The translations under genes and the position numbers were made by a program. From contig OZ026841.1 of NCBI GenBank assembly GCA_964023205.1, positions 32,688,399 through 32,752,398 of the forward strand: 64,000 nucleotides of DNA, given 5' to 3'. Source of the stretch: Lutraria lutraria. Taxonomy: Eukaryota; Mollusca; Bivalvia; Venerida; Mactridae. The notes beneath the pieces were generated by a model. The model searched no databases. It had not been told where the DNA came from and saw nothing but the letters and a program-made list of their open reading frames with translations. Position 1 is the first letter of the stretch, and the number at the start of each line of letters is the position of its first letter. Shown in pieces: positions 1 to 64,000 of the stretch.

Positions 1-1327
1 GCCACTAGGAACTGTGTTAAATGTAGGACCTTCAGTTATACAAAAAAAAAGCAGATTGTCCTTCATAGAGCGACACTTTAGGTCAATAACAGATTCCGTA
101 CATGATTGGTAGTCGGACTTGAGTTTTGCATTTTCCTCGGACAAGGTGACTACGTCTGACTGTAATTTGGAAATATTATCAGCATTTTCTTTGGAACAGA
201 CAATAACTTCCTCGTATTTTTCACTAAGGAATTTTTGACTACGCTCAATCGTGTCGATTTTTTTTCTCCATTGTGTTGAGCCTTTCCGTGATATTGTCCA
301 CGCTTGATCTAATTGATTGAGGATGTGAAAGTTTAGAGTCCATTTTGTCAAGACGTTGAATAACAGCTTGTAGTGCATCATTACGTAATAGATACAGTAC
401 GAGTTTTTCTTCAAAAGTGTCTTCTTACAGACGTAAGAAGACGGTTCGCTTAGATAAACAACCAATTTGTCCGAGGCGAAGCCGAGGATAAAATGGTTGT
501 TTGTCTAAGGGAACCGTCTTCTTAGCGTCTGTAAGAAGACAATTTTGAAGAAAATACGAGTACGTGTATCTGACTTATACGACGATAAAGGATAATGTCC
601 ACGTGAAAGTTGAGTTATTGAAAAGTGTCTTCTTACAAACGTTAGAAGACACTTTTTGAATAGCTCTGCTGGAGGTATAGTCGTATAATAATAGATTGAG
701 ACGCACTTGGAGATGTCTGTCCCATGTAATAAGGAGATCCAGCATGAAACATAGGAGGCAATATAAACGACTGACCATGTTGAGGTGTACGCTTTCCGCC
801 ATTTATGACCAAATATGACCGTTTAAAATCCAAATTTAGTCACTCTAAATACAGTTTGCCAATGAAAATTAACGAATCATTATTAAGCGTTTTCAAACAC
901 GTCCACCATTGACAATCGGAACACCTCGAACAAGGTGATAAGGAAAAGTCGATAAAGGGGTGCAGTATTTATCGCAATAAAACACCCTTTTTGAGCGTTC
1001 GCTTAGAATAATTTGTTGCTTGGTATTAAAGTATGATATTCAATCTTTGTAAATAACGTAAAATATCATTTTACGTTATTTAACAGATTATACCTTAAGT
1101 TCTTCATTGATTGCTCTTAGAAGAGATATAAGTTAACTTTCCAATTCTTCCAGTCTCTCGAGTTGTGCTTGAGAGATTTTTTTAATTCATTATTCTTCTA
1201 TTGAATATCGTTACTTAATTCAGTATCGTAACCTCTACTGACTTCAAGGCCATTGAGTCTTTATTTATTTTCACGAGAGTTCAATTCAAGGGATGTAACT
1301 CAAGTATCACATGATATCAATTTAGTC
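1..1327 (-). mobile_element. LINE-B copy 1, 5' part (minus strand), cut by the window edge
   Basis: This block matches 9139-10465 at a constant offset of 9138 bases; I saw no substitution or indel when reading the two in parallel. Read on the minus strand it holds the 5' region of a non-LTR retrotransposon: a non-coding leader (about 834-1327), a Pro/Gln/Ser-rich ORF1 N-terminal stretch (about 641-833), a foldback insertion (391-569) and the ORF1 coiled-coil region (1-390). Similarity stops at base 1327 on one side and 10465 on the other, which I take as the 5' end of the element. Both copies carry the same A-run frameshift (near 257-266 and 9395-9404) and the same foldback, so they look like a duplicated segment and not two separate insertions. 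Confidence 0.7.
391..569. repeat. Foldback hairpin inside LINE-B copy 1
   Basis: Long inverted repeat. The left arm begins GATACAGTACGAG and continues through GTCTTCTTACAGACG to AAACAACCA. The right arm mirrors it from TGGTTGTTTG through CGTCTGTAAGAAGAC to CGTGTATC. The loop contains GAGGCGAAGCCGAG. The inner arms (about 47 bp) pair nearly perfectly. It splits the ORF1 coding region of LINE-B, so it is probably a small non-autonomous foldback that landed in the LINE. A related mini-hairpin (AAAAGTGTCTTCT with its complement) lies at 618-655. Confidence 0.7.
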
Positions 1328-1389
1328 AATTTAAGATTGTATCTTTTACGAGATTTTTAATTTCTTTCTTTGTTTGAAAATCCCCCAAA

Positions 1390-2470
1390 ATGGCGGCAAA
1401 TTTCACACGAGTGGACATAGTGGATAATGAAAATGGCGACTGGAAGTATATATCGAAGAGTAATCAATTTAAAAGGAAAAGACACAACACTAGTGTATCC
1501 AATCTATCGTCCCCCGAACCATTTGGCCAAGATTTCGAAACCGCTAACATTGACACTAAACTAAATATGATTTTTGAAGAAATTATGAATTTGAAAGTTG
1601 ATCAAGCGGGAACCCGAAAGTTAGTTTCATCTACTAATGAATATCTGCAAAACGTTGGTGGTAAAATCAATGAGATATCTTCAGTTGTGAACAAACAAAC
1701 TACCCTATTAAAAACACTGTGTTACAAATCAATAGATGTGGAATCTCGTGGGCGTCGTAACAATTTGATAATCAGAGGGATTAAGGAAAGTGGTCGATTT
1801 GAAAACTGTGCAAATTTGGTATTTGATTTTTGTCAAACATTTTACAAGTAGATGTATCACGAATGATAATAGCACGTGCACACAGGCTAGGAGCTAAGTC
1901 AATTATGATCGACGTCTTCCAGACCAATAATCGCAAATTTCGTGAATTAAAACACTGAAGACATGCCCTGGATATTCAATCGACAGAGATTTTCCCAAAG
2001 AAATAACCGACGCACGCAAACGATTGTGGTCTATGTACAAGGACACAAAGAAAAACAATCCTGGCGTATCATCGGTGCGGATTGTATATTCGGCCAAGTT
2101 ACTATGTGGCAATACGGTTGTTAAAGACGAATTCCCTGAATGGAATTCTGTTTTGTCACAAAACAGACTATCATGTTTGGCTGATATTGAAACCATTCAA
2201 CAAGAAGCAGCACCATCTGGTAAAATTGCAACACAAAAGGTACACATGCGCAGCAATGAAATAGAAATGGATGACGCAACAAACTACCCTCCAATACAAG
2301 AACACAGTGCTGAAATCAACGACGGTAGTGACCATTCAATAATTCCTGAACAGGAAGAAGTGCTTGACTTGTCTCAAATGAACTCATCAACAGAAAAGAA
2401 CTATTCAGTGACGAACACTAATAACAACAACAACAAACAACAAGAACCCGTTTCACACAGGTCAAGGTAA
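1390..2470 (+). pseudogene. LINE-A ORF1 (RNA-binding ORF1p-like), frameshifted
   Basis: The frame from 1390 reads 153 residues. It contains a basic stretch (FKRKRH), a predicted helical region and the motif ESRGRRNNLIIRGI, which is the usual entry into the RRM of LINE ORF1 proteins. It stops at 1851. The protein resumes in other frames: an RAHRLG-like motif just after 1870, then FPKEITDARKRLW near 1990-2030, and the remainder in the frame of 2024-2470, with a Gln/Asn/Ser-rich end. These are standard ORF1p landmarks, which in related elements bind the element RNA. At least two frame breaks separate the pieces. The ATG at 1390 follows AAA in the -3 region and sits about 60 bp after the element's left edge. 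Confidence 0.7.
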
Positions 2471-2669
2471 AAAACAAACAAGAAATTTAAGAAAATCAAA
2501 AGTCGTGGTGTTCGTTCTGTTTAGCCAAAACGCAACTCTCAATCAAAGCCGACAAAAGCTGTGCATGCTCATCGTGAAAATGAAAACCCACCAGGTGCAT
2601 CCCATTATGTAACCAGCGATTGTGGTGCAACAGGGGACCCTAGTTAAGGGTCACAGGAGAAGGTGACTG

Positions 2670-5600
2670 TTAAATTCTCTCTATTAAATATTCAGTGTTT
2701 GATTTCGAAAAGCTGCAAAAGCTACTTATTTCTGATGTGTTAGATTTGTTTAACTCAAATGATATCATTATGTCTACAGAAACCTGGTCTAATGAATTGC
2801 ATGATGTGTATGTTGATGGTTTTCAGCATTTTCCGTTACACAGAGAGAAGTCCAATAACTGTAAACGTGATTCAGGAGGTATTGTTATATATGTGCGTAA
2901 TTCACTTGTAGATGATAACTGTATTTTCTTTAAAAGTGTTGATGACATTATATGGCTAAGACTGAATGGTAAACATTTCTATTTTGATAATGATGTATGT
3001 ATCGGATTATGTTATATAATGCCAGAAGGGAGTAGTATATATAATCTAATTGATCAAAATTGTTTTGATCGACTATTAGACTCAGTAGCTTATATACACA
3101 ATCAAACTGATGGTAAATGTAACATATTGTTGTCTGGTGATTTCAATACCCGAACATCGGATTTAGCAGACTTTGTAACATTCGATTCAACTGAACATTT
3201 TGACATATTACCCGAGGACTATAACGCATACATTTATAAATACTTGTAGAACGTCGAAGGACAAAGGTAATTTAAATCAGAATGGTAACGCATTACTGGA
3301 TTTTTGTAAACAAACAGGCCTGCGTATCCTTAATGGTCGTTGTTGTCACAAGACAATAATGTAGGAAAGTTTACTTTCGTTGGCCATAGGGGTTCAAGTA
3401 CTGTTGATTATGTTCTTGTGACAGAAGAGCTATTTCCCTTTGTCAGTTCTTTTTGTGTCAATGACCCAAACTTATTATCAGACCATTGTAGTATTGAGTT
3501 TTCAATCGAGAATACTCGAAATACATGTAATATACAAAATAATTTGCGCGATGATAGTCATGCATATGAAAATATAGACAATAGATTTATCTGGCGAAAC
3601 GATCTTAAAGACGATTATATCGAATCAATTAGTAGCGCAGAATTTCACGAAAGTTTAAGCATACTGACAGAATCAGTAAACAATTGTTTAAACAATGAAG
3701 ATATCCAATCAAATTTAGATTCATTCTCAAATCTGTTGTGTAGTGCAACCGAAAATTTATTTAAACGATCCAATTTTGCTACCGATCAAAAGCAAAAAAT
3801 ATCGGACCAAAATAAGCCGTGGTTTAATGATGAATGCGAATTAAAGAGAAACACTTCCTTGAAAACATTAAATTCATATACGAAACAGGAGACTGATGAA
3901 AACAGAATTTTACTGGTCAACGCGCGGTCTAAATACAAAAGCGCACTGAAACATTCCCGTAGAAGCTTTTTAAATAAAAGAACAAATACCTTAGAATCTC
4001 ATCGGTACAAAAATGCTAAGTTATACTGGAAGTTACTTAGAGATTCGTCTCATATTAAGAACCCGGATATTCCTATGTCCAGCTTTGAAACATATTTTAA
4101 AACTGTAATGATAAATTTTACCAACCCGATGAAGATATTTTATATTTCAATGAACGTTTTTTGAATGGAGAATTTCAAATAATGTTTAACGAATTTACTT
4201 GTCTATTTTAAATGGCGAAATATTGAACGCCATTAAAGAACTTAAAACTGGAAAAAGCGCTTGACCCGATAACTTACTGAATGAATATTTCAAAAACGGA
4301 AAAATGCAATTAGTACCTTACACAACCTATTTAATGTCATTTTTGATACGGGTTTATTTCCAGATTCATGGTCCGAAGGCCATATTATAATTTATACCTT
4401 TACATAAAAAAGGTTCATTAAGCAATCCTAAAAATTATAGAGGAATAACGCTATTAAGTGTTTTAGGTAAATTATTTACGAGAATTCTAAATAACCGTCT
4501 GAATAAATGGGCTGAACAATATCAAGTTTACGTTGAGGCTCAGGCAGGTTTTAGAGCAGGTATGGGTACAACTGATAATATTTTTGTTTTGCATGGTTTA
4601 ATTACTCTCATGATTTTAAATAACAAGATATTGTAGCTTCATAGATTTCAGTAAAGCCTTTGATTATATCGAAAGAAACAGCCTTTGGCATAAATTAATT
4701 AAAGTAGGTATTCGTGGGGAAATGTTTACTGTTATAAAAAGCATTTACGCAAATATAAAATCTCGAGTAAAATTCAATAACTTACTTAGCGAAGAGTTCA
4801 CATGTATGTTAGGTGTTAGACAAGGGGAGTGTTTATCCCCTTTTTTATTTTCTATGTTTATCAATGATTTAGAAGAACATTTGATTTTAAATAATTTCGA
4901 GGGTATAGATATTGTTATGACAAAGCTTTTTCTCTTACTATTTGCAGATGATATTGTAATTTTCTCAAATTCACCCGAGGGCTTACAAAAAGGGTTTGAT
5001 TTATTGCACGATTATTGCACAAAATGGAAATTAAAAATCAACGTACAAAAAAACGAAAGTCATTGTTATTAGGAAAGCTGGTCGATTACCTCAAAATATG
5101 CAATTTACTTTCAATGATGAAATCATAGAAATAGTAAATTGTTTCTCTTATCTTGGAATAGTTTTCACTCAAGGAGGGTCTTTTAACGTTGCTCAGTCTT
5201 GTCTAGCAGGGAAAGCCCTGTTTCAATTAAACAAATACCTTTTTAATTTCTCAGATCTTACGATAGGCATAGATTAGAATTATTCGATAAACTTATTTTG
5301 CCTATTTTGAATTATTCATGTGAAGTATGGGGATTTCAAAAAGCGCCTAACATAGAAAGAATATACACGCAATATTGTAAACGCATTCTAAATGTTAAAC
5401 GATGCACCCAAAATGATTTTGTTTACGGCATTTTAGGTAGATTTGATTTAAGTTATTATAGATATAATAGGATTATTAAATTCTGGTTAAAAATTGTTAA
5501 CAGTGACGACTCAAAATGTTGTAAAATCATATACAATTTATTAAAACTAGACGCCGAAAAATTCCCTAATAAAGTCTCTTGGGTAACCTTAGTTCCCAAT

Positions 5601-6122
5601 CTTCTCTCAACTTCAGGATTCCATGAGGTTTGGTTAAATCAAGGCGTTGGCAATAAGCACATATTTTTTAATGTTTTTAAACAACGACTGAGTGATAGTA
5701 ATATCCAAGATTGGAACAATCGTCTATATAATTCCCCCAGGGCTATTATTTATCGTTCACTTATTGAATTTGATTTCCAGTTTTATCTTAGAACAGTAAA
5801 TATAATTAAATATAGAACAGCAATGACAAGATTACTCGTTTCGTCTCATAACCTTAATATTGAATCAGGTAGATGGCATAAGCCAAGAAGTATACCTCGT
5901 GAAGATAGAAAATGTTTTACTTGTAATGTCATTGAAGATGAATACCATTTTATTCTAGAATGCTCAAGGTATACACCTATAAGGAAACAATATATAAAAA
6001 GGTATTTTTGGATCCACTCCAGTATGTTTAAACTAAAGCAGCTTTTTGAAAGTAGAAATGAAAATGAAATTAAAAATTTAAGTGTCTTTATATTTAAAGC
6101 CTATGATATTCGAAATTGTTAA
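2670..6122 (+). pseudogene. LINE-A ORF2 (endonuclease-reverse transcriptase), multiply broken
   Basis: Endonuclease/exonuclease/phosphatase-type endonuclease: a start motif near 2673-2692 (SLLNIQ), a metal-site-like STETW at 2770-2790, GGIVIYVR, SGDFNTR at 3133-3153, and the catalytic C-terminal SDHC at about 3478-3489. Reverse transcriptase: LKTGKS followed by a stop where a glycine is expected (near 4261), YRGITLLSVLGK, AGFRAGMGTTDN, DFSKAFD, a GVRQGECLSPFLFS-like block, and the catalytic FADD at about 4941-4952. The C-terminal frame 5298-6122 ends with CFTCNVIEDEYHFILEC, the Cys/His motif common at LINE ORF2 ends. At least five frame breaks are visible (near 2695, 3249-3340, 4164, 4640, 5060 and 5270). 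The copy cannot make an intact enzyme. Confidence 0.85.
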
Positions 6123-7144
6123 TGTAATATTCATGACTATTTATTTCTTTATACATTATAAATTATGATAACAGATGTCTTAGAAATGTTTGTAGTTTGT
6201 TCTGTAATTTGTAAATGTTTATGTCAGTTTCTTTGTTGCATTTGTAAACGCACTCATAATCTGTTGCTGATATATTTTATCATATAATGGATTGCATTAT
6301 TGAATTTGTACTTAAGTCTAGTATAAATACTATATACTTACCATGCTCTGTTTTATGCATCTATAATATATTGTTGAGTCAAGTTTATATTTGATAATTT
6401 TTTAATATTTTTATCATAGTCATGTTGCATTATTACATTTGTAATTGTCATAAATAAAACATGTCTAATATAAATATTTTGTACTTATCATGCTCTTCTT
6501 TGTGTCAAAATGCATCTATAATGTATTGTTGAGCTATGTTTACACTTGGCTAGTTGTCAATATAATTTATCAATGTTGCATTTGTACATTTGTACTTACT
6601 AAATGTACATTATTATAAATGAAACAAGTTTAAAACTGATATTATGTACTCATCACGCTCATCATTTGTAAATACACATTTTAACCATTAATTGTTGCAT
6701 TCATTTAAATTTATTCACATGCTTTATTTAAGAATGTTTTCATATATTATTGATGTTGGTAAATTGTGCCCTTAACCATTTTCTATTTATTTCATTTCTT
6801 CATAAACACTTCATATCTTATAATATTTTGACAAATAGATAGTATTTTATCAAATTACTATGTTGAAATGATTTTTTTTCTTTTTAAAAAGAACATTATA
6901 CACCTGCTACGCCACTGTTCTGAATTATCATCTCAATTACATTCTTAAGGATAAGACCGTCGCAAAATGTACTTTTTTAAATACTTAGCTTACTCTCATC
7001 TATTGGCATTACATTTCAAAAAACAACTTTACATCTCATTTGTTAGTTCAAGCCATATTCTGCGTAAAACATTATCTTTCATGTTAACCATTGTCTTTGT
7101 CACGTCATTTGTAATTTCACGTATGTAATTGTATGTTCACATGG
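6123..7144 (+). repeat. LINE-A 3' region with imperfect internal repeats, then undefined AT-rich DNA
   Basis: Very AT-rich. Phrases such as ATGCATCTATAAT, TATTGTTGAG, TGTTGCATTTGTA and TACTTATCATGCTC recur at roughly 180-200 bp spacing between about 6240 and 6720. This suggests a tandemly repeated LINE 3' untranslated region. No clear poly(A) or microsatellite tail was seen, so the exact 3' end (somewhere between 6700 and 7140) is not fixed. Confidence 0.4.
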
Positions 7145-7147
7145 GCC

Positions 7148-7620
7148 TCAGTGCCTACTGATTTCAAAAAATAAACTATATAAAACACATATTCTTCTAA
7201 AGCATTGAAAAAAAACCTTATCATGTGACATAAAATGTACAGAGTTCGAAGGTGGAATATAGGTAAAACATATATATAGATCTTGACAAAACCCAAAGTC
7301 AAGTTTATTTAATTTAACCCAAATAAAACCAAATGGGTCAGTTTCAACAACAGATATACTATGTTTAAGACTGGATTTATAAAATAAACATAAACCGCCA
7401 TGACCGCGCCTGGATGATAAACTCTCAGGTCTAGGTACACATACTGATTTATATCCATTTAACTGAAATGGTTTTAAAGATTTCTGCCAAGTTTCACATA
7501 GAAATATTAAGTTAAAGTTTACAATAACATTTTTGAAAGTCCTCATCATCAAAACATGTGTTAAGACCCTCAATGTTCCATGAAACTATGTTCAGAGAAG
7601 CACACTTTTCTCCTAATTCC
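7148..7620 (-). pseudogene. LINE-B ORF2 endonuclease domain, N-terminal fragment
   Basis: On the minus strand the motif IVSWNIEGL (about 7610-7580) opens an EEP-type endonuclease domain. A frame break follows. The frame of 7573-7148 continues with LIFLCETW (metal-binding Glu region), GHGGLCLFYKSSL and ICFTYIPPSNS, all standard landmarks of LINE endonucleases. The expected GDFN and SDH motifs are absent because the element ends near 7145. This is a non-functional fragment. Confidence 0.75.
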
Positions 7621-7658
7621 TACTTGGAAACTTGGATTGGTATAATCAGTGTTTTTCA

Positions 7659-8541
7659 TTTCATTTCTTTGTATTATGTACGGTTTTCTGTAACATTCGC
7701 ACTAATTGCCTCAAAACAATTGTTTAAATTGTTTAAATACAAACTGATTTTGTAATGTTCTTTTGATAAACAAGTTGTTCTGATTTACCTGTTACACGGT
7801 CGTATGTAAGATCGGTTTAAAAATGACTTCCCGCAAGAACATTACAAAATCAGCTTCCCGCAATAGCATAAATACAATTTTAAGAATTGCTGCCTAATAA
7901 AAGGCTTGCAAATGCTTTATATTTCAGAAATAATAGCAATATGATGTGCGGAACTCCCGTTTTATATGTTCTTAGCTTTAAATGGCTGAAAACCCGTATG
8001 ATTTATTGAGAAATGCCTGGCTTCCCGCAATAACCAAAGTTTAAACAATTGTTTTGAGGCAATTGTTGCGAATGTTACACACATTATATTGCTATTATTT
8101 CTGAAATACTAAGCATTTGCAAGCCTTTTATGAGGCAGCAATTCTTACAATTGTATTCATGCTATTGCGGGAAGCTGATTTTGTAATGTTCTTTTGATAA
8201 ACAAGTTGTTCTGATTTACCTGTTACACGCTCGTATGTAAGATCGGTTTAAAAATGACTTCCCGCAAGAACATTACAAAATCAGCTTCCCGCAATAGCAT
8301 AAATACAATTTTAAGAATTACTGCCTAATAAAAGGCTTGCAAATGCTTAATATTTCAGAAATAATAGCAATATGATGTGCGGAACTCCCGTTTTATATGT
8401 TCTTAGCTTTAAATGGCTGAAAACCCGTATGATTTATTGAGAAATGCCTGGCTTCCCGCAATAACCAAAGTTTAAACAATTGTTTTGAGGCAATTGGTGC
8501 GAATGTAACAGAAAAACCGTACATAATACAAAGAAATGAAA
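7659..8541. mobile_element. Non-autonomous inverted-repeat (MITE/foldback-like) element, 883 bp
   Basis: Inverted ends of about 70 bp. The left end reads TTTCATTTCTTTGTATTATG onward and includes CATTCGCACTAATTGCCTC. The right end is its reverse complement, ending GAAATGAAA at 8541. Inside, a block of about 350-400 bp containing TTCCCGCAATAGCAT and ATGATGTGCGGAACTCCCG occurs twice as direct copies (about 7745-8075 and 8170-8500). A central stretch (about 8075-8170) is complementary to their start and to the inner part of the ends, so much of the element can fold on itself. No coding region. It sits between LINE-B ORF1 and ORF2 and is probably an insertion. No clear target duplication was found. 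Confidence 0.65.
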
Positions 8542-8689
8542 GTAATAATTATATGGAACATACACATTTTTGCGCTTAGCATGCGCTATGTTACGTGAAA
8601 ATCGGTTTTGGAATAAAATACTTACAGCTTGTTTTATTCTTCTTACCGGCAAAAAATGCCTCCCGCAATATAAATTTATAACGGCAAAA

Positions 8690-9520
8690 GTCACGTGGGT
8701 TGTCCACACTGATAATACAATATCAATGTACAGTTTATCACGTACAGCACGCTTACCTCGCTTCCTTGCATCTAACATCACCGGGATCTATTCACGACGC
8801 CTGTCCTTGACCTCAGCTGGGTACTGCTCAGTGACGTTAAATCCAGTATTACGTAAATTTGCATACTTAAAAGCGTTCTTTATTAGATACTTAGAATCTG
8901 GCTCCAGCCTAGCAACAACAGGACGGACCTTACCGGGAACGTTTCTTCCAACCCTATGAACAGTGATGATCTTAATTTTAGATTCAGCTTCTGGTATTTT
9001 AAGCACACTTTCACAAAATTTGAACACTTTATCGGAGCAATCTTCATGAATGGATTCGGCCTGGGTGCTGGTATGAGCTGCTTCACCACTATTGTCATGA
9101 CTTCCGGTACTCGTGGGGTTGGAGGTCTGATCAATGGAGCCACTAGGAACTGTGTTAAATGTAGGACCTTCAGTTATACAAAAAAAAAGCAGATTGTCCT
9201 TCATAGAGCGACACTTTAGGTCAATAACAGATTCCGTACATGATTGGTAGTCGGACTTGAGTTTTGCATTTTCCTCGGACAAGGTGACTACGTCTGACTG
9301 TAATTTGGAAATATTATCAGCATTTTCTTTGGAACAGACAATAACTTCCTCGTATTTTTCACTAAGGAATTTTTGACTACGCTCAATCGTGTCGATTTTT
9401 TTTCTCCATTGTGTTGAGCCTTTCCGTGATATTGTCCACGCTTGATCTAATTGATTGAGGATGTGAAAGTTTAGAGTCCATTTTGTCAAGACGTTGAATA
9501 ACAGCTTGTAGTGCATCATT
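8690..9520 (-). pseudogene. LINE-B ORF1 (coiled coil plus RNA-binding domain), frameshifted
   Basis: The minus-strand reading frame contains a heptad-rich helical stretch (SEKYEEVIVCSKENADNISK and the following residues), then LKCRSMKDNLLFFCI, the usual RRM entry of LINE ORF1p. After a Ser/Thr/Gly-rich linker come VHRVGRNVPGKVRPVVARL and YPAEVKDRRRE, typical C-terminal landmarks. A stop follows (about 8791). Residues MLDARKRGKRA and RDKLYID continue immediately in a nearby frame to about 8690. A run of A near 9395-9404 shifts the frame so that the upstream part (DKMDSKLSHPQSIRSS-like, 9490-9420) is out of register. Expected role: binding of the element RNA. It is not functional as it stands. 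Confidence 0.7.
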
Positions 9521-9528
9521 ACGTAATA

Positions 9529-9707
9529 GATACAGTACGAGTTTTTCTTCAAAAGTGTCTTCTTACAGACGTAAGAAGACGGTTCGCTTAGATAAACAAC
9601 CAATTTGTCCGAGGCGAAGCCGAGGATAAAATGGTTGTTTGTCTAAGGGAACCGTCTTCTTAGCGTCTGTAAGAAGACAATTTTGAAGAAAATACGAGTA
9701 CGTGTAT
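9529..9707. repeat. Foldback hairpin inside LINE-B copy 2
   Basis: Same hairpin as at 391-569, displaced by exactly 9138 bases, with no difference seen. The arms are about 60-75 bp around a loop with GAGGCGAAGCCGAG. It separates the ORF1 N-terminal segment from the coiled-coil segment of LINE-B. Confidence 0.7.
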
Positions 9708-9779
9708 CTGACTTATACGACGATAAAGGATAATGTCCACGTGAAAGTTGAGTTATTGAAAAGTGTCTTCTTACAAACG

Positions 9780-9971
9780 TTAGAAGACACTTTTTGAATA
9801 GCTCTGCTGGAGGTATAGTCGTATAATAATAGATTGAGACGCACTTGGAGATGTCTGTCCCATGTAATAAGGAGATCCAGCATGAAACATAGGAGGCAAT
9901 ATAAACGACTGACCATGTTGAGGTGTACGCTTTCCGCCATTTATGACCAAATATGACCGTTTAAAATCCAA
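9780..9971 (-). pseudogene. LINE-B ORF1 N-terminal low-complexity segment
   Basis: The minus-strand frame reads GGKRTPQHGQSF, PPMFHAGSPYYMGQTSPSA and then a run of Ile/Leu/Gln residues. Pro/Gln/Ser/Gly-rich disordered N-termini ahead of a coiled coil are usual for LINE ORF1 proteins. The assignment rests on composition and position only. The identical segment is at 642-833. Confidence 0.4.
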
Positions 9972-10465
9972 ATTTAGTCACTCTAAATACAGTTTGCCAA
10001 TGAAAATTAACGAATCATTATTAAGCGTTTTCAAACACGTCCACCATTGACAATCGGAACACCTCGAACAAGGTGATAAGGAAAAGTCGATAAAGGGGTG
10101 CAGTATTTATCGCAATAAAACACCCTTTTTGAGCGTTCGCTTAGAATAATTTGTTGCTTGGTATTAAAGTATGATATTCAATCTTTGTAAATAACGTAAA
10201 ATATCATTTTACGTTATTTAACAGATTATACCTTAAGTTCTTCATTGATTGCTCTTAGAAGAGATATAAGTTAACTTTCCAATTCTTCCAGTCTCTCGAG
10301 TTGTGCTTGAGAGATTTTTTTAATTCATTATTCTTCTATTGAATATCGTTACTTAATTCAGTATCGTAACCTCTACTGACTTCAAGGCCATTGAGTCTTT
10401 ATTTATTTTCACGAGAGTTCAATTCAAGGGATGTAACTCAAGTATCACATGATATCAATTTAGTC

Positions 10466-13400
10466 GAAATAGAAGATTACTGTTCCTCTATGCGGTTTAT
10501 AATTTAGATAATTGAAATCTATTTAATCCAGTCTTTCAATTACACTTCGAAGGAATCGCTGAATTGCTGTACAGGTTGTTGTTGTAGTAGAGAGTGTCAT
10601 ACAGAAATGTTGAGGGTGCTGATGAGATATGAATGATACTATAAGATTTAACTTTCTTAAAATTAATCCTTTTATTTCCAATGTAATTCAATTGTTTAAT
10701 TCAATTCTTACAAGTGACGAGCATGAACCGCTAAAACTATTTCGCTGGTAAATTATTATACAAGTCATGTATAACTTGATGACGTCAAGATATGACGTCA
10801 CCAGATAAGAATGTAAATAGTAAAGTATTGTAGTTTAAACGTTCATTTCTGGTCAAACATCGAAGTGTTAACTCCCTCTGACCTCATAACACACACTGAA
10901 TAAAGCCTGTATAACTGAATCTGTAATAACATAATTAGGTCAAAAGTAGTCCGTCGACGATGAACAGATACAAAGGGTATCCGATTGAAAAGGAGTTTAT
11001 CGAAGTGTAAACTCCCTCCATTGACCAATCAAAATGCGTAGATTGTTAGAATTGGAAATAATTAGCTATAACAGACATGTTTGAAATATTCATAAGTTGA
11101 ATTTAGCCTGAAGTAGTCATCCTACCTTAAATTATTGGTCGATTATCAGTTACAGACACAGTACTGAGATTGTTAATTTGCTGTTTTTTCAGGAACGATG
11201 TAATTTCTTTATTGAGACCGCAGTCAGGTTGCTTTCTCTTTTTGTGATTATTTTAAATTTTTAACATTAATTATAAAGTATATATTTTACATTTGTAATA
11301 AACTAAAACTTTACTTTTCTTGTTTTTCCTGGGCCGGATTTGAAAGCATGCACTATTTCATATTTAATGATAAAACAGTTCATAATATAGTATTAATTAA
11401 AATACACCAGTGCAGCTCAATCATACGTGTCGAATCTCGGTAAATATGTTTACATTACGCGTTCGTTTTCTCGGTGACCTTCAAAGATGCGATGTTTTTA
11501 TCGTAGATTAGATTTCACATAAAAGTACAATTAATAAAAGCATGAAAGTTTCTTCATAGTTTCTTGATATCTTGAATAGTTGATGTTGATTTGTACTACT
11601 GTTTGAAACCGTCTTCTTCTCAATATGCGGATGCCGGGTATTAGCAGACAGCAAGGATTAGGGCAAATCGGTGAGACCGGGTATATAGCATGACCTAACA
11701 ATGACACTAAACTGGTTCCTGTTCCCTGTTGCAATGTATCATATGTACGAACGTATCCAACAGAAACCAGTGTACAAAGGCAATTGATCATTGCTGGCCC
11801 CTCAGGACACGTTATATTATCGACTGCTTCCAAATACAACACAAATGGGGTCGGATCGGAGATACAATAAACAATATCAATATGCAATATCACACATTTA
11901 ATGACTTTGACATATTTCAGTGTGGGGAATCCACGTGACCTAGTGACGTCACAATGTTATCGTTACAAGCGCGTTTTCTGTCAATTGAACTAGGAAAACA
12001 TCACATAAGTGCATTATTTTTCGTTTTCTTCTAAAGCCACATAACTGTTGCAACTCCTTACATAAAGGGCTACCTCCGGTTCAGATTTTTGTCACTGAAG
12101 GCCCTCTACTTTTTTGCTTTTCTTGTCCAAACCGTTTGACAGTGTTATGAAAATGAACGTTATTTTTACAAGAAAAAAATAGAAAACGGTTTGGATTAGT
12201 TACAGTTCTCAAATATGGGGTTCCGGTTGATTTGCCTTCATTGATGTTTGCACGGTCTCTGGAGATTTTGGTTCGATATCGCTAATTGCAAGCAGCGGAG
12301 ATTTACATAATTATATTCCTTAAAAATTGTACAATATGGTTCAGTTCTGATATCAAAAATGACGTACATAATTTCGTAGTTTGTAATACTGTAAAACTAA
12401 ACTTGTTAGTAAACGCAACTGCATCTTTTTTATAATCATGAAAATTCTCGACTGGAATTCTGCGGACATTTTATTTACAAAAAAGAACACGAACAAAAAT
12501 AACATGATAATGTATACAACATTTACAACAATAGATGACAATATATTGAGTGAGGTTTATATTTCTAAGAATACAGATCAGAAAAACATTCATACAAAAA
12601 ATAAACATACACAACCCGATACAAAAATCTGTCACAATGTACCTTAAATCAACATAAAAACTTTTTATTTGTATTTTTTTATTGACCGATAGTCATATCT
12701 TAGTACATGATATAAACATAATAATCTCATCGCATTACATTTCAAGATGTCCTTACCGGATATATTTATATTGAGAACATGTTAAAAATGTTAGATGGTA
12801 GGAGTCTTTTACTATTGTATCAATAATATTAATATCAGCATATAAACTTAATGTCTCCAAAACTTTCCCTCTTAGTCTGTGTTAACTACTTCAATAAATC
12901 AAGTACTAAAAACTGAACTCAGAAAACATGTTAATGACTGCATGACTACAATATAGCTCAACGATTAGTGATGATAACCCACAAATCAACTATAAATACT
13001 TACAATAAGCACGTACAATCACATTTCTCGTTTTTCTCACAGAACTGTCGTTCTAAATAAAACAATCAAGATCAAGTAATATAGACAATTATCATGTCTT
13101 TTTTCTAGACAACTTTAAAATACCAAATGGTCATATATGAACTGTAACATATTCTTACAGCCTCTCTGTGATTTATATTAAGGAATGAGTTTTGTCGGTG
13201 CATTAACAGGTTGCAACCATGTTCCTTAACGGCATCGTTATACTATATTCGTGCCTCTTACGACGATGCTACATTGGTACATTACCTACTCTTTAATTGC
13301 ATAAACTTTTGACACATCCGTCAGTGTTACGGGGAGCGTTCTGTGTATTCCCTTGTCAGATAATTGCGACAAACTGTTTCTACACTCGTGTGTATTTACA

Positions 13401-13650
13401 TGTTTATGATTGTACATCCTTACCATAATTATCGATTGATATGGAGAAAAAGAGGTTATGTAATTCTGTAGAATTCTAGACGTCACTTAATTACCCAATA
13501 TAATTTCAATAATACAGTGTTTTTTGCAATCAACAAATTTATGCAATGCATGCATTGGTGATCGTTTTAAGACGAACTCCAATGTAATACAACATTCTCA
13601 AAAACAATACAATTCGTCATAACATTGTTTTTTTTTCAATGTGTGAGTGG
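10466..13650. other. Intergenic stretch, no supported gene
   Basis: AT-rich DNA between LINE-B and the 7TM receptor gene. Small things seen: two copies of CGAAGTGT(T/A)AACTCCCTC at about 10861 and 11001; TGACGTCA-like palindromes near 10780-10800; and a short inverted pair AAACCGTTT / AAAACGGTTT at about 12128-12192. The longest open frame (11531-11893, minus) has no recognisable domain. An AATAAA on the minus strand near 12665-12690 could serve the receptor gene, but it is about 1 kb past the stop. Confidence 0.5.
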
Positions 13651-13653
13651 ATT

Positions 13654-15081
13654 TCATATACCAAGTATACATCTCATAACGATCTGGTGTATTTTAAAAG
13701 TAAAGCAAACTAATATAATAATACTGTATGGAATAGATAAAACTGATGAAATCAATGAAAATTCGGGACTTTGTGCAAAGTCATTTTCAGTCCGTACAAT
13801 TTCTACGATTAAAGTAAAAATGGATGCAAATAGTAGACCCCTTGAGAATGAGACGATTTCCATGACAAATCGATTACCATCTGTTATATTGGTCTTAGAC
13901 AGTTTACAAACCACAGTTAGATCGACAAAAATCGCAACGGTTTGTGGCAGAATGCACGCTACGCTATGTGCATAAATGTATTTATTTCGGTTAAGTTCCA
14001 GAACCATATTGTAACAAACCAATAGATATAAACCCTCACAAGAAGCAAGAATAAAAGCCATACCGAGAGAGAAGTACATACCAACACGAACTCGGGAATC
14101 AAATAACACCAGAGTGCCATCTATTTTTAGGGTTGCTAGCAATATGCCCACATTGACAAAAGATACCAAAAGGGAACAAAACGACCCGATGGCTTTTCGA
14201 ATAATTAGAATTGTTATTTTGTGTGACAACCCTACATTACGCAAAACTTCATCAAAGATGCGTTCGAAAACTATTACCACCCACAAAAAAGTGATAGCAA
14301 CTTTCAACGCTCTGGGAACTTCGGGATGGAATAAATTAATTGCCAATGCAGTTGTACAAAAACAAAAGAGAATGCTGGTACACGCTAAGCTAAAAAAGAG
14401 ACTTGTCTCGCTTGATACCGCCGGTCCCAAATATGTCTTTATGACTTTTTGGAAGTCCGACAAACACACAGAATAAATATCCTCGTTTCCATTTTGCCAT
14501 TGCAATAATTCTGACATATCGATGAGTAGTTCCTGAAGCTTCAGTGGTAAACGATTTTGATCAAGAGTTGTGATGTTAAACGTGACCGATGGACAATTAA
14601 AGTTATTCTTTAAAGTAATGTTATGAGGGCATCTAGTATGACGAACTTGGACAAGCAAGGTTAAACTCTGTAACTGATCAAAATAGTCTCTTCCTATAAC
14701 CGTATACTTTAGGTTAGTGTTGGACAAGCTTTGAAGATGATTTTTACTATAAAGTGACTTGTAGTACATGGCTATAATGTTAGCTTCGCTGCAATCGTTC
14801 ATCGTGCAAACGGTGATATCTACATAATAACGATTTATCGTAATATTAGCCTGTGACCAAAAGTACCAAGTACACAAATAACAACCATGCTTGGTTACTT
14901 CAATCGATTCAACAAAACGTTCGATCATTTTTTTGTTCAACCATGTATTTGTTGACGAGTTGTCTGTCGTTAACTCTAAAACAATGGAAAGTCCAAAACC
15001 GTTGGTGTTATATTTGTTCTTTAGACATTGCCCGAAATATGGAAATGTTCCAACTGGACAGTCGAGAATAATACATTCCTC
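13654..15081 (-). CDS. 7TM receptor gene, exon 2 (juxtamembrane ectodomain and seven membrane segments)
   Basis: 475 codons plus stop. The first residues after the TTTTCCAG acceptor are EECIILDCPVGTFPYFGQC, a Cys pair pattern that fits the end of the ectodomain in exon 1. The frame is open from the acceptor through the TTG near 14940 to the TGA at 13654-13656. Membrane segments begin with LFFSLACTSILFCFC and end with SIPYSIIILVCFTF. Confidence 0.8.
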   Translation of the reverse strand, partial: EECIILDCPVGTFPYFGQCLKNKYNTNGFGLSIVLELTTDNSSTNTWLNKKMIERFVESIEVTKHGCYLCTWYFWSQANITINRYYVDITVCTMNDCSEANIIAMYYKSLYSKNHLQSLSNTNLKYTVIGRDYFDQLQSLTLLVQVRHTRCPHNITLKNNFNCPSVTFNITTLDQNRLPLKLQELLIDMSELLQWQNGNEDIYSVCLSDFQKVIKTYLGPAVSSETSLFFSLACTSILFCFCTTALAINLFHPEVPRALKVAITFLWVVIVFERIFDEVLRNVGLSHKITILIIRKAIGSFCSLLVSFVNVGILLATLKIDGTLVLFDSRVRVGMYFSLGMAFILASCEGLYLLVCYNMVLELNRNKYIYAHSVACILPQTVAIFVDLTVVCKLSKTNITDGNRFVMEIVSFSRGLLFASIFTLIVEIVRTENDFAQSPEFSLISSVLSIPYSIIILVCFTFKIHQIVMRCILGI

Positions 15082-16466
15082 CTGGAAAATTCAAGGTATA
15101 AAACTTTAAAATCAAATGTGTAGGAAATCCCCAGACAAAATACTTTTGAATTACCAGAACATACCTGATTTTTCCAAACTTGTATAATGGACAAAATAAT
15201 ATATGTACTTCTTTTTTAAAACAGTAGATTCAACGAACTATAAACTTCTTATTTTCAGAAAGTAGCTTTGTTATAATAGTACATTCTATAATCAGACGTT
15301 CTCGGAGACGTACCTTGCTGCGTGTTACATGATAAATTATCCTACGTAGAGCTTCAGACGGTTCCAAAGCGTTTTGTTCTCCATTATTTGCAATTTTTTA
15401 TAGTATTATTTTCTTATCTATATTGTCAAATCACAGTGTTAAGAGTGATGTAATGGTCATTTATTCAATTCATCTGTGTGTGTTTTGGATATTAATATAT
15501 ATGTAAGTAAAGTTTTACCATCCATGGATCGGACACCTCGCCCCTTGCACAATACGAATAGCTGACGTCTAGAAGATCGTTCTTTTTATTAAGTGAATCT
15601 GATTCCAATAAGAACGTCATTCGGTAAATACGTCCTCCTTTATACATTCGCAACAAATCCTTTTCTCGACATACGCCGGTGCTGTTTTCAAATTTCCTGG
15701 TATTACATCGTTCACAAAAAACATTTTTATAAAGTCTGGTAGAATATTGAACGTTTGATATAAGTGAAGGATTTTCACAGACCCACGTTCCACTAACGTT
15801 GCATTTACTTATCGTGTTAACGTTACACAAATACAAATGCGCCGGAAATCCCTTCGGTGGATAGGAATAAATCTGTACAAGTTGACTTAATTGGAACAGC
15901 TTGTTTTCTTGGACTAGATTTAACACTTCGGTTTTGTTTGTTTTGCCTCCTAACGCAAATCCTTGAGACCATCGTTGTATTGAAGTTATTCCATTACACA
16001 ACGCGCATTTTTCATTTTTGAAAATGTTATTATTCACATCAGAAACTAGATTATAATCTTGGATATCTCTCGGATCTTTGCAAGCAGACTTCAGAGATGC
16101 GTCCGAATTCTCCGGGCATGTATCAACAGTGTAAAATTGTAAATTTCTGAACGTTTCCCATAGATATGGATGTTTTCCAAAAAGGCTTGTCTGACTTCTA
16201 CACGGTGCTTTCATGAACGGATTTATCGCTGAATTGGGACAACAATTCCCTGCGATACAATCTTCAGAACAAACACATGGTTGACAGCAGCTCACGTATC
16301 CTGGTGGTGGTTTTAATGCACTTCTGTTTCTGCAATCATATGAATTGTGTACGCATTCAGCTGTCAGCAGATCAAGTGCATCATAAGAATTTATTGAAAT
16401 GCTTGAAATTAAGTCCGATATCATCGAAAGAAGCAAAACAACGTATCTAGCCGTAATAATCGACAT
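13654..16466 (-). CDS. Somatomedin-B-like / seven-transmembrane receptor (adhesion/secretin-like), two coding exons
   Basis: A predicted cell-surface receptor of 791 residues from exon 1 (16466-15519) and exon 2 (15081-13654). The join uses a GTAAAA donor after a phase-0 ATG codon and a TTTTCCAG acceptor. Residues 1-24 look like a signal peptide. A cysteine cluster at about 38-77 (C38, C45, C60, C61, C64, C66, C70, C75, C76) resembles a somatomedin-B fold. A further Cys-rich ectodomain follows, with many N-glycosylation sites (NKT, NVS, NST, NIT). From about residue 543 to 785 there are seven hydrophobic segments, arranged as in secretin/adhesion-type receptors. I see no GPS autocleavage motif. 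After the last segment only a few residues remain before the stop. The ligand is unknown. A divergent orphan 7TM protein is the main alternative reading. Confidence 0.8.
15519..16466 (-). CDS. 7TM receptor gene, exon 1 (signal peptide and Cys-rich ectodomain)
   Basis: 316 codons, starting at an ATG with AAA just upstream. The first in-frame peptide has a hydrophobic core (YVVLLLSMISDLI) typical of a secretion signal. The exon ends at ATG/GTAAAA; past this the frame reads only eight more residues to a stop, supporting a splice here. Confidence 0.8.
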
Positions 16467-17477
16467 TTTTTAATCACAGTACCGATTTCTATAATTCTCA
16501 GATCATTTTCTACTTAATTTACATCCATGCTCAATCATGGATGTTTTGTTTACAGCTTCCACCAGAATTATTATCATGTGATCATAATCGATAGTAGTTA
16601 TCACATATATAATTAAACAGACCGAATCATCGCGCATCAGTCAGACGCTTTGAAGAGTTTCATATCATGGTGTGTAAAAATGTGATTTGGAACCTTTTTT
16701 AAGCTTTGACACGACCAGGTTATATATGTATGTCTTTATTCATTTCTATAATGATCTGTATATTTCGACCTCCGACAAATGGCGGTTAACATTTTTTACC
16801 TATCAATAAAAAATACATGTGAACAGGTATTACTTATATGAGGAGGAACAGATTTTAGGTCCATAAAAATAATGTTTACGGCTACCATTTACAGAGTGTT
16901 TAATGTTAGGATAAATGTTCAGTTATGTAAGGTGTTGCCTGTAAATGCCCCATAAACATTCGTACGGTTAGGGGGATAGGTTTAGAGAACCTGACTTACA
17001 TACAGTGGTATACTTAATTATTGTCATACTGGAAATTTCGTACAAAGTGAGGCATATTTTCATTCATATTATAATGGAAATACGTACGCAAACCAATGCA
17101 TTTCAAAATTAGGAATATTATTTATTTATATATAGTATTAAAGCTAGTTTTTGAAGAAGTAACTGGTAGTGTGAGATTGAGGGACCTGCATTACATACCG
17201 AGGTATACCTTATTTTGCTAACGATCTAAATAAAAGTTTGATAGGTATACCAGCCTTTCAAAATATAGAACATCGTCTTCTAGATAGCATTATTAGTTTA
17301 AAAATATATAAACGATATAAATCTGATGTTAATTTGTGTACCGTTCGATAAAGTGATTGGCAAAATATTTTACAAGTATTACATTTTAAGTGATATTTTT
17401 GCCTTGATTAGTGAATTTGGTGTATTGATTATGTACTCCATTCGGATGATGTGATGAAGATCACAAAGTATTTATTT

Positions 17478-17615
17478 CTTGATAATATAAAAAGGCTACA
17501 ATGCATTAAATTTCTGACGGTATGAAAAAAGGCTACAGTACATTAAATCCCTGAAGATTATTGATATGAAAAATGCTACAATGTGTTAAATTCCTGATGA
17601 TATTACAAGGTAGCA
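17478..17615. repeat. Short tandem repeat, about three degenerate units of 45-60 bp
   Basis: Three successive copies of AAAAAGGCTACAATGCATTA followed by AA(A/T)(T/C)(T/C)CCTGA and a TATGA-like end, each with small changes. No coding potential. Confidence 0.5.
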
Positions 17616-18539
17616 AGGTATAATAACGATTATTCGAATGCAAAATGCATGCTCACAACGAGCAATTCATTCCCTTTTACTCACAAAACAGTCAATCACA
17701 GTTAAATAATATTTAAACTGATATATAGGAATTTTATCATGACCTCTAAAAGCAATATTGCCTTATTATCGTAATTTCTTTTAAAGTTCCCCGAGATACT
17801 TAAATGTACTTACGGCACATTTTTTAAGAATATTTTTAAGTTATTGTCTTTGTTGAAAAATAGAAAAAATATCAATTTCTGAAGATAATGCACCGTGACC
17901 TATACTTTTCTGTTATAAATTAGATCGGTAATACGTTGTTATTTTCTACCGTCAGTTTTCATTAAAATGGGTCTCTTTTTTTCTTTAATCTCAGAAATAG
18001 TGGCTACCTCATAGACTCTTATGCAAAGTTAAATGGACGATAACTGAAAGGATTGTCTCTGTTAGACATCTTCTATCTTAGAAACTATAAAAAAAACACC
18101 TATCCGCTCTCTTTTGATATACCTATTTTGGACATTATCGCTTTATACCTTTAATTCACGGATTTGAATTATGATTTACGAGTTATGTATGTTTTGTAAT
18201 TATTTGATGTATATGGTCTGATTGACAGTATTTGAAAATAGGGGTACAGACAGACTGTGTAGCCAAGACATAGCCCATTATAAGACACTATAATCCGGAC
18301 ATGGTCAAGGTCAACGGTCTAAGGCAAAAACAGGATAAGTATCAAAGATGTAGTCAAAAAAATCAAATCTAATCTAACAATAAATAGCCCGTTTATATAG
18401 CGTTAAAAATTGAATCCAGTCAAGACAAATTGAGTGTATGTGATATGAATGTTTTTGGAACGTCCTAAGACAACAAATCGGTATGTATCAAAAAGATAGA
18501 CAAAACAAACATAGTTAAATGAAGTGCTATACGATGTAC

Positions 18540-19100
18540 ATAATAAATGATAATAAGGCCAGTGATCTCAAGGGAATGTACAAAGGAGTCCCTCGGGGTA
18601 ATCTGCTTCAATGCCTTTTTACGTCACCAATTATTAGCCTATATGTGCAACAATTCTTTAAGCATTTTTTGCTTTGCGGTGTCTTTTATAAATTACTCAT
18701 TTTTATGTAAAATTTAACAATCTACCTTTAACAAACACTCTTTTTTTATTACCATATATTGTATTGAGCATCTTTATCTATGTTTTATGTCTAGTATGTG
18801 TATTAAATTTTGATTGACTTTTGTTTTTTATTCGTCATTTCTGTCATGTTCATTTATTGTAATGTTTAGTTTTATCTGCCATAACTATGCTTTCTAAATT
18901 GTATCACATTGCTCTGTGATAATTTCTGTATGATTGTAAAGTCACATTACCTCACTTTGTCATACAATGCACTGTTATATATTTGTTTTATCTTTATACT
19001 TATCAAACTCATATTTTGTGTCGGTTAATAGCTATTCATAGGTCATGTTTAAAATGTTTATATCCTATTCCGACAATAAATAAAGTTTGAACTCGTACTT
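18540..19100 (+). mobile_element. Possible LINE 3'-end remnant
   Basis: A T-rich, coding-free stretch that ends CCGACAATAAATAAAGTTTGAA, resembling the terminal AATAAA-plus-short-tail end of non-LTR elements. Just upstream, the short peptide KGVPRGNLLQCLF at about 18580-18620 resembles the reverse transcriptase block usually written GVPQGxxLxPLLF. The identification is tentative: no other domain survives. Confidence 0.3.
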
Positions 19101-22100
19101 GAAAACTAGTTAAACCATCCCATGTAGCTTTGCTACTGGCCGTTTCAAGGCAGTACTCGCTGGAGACATTTACATAACTAGCACTTTTCACGTTTAGAAT
19201 GCTATTGTTTGCCTTATCGGAATCTAATTTAATACTAAACAGATATTTAAAACCAGTAACACATCGTGTATTTTATGATTACATTATAACACGAAATCCC
19301 GATTTGCAATATGATAATAACCACAATGCGTTACCCTACGACAAAATTATCACCTTATGACATTTTGATTTCACTTATTTACGTTATTACTATCAACAAA
19401 AATGTGTATTGTTGCACGAATAGTTAACAAATTAACGCGAGCAACGGGGATTTCCTATCTAATCATTTCATGAAATTAATGTTTTGTCGTGTGTACCGAA
19501 CTCATCTCAGTTTTCAGATGTTTTCTAATTTCGATATGTTCATTATGTGGTGCTGAATCAGCCTTTTATCTTAATTATTGCACTATATTGTCACATGCTA
19601 CCTCGACAACGTTAGTTAGATTATGCTTAAAATATTATCTAATAAAAACATTTTTAACTTTCCTGTAGAAGCCCTAAGAAAGAATAAAGTTTATTGTTTT
19701 GCATATCTTATTCAACGTCATGGTTTGATAATCGAATGATTCAATTATTGTTCACTATGGAGACTAGATATTAATTGTCGTATCGTGGTACCTCACTTTC
19801 CACTGCAGTGATCAAACCGTATTTTCTTCCTTTGAATAGGGGTGGTGACGATTACCAATTTCAATATAAGACGATTTATTGGTCGTTCGTTCAAACATTC
19901 GAATATTTAATCATATATAAAATGTATGATATTTTGATATCATTTTTCCTTCGCACCAACGGGGTGTAGACTTTGAAATTGGCAAATAGTTCATTGTCAT
20001 TATCACTCAGATTTAGAATTTCTAAATACGTACACATGTAGTAAAAAGTCAGGAAATTTAAGAATATGATCTCAGCTTGATTGTCTGTTTGCAAAACAAT
20101 CGAATGTAACTTTCATTAATTTAAAATACGACGTTTCCATAATAATTTAGCTTACTGGATTAGATAATAAAGGTCCACATGATGATGACAGTTTATTGTG
20201 ATTTGACATCCTGGATATTTCATAATGAGTTGTAAAAATGTGATAACTCAAGCGTCGAGTATTCCGATTAGCACTTGCTGACCATATTGAACGTAAGCCT
20301 TACAAAAGTTCTATCAAAACCTATAAAATGTATATTTCCATATATATGAATAACATAAAATGGGATGAATTTTCTTGACGAAAGCCCGACCACATGGTTA
20401 TGTGAATATACTTTTCTTATGATATATGCATTGATTTGTTTAGTTTGTGCATTAAATTAAGCTAAATCAAAACAACGAGTTCAATAATCAAAGCACTGAA
20501 AGTGCTGAAGTTGCGATTGTCATTGAAAGTTACAGTAAATGTTTAAGTCACTTTGAAACAGTGAAGCACCTTTTAAGACTGGAGTTATCACGGTTACTTC
20601 AATGACTGACTGAAAAGCAAACAGTTCTGTGCTTTTCAATTTTGACAGTACCATCCATATTTCATACATGTAATCACTGTTTGCAGACCAACCAGCTAAC
20701 AGTTCTTTACTTGCAATTTAGACATAACCATTCATATTTTATAATTATTAGGTATTCACTGTTCACTGAACAGGTAAGAATAAACAGCCTTTCATTTAAA
20801 TAGTATCATTCATCTCATAGGAGTATACTCCGCTGCTTACCGCATTGAACAGCAAACAGGGAAAATTAGGACAAACTTCCATTTAGTGCAGGATGATCAT
20901 GTTGTGTACGACTTGTGATTAAGTTACACTTGTCACTATAATGCTAAGAGATGCAGTAAACACCAGTATTATTTCATGTTTATCATCACAGTTTGCCCAA
21001 GTCAGTAGCTCAGACAGCTGAACAGACGGTAGTTAATAAGGTAGAAGCATATGGAAAACAAAACAAGATTTTTTCTAAGTACTATACCTACTTGCAAAAG
21101 AAATGCAGATATTTCTTTTAAATATCTAGAATAAATTTAATGCATTTTTTTATTTTTCTCATTTTCACCAAACGTTGATTTCAGTGTGTATTTCTAGAAA
21201 TCTGCACTCTTTGCAAGTAAATATACATAAAGTTTATTGGCAAAAAGACTGAAATAACATTGTTCAACCTTCAACAAATAGTTTTTTATCATAACAACCA
21301 ATGGTTAGAATTAAGGCAGATATTTAACAAAGATGTGTATCTATTATTATAATACAGGAAAATGTAGTTAATAATGTAGCAGCATATGGAAAACAAAACA
21401 ACGTCATTGATCTAAGTATAAAAGGGCACATTTTCAAGAAAGAAAAACACATTTGTACCTCAAACTTTGCTCAATCAGCAATTATATAATAACAACATAT
21501 ACAATGTTGAGTGTAATACAAAAACAGTGAGTAAACATAACAGTGTGTAATACTATGTTGGTAAGAAGAATAAGAACAGTAAAATGACTACAAGTTGTTT
21601 TAAGGAAAATGTATGTGTACATCACTGTACACACGACAATGAAATTAATTCAGTTATCATGTTGATCATTTATCATCGAGTCCAAAATCAGCAGAAATCA
21701 GCTATCAGTGATTTAATAAACAATCTGAATTTTATCAGTTGCATCAATTTTAAAGCTTGCGAAAATCAGCAGTTAAATCATATCCTCAGGAAAGGCAAAA
21801 AATTAATTATAAGTGATAAAAATCTGCATTTATAATCAGAAGCATCAATTTTTGAAGTTTAAGTCCCTGACAGCTTGATTCAATACAAAAATCCATTTAT
21901 TTAGAACATTTAGCCAGTACAGTTTCAACACTCAGTCACAAAAAGAAATGAGGCCATCAGGGTAAAATTAAAATAGCGTTGTCATCATGTGACTAAACAA
22001 ACAAAATGATTGGACAACAGAAATTATCCGAGAAGTACTACATAGACATGCTACAGAACACTAAGGCATACAGACGTAAAATCTGATAAAAATTATCATG

Positions 22101-22639
22101 CAGTTTAGATAAAGATGTACCAGTATTTATTATTACCTTATAAAATGTACCAATATTTAGACAATGATAATTGGTAAATAAATGGAATTTTAACCAAATA
22201 ACTTAATACAACACCTACTTATGTTAACTGACATTTTATGTACCTTAGCTACTCTATGTTTGACCTTCTTTCAGGGACCAGTCTATTATAAATCATTGGT
22301 ATCAAATTTTGCAAATAAACAACAAATATGGATTTTGCAAAATATCACAACAGTTTAACAACATATTGAAGAGCAATAAACAGTAAAAAATCACACAAAA
22401 TTTACTTCATAAGTTAAATCATATTCCTGAACAATTTAATAGTGGTAACCAAAACACTTCTCCTACCATGCACAAATTCATTTCTTAACAGAACTCCATA
22501 TACTATAGATGCTGTCTGAAGGCTGTGTCAGTAAGAAGAATATTCAAGTTGTGTAACACACCATTACATTGCATGTTATGCACACACTTAAAACATGAGT
22601 GCCAGAATGGCCCTTTATTGCTCACATGACATTCATTGT

Positions 22640-23770
22640 TTACTGATGACCTGGTGACCTAGTGCCTGACCCAAGACCAAAATAACAATAAGACAAACAT
22701 TCTGATAAGGTATGATGATGATCCAATCAAAACCCTGACATCAAGAGCATTAACAAATTTATCAAACATTTAACCCGGTCACCTACTTTTTGACTCCAGA
22801 TGACCCATGTTCGAACAGGTCATACATATCATTAAGACATCATTCTTACAAGGTCTAGTGAAGATCCAATTAAACTGTGACAACTACAGTGTTAATGTTA
22901 AAAAATTTCCTAACATTTGACCTAGTGACCCAGTTTAATACCCCAGATGACTCATATTCGAACTTGTCCTACATATCATTAAGACAAACATTCTGATAAG
23001 ATTTGGTGAAGATCTGATCAAATCCATCAACAAGGTTTTCCTATTTAAAGATTTGACCTGGTGACCTAGTTTTTGACCCCAGATGAAACATGTTCGACCT
23101 TATCTTAGTACCACCTACATAAACATACTGACAATGGTTCGTGAAGACCCAATCAAAATTAGACATCTGCAGTGTTATATAGATTTTCATAAGATTTGAC
23201 CTGGTGGCCTAGTTTTGGACCCCAGATGATCCCCATACGAACTTGACCTACAAATCATTAAGACATACATTCTGACAAATTTTGGTGAATATCCAACCAA
23301 AACTGTGACAGCTGCAGAGTTAACAAGGGACTTCCTCAGATTTGACCTGATGACCTAGATATTGATCCCAGATGACCCATTTTTGCTCTTAATCTACATA
23401 TCATTAAACATTTTTAGGATGGTTGGTGAATATACAATTAAAACTGTGAAATCTAGAGTGGTCACAAGGTTTTACAGCAATTTGCCCGAATGACCTCGTT
23501 TTTGATCCCAGATAACCCATTATTCATAAATTGTTCAAGATTTCATAAAAAAAAATTCTGACCAAGTTTCATGTATATCCAATCAAAACAATGACTTTTA
23601 GAGTGTTCACAAGGTTTTCCTTCAATTTGCCTTGGTGACCTAGTTTTCTACCCAAAATGACCTATATTTGACTTGTCAGAGATTTTGTCAATATTAACAA
23701 TCTGACCCAGTTTGTAAGAATTTGAGTAAAAATGTGGCCCCTAGTGTGTTCACAAAGTAAAAGTTGACGC
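22640..23770. repeat. Tandem array, about eight degenerate ~140-bp units (GACCTAGT family)
   Basis: Each unit contains TGACCTGGTGACCTAGTTTT, then GACCCCAGATGACCCAT, then ATCATTAAGACA, ATTCTGA, GGTGAAGATCCAATCAAAA and a TGTTAACAAGG-like end. Unit starts are near 22650, 22775, 22918, 23055, 23196, 23340, 23483 and 23628. Similar text is common in mollusc genomes as far as I recall; I could not search. No conserved open frame across units. Confidence 0.7.
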
Positions 23771-26700
23771 TGCTGGACAAAGACTGATCATAAAGTTACG
23801 TTTTTGAACTGTCGATATACAGGCATATTTATAATAGTAGACTTGCATACAGGCCACTAACAGAGACTGTATTTTACATAGAAACATTGGCTACAATCTT
23901 TGAATGTTCTGCAAAGGTGAATGAAAGTGAAAATATTGAAAAACCTAAAGTAGTGTCTCAGTCATACGAATCTGATCTGGAGCTGTGTGACCTTGATGTT
24001 TGAGTCAAACCAATGACTCTGAATAGAAAAGCATGGACAAGGTCCATTTCAACCAGTCTTAGACCTTGACCTAATCAATGACTGCAAAGGTATATACAGT
24101 CAAGTCTATGTACAAAGGCCAGCCTTGGGAAAAACACAATGTGGCCTTTATTGACAGGTGACCTTTAATTAAGAGGTCATTTTGTTCTAAATAATCAATG
24201 ACAGTTTTAAGATGGCCTTTATTCCACATTTATTTCGGAGGTGGCCTCTAACACGGAACTGACTATTTTGTTTTATCAAAAACTCCAATAATTGACATGC
24301 ACTGAACATTTTAACAAGCAAAATCTATATACCAGTTTTTTATGTGCATCTTATGAAAATATTCAAATATAAACTCAAATAAAGTATAAAGAGTAAAGTA
24401 CAACATGACTAAAAACGCCTTACAACTTATAACACTAAATTTGGAGTATGTGTGATATGTACCTAATTTAACGTAATAAGAACAATTTAAGTGGATTCAT
24501 TTTTGGCCAAATCACATCATAACCAGCAAAATCTGTAAAACCATTATAGCAGTGTTTGTCATATAAAAATGTATCAGGTATTGTTAAAAAAATAACTCTA
24601 ATAAAATATACTCAGTATTATACAAAATGGCTGACTAGCACTGTATCGCTCATTTGAGTAAAGTTTTAGTAGCAATCTAGAATATCAAAAAGATAACAAT
24701 AACAATACTAATAGCACTAGATTGGAAAAACAACAAAGAAATTTGATACTATTTGACGTTGAAAATGAGGACATTGAAGGTCAATGCCACATTTCATGTA
24801 ACAATGTAGAGGACAAAATATGCACATCAATAAAGGACTTCATATGCTGAACACCAAGTAAAATACATAATGCTTTTATGTCTTCTTTTATACTATCCAT
24901 AATCATGTGAAAATAAAATTTAAAAAAATGAAAGTTAAGTTAGAATTACTAGATAGCTGACCAAAGAGCTATCAATCAATTATTTTAAAAGTTTGAAAAG
25001 CCTAGTAAAAATAGTATCAAACGTTGAAATGCGCATACAGAATTAGAAATCTCTCAATACTGCATCAATGCGACATTATGCCTATGACAAAAGCTGAAGT
25101 TACAAAGGACAAACTACCTGAATGAGTGTTGAAATTTGAATAACTGTATGTTATTATTTAATATTAGGAATATGTGAAAATAAACAAGTTTTATTGCTTG
25201 CTAACTTTTCTAAATTATACCTTCACCTTCTAAAGGTTACACATACCTTCAATCTGTATATAAACAGAGAATCTAAATAGAACTGAGTGTTTAAACTGAA
25301 GATTCATTGTAAAAATATAAAAAAATGTTTGAGGAATTCATTGTGTCATCGCAAATGTCTTAAATGTCTGCCTAAATTGCTGCCAGACCTGCAAAATTTG
25401 ACAAATCACCAGACCGATGGTCCGGTAAAATTTACAGCAAATATATTGTCTAAAATGCATAACTGAATCCCCAAAACTAATGTTTCACTAGTTAAATGAT
25501 AAATAATTTCTGTTAATCATAATAAAACTATCATATAGAACTTATAATGTGTAAGAAATATACTTTATAAATATTCTAGAAAACAACATTTGATCATGCG
25601 AAAACAGGTAAAGAATCAGTCTGTTAAGTTCATTTCGTCTGGTAAAATTTGTGCTTCACAAGACTGAATGTCCAGTCATTGAAAAAATTCTTTGTGAAGA
25701 CTGTAATGTGGTTTTGACCAGTATAATATCTGTTCGGCCTTAGCTTCCATTTGCAAATTAATCTGGATCCATACTGTTCACAAATTATCCTGTCGACTCT
25801 CTTAAATAAAGTTACACTTACAGTAAATTTAAACTAGTTATACATACCTTTACTAATACTATCGATTTAACATTATTGTTGTGGAAAATATCCTGTTACT
25901 ATGGTATGAGTAATGATGACGTCTATGATAATTCCACGGTCATCTAACTCATCTGGCCTTAGTGGTGACTGTGACAAATCAAACCATAATGTAACTTTGG
26001 TTCTACCAGTGCTATCTTCAACTTAGTTTAGATTAAGAGTGACTGTCTTTGTAGACACTGTCACACATCCTCATCTCTGATGTTCACCTTTCTATGTTCA
26101 TATTCCTACAATAAAATAAGTAACAACCCTGTAGTGGGTGATATAAAACATGTATCTGAAAAATTGCCAAAGATTTATTCAGCCCACACTACATAATAGA
26201 CCGATGGATTCGGAAGATTGTTGGCTGGAACATGGGCTACTGGTACATGAAAAACTCAGAACATTTGAACTTACGACGAAAAATACGACTTACATTTGAA
26301 CTCTTGGGCGCCGCTACTTTTCAAGACCCTGTGGTATTAATCATTATCAAAACAACATACCATGAAATTATAGACCATGTTAATAGTAAACACTATCTGA
26401 AGCTATCTGTAGCAGGTAAGGTACAGTGGACACTGACAGGTCAGGCAGAATACTAGCCATCTGAGTCCTGACATCATCATGATTCGATACTTTAAATCAT
26501 ATTGTTGTAAAGTGCTAAATAATTGGATAAATTTTAAACTTTTCCAACAATACAGGTATTTTTATTTTTGTAAACTAAGTACTACATAATTAATGTATAT
26601 AATGACTTTGATGTATACAAATTGTTACATGTCTCGTCGGATCCCTGCGAGCAATTACTAGTCTGATCCCTGTAGAACTAGCGAAAGCAAAAAACCTGTC

Positions 26701-26957
26701 GGACATTCAAGCTTAAAAATTCTGTCAGACTGAGGATAAATCCTGCGCACAACAAGGGAACAAGTGGCCGGACAGCCAGTCTGATAAGAAGATTCTTCGT
26801 CAGACCAACACACAGCTCTATTGGAAGTCTGCCTTTCCGGGCCTTTCGCTCAGTCTGTCTGTGAGCATTTTGACAGTTGGTGAAAATAAAATATTCCAAA
26901 TAAACTGATCAACCTTGATAAACACTGATAGATACCACCAGTGGGTGGGGTATACCG
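23771..26957. other. Intergenic stretch with a dispersed repeat and possible decayed coding sequence
   Basis: No intact gene. 24090-24255 carries repeated phrases built on TGGCCTTTATT and GAGGTGGCC, a pattern typical of dispersed invertebrate repeats. 25893-26110 may hold a decayed exon (separate entry). The rest is AT-rich with no structure I could define. Confidence 0.4.
25893..26110 (-). pseudogene. Possible decayed coding fragment, family not recognised
   Basis: On the minus strand a TTTTATTGTAG acceptor-like sequence near 26110 precedes YEHRKVNIRDEDV. In a shifted frame come TVSTKTVTLNLN, a stop, then VEDSTGRTKVTLWFDLSQSP and DDRGIIIDVIITHTIVTG. The text reads like protein (mixed charged and beta-prone residues), which is unusual for the surrounding AT-rich DNA. 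It needs one frameshift and one stop to be bridged, so chance cannot be excluded. Confidence 0.2.
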
Positions 26958-27455
26958 TATAGCTAGTCGAAGGGTCTTAGACGACGATGCTTGCAATTAC
27001 ACAGTTCCGGGTCCCATAACTAAATTGGCCTTTTTTATTTTCAACTTATTTTGTGTTGTTGACCCTTCGACTAGCATCGAGGTTAATCGTCAAAGCCACT
27101 TGTTCTTTAAAAGCTAATAGGTAACAAATCTTAGTCGAGTTCGTTTTCCTTTAAAACCCACACATTTCCGTAAAATATGTGTACAGTGCGTTGAATTAAA
27201 CTATAGTCTATCAACAAGAGCTAAAATATACCTTGTAATCAACAGACGAAAGTTATCGAATACTTTGCCGACGTTCGAGTATAAAATATTCCTCGTAAAT
27301 GCTTTGGATTAAGTCCGTAGCGTTCCGGAATACATGTACATTATCTGCATCAGTAGACGCATGAACAAGCGTCTAAGCTGTCGACTTTGAAAGAGGACAA
27401 TTCCATTTAACTAAAATGGTTCAAAAAGACCAATTAGTTATGGGACACGAACTAG
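26958..27455. repeat. Nested inverted-repeat segment left of the foldback element
   Basis: Two inverted pairs. TAGTCGAAGGGTC at about 26965 pairs with GACCCTTCGACTA at about 27061. GTCCCATAACTAAATTGGCC at about 27011 pairs with GACCAATTAGTTATGGGAC at about 27429. This suggests a small non-autonomous DNA element of about 450-500 bp, or two overlapping ones. No coding sequence. Confidence 0.4.
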
Positions 27456-27478
27456 CTAGGGTACAGCGAGACCGACAA

Positions 27479-27486
27479 GACACTGT
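27479..27486 (+). repeat. Left 8-bp target-site duplication, GACACTGT
   Basis: GACACTGT directly precedes the left terminal repeat of the 9.5 kb element. The same 8 bases directly follow the right terminal repeat at 36981-36988. Confidence 0.75.
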
Positions 27487-27589
27487 GGGTCTCACTAAAA
27501 AGCGACACGAACTTTTTTAGCGACACGAAGCGTCACGAGGTCATAATGCTTATTTAAACTGTAATTAAGCTGAATTTGAGCATTGATAT
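27487..27589 (+). repeat. Left terminal inverted repeat of the foldback element
   Basis: Contains two AGCGACACGAA copies, one GAAGCGTCACGAGG, and TAATTAAGCTGAATTTGAGC. Its complement is found at the right end (36860-36980) with small changes. It is cut at 27589 by the nested hAT element; the arm resumes at 29323. Confidence 0.75.
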
Positions 27590-27922
27590 CAAGGGCGTGC
27601 CTGCCTATACGCAAAAGTTGCGTACTTTTAATTTTGAAAGTCAAAAAAATAAAGTCTAATATCGCGAAAAATGCAATAAAAGTTTGAACAGATGTGAAGC
27701 ATGGTTAGGCCTAAAAGATGGCAAGACATTGAATCATATTTAAAAAAAATATCTTAGAAAGACTATCACGCATGGGCTTGAGTAACACAATGACTAAAAT
27801 ATGCCATCATATTGTAGTCGTCAACCAAAACATCTCGGACAGCTTACATTGTTAATTAAACGGTCCAATTGGCTATCACACAGTTTGGTTTTATTGTGAC
27901 ACTAGTTTCATACTAGCCCAAC

Positions 27923-28594
27923 TTGTTCCTCTCCAAGATGCTCCAGAACAAAACATGCGATCTTGTTGAGGCGTCTAAGGGAGCGAGTGTTATATGTACC
28001 CTCGTCCAAAATGAGCGCAACGACGATACATTGTGGCTGGAGTTGTATGGCAAGGCAGTTACTATGGCCGCGGCAGTGGGTGTGGAGCCGTCCAGACCTC
28101 GCAACGTTGGGCGCCAACAAAATCGCCAGAATGTACCAGCAGCAGACATCCCTGAGTACTGGAAGCTAAACATGTGGCTTCCATTTCTAGACCATTTGGT
28201 AGTGGAGATGACTGAACGTCTCTTGAATGGACAAGACCGCTTCAATGTTCAGTATTTGTTATCCGCGCATATTGCACAGCTTACTGCCGCAAAAGTGCAA
28301 GTACTCTTTGACACATTCCGCCCAGATCTACAGTGCGAATCATTCGAAGAGTTTGAGGGTTAAACTAGAAGGTGGAAGGTTAGATGCCAGTTAGCTGCAG
28401 ATATACCTGTCTCAAACATTGCTGACACGATTGCGGACATGAATGCGGAACTTTATCCCAACAACATATGTACGTGTTTGCACGTACTTCTGTCCATGCC
28501 TGTCTCCACTGCAACGACCGAACGTTCTTTCAGTTCCATGCGAAGATTGAAAACATACCTTCGATCTACGATGTCAACTTTCAATAGATAAGTT
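27923..28594 (+). pseudogene. hAT transposase, C-terminal fragment with an in-frame stop
   Basis: The frame is open from after a TAG near 27912. It reads VGVEPSRPRNVGRQ then NRQNVPAADIPEYWKLNMWL and PFLDHLVVEM, a stretch typical of hAT transposases of the P52rIPK/ZMYM-like group. A TAA at 28361-28363 interrupts it. The same frame then continues with NAELYPNNIC and LSMPVSTATTERSFSSMRRL then KTYLRSTM, the hAT dimerisation domain. It ends at 28592-28594. The zinc finger and the catalytic core upstream are missing, so this is a relic. Open frames on the opposite strand over this region are shadows. Confidence 0.8.
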
Positions 28595-28642
28595 CATTTT
28601 TAAGGTATAATTGAGCCGCGTCTTGTGATTTTGGGTCTTCGG

Positions 28643-28820
28643 ACTTATGCGGCCAGTGTAGCTTCAGATCAGCCTGCGCATAATGCGCAGTCCGATCCGA
28701 AGTTATACTGTCCGCTTATTTGTCAAAATGACCATGTTCTTCAATCCAACGGACAATGTAGCTCCAGCTCAGACTGCGCGGATGCACAGGCTTATCTGGA
28801 GCTACACTGGTTACATATTT
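28643..28820. repeat. Two imperfect palindromes (CAGTGTAGCT family)
   Basis: CAGTGTAGCTTCAGATCAGC at about 28655 pairs with a GATCCGAAGTTATACTG end near 28711. ACAATGTAGCTCCAGCTCAG at about 28744 pairs with TTATCTGGAGCTACACTGG near 28810. Both enclose GCGC-rich centres. The same hairpin-forming text is a familiar dispersed repeat in clam genomes from memory; I cannot verify this here. Confidence 0.5.
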
Positions 28821-29322
28821 CCGAAAACCAAAAATTACACGACGGGGCTCATTTATTGTTTGGTGTATCAACATGCTAGTCAGTACTTGAGACGTATATA
28901 TTAGTGATAATAAATCGCCGAGCAAAATAGTAGAAATATAACATTTTGCAATTGAGACGCATTTCGCAGGACATGGACCTTGCAAGTCATTTTTTTGCCA
29001 TACATGTGTTCACACACCCATGATGGTGGTGCTTTCTTTTCATAAATTGATAGAGAATTTATTAAATGCATTTTTGAAATCATATATTGTGTCTCAATGT
29101 TATCTATCTTGATCGGTACATGGAGTTTGGTATTCCCATCAATTGGGAAGAAAATGCGTCTTTTATTTCCACTGCAGTGTTAAGCATTAACAGGGTGCCA
29201 AAATGCACCAGAAGCTATACTTTAGCTGCACCCGAAAAAACATTCGGTCCCGAATGGGACGGGAGGTCCCCTCACATACCCTCCCCCTGCGTACTCTGAA
29301 TTTTGGCCCAGGCACGCCCCTG

Positions 29323-31850
29323 GATATGGTTAAGTATACGTTTTGGAAGTATTTAACGATGGAAAAAAATAAATTTATCCATTTTTTTAAACAATAATTA
29401 GTGTTTAAACTTATACATACGAGCGAAGTTCGTGTCGCTATTCAGGGCCGAAATGGACATTAAGCGACACGAAGTCATAATGCGAATTTAAACTGTTACT
29501 AAGCTTAATTTAAGCATTGATATGGTTAAGTATACGTTTTTGAAGTATTTAGCGATGGAAAAAGATATATTTATCCATTTTTAAAAAGAAAATAATTAGT
29601 GTTTAACTTATACAAACGAGCGTATTTCGTGTCGCTATTCTGGGCAGATGTGAACATGAAGCGTCACGAGAAGATAATGTAGAATAAAACTGTAAGTAAG
29701 CTTAATTTAAGCATTGATATGGTTAAGTATACGTTTTTGAAGTATTTAGCGATGGAAAAAGATATATTTATCCATTTTTAAAAAGAAAAAAATTAGTGTT
29801 TAACTTATACAAACGAGCGTATTTCGTGTCGCTATTCTGGGCAGATGTGAACATGAAGCGTCACGAGAAGATAATGTAGAATAAAACTGTAAGTAAGCTT
29901 AATTTAAGCATTGATATGGTTAAGTATACGTTTTTGAAGTATTTAGCGATGGAAAAAGATATATTTATCCATTTTTTAAAAGAAAATAATTTGTGTTTAA
30001 CTTATACAAACGAGCGTATTTCGTGTCGCTATTCTGGGCAGATGTGAACATGAAGCGTCACGAGAAGATAATGTAGAATAAAACTGTAAGTAAGCTTAAT
30101 TTAAGCATTGATATGGTTAAGTATACGTTTTGGAAGTATTTAACGATGGAAAAAAATAAATTTATCCATTTTTTTAAACAATAATTAGTGTTTAAACTTA
30201 TACATACGAGCGAAGTTCGTGTCGCTATTCAGGGCCGAAATGGACATTAAGCGTCACGAAGTCATAATGCGAATTTAAACTGTTATTAAGCTTAATTTAA
30301 GCATTGATATGGTTAAGTATACGTTTTTGAAGTATTTAGCGATGGAAAAAGATATATTTATCCATTTTTAAAAAGAAAATAATTAGTGTTTAACTTATAC
30401 AAACGAGCGTATTTCGTGTCGCTATTCTGGGCAGATGTGAACATGAAGCGTCACGAGAAGATAATGTAGAATAAAACTGTAAGTAAGCTTAATTTAAGCA
30501 TTGATATGGTTAAGTATACGTTTTTGAAGTATTTAGCGATGGAAAAAGATATATTTATCCATTTTTAAAAAGAAAATAATTTGTGTTTAACTTATACAAA
30601 CGAGCGTATTTCGTGTCGCTATTCTGGGCAGATGTGAACATGAAGCGTCACGAGAAGATAATGTAGAATAAAACTGTAAGTAAGCTTAATTTAAGCATTG
30701 ATATGGTTAAGTATACGTTTTTAAAGTATTTAGCGATGGAAAAAGATATATTTATCCATTTTTTTAAACAATAATTAGTGTTTTAACTTATACAAACGAG
30801 CGTATTTCGTGTCGCTAATCTGGGCTGATGTGAACATGAAGCGTCACGAGAAGATAATGTAGAATAAATATGTAATTAAGCTTAATTTAAGCATTGATAT
30901 GGTTAAGTATACGTTTTTGAAGTATTTAGCGATGGAAAAAGATATATTTATCCATTTTCTTAAACAATAAGTAGTGTTTTAACTTATACATACGAGCGAA
31001 GTTCGTGTCGCTATTCTGGGCCGAAATGGACATTAAGCGTCACGAAGTCATAATGCGTATTTAAACTGTTATTAAGCTTAATTTAAGCATTGATATGGTT
31101 AAGTATACGTTTTTGAAGTATTTAGCGATGGAAAAAGATATATTTATCCATTTTTTTAAACAATAATTAGTGTTTTAACTTATACAAACGAGCGTATTTC
31201 GTGTCGCTAATCTGGGCTGATGTGAACATGAAGCGTCACGAGAAGATAATGTAGAATAAATATGTAATTAAGCTTAATTTAAGCATTGATATGGTTAAGT
31301 ATACGTTTTTGAAGTATTTAGCGATGGAAAAAGATATATTTATCCATTTTTAAAAAGAAAATAATTTGTGTTTAACTTATACAAACGAGCGTATTTCGTG
31401 TCGCTATTCTGGGCAGATGTGAACATGAAGCGTCACGAGAAGATAATGTAGAATAAAACTGTAAGTAAGCTTAATTTAAGCATTGATATGGTTAAGTATA
31501 CGTTTTTGAAGTATTTAGCGATGGAAAAAGATATATTTATCCATTTTCTTAAACAATAAGTAGTGTTTTAACTTATACATACGAGCGAAGTTCGTGTCGC
31601 TATTCTGGGCCGAAATGGACATTAAGCGTCACGAAGTCATAATGCGTATTTAAACTGTTATTAAGCTTAATTTAAGCATTGATATGGTTAAGTATACGTT
31701 TTTGAAGTATTTAGCGATGGAAAAAGATATATTTATCCATTTTTTTAAACAATAATTAGTGTTTTAACTTATACAAACGAGCGTATTTCGTGTCGCTATT
31801 CTGGGCCGAAATGGACATTAAGCGTCACGAGAAGACAATGTAGCATAAAA
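29323..31850 (+). repeat. Left-arm tandem array, 13 units of ~196 bp with higher-order pattern
   Basis: Unit starts (GGTTAAGTATACG) lie near 29328, 29524, 29721, 29918, 30115, 30311, 30508, 30704, 30901, 31097, 31292, 31490 and 31685. Each unit carries CGAGCG(T/A)A(T/G)TTCGTGTCGCTA and GAAGCGTCACGA or TTAAGCG(T/A)CACGA. Two unit types differ after GGGC: type A has AGATGTGAACATGAAGCG and type B has CGAAATGGACATTAAGCG. The order is B A A A B A A A' B A' A B, ending in a B/A hybrid. Type B recurs at about 29440, 30230, 31015 and 31610. Confidence 0.85.
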
Positions 31851-33100
31851 CATCAATAATGCTTAAATTTGTCTTTGTCATCCATGGATATACTTTATTC
31901 TATCAAGTCATTGAATCTATGTTTTTTTTAAATTATTTAGAAGTACTCGAGCGCATTTCAAGAAGTCTTAATGTTGCTTTCGTATATAAGATCGTTAACG
32001 ACTTGACACTTGTAGTTAACATGTGCAGAAACATACCTGCACAATAAGTTCATTTACTTATGATCTCTTTATTTAGCTGTCGGTAATAGTAATGTGATTT
32101 TCGCTTGTTAATATTAACTTTGTTGTTTATAAATAGTTCTATCAACGTAAAACAGCACCTATAGATATATAGAAGTATTTAGTTCAAACATCGATTTTAG
32201 CACGGATTAGCATCAACAGGTTGCTAATTAGTAGGTGATAAACAACGGTCAATATGATATACAGTTGTATATTTTATACTTAACGACTTGACACGTATTG
32301 GTATATATGTATACAATAGAGTTTTAACAATGTACTAACGAGCGTTTTTCGTGTCGCTAATTAGCAAAACTTTAGCAGGATAATATTGAACGATCGTATT
32401 TCGTGTCGCTAATTCGTCGCTACTTCGTAAAATAGATATTTATCAATTTTATAAATTGAGCGTTCAGTTATGACATAATGCAATGTTATTATATGATAAC
32501 TGTATTTGAAATTTAAATATAATCCAAAAATACATGATATCACACTCATTATGTCATATCCAGGCCCCACCACGAGGAGGCGCTCAAATCATGGCCCAAA
32601 AAGGTTATTTTTTGATCGTATTTTCATCTAAATAGTAATTATAGAAAAAATAATTAAATGATCAATTTACTGCTTTAAGTTAACAACTAATTTGTTTGAC
32701 CGGCAACTTTCTGAGTGGTCTAATTGTAATTGTAGAATATAACATAATTTTATAGTATCTTTTTACAAAAATATGAAAATGACAAACACGTATAAATAAA
32801 TACAAACGATTTCATTTAGATAAAAAAAAGAAAAGAAAGACAGTCTGTGAAATTAGCACTTGTCATGTTGTCCGGGACAAGTAAATATTGATTCGGACAA
32901 GTAAATTTTGCGGTATTTATGTATAATTTAAATTATGTATAGAGTATAAAGGAAAACTATTAACTTTTGGTGGTTCGGACAAGTAGTTCCAAATCCTAAA
33001 ATCACAGACTGGAAAGGGATATAACATACACATATAAGAGAAACAGGATTCATTGAGGATGAACAACAACATAAAAAAAATATGAAAAATATAATATGAA
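31851..33100. other. Inner left arm and centre of the foldback element
   Basis: 32090-32420 contains a single reversed copy related to the ~301-bp right-arm unit (AAAACAGCACC, GTTTTAACAATGTACTAACG, AGCGTTTTTCGTGTCGCTAA) and a second CGTATTTCGTGTCGCTAATT. The rest is AT-rich with no open frame of note. GGACAAGTA occurs three times between 32875 and 32990. Confidence 0.5.
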
Positions 33101-33104
33101 AATT

Positions 33105-33355
33105 CAAGTGAGTGCCACTAGGTTTAAGTTAAAACTTGACTAACCCCAGAACCTTAGTTAGACCGGCTACTTTGAGAGTGCCACAAGATCATTTTTAATT
33201 AAATTTAATTACTAGGTTTAAGTTAAAACTTGACTATGTTAAATTTTAATTCAGAAACTTAGTTAGACCGGCTACTTTGAGAGTGCCACAAGATCATTTT
33301 TAATTAAATTTAATTACTATGTTTAAGTTAAAACTTGACTATGTTAAATTTTAAT
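33105..33355. repeat. ~108-bp tandem duplication in the centre of the foldback element
   Basis: GTTTAAGTTAAAACTTGACT followed by an AGTTAGACCGGCTACTTTGA block and CACAAGATCATTTTTAATT is present twice in full, with a third partial copy (starts near 33122, 33212 and 33320). No coding sequence. Confidence 0.65.
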
Positions 33356-34038
33356 TTATTTGGTTGGTGGCTATGACATTTCTTACTCAACCTACTCAAC
33401 ACCTGTACCGCTTTGATGTATTGTTTGCGTAATTAACACTAAATTTACATATTTCTAATAATGTCGTGTTTGCGTAAGTTGCTATAGTTTAATTGAAATA
33501 TCTGTGTTCGACTGGTATAATTATCATTAATTTAGGCTGTATTTGAGTATTTGGTGTTAAAAACAACGAACAAATAAATGTAATTAATTAAATTTTAAAA
33601 AAAAATCCTGAAAATATTAATAATAGTTATTATTAATTTATAAAGATATAATGTAATTAATTAAATTAAAAAAAATAAATACAATTCGTGAAAATATTGA
33701 TAATAATAATTATTAATGTATAAAGATATACACTTTCAATATTACATATAACTTAATTAAGTATTGTTGAAAGTGTGTCAGCTGTGGATGTGTATCATGG
33801 ATTAGCAATAATCCTATCAACTTATGCTACTTAACTGTCAATATGATATACAATTGTATATTGATTAGGGGCAATAAAACAATTAAGAGATTGTAGCTCA
33901 TGGCAATTTGGGGGAGGTCACTTACACAGTAGCTACAATGTAAAAATGCAAAGGAAAAATTACAATGACAAACATTGAAGTTTCTTTCGTACATTTGTAT
34001 GGCCCTTAAAAGGGCCGTTTTATTCTTTTAAAGGACAA

Positions 34039-34599
34039 TCAGAAATCGGCTAAACAACGTATAGCGTCGGCAATACTTTCAGCAAAAATTGATTCCTTAT
34101 ATGCTAAAAGATGCGTTTTGTCTTTGGGGTCAATGTTGTCAGAATCTATCAAGTCATCGCCATGATGCCATACTTTATCTGAATGGAGTTTAGACAGAAT
34201 TTTATTCAAGCGTTTCGCCATTTTGTTGTATAGGCGATCATGACGATAAAACATGCTACCGAAAGCAACACGTTTGACACCTTACGACTTCAGTTCATCA
34301 AAAATCGCTAACATTGCGTACATGAGTTCATGGTTATTCATGTTAAGCATGTCATTTTCACCGATTTGGATGAAGACGATGTCAAATTTGGACATGTTGG
34401 ATCTTCGTAGTATCTGTAGCAGTCTTCTTGTATCTAGACCCCCGGTGCCATGCGCTTCCCCGCTGAATGGCATAAGAGGAGAGATAGACTGGTTCTTCCA
34501 TCGTCTTATTAGTCTTGAAATGAAGCTGTGACCAAACACACCACAATATGGTGTTCTGTCGTAACCCCAGTAGAAATTTTCTTTGAATAGCTGATTCAT
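34039..34599 (-). pseudogene. SGNH-hydrolase-like protein with one in-frame stop, inside the foldback element
   Basis: On the minus strand a frame starts MNQLFKENFYWG (ATG at about 34599). It has CGVFGHSFISRLIRRW (block I, serine nucleophile context GHS in place of GDS), a GGLDTRRLLQILRR stretch, FDIVFIQIGENDM (block III, G-x-N-D) and, near the end, DKTHLLAYKES (block V, D-x-x-H). These are the four SGNH/GDSL esterase landmarks, apart from the D-to-H change in block I. A TAA at 34282-34284 interrupts the frame; the same frame resumes at once with GVKRVAFGSM and runs to 34039, for about 186 residues in total. SGNH domains are known as accessory proteins in some retroelements, so this may be captured cargo or a relic of another element. 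Confidence 0.6.
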
Positions 34600-34904
34600 A
34601 TTTATTTCGATAATGATAATAAAATAAATTATAAGCTCACTTATATATGTGTGGTACATTAGACTTCAATTACTCTGATTTTGACATGCTGATATAAACT
34701 CAGCTTGTAAAAGGTGGAAAACCGTCACTGTTTGCGATATACTGATTGTTAATTAATTGCCTTATTAGATAATTATGGACAGACGGATTACCAATTATGA
34801 CAAACTGTCATGAAAGTTTTATTCTACGAAGCAAATTTTATCATCTAATAACATTTCATTACGTCATGACTGAACGCTCAATTTATAAACTTGATAAATA
34901 TATA

Positions 34905-36380
34905 TTTTACAAATTAGCGACACGAAATAGGCTCGATCTATATTATCATGATAAAATTTTGCTATTTAGCGACACGAAAAACGCTCGTTTGTACATTGTT
35001 AAATCTCTTAATATTGTCCAAATAAAGGATATTTATATGCTGTTTTAATCGATAACTACTTAAAAAAACACGAATTAAGAGATACCCTAGAATATTTCTA
35101 TTCACCGCTGAATACTTCATAAACCTAAAAACATCTATATATTATCGGAAGATTTCTGCATAATATATTACAGTTTAACCTCGTGACGCTTCGAGTTCAA
35201 ATTAGCGACACGAAATACGCTCGTTCTATATTATCATGATAAAATTTTGCTATTTAGCGACACGAAAAACGCTCGTTTGTACATTGTTAAAACTCTTAAT
35301 ATTGTCCAAATAATGGATATTTATATGCTGTTTTAATCGATAACTACTTAAAAAAACACGAATTAAGAGATACCCTAGAATATTTCTATTCACCGCTGAA
35401 TACTTCATAAACCTAAAAACATCTATATATTATCGGAAGATTTCTGCATAATATATTACAGTTTAAATCAACATCATGACCTCGTAACGCTTCGAGTTCA
35501 AATTAGCGACACGAAATACGCTCGTTCTATATTATCATGATAAAAGTTTGCTATTTAGCGACACGAAAAACGCTCGTTTGTACATTGTTAAAACTCTTAA
35601 TATTGTCCAAATAATGGATATTTATATGCTGTTTTAATCGATAACTACTTAAAAAAACACGAATTAAGAGATACCCTAGAATATTTCTATTCACCGCTGA
35701 ATACTTCATAAACCTAAAAACATCTATATATTATCGGAAGATTTCTGCATAATATATTACAGTTTAAATCAACATCATGACCTCGTAACGCTTCGAGTTC
35801 AAATTAGCGACACGAAATACGCTCGTTCTATATTATCATGATAAAAGTTTGCTATTTAGCGACACGAAAAACGCTCGTTTGTACATTGTTAAAACTCTTA
35901 ATATTGTCCAAATAATGGATATTTCTATGCTGTTTTAATCGATAACTACTTAAAAAAACACGAATTAAGAGATACCCTAGAATATTTCTATTCACCGCTG
36001 AATACTTCATAAACCTAAAAACATCTATATATTATCGGAAGATTTCTGCATAATATATTACAGTTTAAATCAACATCATGACCTCGTGACGCTTCGAGTT
36101 CAAATTAGCGACACGAAATATGCTCGTTCTATATTATCATGATAAAATTTTGCTATTTAGCGACACGAAAAACGCTCGTTTGTACATTGTTAAAACTCTT
36201 AATATTGTCCAAATAATGGATATTATATGCTTTTTAATCGATAACTACTTAAAAAAACATAAATTAAGAGATACCCTATAAACCTAAAAACATCTATATA
36301 TTAACGGAAGATTTCTGCATAATATATTACAGTTTAAATCAACATCATGACCTCGTGACGCTTCGAGTCCGACTCGACCC
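34905..36380 (-). repeat. Right-arm tandem array, five units of ~301 bp
   Basis: Units begin at AAATTAGCGACACGAAAT near 34911, 35199, 35500, 35801 and 36102; spacing is 288, then 301, 301 and 301. Each carries two AGCGACACGAAA(A/T)ACGCTCG motifs about 60 bp apart and a CTCGTGACGCTTCGAG or CTCGTAACGCTTCGAG block. The last unit is internally shortened. Copies are nearly identical, so the amplification is recent. The motif runs opposite to that in the left arm. Confidence 0.85.
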
Positions 36381-36980
36381 ATGATAGCGATACGAAATAC
36401 GATCCTACGTTGTAACTATTTTTTGTCACAAAAATACCAAGGAAAATATTTATTTCGCAATTAAATACTTCCAGATTGTATAATTAACTATATATATGCT
36501 TAAATTAAGCATACTACCTATTTTAATCGACATTACTATCTCGTGTCCAACTTGTTCCAGAATAGCGACACGAACTACGCTCGCACGCATAAGTTAAAAT
36601 ATGATTTTCGTCAAAAATACCAATGAAAAAAAAAAATTTCTCATTAAATACTTCTAATTTGTATATTTAACTATGTTTATGCTTAATTTAAGTTTAATTA
36701 CTATTTAAATTGACATTATGATCTTGCGACGCTTCGTGTCCAACTTGGCCCAGAATAGCGACACGAACTACGGTCGCACGTATAAGGTAAAACTATGATT
36801 TTTGTAAAAATACCAACGAAAAATTATTTTTCTTGTCGTTAAATACTTCCAAAACGTATACTTAACCATATCAATGCTTAAATTAAGCTTAATTACAGTT
36901 TAAATAAGCATTATGACCTCGTGACGCTTCGTGTCGCTTCGTGTCGCTAAAATACTTCGTGTCGCTTTTTAGTGAGACCG
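36381..36980 (-). repeat. Right end of the foldback element: three ~190-bp units and terminal repeat
   Basis: Units at about 36384, 36563 and 36752 each begin ATAGCGA(T/C)ACGAA and contain AATACTTC, TTAACTATAT-like text and AAGCTTAATTA. They are the reverse complement of the left-arm 196-bp unit type. The last 100 bp hold CCTCGTGACGCTTCGTGTCG, further CGTGTCGCT copies and the terminus TTTTTAGTGAGACCG, then the GACACTGT duplication. Confidence 0.75.
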
Positions 36981-36988
36981 GACACTGT
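36981..36988 (+). repeat. Right 8-bp target-site duplication, GACACTGT
   Basis: Exact copy of 27479-27486, immediately after the right terminus of the foldback element. Confidence 0.75.
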
Positions 36989-37077
36989 AAATCAGCAGTT
37001 TCATTACTTTGTCGTATCTCAAAACTTATTGCACATTTAGAAAAACATCGCAAAACTAAATTAAGTATATATACAAC

Positions 37078-37121
37078 CAGAGACGTATAATATATTATAC
37101 AATTGTATTATACGTCTCTGA
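37078..37121. repeat. Short perfect hairpin
   Basis: CAGAGACGTATAAT and its exact complement ATTATACGTCTCTG are separated by about 16 AT-rich bases that are themselves partly palindromic. Located about 90 bp right of the foldback element. It could be a small MITE relic or a cruciform-prone site. Confidence 0.5.
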
Positions 37122-39086
37122 TACAACTCGATAACAGGCAACCTAGCCCCTTAGTCTGGTTCCCGATTTTGATGATTAACGTAGTGGTAGGGGAAGGAAC
37201 TCCAGACTACCTAGCCCCTCTGTAGTTATGTAGGTCAACCTTGTGATCAAACGGAGACACGTTCTTTTCGTTACAATGAGAGCAAATAGAACATTCAATA
37301 AGATATACGACGACAAGATAATTCACAACATGCACTAATAACCTGAACAATACTTACATTCCTATTCATTTCGGTCTTCGCGGTAGTAGCCTAAATTGCA
37401 TCAATGGCCGTCGTATTTAGCTGATTTGTGTAGTCACGTGACTGGGATTTCTCCGCAAAAAAATAGTGCACGTTGAACACACGAAATAGCGTACGATATT
37501 ACTTGATATGGAGTAAAAACTGCAAATTCTACATTTTAATAATGTATCTGCTACTGATTGACACCACTTAAATAACTTAAAGAGGTGTGACTGAGTTGTT
37601 AGGTTATCGAAATTTTTGACGGAAGTAGTTCCGAGATGTCTATATTTTATGGTTTATAAATTGGGCATTCGGTTTTGTTCGGCTTTTTTCGTGTTGCTTT
37701 GTAGAGTCGGTTCTGTGCGTCCGTACGTATTTATGTCAACTCTGTAGCGATTGTAACCAATCGCAACAAAAACGGTTGCTGATTATCTTGCTAAACATAT
37801 AAATGAAGTCATTCTGTGCTAGGATAGATGAAAAGTAGGTCAAAGTTGTTGAAAAAATATTGAACGGCAAAATGTATTAAATTATTTCTACTGAGGGTTG
37901 TGGCTTATGCTTTTCCATAACAGAATATAATTACTGGCGAGCTAAAAGGAACGGTAGCGATTGAAGCACAGTATGCATTCTAATCGTCTTAGTGTTCTGT
38001 CCATTTCTCCTATAACTTTGATGCAGTAACAATACTGGCAATACTCTATGAGCATGTGCAATGTGCACTAAGTCGTCCTTCGAAACTAAGAAGTTAGGAC
38101 GCCGGTTTCATATTTTATTAAGAGAAAAAAAGGCGCATTATATGCCGTACTTCTACAGTGTTTATTTGATGAAGCCGCTGAGGAGATGCCATCCGTATAC
38201 TTGTTCGCATCCAAGAGTTGAACCGTCGACAAATTAAACAACCACGATTTCACATCTCTTATCCGCAATCAAGTGTTTCTGTACCGGTTATTTATGTGAA
38301 ATGTTTGAAACTGTGAAACCACGTCATCCGTTTAGATGTGATTACTGTAAGACAGTAGTGATCAATGGATGCAACATTTCAGCAGCTCGTCATTCGAAAA
38401 ACAGTTCTTGAATAACATATCCCAAAGAAATCATCACGATAGAGAAATGAACAATAAGTCTAATACCTTTCAAGCCTTGTACAAAGTTGTAGGACTCCCT
38501 TCTATGAAGTATTCAAAATGAAAGTTCTAAATGTTAACAATTTAGTCAAATAGTTTTCTGAGGCCAGATAATTTACAGACCAGTATTCACGGTTAATGAT
38601 GTATTTTTCAGCAGTTTATATGCTGATCGAATTTATTCCGGTGTATGTTTATTAGTCCAAATAATTCAGGTATGTTAAATATACGTATGTATATTTATAT
38701 CTGAAATAATAATTGTTGTACTCAACAGATGAATATTGAAACAGTTTAGACTTGACGATATCCGTCTCCCGAGTTCAAATCCTGGATCAAAAAGTTTTAC
38801 CCTTTGACTAAGTATTCCCGTCGAAATCTGTTAAGCACAAATTAACGTACACCGAAATAAAACTGGTGCTTGCTAAAAAATATATATGATGCGAAACCAT
38901 CAATTTTCTGCTCCAATTGATGTACATTGATTTAAACTATACCAATACATATGTCCACAACGGCTTTTTGCTTTCCCGCGTACGGCTTCCTGTAGAGTAC
39001 ATAAGGGCTAAAGATAGACGAGATGAAAGTTTAAAAATAGACCTCCGAGGGGTGAATCTTTTTGTGATTTGATTTCTTATTTTTTC
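37122..39086. other. Intergenic stretch, no supported gene
   Basis: No convincing open frame. CCTAGCCCCT occurs twice (about 37141 and 37209). TCCCGAGTTCAAATCCTGG near 38767 resembles a pol III B-box, but no A-box was found at a proper distance. Confidence 0.4.
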
Positions 39087-39540
39087 TAGACGAATTATAC
39101 TTACGAGTATTTGTTTATTATAGCTGTTTGCGAGTACATACTGTAGTGTCTAATAATATTTTGGCTAATCCTGGCCATTTGATTGGCTAATGGTGATGAC
39201 TGAATCTATTAATAGTTGACAGGTAAGTAAATCATGAAGTTGTTGTGTGGCTATCTGAAGTTCAATGTGGTTGTATGATAGTGCTCAGATTTATGGTGAA
39301 TTCGTTAACATTTAGGGTTGATTCTATTTGATTGAAGTAGGGTAAAAATAACCACGTGCTTGTGAACTATATACATGAATTTATTCATTTGTCAAATATT
39401 CATGATTGTCATTATAATGTATTACTCATATCATGTAAATATTTTATACCCTTGGATTGAATTAAATATACATACAATATCCTTTATGAAAAAAGCAACT
39501 TCATACAAAAAACATAAACCAATATGCTTCTTGAAATTTG
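39087..39540 (+). repeat. Dispersed repeat, copy 1 (second copy at 57325-57865)
   Basis: Shares with 57325-57865, in the same orientation and order: TTTCTAGACGAATT, AATCCTGGCCATTTGATTGG, TAATAGTTGA(C/T)AGGTAAGTAAAT, AAGTTCAATGTGGTTGTAT, AACATTTAGGGTTGATT, TGTGCTTGTGAACTA-like text and a closing TTTATGAAAAAAGCAACTTC. The second copy has extra sequence. No coding frame. Probably an old mobile element of unknown class. Confidence 0.65.
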
Positions 39541-39984
39541 TCTACCTATAACGTTTTATTATAGTTTTTCTTGTTATGAATTAAACTTTATATGAGATAT
39601 ACACGCTACTGCTTTTCAAGAAAAATATCTCAAATAGTATTCATAGTTTAAAAAATGTGTTCTCAATTGCTTCGAAATATTGCGTTAGTCTGATTCTCGT
39701 CATTCTTACAAAAGCGTACTAAAAATTGATTAACACGAAAACCTGAATAGTTTTTTAGTCTGGTTCTCGACATTCTTACAAAATGCTACTTTCAATAAGC
39801 TTAAACACGAAATACAGACAAATCACCATAGCCAAATCACTAAACACTTTCCAAAGTACTAGGTAATTAATTGTTTATACATAAATAATTCACTCAATGA
39901 CGCGGTTGCTAACATATGAATATACGCTAGTGTTAGTAAGATCACTGCAAACACACGAGTACCAGACACATCATAATCATTACT

Positions 39985-39990
39985 TTTATT
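39985..39990 (-). terminator. Candidate polyadenylation signal of the TRIM-like gene
   Basis: AATAAA on the minus strand, about 110 bp past the stop codon of the TRIM-like gene. It is the first canonical hexamer I saw downstream. Confidence 0.4.
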
Positions 39991-40101
39991 ATGTGCGTAT
40001 TTGGTCCAATATAGACCAGTCAGAGACCTACATTTATATGTATATATATACGACTATATTCAATATACATTCATAGGCAACAGTTTGTTTATCCCGTGAG
40101 A

Positions 40102-42231
40102 TCAAGGTCCAATGCTGAGTGCATGAATTTTCGTTGACTTATAGGTTGTTATGTAAAGTGTATCATTCTTTGAATTAAATGATGATCGGCTTGGTTTACG
40201 TAGATCGTTAAATTTTTCCTTCTTTATGAATTCACCTTCAGGTGTTAGAACAATGATTTCTCCGTTTATTCGAAAAATGTATATGAACCCACGAGAATCA
40301 GTGGTAATGTTCGCCATACATGAGACATTGTAGCTAAACACAAAGTTCCCTTTAGTGTCGCAACACTTCAATCGACTGAATAGGTCACTGCCGTAGATAA
40401 TACGAAATGTGTCTGATTCGCTTAGATGTTGTATTGCTACAAAATAACAATCGTAAAATCCTTGTACATCGATGGTGTGTAGAAGTGTTCCGTTAACGTG
40501 TAGGATATCCATGTACCATATATCATCTCTATCAGTCATTGTAACTAAAAGTTTATCTTTGCCGAGGGCTCTAACGCATTTGGTGTGATGCCTAGCATTA
40601 ATATAAGTGAAGTCTTTGTGATTAAGGGCCTTAACTTTCACAAACGCTATTCTCCTATCTTTCAACATGCTAACAGCAAAGCGTGCCCTACTAATATTCA
40701 CCAAACATTTCGGCTTAAATGGAGTGAAATGTTCCTTTAACACTTCACCATTTGCACTCAAGATAAGAAACCTCGCATTCTGAGAATCTGAAACTACTAA
40801 ACGACCATCGAATAAGCAGATAATGTCCTCTATTTTCGGCGGAGCAAGCTTGGGCGAAGGAGAAATTTCAAAATTGTTGATGTATGTGAGACACATCACT
40901 CGCTTTTCAAGTTGTTTATCAAGACTAGGTTGTGGATTTGATGTAATAACAGCGCTATGTTGTGTTACGTTTTTCAGATTATTTGTGTTAGACGTAAGAG
41001 ATTTGCTATCTAATTCCTCTTTATCCTCAAAAGCATCCGATGAATATGAAGTGCTTTTTTCTGCCATATATCGTTCACGTAAATTACCGACCGTATCATT
41101 AATCTTTTCATTTGTATTGACGTCAATTGCATTTGACTGCGTAAGTTCGTTTGCGTCACGAAGATCTTTAGTTTTTGATTCTTCAGTAGCAATGTTATTT
41201 CCTTTCTGTTCGATAGACAGTTCTGTTGAATCGCTACTAACTTGGTCCACTGGTGTTTGGCATTCATCAACAATTCTTTTTAAGTCGGTCTTACCGCTAC
41301 CAAATGAAACAGCATGTTCAATTGTTTGTTCAAAGTCAGCCAGTACTGACAATGGCTTTACATGTACTCCCACTTTACTTGTTTTACATCTAAAGAGAGG
41401 TTTGTTACAAGTTTCCAGATTCTCGACAACATTAGACTTTTCAACTACAACCTTTATAACAGCCACGTCTCCTTTAACCGCATCAAAATCTTCAACAAAC
41501 TGTCTGTATTGGTCCTTTATAACGAACGCGCTTCTGAAAAGATCAGCAGAAGATCCACTGTCAGAAAAGAGTTTAGATAACTTATCACATGTTTCAGCCG
41601 AATCCCTTAGTCTTTCTAAAACTTTGATTGTATCCAGACATTTTTCTTCGTGGTATTTATATTGATCTGTTGTTGATGTTTTAATCTGTGATACCTGCAT
41701 TTTAATAACATCAACAAAGTTTTGCAAGCTATCAACAAACACGTCAAGTTGTTCAGACATGTTCTCCATACTCTTCTTCGACTTAGACAATGCAACTTGC
41801 ACACTCTCCACAGCCTGGTCAGACTGTGTAATGGCGTGTTGCATCTCTTTGCTGACTTTGTCTGTGAATCTATTTTCTCTCAGATTTTGACCACCAAAGA
41901 TGATGTCAACTAATTTAGTACATTTACTATGACTATCAGAGAATATCACGCACATGTAACAAATAAATGCTTTGTGGTCATGGCAGTAAAATTCTATCGT
42001 TTTATCATGATACATGCATGTTTGAACTTTTTCCAATTCCTTGTTGAATTTGGATCCAACAAAATCATCACTGGCATCGATGAGGCAATGCTTTCTAGAT
42101 GCTTTACTTGCTTTATGAACTTCAGCACAATCTTTACAGAACGACTCACGACATATGCTACAATATTTACTAGCATTACTGTTAGTCTTGCGATATCTAC
42201 ACGGGTCACAAAACGTTAAACTTGATGCCAT
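40102..42231 (-). CDS. TRIM-like protein: two B-boxes, coiled coil, NHL/propeller-like C-terminus, no RING
   Basis: Single-exon gene of 709 residues. I prefer the ATG at 42231 (context ACAACAATGGCA) over one six codons upstream with T at -3. B-box 1: C8, C11, C24, C27, C32, C35, H39, H48. B-box 2: C72, H75, C83, H86, C91, C94, H101 and C104. Residues about 120-270 are helical with heptad character (coiled coil). A charged, Ser/Asn-rich linker follows to about 440, then a beta-rich region with recurring blocks such as FDGRLVVSDSQNARFLIL and DSRGFIYIFRINGEIIVL, as in NHL/six-bladed propellers. There is no RING before the first B-box, so an E3 ligase role cannot be assumed. Bivalves are known for large families of such B-box/propeller proteins; scaffolding in signalling or immune responses is a family-based guess. 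Confidence 0.85.
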   Translation of the reverse strand: MASSLTFCDPCRYRKTNSNASKYCSICRESFCKDCAEVHKASKASRKHCLIDASDDFVGSKFNKELEKVQTCMYHDKTIEFYCHDHKAFICYMCVIFSDSHSKCTKLVDIIFGGQNLRENRFTDKVSKEMQHAITQSDQAVESVQVALSKSKKSMENMSEQLDVFVDSLQNFVDVIKMQVSQIKTSTTDQYKYHEEKCLDTIKVLERLRDSAETCDKLSKLFSDSGSSADLFRSAFVIKDQYRQFVEDFDAVKGDVAVIKVVVEKSNVVENLETCNKPLFRCKTSKVGVHVKPLSVLADFEQTIEHAVSFGSGKTDLKRIVDECQTPVDQVSSDSTELSIEQKGNNIATEESKTKDLRDANELTQSNAIDVNTNEKINDTVGNLRERYMAEKSTSYSSDAFEDKEELDSKSLTSNTNNLKNVTQHSAVITSNPQPSLDKQLEKRVMCLTYINNFEISPSPKLAPPKIEDIICLFDGRLVVSDSQNARFLILSANGEVLKEHFTPFKPKCLVNISRARFAVSMLKDRRIAFVKVKALNHKDFTYINARHHTKCVRALGKDKLLVTMTDRDDIWYMDILHVNGTLLHTIDVQGFYDCYFVAIQHLSESDTFRIIYGSDLFSRLKCCDTKGNFVFSYNVSCMANITTDSRGFIYIFRINGEIIVLTPEGEFIKKEKFNDLRKPSRSSFNSKNDTLYITTYKSTKIHALSIGP

Positions 42232-42259
42232 TGTTGTTATATATAGCATAAAACCTGTT

Positions 42260-43600
42260 TACATCCGCTGAAAGATAACAAATTACATTTATATTACCAA
42301 AGATGGACTTTCGTAAGGATTTTAAGATGGTCTAGTCTAGTAATTCTAGTACACTTGCGTATAATATCTTATTTTAATTTAAACACTAAGCAGTCGTAGT
42401 AAATATTATACACAAAAAACACTCCTATTAAGAGTTTGAATTTCAAACATTTTATCATTGTTCAGGTAAAGTCAACGGCAAGATATTGTCGTATTTTCAA
42501 GATCCTGTGCAGTTTGTTCGTCCGGTTGGTTTGTTTGGTAAGCTCGCCTGGTTACTTTTATTTATACAAATGGTCTGTCCTATAAGCTGTTGCAGTTGGT
42601 CTGTCCAGTTCTTTCTTAAGTTTTGTCTGTCTGGTAAGCTCGTCCGGTTGGTATGTCTGGTTATCTCGTCCGATCGGTATGTCTGGTAAGCCCGTCCGGT
42701 TGGTATGTCAGGAAATCTCGCCGGTTGATACATCTGGTAAGCCCGTCCGGTATGTTTGTCATGTGAATCCTTCAAGTTGGTCAGTCCGGTTAGTTCTTAC
42801 GTTTGGTAAGATCGTCCGACAAGCTCGTCCGGTTGATATGTCCAGTTAACTCGCCCGATAGAGGAAGAAAGTGATTAATTTATAATATATTTTTAAGGGG
42901 TAAACAAACATGAACATTAAACTTTCCAGAAAATTTAGCATTAGGTTTATAAAAACTCAATGGCATGCTGTCACTGAATAGAATACTTAAAAAGCTTAAA
43001 ACGTTTGTTTACAAACCATTTTCAACGTCCGATCTTTCCGAAGCTAAACATTTTCACGTCCGACATCAAAATGATGATATTCACATATCAATTGCTGCGA
43101 TGGTAACAACTTCAGGTTTTACACCCTAATTTCATAATTTAAATCCAAAACAATAAAATTAATGCAAATACAACTGTTACTTGATCATTACACGTTTTAA
43201 AATCGGTCTGGTAATAATCAATCGAGCCTAACCTATATTGGCTGCAAAACTATTTAAGACAAAGAATCGCATTTGTCATATTGAACGTAAACATGTTTAC
43301 GAAGATAACAAAGATCTGGATATCAAGGTCGAATCCTGCACTACATTATTTCGACGTGCACAAAAATGTCGCTGTTTGGGTTTAACCACATTTGTATAAA
43401 GTATTATGTAGTATTTGGTTCTGATTGAATTCATCTGAAAAGGTACGCAAAAAATGCTACATAAATGTATAGATATTGAACCCATGTTTCATTGAAAACG
43501 ATTCATGAAATCAGGAAGCGATGTGTGTTTGTCTTGGTAGGTTAAACACCGTTTTTTTTCAACGATATTTCAGACATATATGGCGGCCGATTCACAAAAA
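42260..43600. other. Upstream region of the TRIM-like gene, with a degenerate TCCGGTTGGT repeat
   Basis: 42515-42850 is built from degenerate copies of GTCCGGTTGGTATGTCTGGT and GGTAAGCTCG at about 20-40 bp spacing. The remainder is AT-rich without a supported gene. I saw no strong promoter element for the TRIM-like gene. Confidence 0.5.
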
Positions 43601-43609
43601 CTGTATTGC

Positions 43610-43770
43610 AACCAGTACTAACTTACCCTTCCAGAGGAGCGGCCAACTTCTCCACACGTGGAGGAGAGTTTATAAACTCTAGTCAATTTTTATAGCCACG
43701 ACCGGGATCTTAACCCATATCGCCGGGTTATAGTCCAACACACCATTAGATCACAGCGGTGGTCCCGGGA
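43610..43770 (-). mobile_element. tRNA-derived SINE-like element
   Basis: On the minus strand, GTGATCTAATGG (43754-43743) fits a pol III A-box and GGGTTAAGATCCCGG (43716-43702) fits a B-box, about 27 bp apart. Between and around them, GTTGGACTATAACCCGG resembles a tRNA anticodon arm. A tRNA-unrelated tail with the hairpin CTCCACACGTGGAG follows. It reads as a tRNA-like head of a SINE, and not an intact tRNA gene because the acceptor stem does not close. Confidence 0.5.
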
Positions 43771-45000
43771 AGCTTCGAGGTTTATTTAGTACAGTTAAGG
43801 CACAGTATTAAGACCTTGTCATGGACCGACTAAAGTGGTCTCATTATAGTTGAAATGGTCTCATACCACCTTGAAATATTGGAGAAATTAAGAAAGTAGC
43901 TCTAAGTTGGTGAAATTAAGTTATTTTAACATTGTTGACATAAAGTGGTTTAATTTTAAAGTGATCGCGTAGTTACGTTGTACTAATTGTATAATCAAGT
44001 TCTCAAAAAACATCATTTCCTCGCCAATGATGAACTATAAGGCCATCCATAAACTGTGGTGCTCTGAAGTTACGACTCATTATAGAAACTCCATACCAAA
44101 CTTGTTCAGTGATTTGGACAAACAAAAATCGTTCCATATTTTCAGTAACTGCAAAAACTAATTATGTAGTATTATGTAGATGAAAAGGTATTATCTACCT
44201 ATCCAGCGATAAAGAGTTAAGGGAATTACACGTTTAATGTATATCTGCATGCTTACATCTTGAGTTAAACTTGTATCTTCATATATAAAAAGTTGGCAAT
44301 ATTTGCAAATTTATTAATACACCATTTACTGTATATATGTACAATATGTATATATAACCTGCTGTGAATAAAGCATAAAAAATGTTTGGCATACAAAATG
44401 AAAAAAAAACATTTTATTATAGGTATACTTTTCAAGGGCGTTCGGTACTGTTTCTAATCAATAGTTTGCGTGGCGAAATCGCTATAAAACAGATCAACAA
44501 GTAACCTAATTTTAATGTGATACATGTATTGTCTGCAGGATATTAGGTAAATAAGTGCTACGAAGGGTTATTTTCTTCACTCGTGATGATAAGTCCGTAA
44601 CTCTACACTTCATAAAAAAAGTTATCTCTAAATGCATAAGACTTAGTGACCGATCGATGAAAATCATGGACTTATGCAGAATGAGTTTAACTAAATTGTT
44701 TCAGCGCATGTACGCCGCTCTGGGGTACAAACTCACAAACCTGGGGTCAGGATACTCAACTTTAGGAACGATACAAGCGGGTCCGACAAGTATGAAGAAC
44801 CCCGATAAATATATTTATATATAGAGAGGGACATCAAAATAAATTTAGAAGCAAAATAAAGGCTAACTTGGGGTAAAACATTGGGTAAAAAATGTGAAAA
44901 TTTGTAATGGCTTCACCATATTGGGTAAATGGATGGAATATGTGAAGTGATTACTTATGATAATAAATCCTTAATTCTTAATGTCATGTCTGATATAAAA
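43771..45000. other. Intergenic stretch, nothing identified
   Basis: AT-rich. GGTCTCATTATAG-like and GGTCTCATACC phrases near 43840-43870 recur only twice. The frame 44555-44824 has no recognisable domain. Confidence 0.4.
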
Positions 45001-45029
45001 GTGCACACGTTCTTTTTCGTTTTAGTGTA

Positions 45030-46132
45030 TTTAAACATAGAGGGTTTGTGTGCATTTAGATAGTTAATGACATGTTTGATATAGAGAGATTTATCTGTAT
45101 TTAGATATATATTGACTGTGGTTGATTTTGGGAGGTTTATGTGCATTTAGATATGTATTGACTGTGGTTGATATTGAGAGGTTTATGTGCATTTAGATAT
45201 GTATTGACTGTGGTTGATATAGAGAGGTTAATGTGCATTAAGATATGTATTGACTGTGGTTGATAGAGAGGTTTATGTGTATTTAGATATGTATTGACTT
45301 TGGTTGATACTGAGAGGTTTATGTGTATTTAGATATGTATTGACTGTGGTTGATATTGAGAGGTTTATGTGCATTTAGATATGTATTGACTGAGGTTGAT
45401 ATAGAGAGGTTAATGTGCATTTAGATATGTATTGACTGAGGTTGATATAGAGAGGTTAATGTGCATTTAGATATGTATTGACTTTGGTTGATATAGAGAG
45501 GTTAATGTGCATTTAGATATGTATTGACTGTGGTTGATATAGAGAGGTTAATGTGCATTTAGATATGTATTGACTGTGGTTGATATAGAGAGGTTAATGT
45601 GCATTTAGATATGTATTGACTGAGGTTGATATAGAGAGGTTAATGTGCATTTAGATATGTATTGACTGTGGTTGATATTGAGAGGTTTATGTGTATTTAG
45701 ATATGTATTGACTGTGGTTGATATTGAGAGGTTTAGGTGTATTTAGATATGTATTGACTGTGGTTGATATTGAGAGGTTTAGGTGTATTTAGATATGTAT
45801 TGACTGTGGTTGATATTGAGAGGTTTAGGTGTATTTAGATATGTATTGACTGTGGTTGATATTGAGAGGTTTATGTGTATTTAGATATGTATTGACTGTG
45901 GTTGATATTGAGAGGTTTAGGTGTATTTAGATATGTATTGACTGTGGTTGATATTGAGAGGTTAATGTGCATTTAGATATGTATTGACTGTGGTTGATAT
46001 AGAGAGGTTAATGTGCATTTAGATATGTATTGACTGTGGTTGATATTGAGAGGTTTAGGTGTATTTAGATATTCATTGACTCTGATTGATAAAGAGAGGT
46101 TTTTGTTTATTTAGATGTTTATTGACTGTGAT
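45030..46132. repeat. 46-bp minisatellite, about 24 copies
   Basis: Unit: TTGATATTGAGAGGTTTATG followed by TGCATTTAGATATGTATTGA and CTGTGG. Variants at two places define subtypes (AGAGAGGTTAATGTGCAT, TGAGAGGTTTATGTGTAT, TGAGAGGTTTAGGTGTAT) that come in runs, as expected from local unequal exchange. The edges (before 45110 and after 46060) are more diverged. The unit is not a multiple of three and is not coding. Confidence 0.85.
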
Positions 46133-46414
46133 TTATACGATACGATAATTACAATGTGCTTGATCGATAGTATACTAGATAAGGACGGATCCAAAATTAC
46201 AATTTTGTATGGATTATTAACTGTTTGTCAACGATATTGCACGGTAAGCATAATATTTAATTGTCAGCACAGAACAGAACTGAACAGAATTCTTATTTCA
46301 GACTTTTTTTCAGGCAAAAGTACACCGCCTTGTTAACATACAATGATTAATCATAAAAACATAGTCACGTGCGAATACAGTTATTTATAAAAATCTACCC
46401 TCCTTGGACTCTTT

Positions 46415-46730
46415 AACAGCTTGGTTAAAAGTATGCCGCATAAAGGAAATAGTACGCAACTAAATAGTGTGACTATATAAATGTATCTGGCATATTTCCT
46501 CAATTAAGTGTGTCGGATATAAATATATTTCAAATCATTTTATTGTAACTATATAGAAAGTGTCATGTATCTAAATAAGTGCTTGTCGGTAAATACATGA
46601 CGTAATCAAATTTGTAGAATTTAAACCACGTATCCGGTGTTAGCCAATTAAATATTGCGCATGAGTGGCTGTTATGCATATCCTGTTTTCGTAAAAGTAG
46701 TTCTACTTTCGGTTTTCGTTCGATGGTTCT
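46415..46730 (+). repeat. Left arm of an inverted dispersed repeat (partner 50655-50942)
   Basis: Contains AACAGCTTGGTTAAAAG, ATGCCGCATAAAGGAAATAG, CAATTAAGTGTGTCGG, ATTTCAAATCATTTTATTGT, AAAGTAGTTCTACTTTCGG and TTTCGTTCG. All are found in reverse complement and in reverse order at 50942-50655. Probably two copies of a ~310-bp non-autonomous element in opposite orientation. Confidence 0.7.
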
Positions 46731-47008
46731 GTAATCTCTCTCTATATATATCCGGTTAACCATGGGCCCTACTGTATTGTGTCAGTGTCTTTTAATGTCT
46801 CGTTGACATTTACTTAGTTACTTATGTGCTGTTCACTAGTTTGTGTACAACAAAGAGTTTTAATGCAGTTTCATTAATTGTCTTTAATTAATGTGCTTGA
46901 ACATTGAATTTCCTAATACATGTATTTTTTTTTCATTTTAAAACCTATAAAGGAACTAGTAAAGCGTATGTCCTTACATACATGTATATGACCTGTATTA
47001 TAAATGAA

Positions 47009-47424
47009 CGATGTAACGTAACTCTCGTTGTTGGATTCAAATATAATAATGCATGTACTTCGCTTTCAACGTTTTTATTCTCAGCGACCAAATCATTATC
47101 TTAATCGTGATATGTTGGCTAAGTTATGCAACAAAAAGAAAACCAAAGAAAATTCACCAACCTTTAGTATGAAGCTTTAATACTCTGAAGACAACCGGGT
47201 TTGAATTCTGCGAACGGCACCAAAACTGTTTCCTACTTGTAACGTAACTCTCGTTGTTGGATTCAAATATAATAATGCAGGTACTTCGCTTTCAACGTTT
47301 TATTCTCCGCGACCAAATTAAAAATATTAATTAACTTAAATGAGTACCAATTTCAATTAGTCTTACTGATCTTACTTCCGTTCGTACTCTCGTCCGTACT
47401 CTCGTTCGTACTCCCGTTCGTACT
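47009..47424. repeat. ~88-bp direct duplication and 12-bp microsatellite
   Basis: TGTAACGTAACTCTCGTTGT through TACTTCGCTTTCAACGTTTT to CGACCAAAT occurs at 47009-47094 and again at 47237-47320 with few changes. At 47387-47424 a 12-bp unit (CGTTCGTACTCT) repeats about three times. Confidence 0.7.
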
Positions 47425-48062
47425 ACTTTCAAAGTGTGGTCGAACTTTCATATAGGATGTCCAAGTGTTTTGACAGTTAGGTGGTCCTTGTTTTCTGACC
47501 AATGGGAACTAAGTTAGAGTTTTAATTAACCAATCACTAATGGCTTACGCAACATTGTGCAATTGATCTTTCTTTAATGTCATATTGCTTTCGTCTTGCC
47601 AAAAGTGAAAAGTTATGTTGAAAAATTTATTCTAAAATTACTTATTAATTATTAGACAACTGTCACTATATGATCAGTTCACTACAACAATCAAATACTA
47701 TCAAGTGCAAACTATCCATCTGAACATACATACAAATGCACGTGCACATCATGTGCATAACCTAATTCGTATGCTTCTCTATCAAGTATGCACTTATAGT
47801 CATTTAATTATCAATCAATTCATCAATTATATTTACATATAAAATACAAACATGTATGAGGCCACTATGTTACAACGATAAGTCACTCCGTTAGTGTGAA
47901 TGCTAAAAATATTTGCATGGGCACGAACGATGTGGGTACACATTTCTCTTTTTTTTGCTTCATAAGGAAAAAATCACGTTCTTAAGTACATTCGGTACTT
48001 TGATTATGCCCCCGCCATGAAATGGCCATAAAATGGAGGATGGCATATAATGTTTACCCTGT

Positions 48063-48067
<5 letters not shown>

Positions 48068-48100
<33 letters not shown>
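48068..48100. repeat. (TG)n microsatellite
   Basis: About 16 uninterrupted TG dinucleotides directly before the ~155-bp tandem array. Confidence 0.9.
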
Positions 48101-48103
<3 letters not shown>

Positions 48104-48960
48104 GGATTTTCGTGTCCGACTCATAACTTTGTCATGCATGATTGGATTTTAAAAATAAAATGGTACAAATGTTCAGCATAACAACACGATGTGCCATGCG
48201 CAATAACTGTGTCGCTTGCTCAAAGGTCAATGTCACAGTGGACACTTAAAGCGTTATATGTATATGTTCGTGTCTGGCTTATAACTCTGTCATGCATGAT
48301 TGGATTTTGAATTGAAATGGCATAAATGTTAGTCATAACAAGATGATTTGTCATGCGCATCGACTGTGTCGCTTTTTCAAAGGTCAAGGTCACAGTTGAC
48401 ACTTCAAGCATTATATGTATATGTTCGTGTCCGGCTTATAACTCTGTCATGCATAATTGGAATTTGAAATAAATTGGTACAAATGTTCATCATATCAAGA
48501 CGCCGTGTCATGAGTAACCTGTGTCGCTTGCTCAAAGGTCAGGGTCACAGTCGACACTTAAGCATTATGTGTATAATTATGTTTGTGTCCATTTTATAAC
48601 TCTGTCATGCATGGTTGGATTTTTAAATGAAATGGCACAAATATTCATCATAGCAAGACGATGTGTCATGCGCAATGACTGTGTCGCTTGCTCAAAGGTC
48701 AAGGTCACAGTTGACACTTAAAGCACTATATGTATATGTTTGTATCCGCCTTATAACTACAAAATGTATGTCACGCATAATTGGATGGCACAAATCATCA
48801 TATCAAGACGACGTGTCATGCGCATCAACTGCGTCATTTGCTCAAAGGTCAAAGTTACAGTGGACGTTCAACGTTTGTGCATATTATTATATATAAAGAA
48901 AGTGTATGTTCGTGTCCGGCTCATAACATCATCACAGTTGACGCGTTCATTCCTTATAAT
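48101..48960. repeat. Tandem array, five to six ~155-bp units (CTCAAAGGTCAAGGTCACAG family)
   Basis: Each unit runs TTCGTGTCCGGCTTATAACT, CTGTCATGCATGATTGGATT, GGCACAAATGTTCATCAT, ATGTGTCATGCGCA, CTGTGTCGCTTGCTCAAAGG, TCAAGGTCACAGT(T/G)GACACTTA and a TATATGTATATG end. Units begin near 48108, 48268, 48427, 48585, 48748 and (partial) 48907. Not coding as a whole. Confidence 0.75.
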
Positions 48961-49496
48961 TATTGAAATAGTGAAAGTACATGTAGTTGTGTGTTTACCA
49001 CCCTTAGGTGATCTTTACCTCCCACTATGGGCAGCATTCCCTGCTCTATGTTGTATTCACATATTTTCCACACAACACTCATTTCCGTGTCCAGTGTGAA
49101 ATGGCGGGGGAAATCGTGTCCTACGGACACATATCTAGTTAGAGTAGTGCCTCAACACCACATGAGCTTAATTTGCTTGCAAACTGTGTTCAGAAAACTT
49201 CGATATTTGTTATGAAATAAATTATGCGCTTATTAGTAATAAACTTACATAGTATCTGCAAAGAAATAAGAATCATTGAAGTTTTATTTACGGGTCCCGA
49301 TTCAATTTTGATACGTCGCGCCTTAAAAACGTACCTACAAGACGCTGAAAACGTCACCTTCAGTGCTTTGATTTGAATTTTAGATATATCACGTAGGTGA
49401 GTTGTAAATGTTACGCTTATTACGTTTACGAAAAGTTAAACAGGTAGCATTCTGGTGATACTGTCTTCAGCATTGTGAATTACCGACTATCTAAAA

Positions 49497-49580
49497 ATGA
49501 CAGAAGGAATCTTATCGCATTGGGCGGATATATTTACCGTTATTTTCTATTTTCTTTTTATCCTGGCTGTCGGATTATGG
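49497..49580 (+). CDS. SLC5-like exon 1 (first membrane segment)
   Basis: 28 codons starting [13 protein letters not shown]. The donor GTAAGC follows TGG. The ATG has A at -3 and is preceded by an in-frame stop. Confidence 0.75.
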
Positions 49581-51019
49581 GTAAGCTTTGTTTTAATGCA
49601 CACGTGATACATATTAAATATATTTTCAGATTTTTTACCTCTTTCAAAATATGTAACTGTTACTCCTGTCCCTGATGTTATAAAACTTGAGTAAAAAAAA
49701 ACAGTCTCCGAACTAAATTTTCAATTCCATTAGCTAGAGCTAGTTAATTACTAAACACATATTTAGATCAATTATGTTTGTCTGAATAATGTTTAATTGA
49801 TATCAGTATCGCTTGATCATAATTAATTTAGAAAATTTAAAGACAAGATATGAGATTTGAGTTCGGAGACCGATCTCAAGTTTTGGGACCTTATATAAAC
49901 CGTAGGCTTATCCCGTGTTCATGAACCTGTTTCGTCGTCACAGTTGTCAATTATTATCAATTTGTTAAATCTATTTATGTAAATTTTTATGTTAGCATGT
50001 TTTTTTCTACCAATGTCAACGAGCGTCATTCGAAATGTAATCTGACATCCTCATGTATTCGATCCGCCTCCATGATCGAGTGGTTAAAGTAGCTGGCTTC
50101 AAATCACCGTAACCTTTCTTTATGTGAGAAAGTATACAGAAGACGGGAGTCTAGTTCTTGTTCTTTCCAGGACCGATGGTCAGATGAAATGTCTGCCTAT
50201 ATGACTCATGTATCATGAACTGAGAGATTACTGAACGTATTTTAACTAGAAAAGAAATATTATTATGTCAAGACTATCATCATATGGCCGGTATAATAAG
50301 AAACGATACTATACAATTTAAACAAAGTAGTACAGTCATTTATAAAGAAGTTATAAATAATAAAGAGAGAATAACAATATAACGAAAGGTCGTGTGTTCG
50401 AACTTCGAGTTCGCCTTGCAATATTTCAGGTACACTTTTTAGTGTCTCCATACAAACTACCGCACAAAGTACAGTGTTCAGGTACTTTACAAAGACAGTA
50501 TAGATATCAAAGTACTGAAAGGAATGTCGGACTTGATTTTTACCATACGAGGCAAAAGAGAGAAATGTGTACCCACATCGTTCGTGTCCGTACAAATATT
50601 TTTAACATTTACACTTAAAAGGAACTCTTAAACTGTATTTTTAAAAGCACGTATCCAGCAATTTACGAACGAAAGCCGAAAGTAGAACTACTTTTACGGC
50701 AAGATATTTCATTGGACAGTGGATACGCGGTTTTAATTCTACGCATTTGAATATCTCATGTATCTACTGACAAGCACCTATTTAGATACATGACTCTTTC
50801 CATGTAGTTACAATAAAATGATTTGAAATACATTTAGACCCGACACACTTAATTGGGGAACGATTCCAGGTACTTCTATATAATCACACCATTTAGTTGC
50901 GTACTATTTCCTTTATGCGGCATTCTTTTAACCAAGCTGTTATGGGGTCCAGCGACAAAATTTTGATCACCGATTACAAAGGACTTGATTTTGATAAAAA
51001 TCAAGTCCAATAAATGGAT

Positions 51020-51074
<55 letters not shown>

Positions 51075-54000
51075 GTGCATCTGAAATGAGCGTATCTGTC
51101 GAATGGGTCGTTAAACAACGTTAAACAAAAGGAGAGATACTTGGCACGCGAGAGAAAAGGGCATTCATTGTAAACTTGAGAAGCTTAGCATTTCTTAAAA
51201 CACACGTACGAGTATAAAGATACGTAAACTGACTAAAAAACTAAACAAATTGTAGAATACTAGTAATATACTTTAGAGTTGTATGCATTAGTTCAGTAAT
51301 AATCCTGAAAGCAAGTTACGAAACATATTGCGTTGCTTTGTTTGCAATGTGTTTTGTCTGGCAAGATTCAATACAGTAGAGCATTGTTACTTATCCTACG
51401 TGCAGGTCCGAATCACAAGTAAAGTAACATAGCCAATTTACAAATAAAACTTCGGAGAAGGCTAAGAAAGCGGGATTAGGTTGGCCTTTGACTTGGAGTC
51501 TCCCTGGTCGAGTGTTAATGGTAGCTGACGGAAGGTCGAAGCTTTACCAGATCCAGGGTCTGTTATTTTTCGCAAAATTATTCTCAGAGCTAGAACAGCT
51601 GAAGTTGGGACGTTTGATCCTCAGGAAAAAGACTTATTTATCTCATGTCTTTACAGTAAAACATTTGTAAGAACGTACAATGATGAATCTTTGCTTATTG
51701 TGCACACATAACACCCATTATGTGTACTTCACTATTTGTTTCTGTTCAAAACAGCAGTATATATATTTCGGACACATAATCGTAATTCTCAAGATAATGC
51801 TTAATCGTTCATAGCAGAGGAATGTTGCAATTCGTTATAAATTCTATTCACTGTGTAAAAACTCATGATGATTTCACTGTTTCATTCTCGGTGAATTATA
51901 TTCTGGCATAACATTTGAAACGCAATTCATGTACTGTACTGTGTAAGTAACTTAGAAAATAAGCAAGAAATTGTTGTACCTATCTAACGGGTTGGTTTTT
52001 TGTGATATACTCTAGAAATGTGTTTTTTTTCTGGGTAACGTCGTGCATAAAAAGTTACAATGTCAATAAGATGTTTTGTCTGACACTGATACATGAACAC
52101 AACGTATGAAGCCTTTGCATATAGAACAACGCATAATGATAAATTATCCGCGCAGAATGCGTCCGACGAAATCGTGAAACATCGAGAAGTTCCGGGTATT
52201 TTGTATAACGATTTAATTTCGCAGACTGTTACCATTAAGAAATGCAATTAGGTCGATCATTTGTCTTATTATATTCGTTTTTTGTATTTTTGTAAATCTT
52301 TCTTTTCAGTCCATATTTCGACGCAAATCCAGAAATGTTGAGGGTTATTTTCTTGCCGGCAGGACGATGCCATGGTTTGCTGTAAGTCTGTACACAATTC
52401 ATTTCCTTTTTCATTTCTAAAACTGTATGTACTTAGGATAGCTTCATTGTTTGCGAAAAACTGGTGTATAATACAAGTGTCACGTAATCAACATAGTGTC
52501 CTTCAGATTCCCATCAATGGTTCTTGAAGGTTCTTAAAAAAAGTTCAGAATGATCTCGTATTAATGGTATTAAAATTATGTTTTGTACAAAAGTTACGAA
52601 GCATACCGGATAGCACAGATACATTTTAAAACTCGAGTTATTTGTGTTCTGCATAATAATGTGTCCAATAAACCCATAATCTAAAGATATCGTTCATAAC
52701 AAAAAAATACTGCTATATTTTAATAAATCAAGTTCTACTTTCTACATTAAGATAGAAGAAAAGAAAACATGCAAAACATCCCACCTTCCCAAATAAAGTA
52801 CAACAAAAAAACAATTACCCAAAATCCATCTAAACCAAAACCCACTCTACCCAAAATCCATCATACCCAAAGCCCACTCTACCCAAATCCCGCCCTACCA
52901 ATAACTCGCTCTTCCAAAAACTCGCCCTACCCATAACTGGCCCTACCCAAATATCGCCCTACACAAGACACGCCCTTCCCATAAACCCACCCTACCCAAA
53001 ATCCAAATTACCCATAAACCCACCCTACCCAAAATCCATCTTACCCATAAACCCGCCTATCCAAAATCCATCTTTCCTAAAATCCGCCCTACCCAAAATC
53101 CATCTTACCCAAAATCCGCCCTACCCAAAATCCATCATACACAAATCCAATCTACCCAAAATCCATCTTACCATTAACCCGCCCTACCCAAAATCCATCT
53201 TACCCAAAATCTGCCCTACCCGAAATCCATTTTACCCAAATCCAATCTACCCAAAATCCATCTTACCCAAATCAAATCTACCCAAAATCCATCTTACCCT
53301 AAAACTCGCCCTACCTTAAATCAAATCTACCCAAAACTCACCCTTCCCAAAACTAGCCCTACCCTAAATCCATCCTACCCAACACTCACCCTTTCTAAAA
53401 CTAGCCCTACCCTAAATCCATCTTACCCAAAACTCACCCTTCCCAAAACCCGCCCTACCCTATATCCATCTTACCCAAAACTCACCCCTACCCAAAACCC
53501 TCCCGACCCAAAAAACATCTGACATTAATACTGCAACACATATGAACATACAAAAGGTCAAAACACAGTTTCACAGCCACGTTATACTTCATTAAAAACT
53601 GGAACAAGCAATGTGTTTTTATTTCGAGACATAATTTTGCTTGGCAGAGATTCCAAAGTTCTGCGATTTTCTTCTTATCATTCACCTTCTCCAATGATTG
53701 TATCAGCAGGTACCTATAGTTATATTCGTTCTATCCTATAATCTAGTGCAATTACGGAAATGCGGTGTAACCTATTTTACGAAAGATCTATGTCAATTTG
53801 CACAAACGGTAATCGAAATACAATGAAGTATGAATTGAGATATCAGTTCCATGTGATTAGGACATTCTGAACTTAATGTCTTAATTTTTTTAATTAAGTT
53901 GTCAATGTATCAATCAGTCTGCTAGGCATAGAATTTCTTTTAATAGAAGCGTTTTTTATTGGTCCTGCAGCCTATAAGATTTATTCATAAAACATAAGCA

Positions 54001-57000
54001 TTGGTCATCGTTACTTTTAGACAGAATTTCTGTCATTTTCAGAAATAAGAATCAGTTCTAAAACAAAATTTACTTGAATTAAAAGTTACATATCATATAA
54101 ACATTTGATTAGTGTTAAAGGGGCATGCCCTGGAACTGAAGCGTCTCGAATATAAATCAAATTGGTATCATTTGAATGCCAAAATCAATTAATGAAAGTC
54201 CTGTAAAATATTTACGAAATGTCCCGCTATTTGACTCAAAATACACATTTCAAGATTTACCAAACCTGCCGATTACGCCTCAGAAAATATTCGTCATTTT
54301 CATAACTTGACCCTTTCGGGATCTGTCAAAAGCGGAAAAAATGTCAACAAACTGTGAAATGGTAAGTATTGCTCATGTCATGTTCATTGTTTGCGACATA
54401 AAGCTTATCTATCGATCAGTTATAGGTAAATATCAGTGTTTTGCTGCTTGAAAGGCAGCGTGCACGCTAAGTTAAATTCTCAGACGAATCGGAAATATCG
54501 TTGTCGTCAATAAAAGGCTTGTCAGCCTTTTATTTAAACCGGCATATAAATACCCACGCGTGCGTTATAGGGCCATTTTTGAAGGCACATTCTTCTTTGA
54601 CTTTTCGGTAATAATTGTTTTTACAAGTGATAAACGCATTTTTGGTGTATAAAACCCAAGACACAGCAGTTCCTGGGCATGCCCCTTTAAGAGTGTGATA
54701 TTTGCTTCGGGTTATACATGTAATTAAAACTGAATCGGAGCTGATCTTAGCTATCGGCAATTATTAGCTTATTCTATTAAAGCTGATGCAATGTCATGCA
54801 ATATCATACAATGCACCAATGACATAAATACTGACAAATCATGTATTTGGGATTTTCCCAGAATCCAGTTTAATAAGATGGAAATTCGTTTCAGTGCACA
54901 TGTACATGTATGTTTTATTTAGTATCTGAATAAATGAAGACATTGAATGTTGTTGGGTGCCTTCTATTGCTGATTGGTAAAGTTCTGACTACGTCTATTA
55001 ATCCTCCCATAATACAAATGTTCAACATCTGACTGGAGTTAGAATAAATCACTGTAAGTACGAAGGTGCATATAGCGGTATACTTGGTGTATGACTTAAG
55101 AATTGGCATTATCTATGACATGCAGACAATGATACAGAAGAAAATGAAGAGCTGATATTTCACGAAGCAACTTTTGTTAGGAAAAATACCAAACACTTAG
55201 TTCACTCGCGTTAGCAGCAAGATCTAAATGATTGCTTGTAACTATGATGTCAGTGCTTATTCAGTACATAATTTTATTCTGACGAGCCGTGTTCAAACGA
55301 AGACAAAAACTACTGCTCACTAGGCATTTCCATATTTTTTCTTCCACTTGTACTGTAATTACAAATTTCTAAGTTAATTCTATTGCAAAACTATGAGCCA
55401 GTTAACTGCCATCAGACATATCAGCATGTTGAATCATTTTATTATCGACAGTCTTGTGTCCAATCATGACAATTTCTCATTCAGTGTCATGCACTCTTCT
55501 TGAACTGTTGACAATACATGTATATGTAACATAATTTTTATCAGCAGAGCAGAACTGAACTTTTTTCGGACGCGTTCGTAGTACATACTGTAAACCAGGA
55601 AACTTTCGTGTCAAGAAACGTTTGCGTTTTGTAGCAGCCAGACTAAATCGCGGCATACTACTCTCACGGATTTAAGGAGACCGCGAATCCGGCGAAACAA
55701 AATACGCTTCGAATTAAATGTATACATGTATTTGAATAGCGTGACATAACATTAAATACTAGTATACCTAAAAATATCTAATGGTAATTTGCCTGGTCAG
55801 TGACCAATGGGCATGGTGCATGAGTGATAAGTCATACAACACGAATAGCATAACTTATAAACCTCAAGGTCAGTAATAATTAAAAACGAAAATGTATAAT
55901 CATTTTCGAAGCCTGATAATGAAATCACTAAATTCATAATTAAGTTGATAGAGCATTAACTACTCGTCTACTTTTGAGACAAATTGAATGTAAAAACAAT
56001 ACACTATAAACTATTAACAATTATTCGTATCATTATTTTCTGGTTGTTCACAACATTCAAACGTTTACTGGATGTTAATGAGCTCAATGATCCTAAGCTA
56101 TAAATACGAAAATATGGAGCCCTTGTAAAATCCAGTACCGATTACTTATTTCACTCCAATCGGAATTCCTCGGCGTTTGTCTAAAGAAACGTGCCTCGGA
56201 CGTAATTGGCAGGCCGCCATTTTGTTGTTGTTCTTGTTCACGGGCTACTTTCTACCATGGCTGACCCTGAAAATCTAACGCCGGAAACAACCTGTTTCTC
56301 TTTCAGTGGGGACCTGATGTCAATTTTATCAATTGCGAGCGATGAATACGTTTGAAAGTATGTAAATCTGAGAATGATTTTGGAAAAAGAATACCTAGTG
56401 TTGAAAAAGCAGTGACCGGAAACCGCATCACCAAACTTTGGAACCCTGCATTTAAAGTCTGTAATTTAGAGAATGGTTCTTGAAATCGAGTACCTAGTGT
56501 TAAAAAGTAGTGACCGGAAACCAAATAACCAATCATTGTAACCCTACACTTATGTTCGAGGCGTATTTCTCAGTTACGGAAATGCCCGAGTAGTTACGAT
56601 TGAGCTCACTCGTGTTGGAAATGTCTGTATTTAAACTTTTCTCGTATACAACGTGCACATGATCTTCTTGATCTATCAAAAAAAAAATATACGCCTACGT
56701 TCAAAAGAGAAAAAGGAAATAATCTCAATAAATACGACTCTCCTTCTTTATTTATAAATCACTAATGATATAATTGTGACATATGGCAAACTAATGACAC
56801 GCTGTGGTGTTATTTTATTGTACTTATGTAACAGGTGATAGTAGTTACGTACATCTGTAATAGACCTGGAGGTGTTTGTATTTTTTTCGGCGTGCTATCT
56901 TAATATTGCGTTTGACATACAATTGTAACCAATGAAAGTGTTCGATACAAAATCTTCAGCCAAAGTAGGAGTTTTCTCATTGGTTAAAGGCTATTTTGTT

Positions 57001-60000
57001 ACAAATTTGTAGGGCAGAATCCATAACTATTTGTTTTACTGCCTCTGAAAATAATGCAATAATAAAAGCCAAAAAAAAACATCAATACAGCCGCACATTA
57101 AATATCAAAACGTATAAACCATGAACAATTACATTATGCGAAATTCATATACAGTAAATAAGATTAAGAAGGTCACATGATTATAGTTTAGGTCAGAAAT
57201 GTTATTGTATACACGGACGATCCCATTTGTAAAGTGTGAACCATTTTATCTTATTCCAGTCATTTGAATACATAAGATAATCTGCTATGTTATTTTTCTA
57301 CTGTATACACGCCGATTATCTTTTTCTAGACGAATTTTAGTTTAGTTTAGTTTATTCTAGTTGTTTGCGGGTATATCGTATAGTGTCAATTACTAGTTTG
57401 GGTAATCCTGGCCATTTGATTGGTGTCGGTCATTTTGATAGGTCAATCATTGGACTGTCTATTCGTTGCGTAACCTGTCATGTTTTACTGAACCTGTTCG
57501 TCTGCTCTTTTCTTAATAGTTGATAGGTAAGTAAATTATGTAGGCATTGCTCTGTGATGTTGACCTAGACAAGTTGGAAATGCTATTTGAAGTTCAATGT
57601 GGTTGTATCATAGCAGAATTGGTTAACATTTAGGGTTGATTTTATTTGATTGATGTCGGGTATGATATTACCTTACATGTGCTTGTGAACTACATACATG
57701 AATTTATTAATTGTCAAATACTCATGATTGTCAATATATGTGTATATTCATAACATGTAAATATGTTATACTCTCCTTAATGGAGGATTGAATAAAATAG
57801 ACAGTCAATATCATTTATGAAAAAAGCAACTTCATACAAAAAACATAAACCAATGCTTCTTGTAATGCTTCCACCTATATTGTTTCGTTTTTCTTATTAA
57901 AACATATTTCTTGTTTCTCATCACGCCAGTTATACATCATGCATCATGCACGCGATCAGAGAGGTAAATGTATTCTGTATTTTTTTTCTGAACACTCCAG
58001 CAATGCAACAGGCATCATGCATTCGTGAGTCGCGTTTTATGGACCTACATTAATACGAATAACAGTTAAATGCAATCGTGAAACGTCGAACAAATCCGCA
58101 CTCTCCGTAAACATCCGTACTCTATGTGATTTATATGTATTTCATATACTAGTACATTATATACATTTCTATACAAACCACGTCGGGAATAGTCCAAAAC
58201 ATATAACACCTAATTTACTATTATTTTATTTTATTTCCGTCTCATTTATGTACATACTTATAAAATACATCATGTGACAAAACAATTAAAATAAGTACAC
58301 AACCATTCAATCTTGAATTACAAGAGACGCTTGACAAACTTAAAATAATCTGAATAATATAATCATAAATTCATCATATCACTATATAACTGCAATAAAA
58401 TTATTACTAATCACTACTAACAGACAATAAAGACATAGGTAAAGATATGAGACTGCCGTTAATACATTGTATTAAAATAATGCTAAATCATTTATTATTA
58501 AGAAATGGAAATGTGTAAATAGGCACTGATGCGTTAATTAAAAAAAAACGTTAATAAATCATTTATCACCCCGGTCAAACCGTAGATGAACTGATAATCA
58601 ACAGTCTCTTAGATATCAGTAAAACTAGCAAGAATAAATATGGAATTACAAATACATTATTTACATAAATAAAAAAGGCGTCTTTGCAAAATCATAAAAC
58701 AGGTTTTGACACAACTATGTCTCGCCTGTTCGTCACGATACCCACCCCCCACCCCGTGGTTGTATTATAGAGTATATATTGATACAAAAATAAGAGGTGT
58801 GATGATCGCACGTACTATGCCATGTGAATTCAATAAGCGATAATTGCCTCACTTTCAGTGTTTTATATTCACACAATATGCGTGAAAATATAGGTGATAC
58901 AGTAAGGCATTACGCGGAACAAGTTGTTACAACACGTATCTTTTTACTAACTGATACATTGTATGTGAAATGTGTGTTAAAATGATGTAATAGTGTTCGT
59001 GTTCCTTAACGAGTCACGTTGTAATTCATATGATAATAGAATGTTCTTATGCTTTTAGGGTTCTTTTATCCCTTTGAATGGAATCCATAAAAACATGATT
59101 TTTTCTTGCATAGTTCGTGCATAATACATGAAATATGAATACCTTTTGACAGAGGTTAGCGTGTTGTGTCAGATATACTTCAAGCAAGAGCATCACAGAC
59201 ATATAATTGTTTGTAACTAGAATCATTGAAATTAAAGTATAAAAGTTACTCAAGAATAGAAATTATTTGATTACACATATAATGACATATGAAAGGACAT
59301 GGACACGATCAACAGACATTATAGAGTATTAACTTGAAATACCCGCGGAATCAGAACTAAATAACCAACTCGGATGGAAAATACGTGAGATTCGACAATT
59401 TATCATTTTTGCCCGTGAAATGTGCACACACCCTAGATCCTTTTATTTATGTATTTTTCATTGTTGTAATGAATATGTTCCAGGCTTGTGAAAGTATACT
59501 ATTATTTCGTCTATTTAGTTGTGTTAAATAAACACTGACTTATTTTATATAAATAAATGCATGGCGGTGCATCGCTGCAACAATACAGATCGCTTATATA
59601 GTACAATCTCTTCAGAGTGACCCACTCTTGAGCAACAACCATACTTCAACAACAGCCTGATTTTTCCCACAACACGACTTAACTGTTGATTTAACCTCTG
59701 TAGAGCAACAACCTCTCAGCAGCAAAATAATTGTGCTTATCCAAAAGGGTGTTGCTTAACAGAATGATGTTGCAATGCATTGTAAGTCTATAAATAACAT
59801 TATTCAATATATATCATCAATATATCATTGACAACAAGCCTGTTCCGCTGACAATAAGTTCATTTATTAGCGTTCGAGCAAAATTTATATGCTATTTATA
59901 CCATGTAACTAAAACTCTTGCGTTCTTGTTAAAGGTTGGTGCCTCTATCTTTGGCAGCAACATTGGCAGTGAACATTTCATTGGTCTGGCGGGTTCCGGG

Positions 60001-63000
60001 GCTGCGGCAGGCATTGTATTTGTCTTGTTTGAATGGATTGTAAGTATATCATAATTTCATAATATAAAACATGTAATCAATGTACACATGTATTTTAAAG
60101 GCCCCGTAACGAACTGTAAGTCTCAAAGTACTTTTTAATAGCATTGACACCTTAGTCATAGTTTCTTATTATTACCAAGACCTAATTATTGACAGCTTGA
60201 CCCTCAGCCTATATTTTAGGGTTCAGAAGTTTGTCGACCATATTTCCACAAAAGTATTGAGCTGAACGTTTTTTTGATGATATTGCAGACTGACCTATTT
60301 TCAGTTAATTCCTTGTAAGCGCGGCTTCTCCGAATGGTCATGATCTCTATCTTGTAATCACTTGCCCCTCACTACCATTAGTGCTGCCAGCAATGTTGTT
60401 AAATAACCCTATCTGTTGGTGTGACGTTAAACTGTAGTGAAAAATAATACCTGTAGATATCGATGGGTATCTTTTCTGTGTTCTTCTGAGTAACTTTTAA
60501 ATTAATATTTTGCAACTGATTCAATAAGGAAATTGTTACTAAAGTAATTGAATTTTGAATCGTTCACTTCAGCCTGCAATGCTGATTCAACTTTTGTCTT
60601 GGTTTTTCCTGCCGGTATTCATATCAGCTGGGGTAAGTAATATACAAAAAGTGTCAGCTAGGATAAGTCTAATATTAGCTAGGGTAAGTAACATATTAGC
60701 TAGGATAAGTCTTATATTAGCTAGGATAATTCATATATTAGCTAGGATAAGTCTTATAATAGCTAGGATAATTCATATTTTAGCTAGGATAATTCATATA
60801 TTAGCTAGGATAATTCATATATTAGCTAGGATAAGTCTTATATTAGATAGGATAATTCATATATTAGCTAGGATAATTCATATATTAGCTAGGATAATTC
60901 ATATATTAGCTAGGGTAAGTCATATATCAGCTAGGATAAGTCTTATATTAGCTAGGATAAGTCTTATATTAGCTAGGATAAGTCTAATATTAGCTAAGGT
61001 AAGTCATATATTAGCTAGGGTAAGTCATATATTAGCTAAGGTAAGTCATATATTAGCTAAAGTAATTCATATATTAGCTAGGGTAAGTCATATATCAGCT
61101 AGGATAAGTCAAATAATAGCTAGGGTAAGTCTTATATCAGCTAAGATAAGTCATATATTAGCTAGGGTAAGTCATATATTAGCTAAGATAAGTCATATAT
61201 TAGCTAAGGTAAGTCATATATTAGCTAGGGTAAGTCATATATTAGCTAAGGTAAGTCATATATTAGCTAGGGTAAGTCATATATTAGCTAAGGTAAGTCA
61301 TATATTAGCTAAAGTAAGTCATATATTAGCTAGGGTAAGTCATATATCAGCTAGGATAAGTCAAATAATAGCTAGGGTAAGTCATATAATAGCTAGGGTA
61401 AGTCTTATATCAGCTAAGATAAGTCATATAATAGCTAGGGTAAGTCTTATATCAGCTAAGATAAGTCATATATTAGCTAGGGTAAGTCATATATCAGCTA
61501 GGATAAGTCAAATAATAGCTAGGGTAAGTCATATAATAGCTAGGGTAAGTCTTATATCAGCTAAGATAAGTCTAATATTAGCTAGGGTAAGTCATATATT
61601 AGCTGGGATAAGTCTAATATTAGCTAGGGTAAGTCATATATTAGCTAGGGTAAGTCATATATTAGCTAAGGTAAGTCATATATTAGCTAGGGTAAGTAAC
61701 ATATTAGCTAGGGTAAGTCATATATTAGCTAGGATAAGTCTAATATTAGCTAGGGTAAGTCTTATATTAGCTGGTGAAAGTCATACACTAGCTAAGATAA
61801 TTCATATAGTAGCTAGGATAATACATATACATGTATCAGCTAAGATAAGTCTAATATTAGCTAAGGTAAGTCATATATTAGCTAGGATAAGTCTAATATT
61901 AGCTAAGGTAAGTCATATATCAGCTGGTGAAAGTCATACACTAGCTAAGATAATTCATATAGTAGCTAGGATAAGTCATATATTATAGCTAGGGTAAGTC
62001 TTATATCAGCTAGGATAGGTCATATATTAGCTAGGTAAGTCTAATATTAGCTAAGGTAAGTCATATATCAGCTGGAGTAGGTCATACACTAGCTAGGATA
62101 ATTCATATAGTAGCTAGGATAAGTCATACATCATCTAGGATAAGTCATATACTAGTATTAGCTAAGGTAAGTCATATATCAGCTAGGGTTAGTCATAAAT
62201 CATCTAGGATAATTCATATATCAGCTAGGGTAAGTCATACATCATCTAGGATAAGTCTTATATCAGCTAGGGTGAATCATACATCATCTAGGATAAGTCA
62301 TATACTAGTAATAGCTAAGGTAAGTCATATATTAGCTAAGGTAAGTCATATACATTTGTATTAGCTAAGGTAAGTCATATATTAGCTAGTATAGGTCATA
62401 TATTAGCTAGGGTAAGTCTAATATTAGCTAAGGTAAGTCATATATTAGCTGGAGTAGGTCACACACTAGCTAGGATAATTCATTTAATAACTAGGATAAG
62501 TCATGCATCAGCTAATATAAGTCACACACGATTAGAAAGTTAACAGTGAAAATGCTGAATAAACAATAAGACACAATAGCTGTATAAATAAAAGAGTAAT
62601 AACTAATAAAACTACTCTTTAAAGCTGGTATTCAGATCCAGATTCTGCACAGCTTCTACTAACTGAACAGATAAAAGCTCACTAATAACCAAAAAAGTAG
62701 ATTGTTCGCTTTCTGACATACCAGCTGTCTAATATCATACGATGAAAAGTACTTCCTATGTGAGTGACTAACTACTAGTATGCCATGCATTACAGTACAG
62801 TGCATTATATTTTCTTAACCTTTTTTCAATATTTCTAGGTATATACACTTCCAGAATACATGCAAAAACGTTTTGGCAGAGAAAGATTACGAATCTACCT
62901 CAGTGTACTGGCGCTGTTCCTACATATTGTCACACGCCTTTCGGTAAGTTTCCGTCAGTCTGACTACGTCAGTAATTTCCGACAGTGAGACTTAGAAATA

Positions 63001-63312
63001 CAAGTTACTATAGATAACGTTTTGATTGTATTTTAGTATGTAAAAAAGACTACTGCCAAGGGACTGATTCTTTTTGGCGTTTTGGCCTAATTCGATGACC
63101 TAATTTGATATTTCCACGGTTGCACATAGAAAAAAGCTCGTGGTGTATTTTTCCACTTTACAGAGCATACATTAAGGCGATATCACATTTTTATTATTCG
63201 TTTCAGGCAACAATATTTTCCGGAGCAATCTACATACAACTTGCCTTGAACTGGAACATGTACCCTTCTATAATAGGGCTTCTGTTTATCACAGCAATAT
63301 TTACGATTCTAG
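49497..63312 (+). CDS. SLC5-family sodium/solute cotransporter (SGLT/SMIT-like), N-terminal six exons, continues past window
   Basis: Plasma-membrane Na+-coupled symporter of the sodium:solute symporter (LeuT-fold) family. Exons: 49497-49580, 52310-52381, 59935-60039, 60573-60632, 62839-62943, 63207-63312. All have AG acceptors and GT donors; the first five end in phase 0 and the sixth in phase 1. Together they give 177 residues: TM0 ([17 protein letters not shown]), [11 protein letters not shown], the hallmark [17 protein letters not shown], a membrane segment ending [18 protein letters not shown], and two further membrane segments ending at the start of a GG motif. [13 protein letters not shown] is closest to what I know of myo-inositol/glucose transporters (SLC5A3/9/11 type), but substrate cannot be fixed without the later exons. 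An in-frame TGA at 49476 supports the ATG chosen. Introns are full of repeats, and intron 4 holds the 21-bp donor-site array. Confidence 0.85.
50064..50200 (+). mobile_element. tRNA-like SINE remnant in SLC5 intron 1
   Basis: CTCCATGATCGAGTGGTTAA fits a tRNA D-arm and A-box. AGCTGGCTTCAAATCAC fits an anticodon arm. No good B-box survives. The layout matches the common bivalve SINE head I know from memory. Confidence 0.4.
50655..50942 (-). repeat. Right arm of an inverted dispersed repeat (partner 46415-46730)
   Basis: Reverse-complement copy of 46415-46730, with several substitutions and small indels. The two arms lie on either side of SLC5 exon 1. This arm is inside intron 1. Confidence 0.7.
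51024..51071. repeat. (TC)n microsatellite
   Basis: About 24 TC dinucleotides without interruption. The Glu-Arg open frame across it on the other strand is an artefact of the repeat. Confidence 0.9.
52310..52381 (+). CDS. SLC5-like exon 2 (GYFLAGR)
   Basis: 24 codons between TTTCTTTTCAG and GTAAGT. Encodes [14 protein letters not shown], the loop and start of TM1 conserved in SLC5 proteins. Confidence 0.85.
52790..53520. repeat. C-rich, G-poor degenerate tandem tract in SLC5 intron 2
   Basis: Repeats of CCCAAAATCCATCTTAC and (A/C)CCCGCCCTAC with a 15-18 bp rhythm. The plus strand has almost no G for about 700 bases, so the minus strand carries GGG or GGGCGGG runs every 8-20 bases. Confidence 0.8.
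54115..54690. mobile_element. TTAA-flanked MITE, 568 bp, in SLC5 intron 2
   Basis: TTAA at 54115-54118 and 54687-54690 flank inverted ends AGGGGCATGCCC(T/A)GGAACTG (about 20 bp, one mismatch). TTAA target sites are typical of piggyBac- and Kolobok-type DNA transposons. No coding sequence inside. Confidence 0.8.
56350..56545. repeat. ~105-bp tandem duplication in SLC5 intron 2
   Basis: TACCTAGTGTT(G/A)AAAAA, GTAGTGACCGGAAACC or GCAGTGACCGGAAACC, and a TTGGAACCCTGCA / TTGTAACCCTACA end occur twice at about 105 bp spacing. Confidence 0.6.
57325..57865 (+). repeat. Dispersed repeat, copy 2, in SLC5 intron 2
   Basis: Direct-orientation partner of 39087-39540, with extra internal sequence (a GTTTAGTTTA stretch near the start and about 60 bp around 57430-57520). 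It contains a TAGGTAAGT donor-like site that is not used by the exons seen here. Confidence 0.65.
59600..59765. repeat. Dispersed repeat AGCAACAACCTCTC, copy 1 (SLC5 intron 2)
   Basis: TCTTGAGCAACAAC, CAACAGC(C)TGATTTTTCC, AGAGCAACAACCTCTCA and AAAGGGTGTTGCT are shared in order with 63827-64000. The repeat lies about 170 bp before exon 3. Confidence 0.6.
59935..60039 (+). CDS. SLC5-like exon 3 ([16 protein letters not shown] core)
   Basis: 35 codons. TM1 region with the substrate- and sodium-site Asn/His pair in SNIGSEHF and the family signature [11 protein letters not shown]. The donor is GTAAGT. Confidence 0.9.
60320..60437 (+). mobile_element. SINE remnant in SLC5 intron 3
   Basis: TCTCCGAATGGTCATGATCT is an A-box-like head. 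TTGTAATCACTTGCCCCTCA follows, and the stretch ends TCTGTTGGTGTGACGTTAAA, which I know as a common tail of bivalve SINEs. Decayed; no B-box. Confidence 0.35.
60573..60632 (+). CDS. SLC5-like exon 4 (ends at the donor that seeds the 21-bp array)
   Basis: 20 codons after a TTCACTTCAG acceptor: membrane segment [20 protein letters not shown]. The donor GTAAGT at 60633 directly starts the minisatellite. The exon frame stays open through the repeat to 61988. Confidence 0.85.
60633..62528 (+). repeat. 21-bp minisatellite of splice-donor-like units filling SLC5 intron 4
   Basis: Consensus AGCTAGGGTAAGTCATATATT, about 85-90 copies. It starts at the exon 4 donor, whose own sequence (CATATCAGCTGGGGTAAGT) matches the unit closely, so the array seems to be an expansion of that junction. 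Variants are AGCTAAGGTAAGT, AGCTAGGATAAGT, ATCAGCT and ATAATT. Within the open part (to 61988) I count about 30 exact GTAAGT cores after AGG or AAG. Units after about 61988 are out of frame with the earlier ones because of small indels. The array stops about 310 bp before exon 5. Confidence 0.9.
62839..62943 (+). CDS. SLC5-like exon 5 ([11 protein letters not shown])
   Basis: 35 codons between ATTTCTAG and GTAAGT. Encodes the conserved (M/L)PEY-x3-RFG motif and the following membrane segment [16 protein letters not shown]. Confidence 0.9.
63207..63312 (+). CDS. SLC5-like exon 6
   Basis: 35 codons plus one base after a CGTTTCAG acceptor. Encodes [17 protein letters not shown] and a membrane segment ending AIFTIL plus the first base of a Gly codon, as expected before the GG motif. 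The donor is GTATGA. Confidence 0.85.
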
Positions 63313-63826
63313 GTATGAGTTCTTTGAATACTAGTACAGTAAATTATTATCACAAGCATCATTATCACGAGTACTAAGCTTATCTTGAGGAGATATTGAA
63401 GTCCAATCATTTTTGTTCTTAATTGCTTCATCATATAATATTCGAATACGTATCCTTCAGGCTAAATCTTAAAAGTCGAATTCAGCAGAAAAGTAAAAGC
63501 AGAATATTATGTACATAGCGCGTAATCAGACATTCTGTAAATGCCTGTCAATGATTGGTCGATGTATTTCCGTTCTCAGAATCCACCCATCAGATAATTT
63601 AGATATATGTGTTTTAACGTAAAATGTTATTCTTTAAGCCCATGATGGATATTCGTAAAACTGTTTCAGTGTATACTTCGTTGTTGTTGTTTCAAAATAA
63701 ATCCAAACTTGTGTTTGCGGCCACCTTCGAATCAATGCCACCCTGTGAATAAAGGTCATTCTATAAAAAAACGCTATTAACTATTCTTAAAAAAGGATCA
63801 CTGAACAAAGACAACCTGCATATAAA

Positions 63827-64000
63827 AGGCTGTACAGTGCAACCTCCTTAGAACTACCCTTCTTGAGCAACAACGTCCCTTTAGCAACAGCATGATTTTT
63901 CCTAAATGTACAACATAACTAATAATTTAATATCTCCAGAGCAATAATAGTAACCTCTCAACAATGACACATTTTTTCTTCTCCCAAAGGGTGTTGCTGT
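63827..64000. repeat. Dispersed repeat AGCAACAACCTCTC, copy 2 (SLC5 intron 6)
   Basis: Same ordered blocks as 59600-59765; runs to the window end. Confidence 0.6.

Follow-up and report, generated by a model that had tools for sequence, protein, structure and literature searches.

Why should most of an intron consist of apparent copies of its own 5' splice site? The question is raised by a 64,000-nucleotide stretch of DNA from the bivalve Lutraria lutraria (contig OZ026841.1, positions 32,688,399 to 32,752,398), which was analysed as a whole and is here called the window. The features on which the answer depends are the following.

59935..60039, plus strand: exon 3 of the SLC5 gene, donor ATT/GTAAGT, from the protein-guided model.
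60573..60632, plus strand: exon 4 of the SGLT4-like SLC5 gene, 60 nt, the likely source of the repeat unit's 12 exonic bases, which read ATATCAGCTGGG here.
60633..60638, plus strand: true 5' splice donor GGG/GTAAGT, placed by the gap-free join of exons 3-6 to SGLT1 and ungapped in the listed relatives.
60656-62524, plus strand: 21-bp minisatellite in intron 4, 88 copies, consensus ATATTAGCTAGGGTAAGTCAT.
60684..60689, plus strand: first intact competitor donor, AGG/GTAAGT, at +51 from the true donor; its use would add 17 residues.
62839..62943, plus strand: exon 5 of the SLC5 gene, acceptor TTTCTAG at 62832-62838.
63207..63312, plus strand: exon 6 of the SLC5 gene, donor TAG/GTATGA, from the protein-guided model.

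The host is an SLC5 gene, as indicated by a match of exons 3-6 alone to the Pfam family SSF with 122.2 bits against a cut-off of 22.8. Exon boundaries at 60632/60633 and, for the acceptor, at 62838/62839 were taken from a protein-guided gene model, and the alignment of the joined exons 3-6 with SGLT1 is gap-free and covers 126 of 126 residues. Across exons 3-6 and the 3' end of exon 2, the window gene is 95% identical to an SGLT4 of Mactra antiquata; over the same span, SGLT4-like proteins reach 91-95% identity in Mactra antiquata, Mercenaria mercenaria and Ruditapes philippinarum and 87% in Mya arenaria. Set beside other SGLT/SLC5 sodium-sugar symporters, the compared coding exons (end of exon 2 to exon 6) held nothing unusual that we noticed. 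Intron 2 of the same gene carries a second array, at 52816-53513, with 43.6 copies of a 16-bp unit (TACCCAAAACCCACCC). This array starts 434 bp past the exon 2 donor, and by eye its unit is unlike the exon 2 junction.

The original prediction had placed a 21-bp array of about 85-90 copies at the exon 4/intron 4 junction, and two counts bear this out. TRF finds a period of 21 bp in 87.7 copies, with 81% matches and a score of 2085, and a fuzzy count yields 88 copies besides the true donor. The array makes up 1,869 bp (85%) of the 2,206-bp intron. Its first copy is spaced 30 bases from the true donor, not 21, and all copies as far as 61963 are in phase 0, so that the phase foreseen for the first 1.36 kb is indeed kept to that point. 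Mean identity to the consensus, taken per quarter from 5' to 3', is 0.90, 0.92, 0.88 and 0.85, the 3' half being more diverged than the 5' half. Identity between copies peaks at distances of two and seven units.

Did this array grow out of the functional exon 4 donor, as had been proposed? The junction 18-mer, ATATCAGCTGGGGTAAGT, which comprises 12 exonic and 6 intronic bases, agrees with the best array copy at 17 of 18 positions, whereas the closest 18-mers to any copy in the rest of the window, both strands included, reach 15 of 18 (one place on the plus strand and two on the minus strand). The proposed origin is well supported. For the array consensus, mismatches to the junction number 2 over 18 positions and 3 over 21; individual copies agree with the junction at between 13 and 19 of 21. 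Among the five exon ends in view, the likeness is confined to the end of exon 4; the other four differ from any copy at 6-8 of 12 and 8-9 of 18 positions. Two copies (61921 and 62069), both in the 3' half of the array, retain the exon 11-mer ATATCAGCTGG. Gapped local alignment of the junction with the array extends over 25 bases, 22 of them identical, and scores 35 against a best of 31 in 2,576 control tiles, a weaker test with modest separation.

An array that came from elsewhere, as a genomic satellite or mobile element whose likeness to the exon is due to chance or later conversion, is very unlikely. The match falls exactly on the junction that adjoins the array, and the closeness of the 12 exonic bases to the copies, within one mismatch, recurs at only 2 of 124,142 other 12-mers in the window. 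Moreover, the exon end was probably not copied from the array, because the residues that it encodes are shared with relatives: the 13-residue segment at the exon end does not vary among the Mactra, Mercenaria, Ruditapes and Mya proteins. Among the 120 listed relatives of 3,668 matches, the exon 4/5 join (of the type ISAG/VYTLPEY) is uninterrupted, none of the 120 has a gap within 8 columns of it and 108 have AG or SG before it, although this insert-free join has no bearing on the isoforms of L. lutraria. Exons 4 and 5 are also joined directly in a 94% identical protein (P0003), the source of which is presumably a transcript, since 657 aa are encoded on a contig of only 2,633 bases. The exon end is uninterrupted in these relatives, and the junction is therefore the most likely source of the array; judged from these alignments, the exon 4 end probably predates the array that derives from it. 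No exact match to a 26-base piece of the array turned up in viral or prokaryote contigs, a result that is expected for animal sequence and carries little weight.

We consider it likely, then, that the exon 4/intron 4 donor was repeatedly duplicated in tandem to form the array, with splicing predicted to occur mainly at 60633 and the +51 copy as the sole likely competitor. A short segment over the junction would have been duplicated by slippage, and one variant, with an exonic G to A change giving GCTAGG, would have spread through further slippage. The copies would then have drifted, and variants may have spread in blocks, as the identity peaks 2 and 7 units apart suggest.

How many of the copies could still act as donors? 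GT is kept in 45 of 88 copies and the full GTAAGT in 40, and the 43 copies with no GT read AT (41) or GA (2). The change from G to A at +1, which abolishes the donor, is the most frequent one among copies, and column +1 has the highest entropy (1.00, with 47 G and 41 A), followed by columns at 0.98 and 0.95. The description of the intron as largely donor sites was thus overstated. Immediately before GTAAGT, the 40 copies have AGG (24), AAG (14), TAG (1) or AAA (1). Duplexes were computed with the U1 5' end, giving -9.7 kcal/mol for AGG/GTAAGT, -10.3 for AAG/GTAAGT, -10.2 for TAG/GTAAGT and -5.3 for the AAA copy, compared with -10.0 for the true GGG/GTAAGT and -11.8 for the ideal CAG/GTAAGT. 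The claim that many copies match or exceed a consensus U1 site is therefore not borne out in that form. In all, 39 copies lie within 0.3 kcal/mol of the true donor's computed pairing. Strong donors number 39 on the plus strand of the 1,869-base array, whereas the remaining 62 kb, with both strands counted, have 12, a density in the array about 200-fold that of the rest of the window.

These figures bear on a rival explanation, that donor competition is real and dose-dependent, with many copies used and array length either setting the isoform mix or lowering the amount of correct mRNA. The 39 copies whose computed U1 pairing matches that of the true donor to within 0.3 kcal/mol or better speak for it, as does the lower activity reported for human CBS with more 31-bp repeats at its exon 13/intron 13 boundary (PMC5188458). 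Nevertheless, this explanation is unlikely: GT has been lost in about half of the copies, and 282 nt separate the true donor from its second GT competitor. GT copies stand at +51, +282 and +366 relative to the true donor and then further out, only one GT being near the true site.

Splicing likely keeps the true donor, because that donor bounds the normal 60-nt exon. Exon definition would hold donor choice near this exon, since an exon of at least 342 nt would result from every GT copy except that at +51. Use of +51 would give an exon of 111 nt, and from its near-equal U1 strength and this normal exon size a minor isoform longer by 17 residues is predicted. In our reading of repeated donor duplication, the array is most likely a nearly neutral, junction-seeded minisatellite, beside which the true donor is expected to prevail, some leakage to +51 being possible.

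Crude tests on the copies (rotations, column entropies and copy trees) gave no sign of selection for or against donors. On the copy trees, some 10 changes fall in the +1 column, compared with 18 in the -2 column and 12 in the last, so that donors appear neither retained nor lost in excess. The original prediction had suggested that such an intron could tune splicing by copy number; nothing in the sequence points to selection for this. The first 12 copies include a single GT. Depletion of donors beside the true site was considered and is not significant, 7 of 88 rotations being as low (6 to 12 of 88 over six stretch lengths).

Structural masking of the copies was rejected as well: in predicted folds, 28 of 88 copies are more accessible than the true donor, and the true site and its copies are not told apart by predicted accessibility. 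Long imperfect hairpins are predicted for array RNA at 61012-61311. This 300-nt segment has a z of -3.65, with 0 of 200 dinucleotide shuffles as stable, and its stability is probably due to the self-complementary TTAGCTAA in the unit. A protein might mask donors. The hexamer UAGGGU is given as a high-affinity hnRNP A1 site of mammals (PMC1379639; PMC9457596). It lies across the donor in 24 of the 40 GTAAGT copies and is absent from the other 16 (14 AAG, 1 TAG and 1 AAA), while the true donor reads TGGGGT and is without it. By analogy with the mammalian motif, it is possible that hnRNP A1-type sites would further mask these 24 copies in the mollusc.

What would use of a copy mean for the protein? 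Inserts in multiples of seven residues had been expected, which proves wrong: because the first copy sits 30 rather than 21 bases from the true donor, GTAAGT copies up to 61837 are predicted to insert 17+7k residues. After a 6-base insertion at 61837, two copies would give 19+7k. The insert would be in phase and stop-free for 30 of the 40 GTAAGT copies, and the other 10 would introduce a stop; hence leaky use would likely give a longer transporter and not a nonsense-decayed mRNA. One could imagine a splicing rheostat, in which nearby intact donors, hnRNP A1-type masking sites and a variable array length together set how frequently a 17+7k insert is gained before the conserved TLPEY loop, but we hold this to be quite unlikely.

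The array might instead be a translated alternative extension of exon 4 that adds heptad repeats to the transporter. What invites this reading is one further feature.

60573..61985, plus strand: open frame extending exon 4 across the array, 471 aa.

Such openness is expected as long as the period of 21 holds, because, read in that frame, the consensus unit contains no stop. Copy comparison gave no sign of coding constraint on the 471 residues: codon differences in 63 copies comprise 111 non-synonymous and 3 synonymous changes, with a one-step expectation of 47 to 14, the counts being linked by shared descent and so not independent. Variability is lowest at third codon positions (mean entropy 0.27, compared with 0.50 and 0.58 at the other two). 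Of the 7,995 candidates scored, none was a homolog of the peptide at E <= 0.001. With differences almost all non-synonymous and third positions least variable, a coding array was rejected, and a translated extension is exceedingly improbable. The array peptide does match DUF948 and Seryl_tRNA_N above their whole-protein Pfam cut-offs, with no stretch significant alone, and has four further Pfam matches below the cut-offs; all were set aside as chance hits of low complexity.

Are minisatellites of this sort known elsewhere? At the exon 2 boundary of human IFI6 there is a repeat with a 12-bp unit, a donor minisatellite reportedly described in a 1995 study (Nucleic Acids Res 23:1854). Its units supply splice donors, and two downstream units are described as used (PMC4526556). 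The resemblance to the clam is that tandem units carry splice donors in both. However, IFI6 is a human interferon-induced gene with a different unit, whereas the clam array has 88 units of 21 bp, about half of them without GT, and its donors are predicted ones. A second human case is the 31-bp VNTR of CBS, the original paper on which is said to be Lievers et al. 2001. This repeat, c.1444_1467+7(16_21), lies at the exon 13/intron 13 junction, its name implying a unit of 24 exonic and 7 intronic bases; it is variable in copy number, and lower enzyme activity is reported with more repeats (PMC2630376, PMC5188458, PMC1395315; activity, PMC5188458). The CBS unit lies over an exon/intron junction like that of the clam, but CBS has 16-21 copies where the clam has 88, and 31 is not a multiple of 3 whereas 21 is. 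Since the clam repeat unit spans an exon/intron junction and units carry potential donors (GT in 45 of 88), the array is, by analogy, of the same kind as the IFI6 and CBS minisatellites, and a larger case.

Intron gain is a different matter. In the potato RdRp gene, tandem duplication across an exon/intron boundary copies splice signals (PMC4974935). There, a new intron results, whereas in the clam an existing intron seems to have been lengthened: duplication did not supply both donor and acceptor, the intron ending at 62838, outside the array, in the gene model. A limited literature search turned up no bivalve precedent for such an array. Junction minisatellites of the human IFI6/CBS kind would extend to a bivalve, at a copy number far above that of CBS. 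The locus would also serve as a natural experiment on how a 5' splice site is chosen, with 39 donors of near-equal computed U1 strength, most of them in phase, following one true donor in a single intron. Exclusive use of the true donor would mean that context and not U1 pairing decides; if others are used, repeat length would change the protein.

Other repeats were seen elsewhere in the window. Positions 1-1327 and 9139-10465 form a direct repeat with 100% identity over 1,327 bases, cut by the window start, and retroelement-like ORFs were read by eye between its two parts; the pair may stem from recent duplication, from a long terminal repeat or from overlap in the assembly. Arrays at 29323-31851, 34910-36278 and 36541-36935 have periods of 197, 301 and 195 bp, and by eye their consensus units have TCGTGTCGCT or its complement in common. 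The first and last of these match at 74-78% in inverted orientation. On the minus strand, 40105-42258 encodes a 718-aa protein with a B-box match of 23.8 bits, just under the Pfam cut-off of 24.1; it is 68% identical to one relative and 43% identical to a Mactra antiquata protein.
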